A DNA stretch of 44,269 nucleotides from Oscillospiraceae bacterium (GTDB lineage Bacteria > Bacillota > Clostridia > Oscillospirales > QAMX01), in contig SVLW01000014.1 of the NCBI GenBank assembly GCA_015067705.1, positions 1 to 44,269 on the forward strand, written 5' to 3'. Position 1 is the first letter of the stretch; each line of letters begins with the position of its first letter. The notes below the pieces were generated by a model, which was not told the origin of the DNA, did no database searches, and saw only the letters and a program-made list of their open reading frames with translations. Shown here one piece after another: positions 1-44,269 of the stretch. A program made the position numbers and the translations under genes.

Positions 1-357
1 TCTTTGGGAAACAAACACTTGATGAATATTTTGCCAGCGTATTTAAGTGTTGTGAAAAATGGGGGAATGTTGATCTGTGATGAATTTAGTAGCGGTCTTC
101 ATAACGATTTGGAAGAACTCTTGATCAAATATTTTATGAAGTACGCAAGACAGGCTCAAATTTTTATCGTATCTCATTCAACGAATTTGCTCACATCCAG
201 ATTGTTTCGACCAGATCAACTCTACGCAGTCAATTTTGACAAGGAAGGAAGTAATGTGGTTAAGTTTTCTTCCGAGCAGCCGAGAACAGGACAAAATTAT
301 GAGAAGATGTATTTAGGTGGTGTGTTCAGTGGATTGCCAAGATACAATGAGATTTAA
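1..357 (+). CDS. AAA/ABC-type ATPase, C-terminal end (RloA/AbiLi-like), 5' truncated by window
   Basis: Only the last ~118 residues are present; the frame is open from base 1. A Ser-Leu-Gly stretch at the very start is followed by a Walker B strand with the catalytic acidic pair (MLICDEF, near residue 25) and an H-loop/switch histidine (IVSHST, near residue 60). This is the C-terminal half of an SMC/ABC-like ATPase of the AAA_15/AAA_21 group, found in OLD-like, RloA, AbiLi and PARIS AriA proteins. The downstream RloB-like gene starts inside its last codons (11-base overlap), so the two are probably translated together. Role as the sensing/energy subunit of an anti-phage module is inferred from the partner. 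The N-terminal Walker A lies outside the window. Confidence 0.75.
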   Translation, partial: SLGNKHLMNILPAYLSVVKNGGMLICDEFSSGLHNDLEELLIKYFMKYARQAQIFIVSHSTNLLTSRLFRPDQLYAVNFDKEGSNVVKFSSEQPRTGQNYEKMYLGGVFSGLPRYNEI

Positions 358-1171
358 TTTGCAAAAAGGGAAACGGATAGGACAGGTTCTATTTATTGTT
401 GAAGGCGAGAATACTGAACCTAATTTGATCTATAGGGTTTTTTGTGGTATCTTTGGCTATCAAATGGAGCGGATTTACAGAAATGGGGAATATCGTGTGT
501 TTCACCGCACAGATGACCCTTTTTCTAAAATAACAGTTATCAATACAGAAGAGTCGCATATAGGTTTTATCGAAAAGAATAATGAATTTCTAAACAGAAT
601 GTTTGATTTGTTGATTGATGACTATGGGCTTGATATCGATAATGCAGCAATATATTACATATTCGATCGAGATCCGGGATCAAATACTAATACAGAGTTT
701 ATTAGGGATATGCTTGGAAAACTTTCCAGCGCTCGAGAGATCAACGAGGACATGACGCGACAAGGTATGCTCTTACTGTCATATCCATGTATAGAAAGCT
801 TTGTAGGAATGAATTTGCTGAATGACAGTATTCGGTATTGCTGGACAAAAGGAATTGAATATGGATCTGCTTTGAAACACGCATTACATGAAGATCTATT
901 ACTTCCCAATAAGATTACTGAAGATACAATCCTCCATTGTGCAGGAGAATTGTTCTGCAGTTTGAAACAGGCAGGAATTGATACTACTCTTGAAACTTTT
1001 ATGAATAGCTTAGATCAATTTTCCGAAACCAATAAAGAGATTTTTGAATGGCAGGAGTCACAGCATAGGGAAAAGGGTCAGTATGGCTTACTTAGCTTAT
1101 TTATTGTTGCATTAATCGATCTCGGCTTGATAAAAATCGAATGTGAGGATAATATCTTTCTAAGCGAATAA
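347..1171 (+). CDS. RloB-like TOPRIM-fold protein (AbiLii-like), putative abortive-infection effector
   Basis: 274 residues from the ATG at 347, which overlaps the ATPase gene by 11 bases; an in-frame GTG at 317 would add 10 residues but sits deeper in the upstream gene. RloB family pattern: an N-terminal strand ending in IVEGENTEPN (Glu19, with Glu21 and Glu24), a central IFDRDP acidic pair (Asp107, Asp109), then a PCIESFVGMN segment (Glu150). These acidic residues are placed like those of TOPRIM nucleases. RloB/AbiLii proteins occur beside an AAA ATPase in Lactococcus AbiL and in rlo genes of restriction loci, and PARIS AriB (DUF4435) is a functional analogue. The nuclease or other toxic activity, and its target, are inferred. 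AT-rich codon use differs from the chromosomal genes to the right. Confidence 0.75.
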   Translation: MRFNLQKGKRIGQVLFIVEGENTEPNLIYRVFCGIFGYQMERIYRNGEYRVFHRTDDPFSKITVINTEESHIGFIEKNNEFLNRMFDLLIDDYGLDIDNAAIYYIFDRDPGSNTNTEFIRDMLGKLSSAREINEDMTRQGMLLLSYPCIESFVGMNLLNDSIRYCWTKGIEYGSALKHALHEDLLLPNKITEDTILHCAGELFCSLKQAGIDTTLETFMNSLDQFSETNKEIFEWQESQHREKGQYGLLSLFIVALIDLGLIKIECEDNIFLSE

Positions 1172-1225
1172 ATCTCCTATTTGATTCCTTAAATGAATAA
1201 TTTCAAATTATCAATTTATATAAAA

Positions 1226-1251
1226 AACGCCGCAGAGTTTTCTGCGGCGTT
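1226..1251 (-). terminator. Rho-independent terminator of the HTH gene
   Basis: Perfect 11-bp stem (1226-1236 with 1241-1251) and a GTTT loop. Read on the minus strand it is followed by a run of T, so it terminates the HTH gene that ends at 1263. It also lies downstream of the convergent rloB-like gene but has no T run in that direction. Confidence 0.8.
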
Positions 1252-1262
1252 AACATTTGCGT

Positions 1263-1460
1263 TTATAAATCTAGGTTTTCCAGCCATTCATCAAAGGACT
1301 TTTTGGAAATCCGAATGGCGCTTCCGATGCGGACGATTCGGAACTGTTCTTCTTTGATGAGTTGGTATGCGGTTGTGCGACCGATGTTGAGCATGGCTGC
1401 GACATCTTCAACGGTGTAGGTACGAGACTCCGGCAATGGCCTTTTTTCTTTCATATCCAT
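1263..1460 (-). CDS. Excisionase-like helix-turn-helix protein
   Basis: 65 residues. The ATG at 1460 is chosen because GGAGG lies five bases upstream; a longer frame starting with GTG would place the start on the ribosome-binding site itself. The core YTVEDVAAMLNIGRTTAYQL is the winged-helix HTH_17 motif of the excisionase/MerR-like DNA-binding family, followed by the usual wing (RIGSAIRISKKSFDEWL). Such proteins act as recombination directionality factors or small regulators on integrative elements. Its place about 240 bp from the tRNA junction, pointing away from it, fits an Xis of this island. No integrase follows downstream: a terminator and the convergent rloB-like gene do. A purely regulatory role is equally possible. 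Confidence 0.8.
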   Translation of the reverse strand: MDMKEKRPLPESRTYTVEDVAAMLNIGRTTAYQLIKEEQFRIVRIGSAIRISKKSFDEWLENLDL

Positions 1461-1699
1461 AAAAACCTCCACGTTTTTCCATCGTCAAAATGAACAAGTC
1501 TAAGTGAAAACGCAGTTGCAGTCAGTGCTTTTTAGGGGTGGATTTGCTAAGAATTTGCTAATGACAAGTCCAAAACAGCACGTCAGAGTGCGACAGCTTG
1601 TGCAATTTTCACTATAAAAATCGAGTACTAGAGATCATTTCACGCAAGGGATGGTATTGGAAGTGACATCCGTATCGTGCTTTTATGGATTAAGCCATA
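1461..1699. other. Non-coding end region of the island with short repeats (candidate recombinase-binding sites)
   Basis: No gene is visible here. ATTTGCTAA occurs twice in direct orientation (1542-1550 and 1553-1561), 11 bp apart, about one helical turn. ACAAGTC occurs at 1494-1500 and 1564-1570. AGTGAAAA (1503-1510) and TTTTCACT (1606-1613) form a long-range inverted pair. Position between an Xis-like gene and the attachment site suggests arm-type Int/Xis sites; that is inference. Confidence 0.4.
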
Positions 1700-1744
1700 C
1701 TCCTAAGCGGAAGGCCGCGCGTTCGAATCGCGCCGGGGACGCCA
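1700..1744 (+). other. 3' half of tRNA-Arg(CCT): probable attR site
   Basis: Reads as an anticodon loop CTCCTAA (1700-1706, anticodon CCT), the 3' anticodon stem GCGGA, a five-base variable region, a perfect T-arm (1717-1721 with 1729-1733 around TTCGAAT), the 3' acceptor strand CGGGGAC, discriminator G and encoded CCA (1742-1744). Nothing upstream pairs with it: neither TCCGC for the anticodon stem nor GTCCCCG for the acceptor is present. It is therefore a partial tRNA, best explained as the attachment-site copy left by integration in the anticodon loop. Confidence 0.75.
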
Positions 1745-1746
1745 AA

Positions 1747-1775
1747 ACGCCGAAGCAGTCTGCTTCGGCGTTTTT
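1747..1775 (+). terminator. Terminator of the original tRNA-Arg gene
   Basis: Stem of 10-11 bp (1747-1757 with 1761-1771) with a GTC loop and five T, starting three bases after the tRNA CCA. It marks the undisturbed chromosomal side of the junction. Confidence 0.85.
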
Positions 1776-1834
1776 GTTTGCCATTTCTGATAGAAAAATT
1801 CGATCGAACGTGCATCCGGTATCGGTGCTCTGAA

Positions 1835-1863
1835 TTGAAAAAGTCAATACCATGTGTTATGAT
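1835..1863 (+). promoter_or_regulatory. Sigma-A-type promoter for the TSUP fusion gene
   Basis: TTGAAA (1835-1840), 17-bp spacer, TATGAT (1858-1863), 32 bp before the start codon. Confidence 0.65.
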
Positions 1864-1895
1864 AAAATAAAAAAAGAGTATCTGGAGAAGAAGAA

Positions 1896-3419
1896 ATGGG
1901 ATATGAATACCTTGTGGCGGCACTTGCGGCCGCTCTTGCCGGTATTGGCACCGGACTGGTGGGCCTGAGTGCGGCTACGGCAATGGTGCCGCTTCTGATT
2001 GTTCTGTGCCCGACCTTCGGCGGGGAGCACGGCGCATATATGGCAACGGCGATTGCGCTTGCCAGCGATATTCTCGGCTCTGCCGTTACCACCGGCGTGT
2101 ATGCGAAAAACAAAAAGATAGACCTCAGACACGGATGGCTGATTGCCGTCTGCATCATCGGGATGTGCACCGTCGGTTCGGTGGCGGCATACTTTACTCA
2201 CCAGACGGTGCTGGGCGGTTTCTCCCTGTTCCTGTGCGTTGCGATTGGCATTCGGTTCTTGGTCAGTCCCGATTCAAAGGAACGGCCGGAAAAAGACGGC
2301 AAGTCCAGACTGTCCGTTCGGGAAATTGCCATTTCGCTCTTTTTTGGCCTGACCATCGGCTTTGGCACGGGCTTTTTCGGCACAGGCGGCGGAATGATGA
2401 TGCTGATCGTGTTCACCGCCATGCTGGGGTATGACCGGAAAACAGCCGTGGGAACCTCCACCTTTATCATGACCTTCACGGCCCTGATCGCCGCGGTCAG
2501 TCACATCCTCATTGAGCCGACCATCGTCCTGGAATGCTGGAAGTTCCTGCTTCTCTCGATCGTGGTCGCCACCGTTTTCTCGCTTGTCAGCGCGAAATTC
2601 GCCAACAGAGTCAAGGGCAGAGTCGTCGGATACACCACCGGCGCGATTTTGCTGGTGCTCGGTCTCTCCATGATCCTGATCAACAACCTGGATCGTCTCA
2701 ATCTTCCATATCTTTTGGCTTTTTTGCGGGTGTTCGGCATTTATGTGGGATATATCGTGGCCCTGGCCGCGGTGTTGATCGTGATCCGCTTTACCACAAA
2801 GGTCAAGGATCATATCTTCCGAAAGCTCCTGCATTTTGTGGCCTTCACGTCCATTGTTCCGTTGGTATTCGCCGCGGACGTCTGGTGGATTGCCGCTGCG
2901 GTGGAGGTGCTGTTCCTCATTCTCGTGATTGCGGCGCTGCATTTCTTTGAGGACTTTGCCTTTTACCAGCGTCTGTTTGTGGAAAAAGCAAAGCACGAAG
3001 TCATCCTGAGTTTCGTGTCCTTATTCGGCCTGATGACCGTGCTGATCGCGGTCTTTTGGGGCATTTTCGGCAGAGCGCATCTGTTCATTGCCATGGGCGC
3101 CATTATGGCCTGGGGGCCGGGCGATGGGATGGCGGCCGTTGTTGGCAAAGAATATGGCAGGCATAAACTGCGGGGTAAGCGCATCGAAGGCACGAAATCC
3201 ATCGAAGGCAGCGTTGCCATGGCGATCACCGCCTTTGTATGCCTGCTCCCGGTCCTGCTTACCATGTCGCCGCTTCCCTGGTACGCCGCTGTGCTTGCGG
3301 CACTGGTCATCGCACCCATCGCATCCGTAACCGAGCTTCTGACCAAAGGCGGATGGGATACGGTAACGGTACCTGCCATCTCGGCGATCCTGCTGTCTGT
3401 CACCTTGATCTGGTGGTAA
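1896..3419 (+). CDS. TSUP (TauE/SafE) transporter fused to a dolichol/phytol-kinase-like membrane domain
   Basis: 507 residues, start ATG after GGAGAAG. Residues 1 to ~265 are a TSUP-type membrane domain: two related halves beginning AGIGTGLVGLSAA and GFGTGFFGTGGGMM, the glycine-rich repeats typical of TauE/SafE sulfite/organosulfonate/anion exporters. Residues ~275-507 are a second polytopic domain resembling CTP-dependent dolichol/phytol kinases and CdsA-like cytidylyltransferases: RKLLH (309-313), GPGDGMAAVVG (Asp410), KSIEGS (434-439) and a C-terminal GGWDTVTVP (Asp488). Each half has the usual length of a stand-alone protein, and there is no stop or frameshift between them. The lipid or isoprenoid alcohol phosphorylated and the ion moved are unknown. 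Own promoter; the GH2 gene follows after 92 bp. Confidence 0.8.
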   Translation: MGYEYLVAALAAALAGIGTGLVGLSAATAMVPLLIVLCPTFGGEHGAYMATAIALASDILGSAVTTGVYAKNKKIDLRHGWLIAVCIIGMCTVGSVAAYFTHQTVLGGFSLFLCVAIGIRFLVSPDSKERPEKDGKSRLSVREIAISLFFGLTIGFGTGFFGTGGGMMMLIVFTAMLGYDRKTAVGTSTFIMTFTALIAAVSHILIEPTIVLECWKFLLLSIVVATVFSLVSAKFANRVKGRVVGYTTGAILLVLGLSMILINNLDRLNLPYLLAFLRVFGIYVGYIVALAAVLIVIRFTTKVKDHIFRKLLHFVAFTSIVPLVFAADVWWIAAAVEVLFLILVIAALHFFEDFAFYQRLFVEKAKHEVILSFVSLFGLMTVLIAVFWGIFGRAHLFIAMGAIMAWGPGDGMAAVVGKEYGRHKLRGKRIEGTKSIEGSVAMAITAFVCLLPVLLTMSPLPWYAAVLAALVIAPIASVTELLTKGGWDTVTVPAISAILLSVTLIWW

Positions 3420-3453
3420 GATAGCATCTTCAAATCTGAAAAAACAGAAAACC

Positions 3454-3482
3454 CGTCTGCGGCAGAAGACGCTGCCGCGACG
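3454..3482 (+). other. Intergenic hairpin upstream of the GH2 gene
   Basis: CGTC (3454-3457) and GCGGCAG (3459-3465) pair with CTGCCGC (3472-3478) and GACG (3479-3482), leaving a one-base bulge. There is no T run on the plus strand, so it is not a standard terminator for the TSUP gene; it may be an mRNA-processing or leader element. Confidence 0.3.
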
Positions 3483-3511
3483 GAGAAAGAGAAAAAGAGG
3501 GGGTTCCCATC

Positions 3512-6094
3512 ATGAAAACGATTCTGTATCCCGAAAACGGATGGCAGGTCTCTATGGCGGATCGTGCGGACGGCACGTTTCTGGATGCCCGTGCTCTGTC
3601 CCGGGGTGAGACCATGGGGGATGTGACCTGGTATCCGACAGCGATTCCCACCTCCGTCCAGGACGTCCTGTGTGAAAACGGCGTGCTGCCCGCTTCCGCC
3701 CGTCAGGGGCAGGCGGACTATGCATGGGTGGCGGAGCGCGACTGGATCTATCTGGCGCACTTCCCGCTGCCGGCGCTGCCTGCGGACGCCTATGCGGAGT
3801 TTCACTTCCTGGGACTCGACACCGTGGCGACGATCTACTGTAACGGCGAGGAGATCGGCGCCCACGAGGATATGTTCCTGCGGAAAATCATCCCGGTCTC
3901 CTGTCTGCGGGAGGGGGATAACATTCTGACGATTCATTTCCGCTCTCCCACCCGTGCCGCCGCAGAACTGGCGCAGGAGATGCCGGAGGACTGGAAACTG
4001 GTGATGACGGAGTCCCGCCTGCTGCGGAAAGTCCCCTCGGACTACAGCACCTTCCTGGGCTGTCAGGTGGTCTGCACCTGCGTGGGTCTTTTCGATGAGG
4101 TCTCGCTCCACGTCTATCCTACCCGTGACCGCCTGACGGCATTTCAGGCCGACACGGATGTGTCGCAGGATCTGGGCCGCGCCATTTTTGAGGGCGTGAT
4201 TGAGGCAGAGGGCGCCGCCGCCTCGGCGGTGCGTGTGAGCGTCACCGGACCGGACGGCTCCACCTGTTCCTCCAGATACCCGCTGCGGGACGGACAGGCC
4301 GCGTATCAGCTAGAGCTTTCCGATCCGCTGCTCTGGTGGCCCGCCGGATACGGCCCGCAGAATCTTTATACCGTCAAGGCGGAGCTGCTGGACGGCGATA
4401 CCGTGCTGGACGTGCTGGAAAAGCGCGTGGGCGTCCGTCTGGTGGAATACGCCGGGGATTTCCGCTTTACCATCAACGGGAAGCGCATCCGCCTCTGGGG
4501 CTCCAACTTTGTCAATGTGGAAGGCATCACCCATTGGTGCGATCCTGCCCGGGTGCGCCGCCTTTTAGAGCTTGCCCGGGACGGCAATCTCAACACCATG
4601 CGGATCTGGGGCGAGGGGCCCCTCCTGCCGGATCTCTTCTACGATCTGGCGGACGAACTGGGCATTCTCGTGTGGCAGGACTTTGGCCTGGGCTTCGGCC
4701 CCTGGCCGGATGATGGGCACCACCGCGCGCTCTTCCGGCAGGAGGTGGAGCAGATGGTGCTGCGTCTGCGGCATCACGCCAGTCTCCTGATCTGGTGCGG
4801 CAGCAACGAGACCTATATGACCGGCATCAGCGAGAACATGGACGGCCTGCCCCGTTATGGCTTTGATCTGATCTTCCGGGACGCCAAAAAGCTCTGTGAG
4901 CGTCTGGATCCCCGTCGGCTTTATCTGCCCACGTCTCCCATGGGCGGCGATTATCCCCAGGACGCCTCCGGCGGCGATATCCACGGCTATTGGGGCGTGG
5001 ATTTCGAGCCGGGCCTTCAGTATCCGGTGCTCTTCAGTGAGAGCTGTCACGCCACCGCCTATTCCAAACACAGCATGCTGCGCTTCATGACGGAGGAGGA
5101 GATCTGGCCGGAGGGCTATCAGGATGTGCATCTCCATGATCCTGCCTTCTTCGACGCGGCCGCCAAAAAAGCACCGGCCGTCCCCGGCAATTACGGCATC
5201 AGCTTCCAGAACTACTGGCGGCAGATCTCTGTGCCGGATACCTGGCGGCCCCATCTCTCCTGTTTCGCACCTTCGGAATTCTGGGATTTCGAGCAGTATT
5301 TCAGCGCCCACGATGTGGACTCCATCCTCTATAAGTACGCCGTCTGCGGCGCGGATTTCTATAAGCGGGAGATCGAGCGGATTCGCCGCGGCCGTCCCTG
5401 CAGCACGCCCTTCGCGCCCCGCCGCTGCAGCGGCTATCTCACCTGGAAGTATAACGACGCGTGGCCCCATATCAACTTCACCCAGATCGACTATTATCTG
5501 GAGCCCACCGCCCAGTATTATGCCATCCGCCGTGCCTGCGCGCCCGTCGTGGCGGGCGTGTCCGCGGAACAGGATCATCTGTATCTCTGGACCGTGAACG
5601 ACTCCGGCGAAGAGGTGCGGGGCGAGATCGTCCTGCGGCTTTTCAGCCGTCTGCGGAACCAGGTGGAGCGGGAGTACACCTTCCCGGTCTGGCTGCGTCC
5701 GGACGAGTCCCGGGTGGTGGACTGCCTCGACTGGATGGGCTCCCTGCATCGGGAGCAGATCCTGCACACCACCTTCACCGCATCGGACGGTACCCTCATC
5801 GGCACCAATGTCTGTTATCTGGATATGGAGCGGAATCTCGCCTTCCCGGCGCCTCATATTACCCTCTCCTGGGAGAACGGCCTTCTGGCCGTGCGGACGG
5901 ATCAGTACGCCCGCTATGTGGAACTGCTGGGCGAAAGCGCCGACGGCGACGCCTTCGGCTGGGATTTCAGCGATAACTACTTTGATCTCCTGCCCTTTGA
6001 GACCAAGTATATCCGCGTCAAGGCCCCCTGCGACACGGGCACCATCCGGGCGATCCCCCACTACGGAACGCCCTCGGATCCGATTTCTCTCTAA
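3512..6094 (+). CDS. Beta-mannosidase, glycoside hydrolase family 2
   Basis: 860 residues, ATG preceded by GAGGGGG. Releases terminal beta-mannose from manno-oligosaccharides; no signal peptide, so it probably acts in the cytosol on imported oligosaccharides. Order of domains: N-terminal jelly-roll sugar-binding domain (FLGLDTVATIYCNG near 110-120), an immunoglobulin-like beta-sandwich ending near WWPAGYGPQNLY, then the TIM barrel with NTMRIWGEG, the acid/base in IWCGSNE (Glu433) and the nucleophile in LFSES (Glu510), followed by C-terminal sandwich domains. The tryptophan-rich RIWGEG and WCGSNE pattern points to beta-mannosidase rather than beta-galactosidase or glucuronidase. It follows the TSUP fusion by 92 bp with no clear promoter, so read-through is likely. 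Exact substrate is not settled by sequence. Confidence 0.88.
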   Translation: MKTILYPENGWQVSMADRADGTFLDARALSRGETMGDVTWYPTAIPTSVQDVLCENGVLPASARQGQADYAWVAERDWIYLAHFPLPALPADAYAEFHFLGLDTVATIYCNGEEIGAHEDMFLRKIIPVSCLREGDNILTIHFRSPTRAAAELAQEMPEDWKLVMTESRLLRKVPSDYSTFLGCQVVCTCVGLFDEVSLHVYPTRDRLTAFQADTDVSQDLGRAIFEGVIEAEGAAASAVRVSVTGPDGSTCSSRYPLRDGQAAYQLELSDPLLWWPAGYGPQNLYTVKAELLDGDTVLDVLEKRVGVRLVEYAGDFRFTINGKRIRLWGSNFVNVEGITHWCDPARVRRLLELARDGNLNTMRIWGEGPLLPDLFYDLADELGILVWQDFGLGFGPWPDDGHHRALFRQEVEQMVLRLRHHASLLIWCGSNETYMTGISENMDGLPRYGFDLIFRDAKKLCERLDPRRLYLPTSPMGGDYPQDASGGDIHGYWGVDFEPGLQYPVLFSESCHATAYSKHSMLRFMTEEEIWPEGYQDVHLHDPAFFDAAAKKAPAVPGNYGISFQNYWRQISVPDTWRPHLSCFAPSEFWDFEQYFSAHDVDSILYKYAVCGADFYKREIERIRRGRPCSTPFAPRRCSGYLTWKYNDAWPHINFTQIDYYLEPTAQYYAIRRACAPVVAGVSAEQDHLYLWTVNDSGEEVRGEIVLRLFSRLRNQVEREYTFPVWLRPDESRVVDCLDWMGSLHREQILHTTFTASDGTLIGTNVCYLDMERNLAFPAPHITLSWENGLLAVRTDQYARYVELLGESADGDAFGWDFSDNYFDLLPFETKYIRVKAPCDTGTIRAIPHYGTPSDPISL

Positions 6095-6148
6095 GTCAGT
6101 AAAAAGCCCGCCCCTCAGATTGTCTCTGAGGGGCGGGCTTTTACTGAC
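6095..6148. terminator. Bidirectional terminator between GH2 and MATE genes
   Basis: Very long stem: 14 perfect bp (6106-6119 with 6125-6138), extended by A/T runs and then by GTCAGT/ACTGAC (6095-6100 with 6143-6148). It has T runs in both directions and sits between convergent genes. Confidence 0.92.
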
Positions 6149-6150
6149 TC

Positions 6151-7539
6151 TTATGCATTCTTTTTCTCTTTTTCCGCGGCCAGATGGTTCATCTTGCGGA
6201 ACTCCGCCACCACCATGAGAATAGCGGTGACGCTGGCCATCAGGTCGGCGATGGGGCCGGCACGCAGCACGCCGTCGATGCCGAGGAACCGCGGCAGGAT
6301 CAGCGCCAGCGGGATCAGGAACAGGATCTGGCGGGTCATGGACAGGAACACGCCCTTGGCCGCCTTACCGATGGAGGTGAAGAAGGTGGAGGTGAGGGGC
6401 TGGATGAAGTTTAAGAATGTGAAGAATAAGGTCACCCGGAATGCCTTGACACCAAACTCAAAGTATTCCGCAGAACCGTTGCCGAACATGGCAAGAAGCG
6501 TGCGGGGCATGGTCTGGAAGAGGATAAAGGACAAGAGGGAAATGGAACCGGCAGCGATGGATGCCACGCGATAGGCGTCCTTCACGCGCTGGTAATTCTC
6601 CGCGCCGTAGTTATAGCTCTCTACCGGCTGGCTGCCCTGGGCGATACCGATGACCACGGAGAAGAAAATCTGGTTCACCTTCATGACGATGCCGAAACAG
6701 GCGATGGGAATGGACTCGCCATAGACCGACAGCGCGCCGTAATACTGCAGGAGATTATTGATGACGATCTGCGTCACCATCATGGCCAGCTGATTGAAGA
6801 AGGAGGCCATGCCGATGGCGCCGATCTCACGGATATAGCGGAACCGGGGGATGAAGTGGGTTTTCTCCAACTTTACGGTACGGTAACGGCGCAGATACCA
6901 CAGCACGATGATACCGGACACGATCTGGCCGATGATGGTGGCCAGGGCTGCGCCCGCCATGCCCCAATGGAACACCAGCACAAAGAGCGCATCCAGCACC
7001 ACATTGATCAGAGCGCCGGTGATATTGCAGATCATGGTCATTTTGGGGCTGCCGTCGGCGCGGATCAGATGACCGCCGCCGGAGGAGAGCAGCATGAAGG
7101 GGAAGCCGATGGCGCAGATCCGCACATAAGGCAGGGCATAGGGCAGCACTTCCTCCGGCGAACCAAAGAGCCGGAGCAGCGGCTCTGCAAAGAAGAGCGC
7201 GATCAGCGTGATCGCCGTGCCGCACAGGATCAGCATGGAAGCGGCGGTGCCCACATAATACGGTGCGGATTCCCGGTTGCCGCGGCCCATATTCAGATTG
7301 AAACAGGAGGCACCGCCGATGCCGAAGAGCAGCGCCAGCGCCAGACAGGCCGTGGTGAAGGGGAAGGATACATTGGTGGCGGCGTTGCCCAGGGTGCCGA
7401 CGGCATGGCCGATAAAGAGCTGGTCCACCATGTTGTAAAGCGCGCCCACCAGCATGGCAATGATGCTGGGCACCGCGAACTTCACCATCAGTTTCCCAAT
7501 GGGCGCACTGGCCAGGGGGTTCTTCTGTACATCATTCAT
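6151..7539 (-). CDS. MATE-family multidrug efflux transporter
   Basis: 462 residues, the usual MATE length, with about 12 hydrophobic segments in two related halves. Hallmarks are the N-terminal PIGKLMVKFAVPSIIAMLV stretch, LYNMVDQLFIGH and GIGGASCFNLNMGRGN, as in the DinF/NorM-like Firmicute branch; the second half begins near FNQLAMMVTQIVINN. Exports drugs or metabolites in exchange for Na+ or H+ across the cytoplasmic membrane. Monocistronic: its own promoter lies at 7579-7607 and it ends against the bidirectional terminator. The start ATG at 7539 has AAGGA upstream. The substrate cannot be predicted. Confidence 0.9.
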   Translation of the reverse strand: MNDVQKNPLASAPIGKLMVKFAVPSIIAMLVGALYNMVDQLFIGHAVGTLGNAATNVSFPFTTACLALALLFGIGGASCFNLNMGRGNRESAPYYVGTAASMLILCGTAITLIALFFAEPLLRLFGSPEEVLPYALPYVRICAIGFPFMLLSSGGGHLIRADGSPKMTMICNITGALINVVLDALFVLVFHWGMAGAALATIIGQIVSGIIVLWYLRRYRTVKLEKTHFIPRFRYIREIGAIGMASFFNQLAMMVTQIVINNLLQYYGALSVYGESIPIACFGIVMKVNQIFFSVVIGIAQGSQPVESYNYGAENYQRVKDAYRVASIAAGSISLLSFILFQTMPRTLLAMFGNGSAEYFEFGVKAFRVTLFFTFLNFIQPLTSTFFTSIGKAAKGVFLSMTRQILFLIPLALILPRFLGIDGVLRAGPIADLMASVTAILMVVAEFRKMNHLAAEKEKKNA

Positions 7540-7578
7540 GAAGAAAATTCCTTCGCTTTCCTGAAAAGTCTAAGCTTT

Positions 7579-7607
7579 ATTATACCGCAAAATCTGACAG
7601 GAAGCAA
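7579..7607 (-). promoter_or_regulatory. Promoter of the MATE gene
   Basis: Minus strand TTGCTT (7602-7607), 17-bp spacer, TATAAT (7579-7584); 40 bp upstream of the ATG. Confidence 0.7.
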
Positions 7608-7648
7608 GTACGCCGCCTGGCTGTCGGTCAAAACACCCATATAAAAAT

Positions 7649-7674
7649 CCTCCCGCGGCGATAACCGCGGGAGG
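7649..7674 (-). terminator. Terminator of the large GH51 gene
   Basis: 10-bp stem CCTCCCGCGG/CCGCGGGAGG (7649-7658 with 7665-7674). On the minus strand it is followed by ATTTTTATA. Confidence 0.85.
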
Positions 7675-7692
7675 GGATGTAAGCTATTCGTC

Positions 7693-10125
7693 TTACTTCT
7701 TCAAAATCAGCACGGACAGAGAATTTGCGGGGGCGTGGTAGACGAAGTCTTTTGCGGCGCCCTCGGCCTGGAACTCGGTGTCGGTGATGTGTTCGGGATC
7801 GGTGATGGTGTTCTCGGCCAGGGCATCGCCGGAGAGACGCTTCACGGTGTAGGCGGACTGCACCTTCACATCGAGATGGATGGCGATATCGTCGGCCTTG
7901 TCCAGGAAGTTCACGATCTTTACGATCACCGTGTCATCGGTGGTGTCGGCCACGGCCTCCACTGCCGGATAGTGCGGCAGATCAGCGGTGACGACCAGTG
8001 CGCCGTCGATATAGCCGCGGAAGCCGCCCTCATAGGTCTCCACCCGGAAGTCATGCCATCCCTCGGCCAGCGCCAGCTCGGTCTTTTCGCTGAGGAGATC
8101 GGACTTAAATCCCCGGGAGGTCTGGGCCCAGGTGCCGGAGGACGTGATCTTCCAGTCAAAGCCGTGGGCATTGCGGCTGGTCCATTCTTCCATACCGTGA
8201 TTGTTGACAAATGCCTGGATATCCAGCTCGTCCTTGAAATAGACAGCGATCTCAAAATCGGAGGAGGCAAGGCATTCCTCGCCGAAGGTCATGGCGGTCA
8301 TCGTGGGGGACGGGAGATTCAGAGACGGACCCATCAGCGGGCGATTGTCCGGCTCCTGCGGAACGGTGGTGTAAACGCCATCAGCTTCGGTCACAGTACC
8401 GCGCAGCATATGGCTCACGCCCACCGCCGCGCCGTTTACCTTGGCACCGCGGAAGGAGAAGGCGTCGTCCGCCGTGACGGAGAAGATACCGGCGGAGGGC
8501 TTATAATGGATGCTGGTGTCCACATCGGCATCCACGAACTGCTCGCCGCGGTTTGCACCCATGAGTTTCAGCATATAATAGGAGGGGATGCCATAGCTCT
8601 TCGCCGGATCAAAGACGATGAGATTGGGATACCACTTATAATAGCTGACGTTTTCAAAGAGCGGGGCATAGCAGGCCAGACGGCAGATGTCCTGATTCTT
8701 CTCAAGACCCATCCAGAACATGGCCTCGCCCAGTGCGCCGCGCAGCGTAGCGGGCTGGCCCTGGGTAACGGCGGCTTCGCCGATGAACACGCCGGGACCG
8801 GGGCGCTTGTAGGTATCATAGCGATGGACGTTCTCTGCAAAGAACTCCGGCGTGGAATAGAAGTGCTCGTCCACGATCTCAGAGGGCAGCCCCTTTTCCT
8901 CCACATGGAGGCAGGTGAGGAAGGTGATATCCGGATACCGGGACTTCAGCTCCTGGTACATCCATGCATAATAGTCATAATACTCGGGACAATAGGACTC
9001 GTTGCCGATCTCCACGAAGTCCAGGCCAAAGGGCTCCGGATGGCCGGCGGCTGCACGCATATCGCCGTACTTGGTGCCGGTGGGGGCGATGGCGTATTCG
9101 ATAGCAGCAATGGCCTCATCCAGGATCTGCTGCTTTTCCTCGCCCTCAAAGAACTGCACAATGGTGAAAATATCGCCGATGCCGCAGTTCACCACATAGA
9201 GCTTCTTCATGTCGAGATCTTCGCAGAGCTGTAAAAACTCGTGATAGCCAAAGCCGTTGGAGGTGCGGTAGTTCCACATATTCCAGAAGGAGGGACGCTC
9301 CCACACCGGGCCGGTGATCCGGGAGAAGAAGGGGATCGTAGCGAAGTTAAAGCCCTCCACAAAGCCGCCGCCGGGATAGCGGCAGAAGCCCGGCTTCAAT
9401 GCTGCCAGCTTCTCCACCAGATCGCGGCGGAGACCGTGGCCGTTATAGGTATCGGCGGGCATCAGGGAGACAAAGCCCAGATGCAGGCCGCAGGCCTCGT
9501 CGGCCTCGATATAAAAGAGTGCCTTCTCATCGTCGCCGGCACTGACCAGCGTGCAGTCATAACGGGCATAGCCGTTTGCCTTCACGTCAAAGGAATAGGC
9601 GGCATAGGTCTCGCCGTCCCGGGAGGCAAGGCGCACACGGATGCGGGCGTTTTTATCGGCATAGGCAAACATATAGAAGGGATAGGCCTCGCCCTTCTTT
9701 ACGTTCATACCCTGATAACCCACGTTATGGATGCTGCCGCCGGGGGCGAACTTCACAGAAAGCGCGGCCTCGCGGTTTTTGTTCAGCACGTTTTCACAGT
9801 CCAGCTCCATCTCCGCGTCCTTGGCGTACCAGCCGGGGATGGGGGTGTACTCGATCCCGTTGGGCTCCAGAAAACGGGTGAGACCTTCGCCGTGGTTGAA
9901 CTCACTGCGATAACCGGTCACCTTTTCCACCAGATACTGGGTGCCGTTTTCCTCAATGAGATCGCAGTTTGCGGGGGTCATGGAATCCTCAAAAGAGCGG
10001 TTGCGCAGCATCTCGGGATACATACCGGAGTCGCTGCAGCGGTTTAAGTCCTCATAGAAAATGCCGTAAAGCGATTTCGTCACCGGGAATTTGGGAGACC
10101 CGGTGGTGATTTTGATATTGGTCAT
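7693..10125 (-). CDS. Alpha-L-arabinofuranosidase, GH51, large multidomain type
   Basis: 810 residues from the ATG at 10125, chosen because AGAAAGGATG lies just upstream and the family's N-terminus (KITTGSPKFPVTKSLYGIFY) begins there; the frame stays open to 10431, but that stretch holds the promoter. Removes alpha-L-arabinofuranosyl side groups from arabinoxylan or arabinan oligosaccharides. Carbohydrate-binding-like sandwich about 30-200, TIM barrel with acid/base in EIGNES (Glu376) and nucleophile in VFIGEA (Glu450), then a laminin-G/concanavalin-like insert and the arabinofuranosidase C-terminal sandwich. About 300 residues longer than the second GH51 enzyme at 11292-12794, so they belong to different subgroups. 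No signal peptide. Own promoter and terminator. Confidence 0.88.
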   Translation of the reverse strand: MTNIKITTGSPKFPVTKSLYGIFYEDLNRCSDSGMYPEMLRNRSFEDSMTPANCDLIEENGTQYLVEKVTGYRSEFNHGEGLTRFLEPNGIEYTPIPGWYAKDAEMELDCENVLNKNREAALSVKFAPGGSIHNVGYQGMNVKKGEAYPFYMFAYADKNARIRVRLASRDGETYAAYSFDVKANGYARYDCTLVSAGDDEKALFYIEADEACGLHLGFVSLMPADTYNGHGLRRDLVEKLAALKPGFCRYPGGGFVEGFNFATIPFFSRITGPVWERPSFWNMWNYRTSNGFGYHEFLQLCEDLDMKKLYVVNCGIGDIFTIVQFFEGEEKQQILDEAIAAIEYAIAPTGTKYGDMRAAAGHPEPFGLDFVEIGNESYCPEYYDYYAWMYQELKSRYPDITFLTCLHVEEKGLPSEIVDEHFYSTPEFFAENVHRYDTYKRPGPGVFIGEAAVTQGQPATLRGALGEAMFWMGLEKNQDICRLACYAPLFENVSYYKWYPNLIVFDPAKSYGIPSYYMLKLMGANRGEQFVDADVDTSIHYKPSAGIFSVTADDAFSFRGAKVNGAAVGVSHMLRGTVTEADGVYTTVPQEPDNRPLMGPSLNLPSPTMTAMTFGEECLASSDFEIAVYFKDELDIQAFVNNHGMEEWTSRNAHGFDWKITSSGTWAQTSRGFKSDLLSEKTELALAEGWHDFRVETYEGGFRGYIDGALVVTADLPHYPAVEAVADTTDDTVIVKIVNFLDKADDIAIHLDVKVQSAYTVKRLSGDALAENTITDPEHITDTEFQAEGAAKDFVYHAPANSLSVLILKK

Positions 10126-10165
10126 AAGGGGACATCCTTTCTCTATTGTTATGATGACTGTACCC

Positions 10166-10194
10166 ATTATAACAAAGAGTTTCAGGATACACAA
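10166..10194 (-). promoter_or_regulatory. Promoter of the large GH51 gene
   Basis: Minus strand TATAAT (10166-10171) with a weak -35 TTGTGT (10189-10194) and a 17-bp spacer, 40 bp from the ATG. Divergent from the lipid-kinase promoter. Confidence 0.65.
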
Positions 10195-10254
10195 GATGCG
10201 TTTGGACAGATTCGACGAAAAAAGAAGACGTGGAAATTGTTTACAGACCGCCGC

Positions 10255-10283
10255 TTGATTTGCCTGACGCGGCGGGGTATGAT
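10255..10283 (+). promoter_or_regulatory. Promoter of the lipid kinase gene
   Basis: TTGATT (10255-10260), 17-bp spacer, TATGAT (10278-10283). The predicted 5' UTR contains the inverted repeat TGGTTC/GAACCA (10298-10303 with 10310-10315), which could be an operator or a small hairpin. Confidence 0.6.
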
Positions 10284-10345
10284 AACGAAGAACAAAATGG
10301 TTCGCGCAAGAACCAAAATAATCCCAGAAAGCGAATGATCGATCC

Positions 10346-11227
10346 ATGAAGCAGCTCCTTTTAGTGCTCAATCCCACCTCCGGAACCAAAAAAGCCGCCA
10401 AAAATCTCCCGGAGATCATCTCCGTGTTCAATCGGGCGGACTATGATGTGCACGTCTATATCACCACCTGTCAGGGGGACGGCACGGCGGCGGTGCGCCG
10501 CTTTGCCCGGAATATGGATCTGTTGGTCTGCTGCGGCGGCGACGGCACATTAAACGAGATCGTCACCGGCCTCATCGAAGAGGATCTCTATGTCCCAGTG
10601 GGATATATCCCCTCCGGCTCCACCAACGATTTCGCCAATTCCCTGCATCTCTCCGCCAATGTGGTCGATGCGGCGGAGCAGATCGTGCGGGGGACGGCGT
10701 ATCCCTATGATGTGGGCCGCTTTGGCACCCGCTTTTTCACCTATGTGGCCTCCTTCGGCGCCTTCACCCGGGCCAGTTATCAGACGCCCCAGAGCATCAA
10801 AAACGCCCTGGGCCACACCGCCTATCTTCTGGAAGGCATTCAGGAGCTCTCCTCCATCCGGAAGGAGCATATCCGCATCGAGCTGGACGGCGAGATCCTG
10901 GAGGATGATTACCTCTTCGGGGCCATCTGCAATTCCACCAGTATCGGCGGAATTCTGACGCTGCCGCCCCGGGTGGTGGATATGAGCGACGGCAAGTTCG
11001 AGCTGGTGCTCTTACGCACGCCCCGGGATCTGCAGGAGCTTCACGACTGCGTGCTGGCCCTGCGGAACCAGACCTATGACTGCGGAATGCTCACCTTCCG
11101 CAAGGCCGATGTGGTGCGGGTCTGGGCGGATCCGGAGATGACCTGGTCCTTGGACGGCGAGCGGGCAGAGGGCAGCGCCCTCACCACCATCGAAAACATC
11201 CACCGCCGGATCACCTTGCTGCACTAA
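10346..11227 (+). CDS. Diacylglycerol kinase-family lipid kinase (DagK/YegS-like)
   Basis: 293 residues, normal for the soluble DAGK_cat family. Phosphorylates diacylglycerol or a related lipid using ATP, recycling lipid headgroup-turnover products. N-terminal LVLNPTSGTKKA, nucleotide-binding GGDGTLNE (GGDGT at 64-68) and PSGSTNDFANSL are the family signatures; the C-terminal beta-sandwich begins near TYVASFGAFT. DAGK enzymes usually have P-L/A-G-T-x-N-D-F in the second motif; Ser replaces Thr in GSTNDF, which I believe is a tolerated clostridial variant. It stands alone between two divergently and convergently placed GH51 genes and has its own promoter and terminator. Confidence 0.9.
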   Translation: MKQLLLVLNPTSGTKKAAKNLPEIISVFNRADYDVHVYITTCQGDGTAAVRRFARNMDLLVCCGGDGTLNEIVTGLIEEDLYVPVGYIPSGSTNDFANSLHLSANVVDAAEQIVRGTAYPYDVGRFGTRFFTYVASFGAFTRASYQTPQSIKNALGHTAYLLEGIQELSSIRKEHIRIELDGEILEDDYLFGAICNSTSIGGILTLPPRVVDMSDGKFELVLLRTPRDLQELHDCVLALRNQTYDCGMLTFRKADVVRVWADPEMTWSLDGERAEGSALTTIENIHRRITLLH

Positions 11228-11239
11228 TATAAGAAAAAA

Positions 11240-11276
11240 GCCCCGGTATGCAGAACTTTTTTCTGCATACCGGGGC
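11240..11276. terminator. Bidirectional terminator between lipid kinase and abfA
   Basis: 16-bp perfect stem (11240-11255 with 11261-11276) with A-rich flank on the left and TTT on the right, between convergent genes. Confidence 0.9.
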
Positions 11277-11291
11277 TTTGTGATGCGGAAA

Positions 11292-14247
<2,956 letters not shown>

Positions 14248-14251
<4 letters not shown>

Positions 14252-15606
14252 TGTAAAATATCCTTCAATTCCTGAATGTTGCCGTCACGCGCCACAATGA
14301 TGACCCGGTCGCCCAGCTTGATCATATCATTACCGCCGGGGACGATCACGTTGCCGCCGCGCAGGATGCAGGCGATCAGCACGTCGTCACGGGTGCGGAG
14401 ATATTTTAAGGGGATATCCACATAGAGCGCCACGGAATTGATGGAGAACTCCATGGCCTCCACGTGGCCGTCCACCATCTTGTGCAGAGACTCAATGGTG
14501 TTGCTGTCATAGGAGTTCTGCATGGCGCGGACAAAGCGCGTGATCTGGTTTGAAGTGGTGCGATAGGGGGAGATGACGCTGCCGATACCGGTGCCTTCAA
14601 AAATCTCCGGGAATTTGATGTGGTCGATTTTGGTGAGCACCTTATCAACGCCCCGGGCGGCGGCGTACATGGAGAGGATGATGTTCTGTTCGTCCAGTCC
14701 CGTCAGCGCCACAAAGGCGTCCATCTGATCAATGTCCTCTTCGTTCAGAAGATCCCGGTCAGAGCTGTCGCCCTGGATCACCGTGGCTTCGGGCAGGGAC
14801 TCACAGAGGATGCGGCAGCGCTCGGGATCCTGCTCGATGATGGTGACGTCCATATCAAGATCCAGAAGCTGGCGCGCCAGGAAATTGGTGATGCGGCCGC
14901 CGCCGGCGATCATCACCCGGCGGATCTCATGCTGGACAATGCCCAGCCGCTTGAAAAGCGAGGAGGTGTGGGCCGCAGAGGCGGTGAAGTGGATGCGGTC
15001 GCCCTCCCGCAGCACAAAGCTGCCGGTGGGGATGTGGACGTCGCCGTTGCGGTTCACGGCACAGACCAGAAATTTTTCTGTGAACAGGCCGCCAATCTCT
15101 GACAGGCTTTTTCCCGCCAGCGGGTTATCCTTTTGTAACAGGAGCTCAATGAGCTCCACCCGGCCCTGGGCAAAGAGATCGATGTTCAGTGCGGAGGGCA
15201 GGCGCAGATTCCGGGCGATTTCCCGGGCGGCGGAGCGCTCCGGATTCACCACCATGGAGAGCCCCAGATCCTCCCGCATGATCTGCATTTGTTTTGCGTA
15301 TTCGGGATTTCGCACCCGGGCGATGGTGCTGCGTGCGCCCAGCTTTCGGGCCATGAAGCAGCAGAGAATATTGAGCTCATCGGAAGACGTGGCGGCGATC
15401 ACCAGATCGGAGCGGCTGACGCCTGCCTCCATCAAAACGTCATAGCTGGCGCCGTTGCCCTGGATGCCGATGACGTCGTGTACGTTCACCGACTGGTTCA
15501 GAACGGTGCTTTTATGATCGATCACGGTAATATCGTGACCTTCCCGGCTTAACTGGTTCATCAGGGCAGAGCCCATTTTTCCGTCGCCGACGATGATAAT
15601 TCGCAT
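14248..15606 (-). CDS. trkA: Trk potassium transport regulatory subunit TrkA
   Basis: 452 residues with two RCK_N/RCK_C repeats, the full-length duplicated form. First Rossmann motif VGDGKMGSALMNQL at the N-terminus with acidic end ITVIDH; second near residue 230, IAGGGRITNFLARQL with VTIIEQDPER. The ring binds NAD(H)/ATP and gates TrkH at the inner face of the membrane. First gene of trkA-trkH-abfA, with a promoter at 15676-15703. The leader of about 60 nt is too short for, and shows no motif of, a c-di-AMP (ydaO) riboswitch, which often precedes K+ transport genes. Confidence 0.94.
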
Positions 15607-15675
15607 ATTGAAAGACTCCTGACATAGGGACCCCTGCTTTGACAGGGAATTCGAACCCTTAATGCATACTCATTT

Positions 15676-15703
15676 ATTATATCACAACCGTATCTATTTG
15701 CAA
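15676..15703 (-). promoter_or_regulatory. Promoter of trkA-trkH-abfA
   Basis: Minus strand TTGCAA (15698-15703), 16-bp spacer, TATAAT (15676-15681); start codon about 70 bp downstream. Confidence 0.7.
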
Positions 15704-15782
15704 CCGGAACGCCTGCTATTTTTTCATAATACCCGAAAACACGGCATAGAGTATACTATCGCAAAGGATGGAGGAATGAAAC

Positions 15783-16745
15783 TTGCAGCATGTGTATGGA
15801 AGAAGAGTAGTGCACCGCAGACGGGGCGGTGTTCGTTTGCTGCTCCTTTTGGGGCTGATCGCGGCGGTGCTGGTGGGGCGGCAGGCATTGCCTGCGGCGT
15901 ATCGGGAAGCGCTGCTTTTGGGCGGGAACAGCGAGATCAGTTGTCGGGAGTTTTTAGAGGCGGTGGGTGCGGCCTTTTCCTCCCGGGAGGCACGGGAAAT
16001 GCTGTGGGAGAAGGGCGTTTTAGAGGTGTTCGGCCTGCGGCGGGAGGAGGCCGAAGAAGCCGCCGTGGAAGCCGTGCCGGAGTCCGATGCCGCCGCCGCA
16101 TCCGCGATCCTGGGGCGGGATCTTCTGGAATATCCCGTGATCCCTGTGGTGCAGACCGGAGAATCCCGGGAGGACACGGCCCTTCCCGCGCCGCCGGAGA
16201 CGGCATCCGACCCGGTTCAGGAGCAGGAAGCGCCGCCCGCGGAGGAAGCCCCGGCGGAACCGGCGCCCGACCCGGCGCCGGAATCCCCCCGCACCGATGA
16301 GCAGGGACGAGTCCTGCCGGATATTGTGAGCATGGAGCCCACGGCCCTGACCCTCTCCACCGTTACGCCGGTGTACGGCGTGCTGACCTCCGGTTTCGGC
16401 TATCGAGATCATCCCATCGATGGGGAGTTCAAGTTCCATTACGGCGTGGATCTGGCCGCCCCCACCGGCACCGAAGTAGGCAGCTTTGCAGCCGGCACCG
16501 TGAGCTTTGCCGGCTGGGGCGAGATCAACGGCTATTACATCCGCGTGGAGCACGAGAACGGCGTCGAGACCCTCTATGCCCATCTCTCGGAGATCCTGGT
16601 CTCCAAGGGCGACCGGGTGGACGCCGGGGAAACCATCGGCCTCGTCGGCGAAACCGGCGAAGCCTCCGGCCCCCATCTGCATTTTCAGGTGTACGTAGAC
16701 GGAATTTTGGTGGATCCGCTGCAGTATGTGGAGTATATGGTGTGA
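15783..16745 (+). CDS. Membrane-anchored M23 (LytM) zinc peptidase, possibly SpoIIQ-like
   Basis: 320 residues from a TTG at 15783 with GGAGG eight bases upstream; a nearer ATG (15776) is out of frame. A basic N-terminus (RRRGGVR) precedes one hydrophobic segment (LLLLLGLIAAVLVG), so it is a single-pass or signal-anchored protein facing out. Residues ~110-180 are acidic and Ala/Pro-rich, a wall-spanning linker. The C-terminal LytM domain keeps the zinc ligands HYGVD (His219, Asp223) and HLHF (His298, His300), so it should be an active peptidoglycan endopeptidase. In a spore former this layout resembles SpoIIQ of the mother-cell/forespore channel, but no sporulation neighbour adjoins it; a general cell-wall hydrolase is the alternative. 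Confidence 0.82.
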   Translation: MQHVYGRRVVHRRRGGVRLLLLLGLIAAVLVGRQALPAAYREALLLGGNSEISCREFLEAVGAAFSSREAREMLWEKGVLEVFGLRREEAEEAAVEAVPESDAAAASAILGRDLLEYPVIPVVQTGESREDTALPAPPETASDPVQEQEAPPAEEAPAEPAPDPAPESPRTDEQGRVLPDIVSMEPTALTLSTVTPVYGVLTSGFGYRDHPIDGEFKFHYGVDLAAPTGTEVGSFAAGTVSFAGWGEINGYYIRVEHENGVETLYAHLSEILVSKGDRVDAGETIGLVGETGEASGPHLHFQVYVDGILVDPLQYVEYMV

Positions 16746-16760
16746 AAAACCCGGAAGGGC

Positions 16761-16796
16761 AAAAAAGAAGGCATCTCCGGATGCCTTCTTTTTTTT
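16761..16796. terminator. Bidirectional terminator after the M23 peptidase
   Basis: Stem AAGAAGGCAT/ATGCCTTCTT extended by A and T runs on both sides (16761-16774 with 16781-16794), loop CTCCGG. It overlaps the end of the convergent nucleotidyltransferase gene. Confidence 0.88.
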
Positions 16797-17880
16797 ATGC
16801 TCTCGCTGCGAACGCTTCAAAGCTGTCGTACTGATGCAGTATCCCGCCACCGGAAGCAATCAGATCGGTCAATGCCGTTTCGATCTCACGGGCGCGAGCT
16901 GCCAGCTGAGGCAGATCCCGGGGATTGTAGACCTCCAGTAACTGACAGGGCGGGAAGCCCAGCTCGTTTGCCTCCACGTTCAGTGCGTAATCCAGGCACA
17001 CTGCCGAGATATAGGCCAGCACCGCATTCCCCGTCTCACAGCAGACGTAGATTTTGTTGAAGGTGGAGGAAATCTCCTCGTAATGCTCCGCCAGCGCCTG
17101 CGCCTGCAGCGCAGGTGTAGCAGGGGTGGGTTCCTCGTCCCCCTCAGGGATCTCTTCCGGGAAGCCGAAGTACGCGCAGGCCGCCCGGTATAGCGCCAGC
17201 GCATTTTCGCGGAAGTCCTCGTCCGATTCCGCCAGCATCACTGCTTCGTACCCACGGAGGAGTTCGCTCGGCACTCCGGGGAAACGAGTGGTGAGATCCT
17301 GATGCTGCCGTTTCAGGCCGAAGTGGTAATAGTCCTGGTGCCAGCTGGCAACCGCGTCCGCCACCCACATGGCGATCCAGCCGGCAAGTGCCCGGATTCT
17401 GCCGGATGTTTCGGCCTTCATAAGATCGCCGCACAGGGTGGCCGCCTTCTGCATGGTGCCACGGGCAATACCGCGGCAGTAGGACTCGTCCGCCAGATGC
17501 GCCTGCAGGCGCTGCTGCAGCGCATGGAAGTGCCGGAGATCTTCGTCGCTGCGGGCATAGAGAATCTGCGCCTCGCCAATGAGCGGCGTCAGGGTCTCCT
17601 GCAGGTCGGCGATACCCCCCGCCCGCTCCCAGGAGATGGGGAACACGTCATACCCCACACCCTCGAGGATAAAGCCCTGCGCAAATTCGTATGCGCGCTC
17701 GTTTGCGGGAATGAAGTAACAGTCCACGTCGGAGAGATGGTGGTCGGTACCGTTCACATGAGAACCGTAGAGCACCACCAGGCTCACGTCCTGGGGATAC
17801 TGCGTCTCCACCGTTCGACGGATCCAGTCAATGATTTTCGTATTCAGTGCTCTGCGATATTCAATCGTTTTCGGATACAT
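16795..17880 (-). CDS. Nucleotidyltransferase-domain protein of unknown substrate
   Basis: 361 residues from the ATG at 17880, which has AGGAGG nine bases upstream; an ATG at 17904 lacks this spacing. N-terminal pol-beta-type nucleotidyltransferase fold: LYGSHVNGT (Gly39-Ser40) followed by the metal-binding pair in LSDVDCYF (Asp51, Asp53). The remaining ~290 residues are largely helical and match no family I recognise; a proline/acidic break (PEGDEEPTPATPA) divides them near residue 245. Proteins of this kind adenylylate small molecules (aminoglycoside/lincosamide type), proteins or tRNA. It overlaps the upstream membrane-protein gene by 20 bases, so the two probably form a unit. Confidence 0.7.
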   Translation of the reverse strand: MYPKTIEYRRALNTKIIDWIRRTVETQYPQDVSLVVLYGSHVNGTDHHLSDVDCYFIPANERAYEFAQGFILEGVGYDVFPISWERAGGIADLQETLTPLIGEAQILYARSDEDLRHFHALQQRLQAHLADESYCRGIARGTMQKAATLCGDLMKAETSGRIRALAGWIAMWVADAVASWHQDYYHFGLKRQHQDLTTRFPGVPSELLRGYEAVMLAESDEDFRENALALYRAACAYFGFPEEIPEGDEEPTPATPALQAQALAEHYEEISSTFNKIYVCCETGNAVLAYISAVCLDYALNVEANELGFPPCQLLEVYNPRDLPQLAARAREIETALTDLIASGGGILHQYDSFEAFAARA

Positions 17881-18565
17881 GTTCGTTTGCCTCCTGTGTT
17901 TCATCGTTTCCGACAGGGGCAGGCGCCGCGCTCTCCCGTAGGGCGAAGAGCAGCATCAGGAAGGTCAGGGCCGTGAGGATTCCCTCCGCTACACCGAAAA
18001 GAAAACCGCCAATGCCGGAATAGGACAGGATCACCACCCAAAGACGGAAGTATCCGTCTCCGGTGAGCATCAGTCCCGCGATCAGGGACAACAGCGTCAT
18101 CACGCTCTGCAGCGCATGAGCCACCGCGGCGATGATGCCGCAGGTCTTCAGTTCCCGGCTGCGCACCGCACAGGCAAGAAGCACAAGGCCGGTGGTGGTG
18201 ACGAAAAGCTCCGCCGCGGTGAAGCAGAGACTCATGATCATGCCCTCACCTTCGCCGGTGAAAAGCGGGACCAGAAGATAGGGAAGGGTCACAAGTCCTC
18301 GCCCCAGCGCCAGCACGACAAATGCCCGACGGCATGCGCCCGTCACCTGCGGAATCACCAAGAGAAAGAGCACCAGCGGCAGCGCCGCAAAGAGCAGCGT
18401 GGAGAGCAGAGACTGTACCTCCAGATAGCGAATCGCGATTTCAGGCGTACCGAAGTTGCTGATGAGTATATTGATGCCGCGGGAGCCCAGATCAAAGAGA
18501 CTGCTCGCGGCATACACCACGATCAGCGTGATCAAAAGCCCGCGCAGGGATTTACGGTTTGTCAT
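17861..18565 (-). CDS. Polytopic membrane protein of unknown function
   Basis: 234 residues from the ATG at 18565 (AGGAGG seven bases upstream). About seven hydrophobic segments separated by short loops, for example LLITLIVVYAASSLFDLGS, LLFAALPLVLFLLVIP and ILTALTFLMLLFALRE, and a short acidic cytoplasmic tail (EANEHVSEND). I do not recognise the family; general size and layout recall DUF4386-type proteins but no signature confirms it. Its 3' end overlaps the nucleotidyltransferase gene by 20 bases. It starts just downstream of the terminator of the nusA operon and has no obvious promoter, so it may depend on read-through. Confidence 0.65.
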   Translation of the reverse strand: MTNRKSLRGLLITLIVVYAASSLFDLGSRGINILISNFGTPEIAIRYLEVQSLLSTLLFAALPLVLFLLVIPQVTGACRRAFVVLALGRGLVTLPYLLVPLFTGEGEGMIMSLCFTAAELFVTTTGLVLLACAVRSRELKTCGIIAAVAHALQSVMTLLSLIAGLMLTGDGYFRLWVVILSYSGIGGFLFGVAEGILTALTFLMLLFALRESAAPAPVGNDETQEANEHVSEND

Positions 18566-18586
18566 ATGTTTCCTCCTAAGAGAAAA

Positions 18587-18615
18587 ATTGCCGCCCGAAG
18601 AAAACGGGCGGCAAT
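18587..18615 (-). terminator. Terminator at the end of the nusA operon
   Basis: 11-bp stem ATTGCCGCCCG/CGGGCGGCAAT (18587-18597 with 18605-18615) followed on the minus strand by TTTTTCT, immediately after the SGNH hydrolase gene. Confidence 0.88.
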
Positions 18616-18621
18616 CGAAAA

Positions 18622-19170
18622 TCAATCGAGATAGGCTTCAATGCCCTCTGCCACAAGCTTTGCCGCCAGATCTGCGCCTTCCGGAGTCAGATGGATCTTG
18701 TCCGGACCGATCATGGAGTCCATCTTGTCGACAAAAGGCGTATAGAGGTCAACAACCGGCAGGTCGTACTGCTCTGCCACGCGGCGCAGCGCGGCATTGT
18801 AGTTTTCGACGCGCTCGTTGGGGCCGGCAAGCCAGGGCGTGGTGAGCACAAAGACAATCTTCAGTTCCGGGGAAACCAGCTGGCGCAGGACGCGCACCAT
18901 GCGGCCCATGTCGCGCTCATACTCCTCGATGGGGGTATAGCTGGTGCCCTCGTCATAGTTATCGCCGATGTCCCAGAAACCACAGTTCACCGTCACCACA
19001 TCCGGATCCGGCATCTGCGGCAGCCAGAAACGCAGGGAGTTCAGCGTATAGTCGGACCAGCGGCCGTTCTCCGCAGGGCCATACACATTGGCGCGGCCTT
19101 TTAAGAGCGCCTTTACCCGGGGCTGGTACATCATGCGAATGGAATCACCCAAAAGCAGAACGTTTTTCAT
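18622..19170 (-). CDS. SGNH/GDSL-family hydrolase (esterase or lipase)
   Basis: 182 residues, short single-domain SGNH fold. Nucleophile in LLLGDSI (Ser10), Gly/Asn oxyanion-region residues in AENGRW and NCGFWD (the latter in place of the usual GxND), and the catalytic pair in PDKIHLTPEG (Asp157, His160). No signal peptide, so cytosolic. It probably removes acyl or acetyl groups from a carbohydrate or small molecule; with four glycosidases near by, sugar deacetylation is plausible but unproven. The ATG follows GGAGGTGTCCCT. Placed 22 bp downstream of rbfA::nrnA and directly before the operon terminator, it appears to be the last gene of the nusA operon, which is an unusual companion. Confidence 0.82.
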   Translation of the reverse strand: MKNVLLLGDSIRMMYQPRVKALLKGRANVYGPAENGRWSDYTLNSLRFWLPQMPDPDVVTVNCGFWDIGDNYDEGTSYTPIEEYERDMGRMVRVLRQLVSPELKIVFVLTTPWLAGPNERVENYNAALRRVAEQYDLPVVDLYTPFVDKMDSMIGPDKIHLTPEGADLAAKLVAEGIEAYLD

Positions 19171-19192
19171 AGGGACACCTCCAATAATCTAT

Positions 19193-20506
19193 TTATTTCA
19201 GGATGTCGCGGGCGGCAGCAAGCAGCTGTTCTGCGGCATCGTCGATATCGGTATGCATGGTACAGCCTGCTGCGGCACGATGGCCGCCGCCGGCAAATTT
19301 CGCACAGATATCCGCGGCATTGATCCGGTTGCTGGTGCGGACGGAAACCTTGATGCTGCCGTCCTCCTGCTCCGTGAGGGTCATGCCGATGTCCACGCCC
19401 TCTACATTTCTGGGGATGGCGGCCACGCCGTCCTGATCGTCCACGGTGACGCCCAGTTCTTCGATAAGCGCCCGGGTGATCTTCACAATGGCGATTCTGC
19501 CGTTTTCATGGAACAGCATATTGGCCTGTGCCGCGCCCTCCAGTTTCATGCGGGCGGGGGTTTTGATGATGAAAAGTTCCAGATTGAGACCGGCAATGTC
19601 TGCGCCTGCCTCTGCACAGCGTGCGGCGGTCAGGAAGGTGTTGGCGGTCACATTGGAGAACTTGAAACAGCCGGTATCGGTGGACACGGCGGTATAAAGC
19701 GCATCCGCCAGATTCTCATCCAGCTCCACTTCCAGAAGATCCAGAAGCTCCAGGATCAACTCGCCGGTGGCGGCGGCGCCGGACTTGCACCAGAGTGCAC
19801 GGGAGAAGGCGCGGGACGTGTTGTGGTGGTCGATGGAGAGATCCACGCGGTACTGGTATTCCTTGGCATTTTCCGGGAAGAGGGAAAGATCGGCCACGTC
19901 CACGGATAAGACCGTCTCGGGCACAAAGCCCTCTTCGGCCTCCAGTCCATCCACCAGCCAGCCGTATTTCGGCGTCACATCGGGATTGGGCAGGAGATAG
20001 GCTTCTTTCTCAAGCTCCCGGAGGGCCAGGCAAAGCGCAGCGGCGCTGCCCAGCGTATCGCCGTCGGGACGGCGATGGGTGATAATCAGGAAGTTGTCCC
20101 GCTCGGAGAGAAGCTTTGCGGCTTCCTCGGCGGTATAGTGTACGGTGACGGGCGGGGCCACCGGGGCATTCTCAATGCCGGTAAGCACGGAGAGGATCTC
20201 CGCGCCGTGCTGGATGGAATCATCCAGATGGAACACAGGCTCCGGTGCGGCACGCAGGCCCACCTTCTGCGCCACTTCCCGGCGCAGATAGCCCACGGCG
20301 GAGCGCAGTCCGCGCATGGCGTCCTTTGCCGCTTTTTCGTCGCCCAGGACACTGATAAAGACCTTAGCGTAGCGGAGATCGTTCGTCACTTCACAGCGGG
20401 TGATGCTGACAAAGCCCTGCACGCGGGGATCTTTCAAAGTGCGCATGCAGGCGGCAAGCGCCTGCATGTATTCACTGCTGATTCGGTTAATACGGTTGTT
20501 CGCCAT
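19193..20506 (-). CDS. RbfA fused to NrnA-type DHH phosphoesterase
   Basis: 437 residues in one uninterrupted frame. Residues 1 to ~118 are ribosome-binding factor A (NRINRISSEYMQ, LKDPRV, YAKVFISVLG, PEPVFHLDDSI), a KH-like cold-shock factor for 30S maturation. Residues ~125-437 are a DHH/DHHA1 nanoRNase or pAp phosphatase: HRRPDGDTLGSA (His144, Asp148, Asp150), VDVAD, IDHHNT (Asp226-His228) and GGGHRAAAG near the C-terminus. It degrades 2-5 nt RNA and/or pAp (known for NrnA), possibly c-di-AMP-derived pApA. In most Firmicutes rbfA and nrnA are separate adjacent genes. The ATG overlaps the infB stop by one base (TAATG). Confidence 0.92.
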   Translation of the reverse strand: MANNRINRISSEYMQALAACMRTLKDPRVQGFVSITRCEVTNDLRYAKVFISVLGDEKAAKDAMRGLRSAVGYLRREVAQKVGLRAAPEPVFHLDDSIQHGAEILSVLTGIENAPVAPPVTVHYTAEEAAKLLSERDNFLIITHRRPDGDTLGSAAALCLALRELEKEAYLLPNPDVTPKYGWLVDGLEAEEGFVPETVLSVDVADLSLFPENAKEYQYRVDLSIDHHNTSRAFSRALWCKSGAAATGELILELLDLLEVELDENLADALYTAVSTDTGCFKFSNVTANTFLTAARCAEAGADIAGLNLELFIIKTPARMKLEGAAQANMLFHENGRIAIVKITRALIEELGVTVDDQDGVAAIPRNVEGVDIGMTLTEQEDGSIKVSVRTSNRINAADICAKFAGGGHRAAAGCTMHTDIDDAAEQLLAAARDILK

Positions 20507-23064
20507 TATCTTGCGATTTCCTCCATCACAAAGGACTCGATGATGTCACCGACCTTGATGTCGTTATACTTCTCGATGCTGCAGCCGCATTCATAACCGG
20601 CGGCCACTTCGCGGGCGTCGTCCTTAAAACGCTTCAGGGAAGCCAGCTCACCCTCATGGATGATCACGCCGTCACGCACCAGACGCACCTTGCAGGAGCG
20701 CACGATCTTGCCGTTCTGGACATAACAGCCGGCGATGGTGCCCACACCGGAGACCTTGAAGGTCTGGCGGACTTCCACATGGCCCAGCACGTTTTCGCGG
20801 AACTTGGGCGCCAGCATACCCTTCATAGCGGCCTCGATCTCTTCCAGGCAGTCATAAATGACGCGGTAGAGACGGATATCCACGTTCTGGCGCTTGGCGC
20901 TGTCCACCACCTCGGCAGAGGGACGGACGTTAAAGCCAATGATAATGGCGTTGGAGGCGTTGGCCAGCATGACGTCGGACTCGTTGATGGCGCCGACGGC
21001 AGTATGGATCACGCGCACACGCACTTCTTCGTTGGTAAGCTTTTCAAGGGATGCGGCCACGGCCTCACTGGTGCCGCGCACGTCGGCCTTGACGATGAGG
21101 TTCAGATCCTTCATCTCGCCTTCCTTGATGTGGGAGAAGAGGGTGTCAAGAGACACGCGCTGGATGGCGCGGGCCTGGGCTTCCTTATCCTCGGCGATAC
21201 GCTGCTCCACCAGTTCACGGGCCATACGCTCGTCGGCAACGGCGAAGAACTCGTCGCCGGCCTCCGGCACATCGCCCAGACCGATGATCTCCACCGGTAC
21301 GGAGGGCTCTGCATCTTTGATGCGGCGGCCACGGTCGTCGGTCATCACGCGGACATGGCCCACGGACTTACCGGCGATGATGGTGTCGCCCTGATGGAGG
21401 GTACCGTTCTGTACCAGCACGGTGGCAACCGGGCCGCGGCCGCGGTCAAGCCGTGCTTCGATGACCGTACCGCTGGCGGGACGGTCGGGGTTTGCCTTCA
21501 GTTCCTGCATGTCGGCAGTCAGGAGCACCATCTCCAGGAGGTTGTCAATACCCTCACCCAGAAGTGCGCTGATCTTGCAGACGATGGTTTCGCCGCCCCA
21601 TTCCTCGGGCACCAGTTCGTACTCGGTGAGCTGCTGCAGCACACGGTCCGGCTGGGCATTGGGACGGTCGATCTTGTTGACGGCCACCACGATGGGCACG
21701 CCTGCGGCCTTTGCGTGGCTGATGGCTTCCACGGTCTGGGGCATGATGCCGTCGTCGGCGGCGACGATCAGAATGACCACGTCCGTGATATTGGCGCCGC
21801 GGGCACGCATCTCGGTAAAGGCAGCGTGACCGGGGGTGTCGATAAAGGTGATCTCGCGGTCGTCAAGCTTCACACGGTAGGCACCGATGTGCTGGGTAAT
21901 ACCGCCGGCTTCGCCTGCTGCCACATTGGTCTTGCGGATGGCGTCGAGCAGGGAGGTCTTACCATGGTCAACGTGACCCATGACCACGACCACGGGGCTT
22001 CTGGGTACCAGCTGGTCCTCACTGTCCTCGGTGCGGTCGATGAGACGGTCTTCGATGGTGACGATGACTTCGCGCTCCACCTCTGCGCCCAGTTCCATGG
22101 CCACGAGAGAAGCAGTGTCAAAGTCGATAAACTGAGAAATGCTGGCCATGACGCCCAGCTTCATGAGCTGCTTGATGACGTCGCTGGCGGTCTTCTTCAG
22201 GCGGGAGGCCAGTTCGCCCACGGCGATCTCGTCGGGGATCATCACCTTCAGGGGCTTTGCCTTGGCCACTTCCTGCTGGAGCCGCTTCAGCTTTTCCTGC
22301 TCCTCATTGCGGCGCTTGGAGCCGAAGGAGCGGCGATCGTTGTTCTTCTTGGTGAGCTTCTGCTTGGAGCTCTGCATATTGTTCTGGGCGCGATCCGGCA
22401 CCAGAGAATCCACGCGCTCGTCATAGCGATCCAGATTGACGCTGGAGCCGCGAGTATCCACATAGCGCTGCTTCTGAGCGCTCTTGGGTGCGTCGGACAC
22501 CACTGCCACGGCGGGGGAATCGTCCTGGACGTTCTGCACCAGCACATTCTGCTGGGGACGGGATTCCTGCTGCTGGGGCTTCTTCTGGTCGCGCTTGGGC
22601 TGACGCTGCTGCAGGGGAGCGGCGTTTTCAAAGCGGGACTGACGGCTGCTGCCGGCAGCGGGACGCTGGTTGTTATTCTGATTTTTCTGGGGCTCCTGCT
22701 TTGCCTCCGGTGCCTTTTCGACGGGCTTTGCAGGTTCGGCCTTGGGCGCGGGCTTCTCGGCGGGCTTTTCCGCCTTCTTTTCCTGGGGCTTTTCGGCCTT
22801 GGGTGCCTCCGGTGCGGCCTTGGGCTCCGGCTTCTTTTCCGGCTCACGGCGCTTGAGCTGTGCCATCAGGGCGGCATTGATGTCCGTGGTCTGATTCTCA
22901 CGGGTCAGACGCTCGAAGATGAAGTTCAGCTCTTCGTCCGTCAGGATCTGCATATGGTTCTTCGGAATGGTTCCGTATTCAGCCAAAATGTCGTTAATGA
23001 CCTTGGAGGGTACACCAAAATCCTTTGCCAGCTCATGAATTCTGTATTTGATAATCGTACTCAA
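20506..23064 (-). CDS. infB: Translation initiation factor IF-2
   Basis: 852 residues from a TTG at 23064 with GGAGGTG upstream; the ATG seven codons earlier lies within that ribosome-binding site. Family N-terminus [20 protein letters not shown], then a 200-residue linker rich in Lys, Pro, Glu, Gln and Ala (low-complexity), a second IF2_N module ([18 protein letters not shown]), the GTPase core ([24 protein letters not shown]) and C-terminal domains binding fMet-tRNA. Delivers initiator tRNA to the 30S subunit. Fifth gene of the nusA operon. Confidence 0.96.
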
Positions 23065-23085
23065 GTGTGGGAGCACCTCCATCAA

Positions 23086-23445
23086 TTAGTTTGTAGTGTC
23101 TTTTGGCTCTCTATTGGAATGCCCTTCCGGCAGGATGCCGGACATGGCAGTGTGCGCCTTGAGGAATGCGCCTGCGAACCCGGGGTCGCAGATGGCCAGC
23201 GCAGCGCAGCTTTTATAGCCGATGGCTGGGCCAAGCGCTTCTTTGGAATAGGGAAGGGTGATGGCGGTGACGTCGCCCCGCCGGTTTTCGAAGCGTCTTA
23301 CGGTATTCTCTGCCGCATCACTGGCAAAGAGCAGGATCTCTGCCCGGCCGAAATGCAGTGCCTCGAGTACCGGTTCGTTCCCCACCGCCAGCCGTCCGGC
23401 CTTTTTCGCCAGACCCAGCAGGGAGAGTTCTTTATTCGTGCTCAA
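23086..23445 (-). CDS. ylxQ: YlxQ-like L7Ae-family RNA-binding protein
   Basis: 119 residues from a TTG at 23445, with GGAGG nine bases upstream; the frame is open to 23571 but the upstream part is a shadow of ylxR. LSLLGLAKKAGRLAVGNEPV followed by AEILLFASDAAENT and YSKEALGPAIG is the L7Ae/L30e/YlxQ pattern, a small K-turn RNA binder. Its position between ylxR and infB is the conserved one. It overlaps ylxR by 14 bases, so translation is probably coupled. Function in ribosome assembly or RNA regulation is not established. Confidence 0.88.
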   Translation of the reverse strand: MSTNKELSLLGLAKKAGRLAVGNEPVLEALHFGRAEILLFASDAAENTVRRFENRRGDVTAITLPYSKEALGPAIGYKSCAALAICDPGFAGAFLKAHTAMSGILPEGHSNREPKDTTN

Positions 23446-23713
23446 TGGGTGTTTCCTCCAGCTCTTTCTCCAGCGCCTCGTAAATCTCGTCCGGGATGGC
23501 GCACTCAAAGGTGCGCTCCAGTGCGCGGGATTTCCGCACCCGGGCGAAACAATCCGGCGACGGACAGACATAGGCGCCGCGTCCCGGGCTCTTGCCCCGG
23601 AAATCCAGAGAGATCACGCCCTCCGGCGAGCGCACCACGCGGATCAGTTCCCGCTTCGGCTTATGCTCCCGGCAGCCCAGACATTGACGCATGGGAATCT
23701 TTTTTTGCTTCAT
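23432..23713 (-). CDS. ylxR: YlxR (DUF448) RNA-binding protein
   Basis: 93 residues, typical length. PMRQCLGCREHKPKRELIR at the N-terminus, a central strand (VISLDFRGKSPGRGAYVCP) and DCFARVRKSRALERTF are the DUF448 signatures; GRGAYVC is nearly invariant in the family. Lies 27 bp after nusA and overlaps ylxQ. Known homologues bind RNA or influence RNase P and nucleoid-linked regulation; the exact role is unsettled. Confidence 0.93.
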   Translation of the reverse strand: MKQKKIPMRQCLGCREHKPKRELIRVVRSPEGVISLDFRGKSPGRGAYVCPSPDCFARVRKSRALERTFECAIPDEIYEALEKELEETPIEHE

Positions 23714-23740
23714 AAAGACGCTCCGATTAAAAAGTTTGAT

Positions 23741-24802
23741 TTATTCAAAATCGATCTGAGAAAGGGGCTTGATATCGATCTTATAACCCGTCAGCTTTAC
23801 GGCCAGGCGGGCGTTCTGGCCCTCGCGGCCGATGGCGAGAGAAAGCTGGTCATCCGGCACGATGACGCGGCAGGCCTTGCCCTCGTCCAGAAGATCCACA
23901 CGGATGACGGAGGCGGGCGCCAGCGCAGAGGCGATGAACTCCGCCGGATCCTCGCTGTAGCGAACGATGTCGATCTTCTCGCCGCGCAGCTCGGCCACGA
24001 TGGCATTCACGCGCTCACCGCGGGGACCCACACAGGCGCCCACGGGATCCACGGCCTCGTCCTGGCTCCACACGGCCAGCTTGGTACGGCTGCCGGCTTC
24101 ACGGGAGATGGACATGACTTCCACGATACCGTCGCGGATTTCGGGAACGTTCAGTTCAAAGAGACGCTTGACAAGACCCGGATGGGTACGGGAGATCACC
24201 ACGCGGGGGCGATTCTTGTCGTTGCGGACTTCTACAACATAGACGCGGATGTGGTCGCCCTCGGTGAGGACTTCGCCGCGCACCTGCTCGCTCATGGGCA
24301 GGAGGATCTCGGACTTCTCAGAACCGGAGCCGATTTCCAGAATGATGTTGCCGCCGCGGCTGTCGATGCGGCTGACAACAGCGGGCACCAGCTCGTGCTC
24401 GCTGGCGGTGAAGCGCTGGAACACGATGCCCTGCTCGGCCTCGCGGATGCCCTGGATGATGACCTGCTTGGCGGTCTGGGCGGCGATGCGGCCAAAGTTC
24501 ATGGTGGGGACGGGGATCTTCACGATATCGCCGATCTGGGGTGCTCTGGCATACTCGTGGGCGTCCTCCTGGGTGATCTCAAGATCCGGATCCCAGACTT
24601 CTTCCACAACGGTTTTCTGCTCGAACATCCGAAGCTCGCGCTTTGCCATGTCCGGCTCGATGACGACGTTATCGCCGGCACCATCGTGGTCTCTCTTGTA
24701 TGCGGTGATCAGCGCCTGGGCGATCTTTTCCAGCATATAATCCTTCGGAATACCCTTTTCTTTTTCCAGAAGCTCAAGCGCGTTGAAAATTTCCTTGCTC
24801 AT
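23741..24802 (-). CDS. nusA: Transcription termination/antitermination factor NusA
   Basis: 353 residues from the ATG at 24802 (AAGGTGG upstream, normal family N-terminus [20 protein letters not shown]); the frame extends 40 codons further upstream without a start signal. N-terminal RNA-polymerase-binding domain, an S1 domain ([13 protein letters not shown], then [12 protein letters not shown]), and two KH domains ([34 protein letters not shown]). No C-terminal acidic repeats, as in other Firmicutes. Second gene of the operon that starts with rimP. Confidence 0.96.
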
Positions 24803-24842
24803 TTGACAGTGCCACCTTCTAATAAATGATCGGGGAGAGCCA

Positions 24843-25322
24843 TCAAAGCTCTTCGCCGGTATAGACCAGACGGACCGCAGAAATGTCCGCCGGCTCGAAT
24901 GTGATCTTCGTTTCTTTCTCAATGGTCACGCGGCCGTCCTCATATCCGGCCAGGGTTCCCACATGCTGCTTGGCACCCTCCACGGCGCGGTAAAGCCGCA
25001 CCTCAATGGTGTGCCCCATGAATTTCTCGAAATGTGCGGGCTGGCTCAGGGGGCGCTCCAGACCGGCGGAGGAAACATAGAACGTATACTGCTGGGGGAT
25101 GGGGTCATAGCGATCCAGCAGGGGATCCACCGCACGGCTGACCTTTTCACAGTCTTCGATGCCGATGCCGTTTTCGGCGTCAATATAAATCGTCAGTTCA
25201 TAAAGACTGCCGACTTTTTCAAAGGTCACGTCCCAGAGCTCATAGCCCAGTTCCGTCACGACCGGCTCCGCAAAACTCTTCACGCGGCCGACTACATTTT
25301 TCTCAGACTTATTCGCTGCCAA
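24843..25322 (-). CDS. rimP: Ribosome maturation factor RimP
   Basis: 159 residues, the usual length. N-terminal domain ELGYELWDVTFEKVGSLYEL, LTIYIDAENGIGIEDCEKVS and the VSSAGLERPL motif at mid-length, then the SH3-like C-terminal domain. Needed for 30S subunit maturation. First gene of the operon; a strong promoter and a leader hairpin lie upstream. The ATG is preceded by AAGGAGG. Confidence 0.95.
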   Translation of the reverse strand: MAANKSEKNVVGRVKSFAEPVVTELGYELWDVTFEKVGSLYELTIYIDAENGIGIEDCEKVSRAVDPLLDRYDPIPQQYTFYVSSAGLERPLSQPAHFEKFMGHTIEVRLYRAVEGAKQHVGTLAGYEDGRVTIEKETKITFEPADISAVRLVYTGEEL

Positions 25323-25351
25323 AACGCAGAACCTCCTTAATCAACAAATAA

Positions 25352-25369
25352 GAGTGGGATTCCCCACTC
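25352..25369 (-). promoter_or_regulatory. Leader hairpin upstream of rimP
   Basis: Seven-bp stem GAGTGGG/CCCACTC (25352-25358 with 25363-25369) between the promoter and rimP, followed on the minus strand by TTATTTG. It could be a weak attenuator or a processing/stability stem for the nusA operon mRNA. Confidence 0.45.
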
Positions 25370-25387
25370 TCACTCACTACCATGAGA

Positions 25388-25416
25388 AGTATACCACCAC
25401 CCCGCGCCAAATGCAA
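25388..25416 (-). promoter_or_regulatory. Promoter of the rimP-nusA-infB operon
   Basis: Minus strand TTGCAT (25411-25416), 17-bp spacer, TATACT (25388-25393). Confidence 0.72.
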
Positions 25417-25531
25417 GCCTTTTGTGAAAAAATCAGCCGATTTGGTATCTGTATCTAGCAAAAAATGCGTAGAACCATGTCCATCTGTGCGGAAGTGCCG
25501 AATCTTTTCTCCCTGCGGCCGGACGGGAACG

Positions 25532-25570
25532 AAAAAAGCATTCCCGGATACAGAAGTCTGTATCCGGGAA
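25532..25570 (-). terminator. Terminator of pepF
   Basis: 13-bp stem (25541-25553 with 25558-25570). On the minus strand it is followed after four bases by six T (25532-25537). The remaining bases up to the rimP promoter show no gene. Confidence 0.82.
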
Positions 25571-25588
25571 GCGGGAAAAGCGATCTGC

Positions 25589-27385
25589 TTACTGCAGTGC
25601 CGCCAGCTCGTCCACCAGCTCGCCGAAGAGCTTCAGTGCGGCGTTCACCGGGGCGGGCGTGGACATATCAACGCCTGCGATCAGGAGCAGGCTGATGGGA
25701 TCGGCGCTGCCGCCGGAGGAGAGGAAGCGCTTATAGTCGGCAACAGCCGGCTCGCCCTCTGCCAGAATGCGCTCCGCAATGGCCACGGCGGCGGAGAAGC
25801 CGGTGGCGTACTGGAACACATAATAGTCATAGAAGAAATGGGGGATTCTCGCCCATTCATAGGCAATGCCGTCGTCGGAGATCATGTCCGGACCGAAGTA
25901 GAGCCGGTTCAGCTCGTGATACTTCTTTGCCAGCACGTCTGCCGTCAGGGTCTCGCCGCGCTCGGACATCTGGCCCATCATCAGCTCAAATTCCGCAAAC
26001 ATGGTCTGGCGGTATACGGTGCCCTTGAACTGGTCCAGGAAATGGTTGATGAGATAGGCGCGCTCCTTCTTGTCCGTGGTTTTCTGCAGGAGATGGCGCA
26101 TCAGAAGGATCTCGTTGCAGGTGGAGGCTACTTCCGCCACGAAGATCACGTAGTGGGCAGTGGAGGTGGGCTGGTTCTTCTGGCTTAAGTAGCTGTGCAG
26201 GGCGTGGCCCATCTCGTGTGCCAGCGTGAACATGCTGTCCAGATTGTCGTGGTGATTCAGGAGCACATAGGGATGCGGGTCGCCGCCGGCGGAATAGGCG
26301 CCGGAGCGCTTGCCCACGTTCTCGTACACATCGATCCAGCGGTTTTGGAAGCCTTCCTTCAGCATCTCCACATAGTCTTCCCCCAGGACAGCCAGGGCCT
26401 CGAGAACGGTCTTCTGTGCCTCGGCGTAGGGGATGGTGGAGGCGGCGTCTGCCACGATGGGGGTATAGACGTCGTACATATGAAGCTCGTCTAATCCCAG
26501 CATCTTCTTGCGCAGGGCGACGTAGCGGTACATCTTGTCGAGATTCTGATGCACGGCCTCAATGAGGTTGTGGTATACCTCCACCGGAACCTCCGTGCGA
26601 TCCAGCGCGGCCTCCAGCGTGGAGTCATACTTCCGGGCATTTGCATAGAAGCGCAGCTGTTTGAACTGGGCGTCCAGCGTGGCGGCAATGGTGTTCTTAT
26701 ATTCTGCAAGACGGGTGTAATAGGTCTCAAATGCGCTCTTGCGCAGTTCCACGTCGTCGCTCTCTAAGAGCACCACCAGGGAACCGTTGGTGAGCTGGTG
26801 CTCGCCGCCATCTTTGTCCACGGCGTTCGGGAAGCGCATATCGGCGTTTCTTAAGACGGAGCCGATGTTGTCGGCGGCGTCGGCCACTTCGCCGGATGCG
26901 GCCAGAATGGCCTCCACTTCCGGGGAGAGGATGTGGGCGGCGCGGCGGCGGATCTTATAAAGACTGCGGCGATAGGTCTCAAGGGCCGGCTCCTCCCGGA
27001 AGAACTGCTCCAGGGTCTCCTCGGGGATGGCCATGATCTCCGGGGTGGCGAAAGCGTCGGCGGAAGAGATGGCCACCAGCGTGCCGCTGGCCTTGCCGCG
27101 CAGATCCTGATAGAAGCTGTTGCCGGTGTCCTCGTCGCCCTTGCGGCTGGCATAGCCCATAAAGCGGCCCAACCGGAGAGTCAGCTCGTCATCCTTACGG
27201 AAATAAGCCAAAAGCTCGGCGGCGCTGCGGCCCAGAGTGCCCTGCATGGCCGCGATTTCGGCGGGAACAGCCTTCAGCGCCTCATATTCCGCAAGCCATG
27301 CCTCATCGGAGGGGAATAAATCTTTCAGATTCCAGGTAAATTCCTCCGGAACCTCACTTCTCACGGGGATTATCTTCTCTGCCAT
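25589..27385 (-). CDS. pepF: Oligoendopeptidase F (M3 zinc metallopeptidase)
   Basis: 598 residues from the ATG at 27385 (AAGGAGT ten bases upstream), the standard PepF length. N-terminal VPEEFTWNLKDLFPSDEAW, central helical regions, and the zinc motif TLAHEMGHALHS with His390, Glu391 and His394. The downstream FVAEVASTCNE carries the third ligand glutamate. Cytosolic peptidase that cleaves 7-17-residue peptides. It follows the amidohydrolase gene by 28 bp, so the two form an operon consistent with peptide and amino-acid-derivative breakdown. Confidence 0.95.
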   Translation of the reverse strand: MAEKIIPVRSEVPEEFTWNLKDLFPSDEAWLAEYEALKAVPAEIAAMQGTLGRSAAELLAYFRKDDELTLRLGRFMGYASRKGDEDTGNSFYQDLRGKASGTLVAISSADAFATPEIMAIPEETLEQFFREEPALETYRRSLYKIRRRAAHILSPEVEAILAASGEVADAADNIGSVLRNADMRFPNAVDKDGGEHQLTNGSLVVLLESDDVELRKSAFETYYTRLAEYKNTIAATLDAQFKQLRFYANARKYDSTLEAALDRTEVPVEVYHNLIEAVHQNLDKMYRYVALRKKMLGLDELHMYDVYTPIVADAASTIPYAEAQKTVLEALAVLGEDYVEMLKEGFQNRWIDVYENVGKRSGAYSAGGDPHPYVLLNHHDNLDSMFTLAHEMGHALHSYLSQKNQPTSTAHYVIFVAEVASTCNEILLMRHLLQKTTDKKERAYLINHFLDQFKGTVYRQTMFAEFELMMGQMSERGETLTADVLAKKYHELNRLYFGPDMISDDGIAYEWARIPHFFYDYYVFQYATGFSAAVAIAERILAEGEPAVADYKRFLSSGGSADPISLLLIAGVDMSTPAPVNAALKLFGELVDELAALQ

Positions 27386-27413
27386 AGGTTTTTTACTCCT
27401 TACCGTTTCTTGG

Positions 27414-28556
27414 TCAAACCACTTTTTTGCCGTCCACGATGACGGTCTCGATGCAGGTGTCCGACACCATGGGATCACCGTTTGCAATGACGATGTCCGC
27501 GTCCTTGCCCACTTCCAGGGAACCCACCCGGGCGTCCACGCCCAGATGACGGGCGGGATTGATGGTGATGGCCTGGAGTGCCTGGAAGGGATCCATGCCT
27601 GCCTTCACGGCAAGGCCCGCGCAGAGGGGCAGATACTGCTGAGAGATCACGGGGGCGTCGGTGATGATGCTCACCTGTAATCCGGCTCTTGCCAGAATAC
27701 CGGGGGTCTCAAAGGTCTTGTGGTTCAGTTCGATCTTGGTGGCGTGGGTCATGGTGGGGCCCACCGCTACCGGCACGCCTGCCCGCACCAGCTCGTCCAC
27801 GATGAGATGGCCCTCGGTGCAGTGCTCGATGGTGAGTTTTACGCCGAACTCCTTTGCAATGCGAATGGTGGTGCAGATATCGTCTGCCCGGTGGGCGTGA
27901 GCCTTCAGGGGGATCTCGCCCCGGAGGACAGGGATCAGGGCCTCCATCTTCATATCAAAGCGGGGCTGTTTCGTGATGTCGTCGCCGGCGGCTTCCTTGC
28001 GGAGCATATAGTCCCGGGCCAGGAACAGCTGCTCCCGCAGCTTTGCGGCGGTGGTCATCCGGGCAGAGTCGCCCTTGTCCCGATAACAGCGCTTGGGATT
28101 CTCGCCAAAGGCGCACTTCATGGCGACAGCGGGATCGATCACCATGTCGTCCACGCAGTTGCCGTAGGTTTTCACGGCGATAAAGGTGCCGCCCAGCACA
28201 TTGGCGCTGCCGGGGCCGGTGCCCACGGTGGTAACACCGCCGGCCAGCGCCATGGGAACGGCCTCGTCCTGGGGATTAAAGCTGTCGATGGCCCGGAGAT
28301 GCGAGGCCACGATATCGCCCATTTCATTATAGTCATGGCCCTCAAAGCCCATACCGTAGTTATCAAGGCCCAGATGGCTGTGGGCGTCAATAAAGCCGGG
28401 GTATACCTGCCGTCCTGCGGCGTCGATGACTTCCTCGCCGTTCTCCGGCGTCAGATCCGGCGCGATGGCGGCGATTTTGCCGTCCCGGATCAAAAGATCC
28501 GCCTGATACGCTTCTGCATGAATGGCGTCATGGATCCATCCGTTTTTGATCAGCAT
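27414..28556 (-). CDS. Amidohydrolase (imidazolonepropionase/prolidase-like, COG1228 type)
   Basis: 380 residues from the ATG at 28556 (AGGAGG upstream); a longer open frame is non-coding. Metal-dependent TIM-barrel amidohydrolase: N-terminal small sandwich (LLIRDGKIAAIAP), HxH in VYPGFIDAHSHLG, later ligands in LKAHAHRADD (His) and TIEHCTEG (His), acid in SIITDAPV (Asp), and the C-terminal ITINPARHLGV and GKDADIVI motifs. Hydrolyses an amide or cyclic ureide; the natural substrate is unknown. First gene of a two-gene operon with pepF. Confidence 0.87.
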   Translation of the reverse strand: MLIKNGWIHDAIHAEAYQADLLIRDGKIAAIAPDLTPENGEEVIDAAGRQVYPGFIDAHSHLGLDNYGMGFEGHDYNEMGDIVASHLRAIDSFNPQDEAVPMALAGGVTTVGTGPGSANVLGGTFIAVKTYGNCVDDMVIDPAVAMKCAFGENPKRCYRDKGDSARMTTAAKLREQLFLARDYMLRKEAAGDDITKQPRFDMKMEALIPVLRGEIPLKAHAHRADDICTTIRIAKEFGVKLTIEHCTEGHLIVDELVRAGVPVAVGPTMTHATKIELNHKTFETPGILARAGLQVSIITDAPVISQQYLPLCAGLAVKAGMDPFQALQAITINPARHLGVDARVGSLEVGKDADIVIANGDPMVSDTCIETVIVDGKKVV

Positions 28557-28590
28557 GAGAATATTCCTCCTGCATTTCGTATTTGTCCTT

Positions 28591-28619
28591 ATTATATGCC
28601 GATTCCGCCGGAAAGGCAA
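28591..28619 (-). promoter_or_regulatory. Promoter of the amidohydrolase-pepF operon
   Basis: Minus strand TTGCCT (28614-28619), 17-bp spacer, TATAAT (28591-28596), 35 bp before the start codon. Confidence 0.7.
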
Positions 28620-28670
28620 GCGGCAGGCGCCATTGTCACAAAGGATGCCGGCGGCATATACTGAGACTGT

Positions 28671-28697
28671 GGCTGCCCGAAACGAGAAGGGGCAGCC
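28671..28697 (+). promoter_or_regulatory. Hairpin in the cotJ leader
   Basis: Stem GGCTGCCC/GGGCAGCC (28671-28678 with 28690-28697) ending four bases before the AAGGAG ribosome-binding site of cotJA. It may affect translation or mRNA stability. A CATATACT at 28655-28662 could be a sporulation sigma-E-like -10, but the -35 is unclear. Confidence 0.4.
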
Positions 28698-28717
28698 GCA
28701 AAGGAGAATCCGACAGT

Positions 28718-28909
28718 ATGGAATCAATGCAAATTTTGCAGCAGTTATACGGCGCGGCCCGCGCCGATGTGACGCCGCTTGCCATGGCCTATGTGCCGGT
28801 GCAGCAGTGGGACGCCATTTATGAGGCGGAAAAGGGCCTCTCACGCGGCACTATCTTCCCGGCCCTGGATCTGCCGTTTTTGGGAAAGGAGCCGAAGAAC
28901 CATGAGTGA
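28718..28909 (+). CDS. cotJA: Spore coat-associated protein CotJA
   Basis: 63 residues; ATG with AAGGAG twelve bases upstream. Family pattern: PLAMAYVPVQQWDAIYE followed by GLSRGTIFPALDLPFLG, normally found in CotJA. Small structural protein of the inner spore coat, made in the mother cell. First gene of a complete cotJABC operon; its last eight bases overlap cotJB. Strong indicator that the organism sporulates or descends from sporulators. Confidence 0.9.
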   Translation: MESMQILQQLYGAARADVTPLAMAYVPVQQWDAIYEAEKGLSRGTIFPALDLPFLGKEPKNHE

Positions 28910-29156
28910 TCGGGAAAACCTACTCCGAAACGTTCAGATCGCGGACTTTGCACTGGTGGAGGCGGGGCTTTTTCTCGACACCCATCCCACCGACCAGAAT
29001 GCACTGGAGTATTTCCGCACCTATCAGAAAGAACTGGAAAAAGCCACGGCAGCCTATCAGGCGGCTTATGGCCCGCTGACAGCCCGCGCAAATGAGGGCG
29101 GCCGGTGGAAATGGACCGACGGCCCCGCCCCCTGGGAACGCGCGGCCAATGTGTAA
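28902..29156 (+). CDS. cotJB: Spore coat protein CotJB
   Basis: 84 residues; ATG overlaps cotJA (ATGAGTGA) by eight bases. Signature: LLRNVQIADFALVEAGLFLDTHPTD-type start (split here as NVQIADFALVEAGLFLD and HPTDQNALEYF), and C-terminal RWKWTDGPAPWE, matching CotJB (usual ~90 residues). Works with CotJA and CotJC in the coat; molecular role not known. cotJC follows after 15 bp. Confidence 0.92.
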   Translation: MSDRENLLRNVQIADFALVEAGLFLDTHPTDQNALEYFRTYQKELEKATAAYQAAYGPLTARANEGGRWKWTDGPAPWERAANV

Positions 29157-29171
29157 GGGGAGGCGAGCCAT

Positions 29172-29768
29172 ATGTGGGTATATGAAAAGAAACTGCAGTA
29201 TCCGGTGAGTATCAAAACGCCGAACCCCAAGACCGCCCAGGTGATCATCAGCCAGCTTGGCGGCCCGGACGGGGAGCTTGCCGCCTCCCAGCGCTATCTC
29301 AGCCAGCGTTACTCCATGCCGGACGCCAAAGTGTCCGGCCTTCTGACTGACATCGGAACGGAAGAACTGGCGCATCTCGAAATGATCGGCGCGATCCTTT
29401 ACCAGTTGACCCGGAATCTTTCGATCGAAGAGATCAAAAAGAGTGGCTTTGACACCTATTTCGTGGATCACACCACCGGCGTCTATCCCCAGGCCGCCTC
29501 CGGCACGCCCTTCTCCGGAAAATATTTCCAGTCGAAAGGCGATCCCGTCACGGATCTCTTCGAGGACATGGGCGCAGAGCAGAAGGCCCGCACCACCTAT
29601 GATAACCTTCTGCGCCTCATTGACGACCCCGACGTGCGGGACCCCCTGAAATTCCTGCGCGAACGCGAGATCGTCCACTTCCAGCGCTTCGGGGAAGCCC
29701 TGGGCATTACCCGGGATGCGCTGAATCCCAAGAACTACTACGCCTATAACCCGGCCTTTGACCGATAA
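29172..29768 (+). CDS. cotJC: CotJC, manganese catalase-like spore coat protein
   Basis: 198 residues, typical length. Ferritin-like four-helix bundle with the dimanganese ligand pattern: GELAASQRYLSQRY (Glu), EELAHLEMIG (Glu/His), GAEQKARTTYDNL (Glu) and REREIVHFQRFGEAL (Glu/His). Homologues are manganese catalases that break down H2O2 in the coat. RBS AGGCGAGCC is weaker than that of its neighbours. Last gene of cotJABC, followed by a terminator. Confidence 0.95.
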   Translation: MWVYEKKLQYPVSIKTPNPKTAQVIISQLGGPDGELAASQRYLSQRYSMPDAKVSGLLTDIGTEELAHLEMIGAILYQLTRNLSIEEIKKSGFDTYFVDHTTGVYPQAASGTPFSGKYFQSKGDPVTDLFEDMGAEQKARTTYDNLLRLIDDPDVRDPLKFLREREIVHFQRFGEALGITRDALNPKNYYAYNPAFDR

Positions 29769-29777
29769 GCGCATTGT

Positions 29778-29811
29778 TCCCCCGGAAGTTCTTTCTTCCG
29801 GGGGACTTTTT
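29778..29811 (+). terminator. Terminator of cotJABC
   Basis: 11-bp stem TCCCCCGGAAG/CTTCCGGGGGA (29778-29788 with 29795-29805), then CTTTTT. Confidence 0.9.
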
Positions 29812-29814
29812 CTG

Positions 29815-29843
29815 TTTTCAAACGCAGAGGAATATGGTATGAT
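29815..29843 (+). promoter_or_regulatory. Promoter of the ccdA operon
   Basis: TTTTCA (29815-29820), 17-bp spacer, TATGAT (29838-29843), directly after the cotJ terminator. Confidence 0.6.
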
Positions 29844-29881
29844 ACACTTGAAAATCGGATTTCGGATGGGAGGAATCTCTT

Positions 29882-30544
29882 ATGCAGTATCTGATATCGT
29901 TTCTCGAGGGGATCATCACCTTTCTTTCCCCCTGTCTTCTGCCCATGCTGCCCATTTATCTCTCCTATTTCGCCGGCGGCGAGGCGGGAAACACCCGAAA
30001 GACGCTGCGCTGCGCCCTGGGGTTTACGCTGGGATTTACCCTGGTATTCATGATGATGGGTGCCCTGGCCGGTACGGTGGGCAGTTTTCTCACGGTGCAC
30101 CGGCGCATCGTGGATGTTCTCTGCGGCGCAGTGGTGATCTTCTTCGGCCTTCACTATCTGGGAGTATTCCGCCTGTCTCTCTTCCGGGGGATGCGCAGAA
30201 CCGTGGATACCCGGGGACTGGGATTTTTCTCGGCGCTCTTCTTCGGCGTGGTGTTCTCTCTGGGCTGGACGCCCTGCGTGGGCGCGTTCCTGGGTTCGGC
30301 GCTTTTGCTGGCCTCTCAGGCGGGCGAGACCTTACGGGGAATGCTGATGCTTCTCTGTTATTCTTTGGGCCTTGGCGTGCCGTTTTTGCTCAGCGCCGTC
30401 CTGCTTGATTATCTGAAAGGCGCCTTTGACTGGATCAAGGCCCATTACCTCTGGATCAACCGCATCTGCGGTGGTTTTCTGATCCTGGTGGGCATCTTGA
30501 TGGCCACCGGCGTTTTGGGCAGATTCCTTACATTTTTAAGCTAA
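29882..30544 (+). CDS. ccdA: CcdA-type thiol-disulfide membrane electron carrier
   Basis: 220 residues with six hydrophobic segments. The two redox cysteines are in SPCLLPMLPIYLSY (TM1) and GWTPCVGAF (TM4), the standard CcdA/DsbD-beta arrangement. Moves reducing equivalents from cytosolic thioredoxin to an extracytoplasmic thioredoxin-like partner, here the TlpA-like protein encoded 13 bp downstream. ATG follows GGGAGGAATCTCTT. No cytochrome c maturation genes are near by, so it more likely serves protein repair, sporulation-linked or general envelope thiol reduction. Confidence 0.93.
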   Translation: MQYLISFLEGIITFLSPCLLPMLPIYLSYFAGGEAGNTRKTLRCALGFTLGFTLVFMMMGALAGTVGSFLTVHRRIVDVLCGAVVIFFGLHYLGVFRLSLFRGMRRTVDTRGLGFFSALFFGVVFSLGWTPCVGAFLGSALLLASQAGETLRGMLMLLCYSLGLGVPFLLSAVLLDYLKGAFDWIKAHYLWINRICGGFLILVGILMATGVLGRFLTFLS

Positions 30545-30557
30545 GAAAGGAATGCGT

Positions 30558-31118
30558 ATGAAGAAAAAAGTATTGATTCTGGTGATCCTGCTCTTTGCGG
30601 TCCTGCTGGGCGCGGGACTTCTCTACGGCGGCCTCAGCGAGGACTATGCCGCAGATTCCATCACGGACGAGGCGCAGGAGGAAGATCGTCTCGTGGCGCC
30701 GGATATCACGATCTATGACGCCGACGGCTCCGCCGTCCGTCTCTCGGACTTCCGGGGCAAGCCGGTGGTGATGAATTTCTGGGCCAGTTGGTGCGGCCCC
30801 TGTCAGAGTGAAATGCCGGACTTTGACGCGAAGTATCAGGCGTGCGGCGATGAGGTGCATTTCCTCATGGTGAACATGACCACAGATGGCCGCGAGTCGG
30901 AAATGAGCGCCCGTAATTTCATCGAGACCGCGGGCTATTCCTTCCCGGTTTATTATGATCTGGACGGCGAGGCCGCTGCCGCCTATGGCGTCTACGCGCT
31001 GCCCACCACCTATTTCATCGATGCGGAAGGCTATGGCATTGCCGCGGCACAGGGCGCCATCAACGCCGAGACCCTGCAGAAGGGCCTGGACATGATCCTT
31101 GAGGAGGCGGAAAAATGA
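30558..31118 (+). CDS. TlpA/ResA-like membrane-anchored thioredoxin
   Basis: 186 residues from the ATG at 30558; an ATG at 30552 is too close to the AAAGG ribosome-binding site. Lysine-rich start then a hydrophobic signal anchor (VLILVILLFAVLLGAGLL), an acidic stretch, and a thioredoxin fold with FWASWCGPCQSEMP (active-site CGPC) and cis-proline in YALPTTYFID. Sits outside the membrane, reduced by CcdA, and reduces disulfides or peroxide-type substrates. Overlaps the nudix gene by four bases (ATGA). Confidence 0.93.
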   Translation: MKKKVLILVILLFAVLLGAGLLYGGLSEDYAADSITDEAQEEDRLVAPDITIYDADGSAVRLSDFRGKPVVMNFWASWCGPCQSEMPDFDAKYQACGDEVHFLMVNMTTDGRESEMSARNFIETAGYSFPVYYDLDGEAAAAYGVYALPTTYFIDAEGYGIAAAQGAINAETLQKGLDMILEEAEK

Positions 31119-31495
31119 CAGAAGTAGTGGCGGCCCTCATCTGGCGGGGCGATCGATTCCTGGCCTGCCAGCGCCCGGCGCATAAGGCCCGGGGGCTTTT
31201 ATGGGAATTCGTGGGCGGCAAGGTGGAGCCTGGCGAGACTGGTGAGGCGGCCCTCATCCGGGAGTGCCGGGAGGAACTGGACGTGACCGTGTCCGTGGGC
31301 GAGGTATTTATGGACGTGACCCACGAATATCCGGATCTCACCGTACATCTCAAGGTATACCACGCCGTGATCGAAGAGGGCGAACCGAAGCTTTTGGAGC
31401 ACTACGATCTCCGCTGGCTGACAAAAGACGAAATTGATGACTATCCCTTCTGCCCGGCAGATGTGGATATTTTGGAAAGGCTGCGTGCGCTATGA
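31115..31495 (+). CDS. NUDIX hydrolase, MutT-like (8-oxo-dGTP diphosphatase type)
   Basis: 126 residues. N-terminal VVAALIWRGDRFLACQRP and WEFVGGKVEPGE, with the Nudix box GKVEPGETGEAALIRECREE present in full (the last hydrophobic/Gly position is LD instead of xG). The length and RP/GLWEF(V)GGK pattern match the MutT branch that cleans oxidised nucleotides, but other nucleoside diphosphates are possible. Four-base overlaps on both sides link it to tlpA and def. Confidence 0.88.
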   Translation: MTEVVAALIWRGDRFLACQRPAHKARGLLWEFVGGKVEPGETGEAALIRECREELDVTVSVGEVFMDVTHEYPDLTVHLKVYHAVIEEGEPKLLEHYDLRWLTKDEIDDYPFCPADVDILERLRAL

Positions 31496-31902
31496 TCAGA
31501 CCGATTATGAAGGATCCCTTTTTCCTCTCGCAAAAGTCTCGTCCCGCCGCGGCGGCCGACCTGCCCATTGCCCAGGATCTCCTGGACACCCTGCGCGCCC
31601 ATGCGGGGGAGTGCGTGGGCATGGCCGCCAATATGATCGGACAGGCCGTGCGCATCATTGTGTTCGACCAGGACGGTGTGCCCACGATCATGCTGAATCC
31701 CGAGATCATCGGCGGACTTTCGCCCTATGACGCGGAGGAGGGCTGTCTCTCCCTGCCCGGGGTGCGGAAAACAAAGCGGTATCAGGTGATCACCGTGCGG
31801 TATCAGGACATGGCGATGCGGGAACATACCGAGGTCTATACCGGATGGACCGCCCAGATCATCCAGCACGAGGCGGATCACTTAAACGGCATTTTGATAT
31901 AG
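31492..31902 (+). CDS. def: Peptide deformylase
   Basis: 136 residues, the short form. The three family motifs are present: GMAANMIGQ (motif 1), EGCLSLPG (motif 2, Cys ligand) and QHEADHLNG (motif 3, HExxH, with Ala where many enzymes have another residue). Removes the formyl group from nascent proteins. The first motif has GMAANMIG in place of the commoner GLAAxQIG, which marks the divergent clostridial type. Last gene of ccdA-tlpA-nudix-def, overlapping the nudix gene by four bases. Confidence 0.92.
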   Translation: MIRPIMKDPFFLSQKSRPAAAADLPIAQDLLDTLRAHAGECVGMAANMIGQAVRIIVFDQDGVPTIMLNPEIIGGLSPYDAEEGCLSLPGVRKTKRYQVITVRYQDMAMREHTEVYTGWTAQIIQHEADHLNGILI

Positions 31903-31918
31903 CCTTTGATTCCATATA

Positions 31919-31954
31919 AAACTCCCCTCTTCCAAAAAAGGAAGAGGGGAGTTT
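31919..31954. terminator. Bidirectional terminator between def and the GH3 gene
   Basis: 15-bp perfect stem AAACTCCCCTCTTCC with GGAAGAGGGGAGTTT (31919-31933 with 31940-31954), A-rich loop, between convergent genes. Confidence 0.92.
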
Positions 31955-31958
31955 CCTG

Positions 31959-34382
31959 TTATTTTCCTAATTTCAGCGCCAGCTCCAGCACTGTTTTTGC
32001 GGTGCGCTGCAGCTCGCCTCTTGTGATGCCGCCGTCGCGGTTCAGGGTGGGCAGCAGAGTGCCGTCGGATTGATAGCGCTTGACGGCATGATTCATATTG
32101 CCGGGCATCAGCACGTCCACCTGAGCCCGCACGCGATAGGCATTGTCCCGGATCTTCGGGAATTCGGGGCTCTGGCTCTTCTGCATCCACCAGTCGGTCA
32201 TCACAAGTCCCTGATATCCCCAGTCGCGGCGAAGGATCGTGGTGACGAGATCGTAGTTATAATGCGACCAGACGCCGTTGATCTGGTTATAGGAGGTCAT
32301 AATGCACATGGGCGCGGCCTCACGCACCATGATTTCATAGCCCCGGAGATAGATCTCCCGCAGCGCTCTCTGGGACACCCGGGCGTCGTTGCGGTTGCGG
32401 TTCACTTCCTGATTGTTGCAGGCAAAATGCTTGGGACAGGCGGAAACGCCCTGGCTCTGCACGCCGCGGATGGCCGCCGCCGCGATCTTACCGGTGAGCA
32501 GCGGATCCTCGGAGAAATACTCGAAATTGCGGCCGCAGAGGGGAGATCTATGAATATTCATGCCGGGCCCCAGAAGGACATCCGTGCCGCGGGCCCGCAT
32601 CTCGCGTCCGATTTCGGCATAAAGCGCCTCTACAAGCTCGTCATCCCAGGTACAGGCCAGCGCCGTGCCGTTTGGCAGCAGGGAGCAATAGCGGCGCAGA
32701 CGAATGCCGGAGGGGCCATCCGTGGTGATGATGGGCGGCACGCCCTTTTTCCGCAGGGAGGGGAGAATGCCGCCGAAGGCGCCGGCGTTGCCGGGCGTGC
32801 CCAGGGCGCTGCCCATGCCGCCCTCGCCCCGGGTCAGTGCCTCCAGTTCCCGGTCAGACAGCTGTGCAATAAAATCCTCCAGCGTGGCCTTGCCGCGCTT
32901 CACGTCGGCAAAGAGAATGCCCCGGTCGCCCGTCACAGGGATCTCCTGCGGCAGACGGGCCAGGATCCGGTCATGAAGCACTGGCTCCTCCGCCGGCTGC
33001 CAGGCTTCATCCTGCACCGGCGTGCCGTTTTCTTCCCGCGCCGTCATGCGGCGGAAGGGCTCCGCCACCCGGCAGGCGCTCTCGCACTGATGCACTGCCC
33101 GGGTCTTTGCAATGTCGATGCTGCCCGCGTCGGCGCCTCCCGCGGTGAAGCGGTACTGGCCCGCCTCCAGCACAAAGGCATAGGGGAAGCCCGTGATGCC
33201 GCTGTCGTCAAAGGAAGAGAACGTGCGATTGTCGAAAGAAATCGTCAGTTCTGCACACTCGCTGGGGGCCAGCTCTTTCGTCTTGCCATAGCCCACCAGC
33301 ACCCGGGCGGGCTTGCCCAGTTTTCCCTGGGGCGCCGCGCACCACACCGGCACCACTTCCCGGCCCGCACGTCTGCCGGTATTCGTCACCCGCACCGTGA
33401 CGGCATAGCTCTCCGCCGTCTCCCGCACAGGCTCCGCTTCCGTGGTGAATGTGGTGTAGGAAAGGCCGTATCCCATGGGATACAGCACCTTTTCCGGCGC
33501 AAAGGTGTCAAAATAGCGGTAACCCACAAAAATATCTTCAAAGTATTCGTTATAGGCCTCGTTGCCGAAATGGGCGCTGCTGGGATAATCCTCATAGCGG
33601 CGGGCAATGGTGTCCGAGAGTCTGCCGCAGGGATTCACCCGGCCGGTCAACACGTCTGCCGCGGCGTTGCCGCTTTCCATGCCGCCCTGCCAGAGGATCA
33701 ACTGGGCAGAGATCCGGTCGCCATAGGCTGCCGCGTCTGCGAAGTCCATAATGCTGCCGATATCGTATAAGAGCACCACATGGGTAAATGCCGCCGTAAC
33801 CGCGTCCAGCATGGCGCGCTCCTCGTCCGTCAGGTAATAGCTGCCGGGGATCAGCTTGTTTTCCCGGTCCTCACCGGCAGCGCGGCCGATCACCACCAGG
33901 GCGGTGTCACAGCGTTCTGCCGCCGCCCGGACGAGTGCTTCGTCCAGCGGCATCTCCGGATGGCTCATGGGCCAGCGGCCCCAGGTGCCGTGATCGGCCT
34001 TGTGCGCCGGGTCGCTGCACCACGCGGCGTAAATCTCCGCCAGCGGCGCATCCACGATGACGCCTGCGTTTTTAAGCCCCTCCATCAGATTCACCAGATA
34101 CGGCGGATTCACGTCGCCGCCGCTGCCATAGCCTACATAGAACCAGTCGATCTGACAGCGCCCGAACACCGCCACCGGTTTCCCCGGCGCAAGCGGCAGC
34201 GTGCCGTCGTTCTTTAGCAGCACTGCGCCCTCTGCGCCGCTGCGACGTGCCAGGGCAGAGATCTCCAGCGTGACGGTATCATTGCCCAGCGCTGTCACTT
34301 CGTCCTGCATGAGCCCGTTGCCCATCACCCAATCCACCGCCCGCTGGCGGGTATGATCCCAAAGTTTCCGCAGTTGATCCAT
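31959..34382 (-). CDS. Beta-glucosidase-like GH3 enzyme with permuted domain order
   Basis: 807 residues from the ATG at 34382 (GGAGGGAA upstream). The order is unusual: the alpha/beta sandwich normally at the C-terminus comes first (EGAVLLKNDGTLPLAPGKP near 50), then the fibronectin-like domain (VRVTNTGRRAGREVVPV), and only then the TIM barrel (IITTDGPSGIRL, CPKHFACNNQEVNRN, nucleophile in VMTDWWMQ, Asp730). The KH-(F)-acid ligand pattern and Asp nucleophile are intact. Known permuted relatives exist in Ruminococcus albus and Butyrivibrio. Hydrolyses beta-glucosides or xylosides; no signal peptide. A TATAAT on the minus strand at 34423-34428 is a probable -10. Confidence 0.9.
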   Translation of the reverse strand: MDQLRKLWDHTRQRAVDWVMGNGLMQDEVTALGNDTVTLEISALARRSGAEGAVLLKNDGTLPLAPGKPVAVFGRCQIDWFYVGYGSGGDVNPPYLVNLMEGLKNAGVIVDAPLAEIYAAWCSDPAHKADHGTWGRWPMSHPEMPLDEALVRAAAERCDTALVVIGRAAGEDRENKLIPGSYYLTDEERAMLDAVTAAFTHVVLLYDIGSIMDFADAAAYGDRISAQLILWQGGMESGNAAADVLTGRVNPCGRLSDTIARRYEDYPSSAHFGNEAYNEYFEDIFVGYRYFDTFAPEKVLYPMGYGLSYTTFTTEAEPVRETAESYAVTVRVTNTGRRAGREVVPVWCAAPQGKLGKPARVLVGYGKTKELAPSECAELTISFDNRTFSSFDDSGITGFPYAFVLEAGQYRFTAGGADAGSIDIAKTRAVHQCESACRVAEPFRRMTAREENGTPVQDEAWQPAEEPVLHDRILARLPQEIPVTGDRGILFADVKRGKATLEDFIAQLSDRELEALTRGEGGMGSALGTPGNAGAFGGILPSLRKKGVPPIITTDGPSGIRLRRYCSLLPNGTALACTWDDELVEALYAEIGREMRARGTDVLLGPGMNIHRSPLCGRNFEYFSEDPLLTGKIAAAAIRGVQSQGVSACPKHFACNNQEVNRNRNDARVSQRALREIYLRGYEIMVREAAPMCIMTSYNQINGVWSHYNYDLVTTILRRDWGYQGLVMTDWWMQKSQSPEFPKIRDNAYRVRAQVDVLMPGNMNHAVKRYQSDGTLLPTLNRDGGITRGELQRTAKTVLELALKLGK

Positions 34383-34422
34383 GATGTGATTCCCTCCTTG
34401 CTGGTATTTTTCTTCTGTCTCT

Positions 34423-34428
34423 ATTATA
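34423..34428 (-). promoter_or_regulatory. -10 of the GH3 promoter
   Basis: TATAAT on the minus strand about 40 bp from the GH3 start; no good -35 hexamer lies 16-18 bp upstream, so an activator may be needed. Confidence 0.5.
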
Positions 34429-34530
34429 CGGGAATTTCTTCCTTTTGTCTGCCTGTTTTCGCGATTTTCCGGAAAAGATTCTCCTGGGATTCCTGGTCTG
34501 CCGCCCGGACGGGCGGGGTCTTGCACCCTT

Positions 34531-34553
34531 GACAAAATGCCGAATTATTTGTC
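34531..34553 (+). promoter_or_regulatory. Inverted repeat upstream of the hydrogenase promoter
   Basis: GACAAA (34531-34536) and TTTGTC (34548-34553), 11 bp apart, about 55 bp above the -35. It could be an operator for a redox or carbon regulator, but it does not match the Rex consensus well. A small GC-rich hairpin lies at 34501-34516. Confidence 0.3.
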
Positions 34554-34606
34554 GTTTTTTCAAAAATCTTGTACATGGAGATTATCGGATTCTTTGGCCG
34601 TTTGAC

Positions 34607-34635
34607 TTGACGTTCCCTGAAAAACTTTTTATACT
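34607..34635 (+). promoter_or_regulatory. Promoter of the hydrogenase operon
   Basis: TTGACG (34607-34612), 17-bp spacer, TATACT (34630-34635); one of the best sigma-A matches in the window. Confidence 0.75.
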
Positions 34636-34680
34636 GAACCCGTATGGAATCATCGACAGAAAGAAAGGAAGATCATTACT

Positions 34681-36510
34681 TTGCGACATTTAACGATCCG
34701 GTCTGCATCGAGAGCGGAGCGGGAACTTCAGAGTGTATCCGCTGAGCTGAGCCGCAGACTTTCTTCCGATACGGGCCATGTCTGCCCGGTGGAATTCACC
34801 GCCGCGCTCCTGCGTCTGTTCCAGAGCCGCAGCTGTGGCAAGTGTGTGCCCTGCCGCATTGGTCTGGGCGAGCTGGCTGATCAGCTGGATCTGGTGCTGG
34901 ACGGCCGCGGACAGCGGGATACCCTGGCACTGGTGGAGCGTCTTGCCCGCACCATCGGTCTGGCCGCCGACTGCGCCATCGGTCAGGAGGCTGCCCGCCA
35001 GCTGCAGGTGATGCTGCCTGCCTTCCGTGCCGACTTCCTCTCCCATCTGGAGAAAAACCGCTGTGCGGCAGAGACCGTCTCTGTCCCCTGCGTCACCGGC
35101 TGTCCCGCCCATGTGGACATCCCCGGTTATATCGCCCTGACCCGCGAGGGCCGTTATGCGGATGCCGTGCGGCAGATCCGCAAGGACAACCCCTTCCCCT
35201 CCACCTGCGCCCTGATCTGCGAGCATCCCTGTGAAGCGGTCTGCCGCAGAAATAACGTAGACGACGCCGTGAATATCCGCGGCCTCAAGCGTTATGCCGT
35301 GGAGAAGGCCGGCGTGGTGCCCGCCCCCGCCAGACTGCCGGACACCGGCAAAAAAATTGCTGTCATCGGCGCAGGCCCCTCCGGCTTGACCGCCGCGTAT
35401 TATCTGTCCTTGATGGGACATCAGGTGGAAGTGTTTGAGCGTCGCCGCCGCACCGGCGGTATGCTGCGCTACGGCATCCCCAGCTATCGTCTGCCCGACG
35501 AATGGCTTGACCGGGATATCGATGCCATTCTCTCCACCGGCGTTACCCTGCACACAGAGGTCTCCGTGGGCGACGATCTGCCCATTGCCGATCTGCGCCG
35601 GGACTTTGACGCCGTCTATATCGCCATCGGTGCACACACTGACAAAAAGCTGGGCATCCCCGGCGAGGACGCCCGCGGCGTCATGAGCGCCGTGGAGTTC
35701 CTGCGCCATATGGGCGAGGGCGGCACCTTTGACTTCACCGGGAAAAACGTGCTCATCGTGGGCGGCGGCAATGTGGCCATGGACGCTACCCGCACCTCCA
35801 TGCGTCTGGGCGCTGCCAGTGTGAAGTGCCTGTACCGCCGCCGCATCGAGGACATGACGGCGCTGCCCGAAGAGGTGGAGGGCGCTGTGGCCGAGGGCTG
35901 TGAAGTGCTGCCGCTCCTGGCTCCTGTCCGTGTGGAAACGGATGCGGAGGACAGCGTGGTGGGCCTCTGGATGCAGCCGCAGATCATCGGCGCAGTCCAG
36001 CGCGGCCGTCCCGCCCCCCGCAAGGCGGACAAGCCCGAGGAACTCTTCCGTGCAGATATCATCATCGTGGCCATCGGCCAGGATATTGAAGTAGAACCCT
36101 TCCGCGCCGCAGGCATTCCTGTGGAGCGTGCCTGGTTCCGCGCCGACGGCGCCACGAAGGTGCCGGGCGAAGCCGGCCTGTTCGTGGGCGGCGACTGTGA
36201 ATCCGGCCCCGCCACCGTGATCCGCGCCATCGAGGCCGGTAAGGTGGCCGCGGCCAATATTGACCGGGAACTGGGCTTTGACCACCAGCTGGAGCTGGGC
36301 GTGGAGATCCCCGCCGCTTCTGTCTGGATTTCCGGCCCCTGTGGCCGCGTGAATACCACCGAGGAATCTGCACTGATTCGCAAGGACAATTTCTGCCTGA
36401 TGGAGCGCAATATGAGCCATGAAGAGGCCATGCAGGAATGCAGCCGCTGCCTGCGCTGTGATCATTACGGAAAAGGCGGCTTCCGCGGAGGGAGGGACCA
36501 GAAATGGTAA
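34681..36510 (+). CDS. NuoF-type FeS segment fused to GltD-like NAD(P)/FAD oxidoreductase, hydrogenase partner
   Basis: 609 residues from a TTG at 34681 (GAAAGGAAG upstream). The N-terminus carries the 4Fe-4S motif of NuoF/HydB, SCGKCVPCRIG with Cys52, 55, 58 and Cys98, but lacks NuoF's FMN/NADH fold. Next a GltB/GltD-type 4Fe-4S region (CVTGCPAHVDIPG; CALICEHPCEAVC), the FAD Rossmann fold (IAVIGAGPSGLTAAYY) and an NADPH fold (VLIVGGGNVAMDATRT), then a C-terminal CSRCLRCDH cluster. It resembles the NfnB/SfrB/GltD flavoproteins. It overlaps the [FeFe] hydrogenase gene by seven bases and should pass electrons between NAD(P)H and that enzyme, possibly with ferredoxin. Confidence 0.88.
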   Translation: MRHLTIRSASRAERELQSVSAELSRRLSSDTGHVCPVEFTAALLRLFQSRSCGKCVPCRIGLGELADQLDLVLDGRGQRDTLALVERLARTIGLAADCAIGQEAARQLQVMLPAFRADFLSHLEKNRCAAETVSVPCVTGCPAHVDIPGYIALTREGRYADAVRQIRKDNPFPSTCALICEHPCEAVCRRNNVDDAVNIRGLKRYAVEKAGVVPAPARLPDTGKKIAVIGAGPSGLTAAYYLSLMGHQVEVFERRRRTGGMLRYGIPSYRLPDEWLDRDIDAILSTGVTLHTEVSVGDDLPIADLRRDFDAVYIAIGAHTDKKLGIPGEDARGVMSAVEFLRHMGEGGTFDFTGKNVLIVGGGNVAMDATRTSMRLGAASVKCLYRRRIEDMTALPEEVEGAVAEGCEVLPLLAPVRVETDAEDSVVGLWMQPQIIGAVQRGRPAPRKADKPEELFRADIIIVAIGQDIEVEPFRAAGIPVERAWFRADGATKVPGEAGLFVGGDCESGPATVIRAIEAGKVAAANIDRELGFDHQLELGVEIPAASVWISGPCGRVNTTEESALIRKDNFCLMERNMSHEEAMQECSRCLRCDHYGKGGFRGGRDQKW

Positions 36511-38219
36511 GCTTGACCATTGACAAGAAAACACTGTCCGTACCGGAGGGTATTACCATTTTAGAGGCGGCCCGTTCCGCCGGGATCCGGATCCCCACGC
36601 TCTGTGCGTTGAAAAATCTGAACGAGATCGGTGCCTGCCGGGTCTGTGTGGTGGAGGTGGAGGGCAGCGCAGCACTGCGCGCCGCCTGCAACACCATCGT
36701 ATCCGACGGCATGGTGATCCATACGAATACCCGGAAAGTCCGCGAGGCACGGCGGGATATCGTGGAGCTGATCCTCTCCCGGCATGACTGTCATTGCCCC
36801 ACCTGTCCCCGTAACGGCAACTGCGAACTGCAGACGCTGGCGGCCGACTTGCATATCGGCGCGCTGCCCTTTGCCAGCAAGGTGCCAGAAAACCGCTGGA
36901 ACAACGCGTTCCCGCTGATTCGCCAGGAATCCAAGTGCATCGGATGTCTGCGCTGTGTGGCCGTCTGTGACAAGGTGCAGGGTCTGCATGTCTGGGATCT
37001 TCTGGGCAGCGGCAGCCGCGCCCGCGTGGGCCTGCGCGCAGCGGACTCCATTGAACTGAGTGACTGCGTGCTCTGTGGTCAGTGCATCACCCATTGCCCG
37101 GTGGGCGCTCTCACGGAGCGGGACGACACCCGCGCCGCCTGGGACGCCATCGAGGATGAAGAGAAGATCACGGTGGCACAGATCGCCCCCGCTGTCCGCG
37201 CCGCCTGGGCGGAACAGCTGGGCATTCCCGATGAGATCGCCACGGTTGGCCGTATGGTGGCCGCCGCCAAGGCACTGGGCTTCTCCTATGTGCTGGATAC
37301 CGATTTCTCTGCTGATCTGACCATTATGGAAGAGGCGTCGGAGCTTTTGGAGCGTCTTGCGCACAAAGAGGACTACGCCTGGCCCATGTTCACTTCCTGC
37401 TGCCCCGGCTGGGTGCGCTTTGCCAGAGCGCAGCATCCGGAGCTTCTGCCGAATCTCTCCTCCGCCAAGAGCCCCCAGCAGATGTTCGGCGCTATGATCA
37501 AGACCTATTTCGCGGAAAAGACCGAGACGCCGGCCGCGTCCATCTGCTCCGTGTCCATTATGCCCTGCGTCGCCAAGAAGTACGAGGCGGGCGTTCCTGC
37601 CGTGAACGGCGCGGATGCCGGCGCGGACGTGGATCTGGTGCTCACCACCCGGGAATTCGCCCGCATGATCCGCGAAGCGCAGATCAACGTAGCGGACCTG
37701 CCGGAGCTGCCCTTTGATGCACCGCTTGGACTTGGCACCGGTGCCGGCGTGATCTTCGGCACCACCGGCGGCGTCATGGAGGCCGCCCTCCGCACTGCCA
37801 GTTTCATGCTCACCGGCAAGAATCCCGATCCGGACGCCTTCCGTCAGATCCGCATTGAGTCTGGCTATCGCACCTTCTCCATGGAACTTGCGGGCAGCAC
37901 CGTCACGGTGGCGGTGGTCAGCGGTCTTGAAAATACCGATACCCTGCTTGCCGCCATGCGCCGCGGCGAGATCGCCTGTGACTTCGTAGAGGTCATGGCC
38001 TGTCCCGGCGGCTGTGCCGGCGGCGGCGGCCAGCCCATCATTGCCGGAGAAGAGCGCGCCGCCCTCCGCGGCGGAAAGCTCCGCGCACTGGACTGTGCCA
38101 GCGCGCTGCGCTTCTCTCATGAAAACCCCGATGTGCAGAAGGCCTATGCCGAGTATCTGGAAAAACCCCTCAGCGAAAAGGCACACCATCTCCTGCACAC
38201 CAATCAGGCAGAGTGGTAA
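36504..38219 (+). CDS. hydA: [FeFe] hydrogenase, group A
   Basis: 571 residues. N-terminal 2Fe-2S domain (CALKNLNEIGACRVC), a His-ligated 4Fe-4S (HDCHCPTCPRNGNCELQ), two ferredoxin-like 4Fe-4S clusters (CIGCLRCVAVCDK; CVLCGQCITHCP), and the H-cluster domain with L1 TSCCPGWV, L2 MPCVAKKYE and L3 EVMACPGGCAGGGGQP. All four H-cluster cysteines are present, and the C-terminal small-subunit region (AYAEYLEKPLSEKAHHLLHT) is fused, as in monomeric and trimeric group A enzymes. Cytosolic; makes or oxidises H2. No maturation genes (hydE, F, G) lie in the window. The upstream flavoprotein is probably its electron-exchange subunit. Confidence 0.96.
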   Translation: MVSLTIDKKTLSVPEGITILEAARSAGIRIPTLCALKNLNEIGACRVCVVEVEGSAALRAACNTIVSDGMVIHTNTRKVREARRDIVELILSRHDCHCPTCPRNGNCELQTLAADLHIGALPFASKVPENRWNNAFPLIRQESKCIGCLRCVAVCDKVQGLHVWDLLGSGSRARVGLRAADSIELSDCVLCGQCITHCPVGALTERDDTRAAWDAIEDEEKITVAQIAPAVRAAWAEQLGIPDEIATVGRMVAAAKALGFSYVLDTDFSADLTIMEEASELLERLAHKEDYAWPMFTSCCPGWVRFARAQHPELLPNLSSAKSPQQMFGAMIKTYFAEKTETPAASICSVSIMPCVAKKYEAGVPAVNGADAGADVDLVLTTREFARMIREAQINVADLPELPFDAPLGLGTGAGVIFGTTGGVMEAALRTASFMLTGKNPDPDAFRQIRIESGYRTFSMELAGSTVTVAVVSGLENTDTLLAAMRRGEIACDFVEVMACPGGCAGGGGQPIIAGEERAALRGGKLRALDCASALRFSHENPDVQKAYAEYLEKPLSEKAHHLLHTNQAEW

Positions 38220-38227
38220 CATAGATA

Positions 38228-38264
38228 AAAACCGTGCGGCGGGAATTCTCTGCCGCACGGTTTT
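38228..38264 (+). terminator. Terminator of the hydrogenase operon
   Basis: 13-bp stem AAAACCGTGCGGC/GCCGCACGGTTTT (38228-38240 with 38252-38264). Confidence 0.85.
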
Positions 38265-38274
38265 CCTGTTTCAC

Positions 38275-38303
38275 TGGACAGAGTTCCGTCGTTTTGCTAT
38301 ACT
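38275..38303 (+). promoter_or_regulatory. Promoter of recQ
   Basis: TGGACA (38275-38280), 17-bp spacer, TATACT (38298-38303), 47 bp before the ATG. Confidence 0.65.
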
Positions 38304-38350
38304 AATGAGAAAGAACGTCTGTTCCATCTTATTTTTCCGGGGAGGCTCCC

Positions 38351-40213
38351 ATGCACCAGGATCCACACAGTATCTTAAAAACCTATTTCGGACACAGTGC
38401 CTTTCGTCCCGGACAGGAGGCACTGGTGGATGCGCTGCTCTCCGGCCGGGATGTGCTGGGCGTGATGCCCACCGGCGCGGGAAAATCCGTCTGCTATCAG
38501 GTGCCGGCCATGCTGCTGCCCGGCATGACCGTGGTGATCTCGCCGCTGATCTCGCTCATGAAGGATCAGGTGGCGGCCCTCACCGCCGCGGGGATCCCCG
38601 CGGCCTGTCTGAATTCCTCTCTTACTGCCGAGGAATACCGGGACGTGCTGCATCGCGCCTCCATCGGCGCCGTGAAGATCCTGTATGTGGCGCCGGAGCG
38701 GCTTTCCACCGCGGGCTTCCGGGAACTGACGGCGCGGGTGGAGATCCCTCTGGTGGCGGTGGACGAGGCGCACTGCGTCTCCCAGTGGGGCCAGGACTTC
38801 CGCCCCAGTTATCTCTCGATTCCGGAATTTCTGGCCTGTCTGCCCCGCCGTCCGATTCTGGGCGCTTTCACCGCCACAGCCACGGAAACCGTCCGGGCGG
38901 ATATTGAAAAACTTCTGACGCTGCGGGATCCTTTGTCTCTCACCACCGGCTTTGACCGGCCGAACCTGCATTTCGCAGTGGAAAAGCCCGGGAGAAAGGA
39001 TTACTGGCTGTGGGACTTCCTGCGGCAGCACCGAAAGGACAGCGGCATCATCTACTGCGCTACCCGGAAAAAGGTGGAAGCCGTGTGCGATACCCTGCGG
39101 GAACATCACGTTCTGGCCACCCGCTATCACGCGGGCCTCACGGACGAGGAACGGCGGCAGAATCAGGAGGATTTTGTCTATGACCGCGTCCAGGTGATGG
39201 TGGCCACCAACGCCTTCGGCATGGGCATTGACAAGTCAAACGTGGGCTTTGTAATTCATTACAATATGCCCCAGAATATCGAGAGTTATTATCAGGAGGC
39301 GGGCCGCGCAGGCCGCGACGGCCAGCCCGCCGAATGTGTGCTGCTCTTCTCAAAGGGCGATGTCCAGACCGCCCGGTACTTCATCGATCACGGCACGGAG
39401 AATGAGCGCCTGTCCGCAGAGGAACAGGAATTCGTCCGTCAGCAGGATTTACAGCGTCTGGACGCCATGGTTGCCTACTGTAATACCGCCGACTGTCTGC
39501 GGAATTACCTGCTGCGCTATTTTGGCGAGCGCCCCGCCTCTGCCTGCGGCAACTGCGGGAATTGCCAGGGAGAACTCGTCACCCAGGACATCACCATCGA
39601 GGCACAGAAGATCCTCTCCGGCGTGGTGCGGGTGGAGCGGAAATACCGCACGGGCCTGGGCCTCACCCTGATCGTGCGGATGCTTGCGGGCAGCCGGGAA
39701 CAGCGGGTCATGGAGCTGGGCCTTGATCGGATCCCCACCTATGGCGCGCTGCATGGCGAGAGCCGCACCCAGATCCGGGCATATATCGACCAGTTGATCA
39801 CGGATGGGTATCTCATGCTCACCACCGGGGAATACCCGGTGCTGCGGGTGACGAACCGGGCCCGTGCCGTGCTCTTTGAAGGAGAGCGGGTATTCTATCG
39901 CACGATCCGCCGGGAGGGCAGGAGACAGCCCGATACGCTGCCCCGCCGCCCCAAGCGGAACCGACGGGAGGCGGAGGAGATCGATCCCGACCCGGAGGAC
40001 GGTCTGCTGGCCGCGCTGCGGCGTCTGCGCATGGAGATCGCCCGGGAGCTGCAGGTGCCGGCCTATGTGGTGTTCTCCAATGCCACGCTATTTGACATGG
40101 CGGAAAAACGTCCCACCACCATGGAGGACTTTCGGATGGTGTCCGGCGTGGGCGAGGTAAAGGCCGCCCGCTACGGCGAGAAGTTCATCGCAGAAATTGA
40201 AAAATGGGTATAA
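38351..40213 (+). CDS. recQ: ATP-dependent DNA helicase RecQ
   Basis: 620 residues, complete. SF2 helicase core: Walker A MPTGAGKS, DEAH motif VDEAHCVSQWGQDFR, motif VI YYQEAGRAGRDGQ. RQC zinc site YCNTADCLRNYLLRYF followed by CGNCGNC, a winged helix, and a C-terminal HRDC domain (PTTMEDFRMVSGVGEVKAAR). Unwinds recombination and replication intermediates. The aromatic-rich loop reads WGQDFRPSY: Gln replaces the His of the better studied WGHDFRPEY, a change I believe is common in Clostridia. Start ATG after GGGGAGGCTCCC. Monocistronic. Confidence 0.95.
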   Translation: MHQDPHSILKTYFGHSAFRPGQEALVDALLSGRDVLGVMPTGAGKSVCYQVPAMLLPGMTVVISPLISLMKDQVAALTAAGIPAACLNSSLTAEEYRDVLHRASIGAVKILYVAPERLSTAGFRELTARVEIPLVAVDEAHCVSQWGQDFRPSYLSIPEFLACLPRRPILGAFTATATETVRADIEKLLTLRDPLSLTTGFDRPNLHFAVEKPGRKDYWLWDFLRQHRKDSGIIYCATRKKVEAVCDTLREHHVLATRYHAGLTDEERRQNQEDFVYDRVQVMVATNAFGMGIDKSNVGFVIHYNMPQNIESYYQEAGRAGRDGQPAECVLLFSKGDVQTARYFIDHGTENERLSAEEQEFVRQQDLQRLDAMVAYCNTADCLRNYLLRYFGERPASACGNCGNCQGELVTQDITIEAQKILSGVVRVERKYRTGLGLTLIVRMLAGSREQRVMELGLDRIPTYGALHGESRTQIRAYIDQLITDGYLMLTTGEYPVLRVTNRARAVLFEGERVFYRTIRREGRRQPDTLPRRPKRNRREAEEIDPDPEDGLLAALRRLRMEIARELQVPAYVVFSNATLFDMAEKRPTTMEDFRMVSGVGEVKAARYGEKFIAEIEKWV

Positions 40214-40214
40214 G

Positions 40215-40248
40215 AAAAGCGCGAGAGGTTCACACTCTCGCGCTTTTT
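40215..40248. terminator. Bidirectional terminator between recQ and sulP
   Basis: 10-bp core AGCGCGAGAG/CTCTCGCGCT (40218-40227 with 40235-40244), flanked by AAAA and TTTTT. Confidence 0.88.
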
Positions 40249-40256
40249 ATGCATTT

Positions 40257-41915
40257 TCAGCTGCGAACCGCTTCGCCGACGATTTCCTCTGCCCGGAGCA
40301 GAGCCTCATCGATGTGGGCGCAGAAGTTTTCTTCGCCGATGCGCTCCCGGAAACCGGCATGGCGCATGGCGTTCATGGGCTGTTCATTGACGTGGGAGAA
40401 CACCACGGTGATGCCGTCTGCCTGACAACGCTTATGGAGAGCCAAAAGGGCGTCCATGGCGGTGCTGTCGATGGCGGGCACGCTGCGCATCCGCAGGATC
40501 AGACAGCGGGTTTTCTCGGTGGTGGTGATGTGGCTGATCTGACCGGCGGCGCCGAAGAAGAGCGGGCCGGAGATCTCATATACACTGACGGAGTGGGGGA
40601 TATGCAGGAGCTTTTCCCGGTCGTCCTCGTCGGCGTCTTCGGGACGCAGCCAACCGCGGACAGAAGTCTCGTCGCTCATGCGCTTCATGAAGAGCAGGCA
40701 GGCCATCAGCATACCCACCTCAATGGCGATGACCAGGTCAAACACCACGGTGAGGATAAAGGTGACAAAGAGCACCATCACGTCACTCTTGGGAGCGGTG
40801 CGGGTGAGCTGGACAAAGGTGCGCCAGCCGCACATATTGTAGGCCACCATGAAGAGAATGGCGGCGATGGTGGGCATGGGAATCAGGCCCGCATAGGGCA
40901 TCAGCACCACCAGGATCAGGGCCAGCACCACGGCATGGATCATACCGGCTACAGGGGTGCGGCCGCCGTTTTTGATGTTGGCGGCAGTGCGGGCGATGGC
41001 GCCGGTGGCAGGAATGCCGCCGAAGAGGGCAGAGGCGATGTTGCCCGCGCCCTGTGCCACCAGTTCCATGTTGGAACGGTGACGTCCGCCGATCATGCCG
41101 TCTGCCACCACGCAGGACAGGAGGGACTCAATGGCGGCGAGGATGGCAATGGTAAAGCCATCGGACAGCGCACCGGAGAAGAGCTCAAAGCTCAGTTCCG
41201 GCAGATGGAATTTGGGCAGTTCGCCGGACAGGGTGTAGAGATCCCCGATGGTATTGACCTGCAGGGGCAGGAACTGCACCATGAGAATGCCCACCAGCAC
41301 GGCTACCAGAGAACCCGGGATCTTCTGGGTGATGCGGGGCATGATGATCTGCACGGCCAGGCACACGAGACCCACGATCATGGCGTCCACGGAGAAGGTG
41401 TCAAGACCGGCAAAGAGGGCCTCCAGCTTCTCCACGGTCTCCACGGTGGGCATACCGGCGGGATAGCTCATGCCGAAGAAGTCCTTGATCTGGCCGATCA
41501 CGATGGTGACGGCGATACCCGCGGTGAAGCCCACGGTGATGGTGGTGGGGATGTACTTGATGAGCGCGCCCAGCTTGCACACGCCCATGAGGATCAGGAG
41601 GAGACCCGCCACGATGGTGGCGGCGACTAAACCTTCAAAGCCGCTGCGGGCGACGATACCGGCCACAATGGTGGCAAAGGCGGCGGTGGGGCCAGCGATC
41701 TGCACGGCGCTGCCGCCCAGGGCAGAGATCACGAAACCGGCCACGATGGCGGTATAAATGCCCTGTTCCGGGCCGACGCCGGAGGCCAGAGCCAATGCGA
41801 TGGAGAGGGGCAGCGCGATGATGGCCACGATCACACCGGCCACCAGATCCTTAACGAACTGGCCGCCGCGATAGCCCTTCATCTGGCTGAATAACATGGG
41901 TTTCAGCTTGTCCAT
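40257..41915 (-). CDS. SulP-family anion transporter with STAS domain
   Basis: 552 residues. Membrane part to ~residue 410 with paired 7+7 helices: LVAGVIVAIIALPLSIALALASGVGPEQG, split as LVAGVIVAIIALPL and ALASGVGPEQGIY, then GGSAVQIAGPTAAFATI. The C-terminal STAS domain contains VPAIDSTAMDALLALHKRC, with Asp-Ser-Thr as in anti-sigma antagonists. Members carry sulfate, bicarbonate or dicarboxylates; in an anaerobe without visible sulfate genes near by, bicarbonate or organic acids are as likely. Own promoter; monocistronic. Confidence 0.93.
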   Translation of the reverse strand: MDKLKPMLFSQMKGYRGGQFVKDLVAGVIVAIIALPLSIALALASGVGPEQGIYTAIVAGFVISALGGSAVQIAGPTAAFATIVAGIVARSGFEGLVAATIVAGLLLILMGVCKLGALIKYIPTTITVGFTAGIAVTIVIGQIKDFFGMSYPAGMPTVETVEKLEALFAGLDTFSVDAMIVGLVCLAVQIIMPRITQKIPGSLVAVLVGILMVQFLPLQVNTIGDLYTLSGELPKFHLPELSFELFSGALSDGFTIAILAAIESLLSCVVADGMIGGRHRSNMELVAQGAGNIASALFGGIPATGAIARTAANIKNGGRTPVAGMIHAVVLALILVVLMPYAGLIPMPTIAAILFMVAYNMCGWRTFVQLTRTAPKSDVMVLFVTFILTVVFDLVIAIEVGMLMACLLFMKRMSDETSVRGWLRPEDADEDDREKLLHIPHSVSVYEISGPLFFGAAGQISHITTTEKTRCLILRMRSVPAIDSTAMDALLALHKRCQADGITVVFSHVNEQPMNAMRHAGFRERIGEENFCAHIDEALLRAEEIVGEAVRS

Positions 41916-41968
41916 GGGGATATCTCCTTATCAAAATGTGTTCAGAAATCGGAAAACGCGCAATCTCT

Positions 41969-41996
41969 ATTATACCGTGCCGGCGGAAAATGTACA
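41969..41996 (-). promoter_or_regulatory. Promoter of the sulP gene
   Basis: Minus strand TATAAT (41969-41974) with TGTACA (41991-41996) as a weak -35, spacer 16 bp. Confidence 0.6.
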
Positions 41997-42061
41997 GACT
42001 CAGCTTGCATAGATTTTTCGCATTTTTTCGCGTGTTCCATGGCCGAAACGCCCGAAACCGC

Positions 42062-42096
42062 AAAAAAGCCCTGCGACAGGATGCCGCAGGGCTTTT
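42062..42096 (-). terminator. Terminator of pflBA
   Basis: 12-bp stem AAAAGCCCTGCG/CGCAGGGCTTTT (42064-42075 with 42085-42096), followed on the minus strand by six T overlapping the stem edge. Confidence 0.88.
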
Positions 42097-42112
42097 ATGG
42101 ATATCGTTTTTT

Positions 42113-42823
42113 TCAGCGCAGATGTTCCGGCAGTTCCGCCGCGAGCGCGGCGATCCCGGCTTCTGTCATGGCGGGCGTGTCCCGCAGAGGGAAGGGAATC
42201 CCCAGCGCGTCGTACTTCTCAAGACACAGCTTTCGGAATGGCAGAAGCTCGATCTTCTGAAGGTTCGGATAGGGGGAGAGCAGATCCAGAAGTGTCCGCA
42301 CATCCTCTGCCCGGTCGTTCAGTCCCGGCACCACCACATGGCGCACCCACATGGGGATCTTCCGCTCCCGTACACGGTCTAAAAACGCCAGTACCTGACG
42401 AAAGGAGATGCCGCAGTATTCCCGGTATGCCTCGTCGGACAAAAACTTCACATCCGCCAGCACCAGATCGGTGTGGGCAAGGACTTTTTCGATCCCGGCT
42501 TCCTCTCCAATGCCGCTGGTATCCAGTGCGGTGTGGATCCCCGCCTCGTGCAGTCGGCGGAACAGTTCCGCTACAAAATCCGGCTGCATCAGGGGTTCTC
42601 CGCCGGTGACGGTGACGCCGCCGTTTCGGATGTACGCGCGATAGCGCAGGATCTTCTGCACTAGTGCCTCCGGCGTTACTTCCTCTCCGCCTGCAAAATC
42701 CCAGGTGTCGGGATTGTGGCAGTAGGCACAGCGGGCGGGACAGCCCTGGCAGAACACCACACAGCGCAGTCCCGGACCGTCCACGGCCCCCATGGACTGG
42801 AAGGAATGAATGCGTCCCGTCAT
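42113..42823 (-). CDS. pflA: Pyruvate formate-lyase activating enzyme
   Basis: 236 residues from the ATG at 42823; an in-frame GTG at 42829 overlaps the pflB stop and is a possible alternative, with GAGG four bases before it. Radical SAM enzyme: MGAVDGPGLRCVVFCQGC, then the 4Fe-4S motif CPARCAYC, then NGGVTVTGGEPLMQP (SAM-binding GGE). C-terminal part as in PflA. Installs the glycyl radical on PFL under anaerobic conditions. Follows pflB directly (two-base gap or overlap), as usual. Confidence 0.96.
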   Translation of the reverse strand: MTGRIHSFQSMGAVDGPGLRCVVFCQGCPARCAYCHNPDTWDFAGGEEVTPEALVQKILRYRAYIRNGGVTVTGGEPLMQPDFVAELFRRLHEAGIHTALDTSGIGEEAGIEKVLAHTDLVLADVKFLSDEAYREYCGISFRQVLAFLDRVRERKIPMWVRHVVVPGLNDRAEDVRTLLDLLSPYPNLQKIELLPFRKLCLEKYDALGIPFPLRDTPAMTEAGIAALAAELPEHLR

Positions 42824-42825
42824 GC

Positions 42826-44269
42826 TCACAGCGCCTCGTGGAAGGTGCGGGAGATGACTTCCCGCTGCTGCTCGCGGGAGAGCTTATAGAAGTTCACCGC
42901 ATAACCGGACACACGGATCGTCAGGTTCGGGTACTTTTCGGGGTTATGATAGGCGTCGATGAGGGTTTCGCGGTTCAAGACATTCACGTTCAGGTGATGC
43001 GCCTTCTGGCCGAAATAACCGTCCAGGATATTCACCAGATTGCCGTAGCGCTCCTCCTCGTTCTTGCCCAGTGCCTGGGGAACGATGGAGAAGGTGTTGG
43101 AAATGCCGTCCCGGCACACGTCATAGGAGAGCTTGGCCACGGAGTTCAGGGACGCCAGTGCGCCGTTCTTCTCCCGGCCGTGCATGGGATTGGCGCCGGG
43201 GGCAAAGGGCTCTCCGGCCTTGCGGCCGTCGGGCGTGGCACCGGTCTTTTTGCCGTACACCACATTGGAGGTGATGGTCAGGATGGAGAGGGTGGCCTCT
43301 GCGTCCCGGTAGAGCTTCTGCTTTTTGAGCTCCCGGTAGAAGGCCTCCACCTGCTCTTTTGCAATGTTGTCCACGCGGTCGTCGTCGTTGCCGAAGGCGG
43401 GGTATTCGCCCTCCACCTCATAATCGGTGATCATGCCGGTCTCCTCATCCCGGACACAGCGGACGCGGGCATAGCGAATGGCGGAGAGAGAGTCGGCCAG
43501 CACGCTCATGCCGGCGATGCCGAAGGCCATGAAACGGTGTACCTTGGTATCGTGCAGGGCCATCTGGGTCTTTTCATAGGCGTATTTGTCGTGCATATAG
43601 TGGATGACGTTCATGGTGTTGGCGTACATCTTCGCCAGCCACGGACGATAGAAGTCAAGAAGCTCCAATACTTTGTCGTATTCGAGATACTCGCCCTGAT
43701 ACGGCTCGTGCACTGGGCCCACCTGCATCATGCTCTTCTCGTCCCGGCCGCCGTTTAAGGCCATCAGCATCATCTTCACCAGATTGGCGCGGGCGCCGAA
43801 GAACTGCATCTGCTTGCCGACTTTCATGGCGGACACACAGCAGGCAATGGCATAATCGTCGCCGTAGATGGGACGCATCAGATCATCGTTTTCATACTGG
43901 ATGGCGTCGGTGTCGCAGGAGACCTTGGCGCAATAGCGCTTGAAATTCTCCGGCAGAGCCTCAGACCACAGCACCGTGAGATTGGGTTCTGCGGAGGGCT
44001 TTAAGTTATAAAGCGTGTGCATCATACGATAGGTGCTCTTGGTCACAAGCGTGCGGCCGTCCTCGCCCATGCCGCCCAGTGCTTCGGTGATCCACATGGG
44101 ATCGCCGCCGAAGAGCTCGTTATAATCCGGGGTACGCAGATGCCGGGCCATGCGCAGCTTCATCACAAAGTCGTCCATCAGTTCCTGGGCGAATTCTTCC
44201 GTAATGAGGCCGGCGCGCAGATCGCGCTCGAAATAAATATCCAGGAAGGTGGCGGTGCGGCCCAGACTC
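42826..44269 (-). CDS. pflB: Pyruvate formate-lyase (formate acetyltransferase), 5' truncated by window
   Basis: The last ~480 residues; the frame remains open to the right edge ([17 protein letters not shown] at the edge is normal PFL sequence), so the N-terminus lies outside. Catalytic cysteine pair in [10 protein letters not shown] and the radical glycine in [13 protein letters not shown] near the C-terminus are both present. Converts pyruvate and CoA to acetyl-CoA and formate, the main anaerobic acetyl-CoA source here. pflA follows immediately downstream. Confidence 0.97.

Follow-up and report, generated by a model that had tools for sequence, protein, structure and literature searches.

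A TSUP transporter domain fused to a dolichol/phytol-kinase-like domain in gut Clostridia

A gene of an Oscillospiraceae bacterium (assembly GCA_015067705.1, contig SVLW01000014.1) appears to join two membrane domains of separate families, which raises the question of whether the join is real and what the two halves would do together. The whole stretch of DNA analyzed, 44,269 nt, is referred to as the window. A TSUP domain paired with a dolichol-kinase-like domain was not found described in the open-access literature searched, nor was any studied member of the kinase subfamily. The features of the gene are listed below.

1884 to 1887, plus strand: GGAG, likely ribosome-binding site, 8 nt before the ATG
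1896 to 3419, plus strand: TSUP-kinase fusion gene, 507 aa and stop (ATG start, TAA stop)
1920 to 2672, plus strand: TSUP transporter domain (PF01925), residues 9-259, two repeats, BacA-like in the model
2703 to 3416, plus strand: dolichol/phytol-kinase-like domain, residues 270-507, from relatives, profile comparison and structure
2820 to 2834, plus strand: RKLLH, residues 309-313, proposed phosphate clamp (RKxxH), from conservation in the fusions and the PfPolK clamp
3123 to 3209, plus strand: DxxAxxxGxxxG-x12-K(S/T)xEG, residues 410-438, probable CTP-binding loop, from the dolichol kinase motif
3333 to 3374, plus strand: C-terminal motif ExxxxxGxDxxxxP (E480, G486, D488, P493), from conservation

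An earlier note on this DNA had proposed that one uninterrupted frame carries both domains, and the 507-aa open reading frame bears this out; it is a single-copy gene in its genome, with a TSUP portion spanning residues 1-264 and a kinase-like portion spanning residues 270-507. The motifs quoted in that note were all located (RKLLH at 309-313, GPGDG at 407-411, KSIEGS at 434-439 and GGWDTVTVP at 485-493), and GxG-rich stretches were confirmed near residues 15-24 and 155-166. Its assignment of the two domains was also correct. The first half matched PF01925 over residues 9-259 and profile positions 2-237 of 237 (E = 2.2e-29; 103.3 bits against a gathering cut-off of 32.6), so it is a full-length member of the TSUP/TauE/SafE family, from which it differs in bearing a C-terminal, putatively enzymatic domain. 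That second half was assigned by the profile and structure comparisons given below, and its reading as a second transporter domain was ruled out (hhalign against TSUP, E = 0.49, probability 0.1%).

The search for this architecture across genomes, suggested in the same note, was run on one genome per species and yielded 61 loci. At 41 loci besides the window (42 fusions in total), a single frame encoded both halves, with order and linker unchanged, which excludes an assembly join or chance as the origin of the gene. Two further fusion loci were interrupted by frameshifts, and other loci encoded only the TSUP half, at up to 88% identity. Nearly all fusion hosts were gut metagenome-assembled genomes (MAGs) from ruminants, rabbits and other animals; as the genome collection is rich in such MAGs, habitat was not taken as evidence. 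Among the fusions, identity was 65-91% in the TSUP half and 35-76% in the C-terminal half. In the tree of C-terminal halves the fused kinase halves formed one group (99/93) adjoining stand-alone kinases, and in the tree of TSUP halves the TSUP-only proteins were nested among the fusions, with 7 changes, at least 5 of them forced by well-supported branches. Together, these two trees read as one fusion event followed by several losses of the kinase half. Most TSUP-only genomes had no close kinase relative elsewhere in the genome, although these are MAGs and may be incomplete. The repeated loss of the kinase half from TSUP proteins of 80-88% identity speaks for a transporter that can do without it. 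Two loci of this set are recorded separately. L087 stops inside the kinase half, at a 1-nt insertion followed by unrelated sequence (decay or an assembly chimera), and L058 (7998-10700, plus strand) was read as a fusion of 901 aa with a C-terminal extension that is weakly FG-GAP-repeat-like. L056, a close relative, lacks this extension, which was therefore not treated as a third family domain.

For the C-terminal half, Pfam gave nothing reliable at residues 260-507. The window protein had no match to PF01148 (CTP_transf_1), which was matched by 3 of 32 relatives (best 6.4e-6), and PDB sequence searches, with the single protein and with a profile, found no relative. A profile search within the class returned stand-alone relatives of about 220-300 aa first and CdsA after them. 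Aligned with hhalign, the half matched VTE5-like proteins at 2.4e-22 over 203 columns, and a joint alignment had 13 invariant columns. The VTE5-like label of these references rests on their neighbors, as most have a phytoene/squalene-synthase-like gene on one side and a DUF92 (PF01940, VTE6-like) gene on the other; one such kinase is itself fused to DUF92 in a single frame (L119, 1480-2916, plus strand). On the basis of relatives, profile comparison and structure, the C-terminal half is placed in the dolichol/phytol-kinase (SEC59/VTE5) superfamily. With VTE5, FOLK and PfPolK it shares RKxxH, GxGDxxA...G, KS..G, ExxxxxGxDxxxxP and a length of about 220-240 aa; in contrast, its identity to the VTE5-like proteins beside DUF92 is just 19-25%, and it is fused behind a TSUP transporter, outside any isoprenoid operon.

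The motifs of this half were compared with published ones. The charged RKxxH clamp of PfPolK, a malaria prenol kinase (PMC10849223), served as a test for this superfamily and was found at residues 309-313; across the 42 fusions its R was conserved in 41, and its K and H in all. The CTP-binding motif of dolichol kinases (SEC59, DOLK, AtDOK1), DxxAxxxGxxxGx8KKTxEG (PMC5853391), is shared as DxxAxxxGxxxG...K(S/T)xEG, but the window protein has x12 in place of x8 and one K in place of KK. As the exact motif is absent, the half is not called a dolichol kinase. Residues R309, K310, H313, G407, G409, D410, A413, G417, G421, K434, E437, G438, E480, G486, D488 and P493 were invariant in the 42 fusions or deviated in one sequence, and the loop at 421-435 is strongly basic.

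The reading we favor, and consider somewhat probable, has a CTP-dependent lipid-alcohol kinase joined to a TSUP anion transporter that also works alone. We infer catalysis, CTP use and orientation of the kinase half as follows. It would bind CTP in the positively charged loop 421-435, placed in the cytoplasm by the positive-inside rule, and, with CTP as the donor, would phosphorylate a membrane alcohol (prenol, polyprenol or diacylglycerol) at the cytoplasmic face. The TSUP half, a putative inverted repeat like UppP/BacA, would move an anion, also by itself, and the fusion would keep kinase and transporter together. Several lineages have dispensed with the kinase half, which makes co-location more likely than a tight and obligatory coupling; any coupling is probably loose, through a shared location or flux.

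A closer cooperation of the halves, in the direction of the flippase-like function suggested in the earlier note, was considered: a lipid or prenyl phosphate produced by the kinase half within the inner leaflet would itself be carried across the membrane by the TSUP half, or its product would be. The full-length model had a pLDDT of about 79 overall, with lower values in the TSUP half (blocks of 45-84). Within it, residues 2-264 matched UppP/BacA, a polyprenyl enzyme, with Z = 12.3 and 4.3 Å over 241 residues, and the next unrelated structural match of this half was at Z of about 6. In the model, a pair of short helices precedes longer ones, and this arrangement occurs twice. BacA is an interdigitated inverted repeat in which a helix pair and longer helices likewise occur twice, its fold was reported as unique, and a flippase role has been proposed for it (PMC5861054, PMC5852022). 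On this reading both halves would act on related lipids. The match is, however, at the level of fold: the window protein lacks the phosphatase motif EF.P[IV]SSSGH, and the profile similarity of TSUP to UppP, while collinear, was weak (E = 0.003, probability 10%), so common ancestry of the two families is only suggested. The UppP of this genome is a separate gene. Against the reading stand also the TSUP-only orthologues, which persist without a kinase at 80-88% identity, and the small anions to which characterized TSUP proteins are linked. Transport of a lipid phosphate by the TSUP half is therefore judged unlikely, and the fuller version, a kinase-flippase for prenol or lipid phosphate whose TSUP domain shares ancestry with UppP/BacA, quite unlikely.

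The kinase half could alternatively replace a missing undecaprenol/diacylglycerol kinase, DgkA/UdpK (PF01219), which was matched neither in the window protein nor in its genome. PF01219 was rarer in fusion genomes (2 of 37) than in TSUP-only genomes (10 of 17; Fisher P = 4e-5), as replacement would predict. Two controls weakened this association: none of the examined members of the window's family had PF01219, and nearly all of them lacked the fusion too; genomes with stand-alone kinases carried it at about the rate of the class (8 of 16 versus 196 of 391). Given its absence from the family members examined and the background rate in stand-alone-kinase genomes, the association was discounted and treated as confounded by phylogeny, and replacement appears very unlikely.

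Structure prediction, also proposed in the earlier note, was run, and gave a C-terminal half modeled at pLDDT 94; among PDB entries, it clearly matched CdsA and nothing else. CdsA chains took the top four places in Foldseek (probability 0.96-1.00, next rows <0.2), the profile-profile comparison with CdsA gave 9.7e-11, and the structural Z was 8.0, a value that helical proteins often reach and that is not decisive alone. The half could thus be a CdsA-type cytidylyltransferase making a CDP-lipid, with which it has the D...G...G...K(S/T)xEG core of the CTP site in common. It lacks, however, the C-terminal signature KR..KD.G..PGHGG..DR.D present in the CdsA proteins compared, in place of which it carries ExxxxxGxDTxxxP and RKxxH, as VTE5-like proteins do, and the genome already has a CdsA-family gene of its own; a cytidylyltransferase is highly improbable here. 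Scarcely credible is a C-terminal half that has lost catalysis and only stabilizes or regulates the transporter: faster evolution than in the TSUP half and repeated loss speak for it, but the active-site residues hardly vary even though identity elsewhere falls to about 35%.

The genes beside the kinase relatives bear on the favored reading, a kinase tethered to an anion transporter. Directly after the nearest stand-alone kinases, a small membrane gene resembling cation efflux proteins (PF01545) was present in 22 of 23 scored loci. Pairing of the kinase with a transporter-like partner thus recurs, with partners differing by lineage, and this supports a functional link between the two halves. 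At L094 (2216-2836, plus strand) and in its relatives, the PF01545-like membrane protein has the conserved motif ADFxRRxxEL; canonical metal sites of cation efflux proteins have acidic or histidine residues at this position, so the partner may not be a metal exporter. More distant kinase relatives adjoin BtaA-like DUF3419 genes. A protein of 445-448 aa, the first half of which is a distant kinase relative, is encoded at L113 (820-2163, minus strand) and L118 (1477-2811, plus strand) between a BtaA-like DUF3419 gene and, by eye, a possible acetyltransferase gene; a link of this protein to betaine lipids is possible. The neighborhoods of the fusions showed no conserved pattern that could serve as a clue to the substrate, and a single clade had an Abhydrolase_3 (lipase/esterase-like) gene downstream, at a distance of 10-22 bp (L031, L034, L037, L039, L041, L043 and L059).

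Two other parts of the window were recorded. Downstream of the fusion, a soluble diacylglycerol kinase (DAGK_cat, PF00781, E = 1.5e-33) is encoded at 10346-11224 on the plus strand, a second lipid kinase close by. Upstream, positions 1-1744 have a GC content of 37.8%, versus about 59% further downstream, and include a truncated AAA_21 ATPase (PF13304) and, near 1265-1455 on the minus strand, a small HTH/excisionase-like frame; the gene at 317-1171 may be RloB-like (judged by eye, without a Pfam match). Positions 1700-1744, where the low-GC stretch ends, resemble a tRNA's 3' half, as would be expected at the attachment site of an integrated element; 32 bases of it occurred once in the assembly.

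If the favored reading is true, gut Clostridia have a conserved protein whose two domains link the phosphorylation of lipid alcohols to a transporter, and its kinase half belongs to a subfamily that is mostly missed by Pfam and whose transporter-like partners vary between lineages. The fold match between TSUP and BacA could tie a little-understood transporter family to the lipid-carrier cycle of the cell wall. Were the kinase-flippase reading true instead, TSUP and UppP would form one superfamily, and the protein would be a single-chain machine for the salvage of prenyl phosphates.
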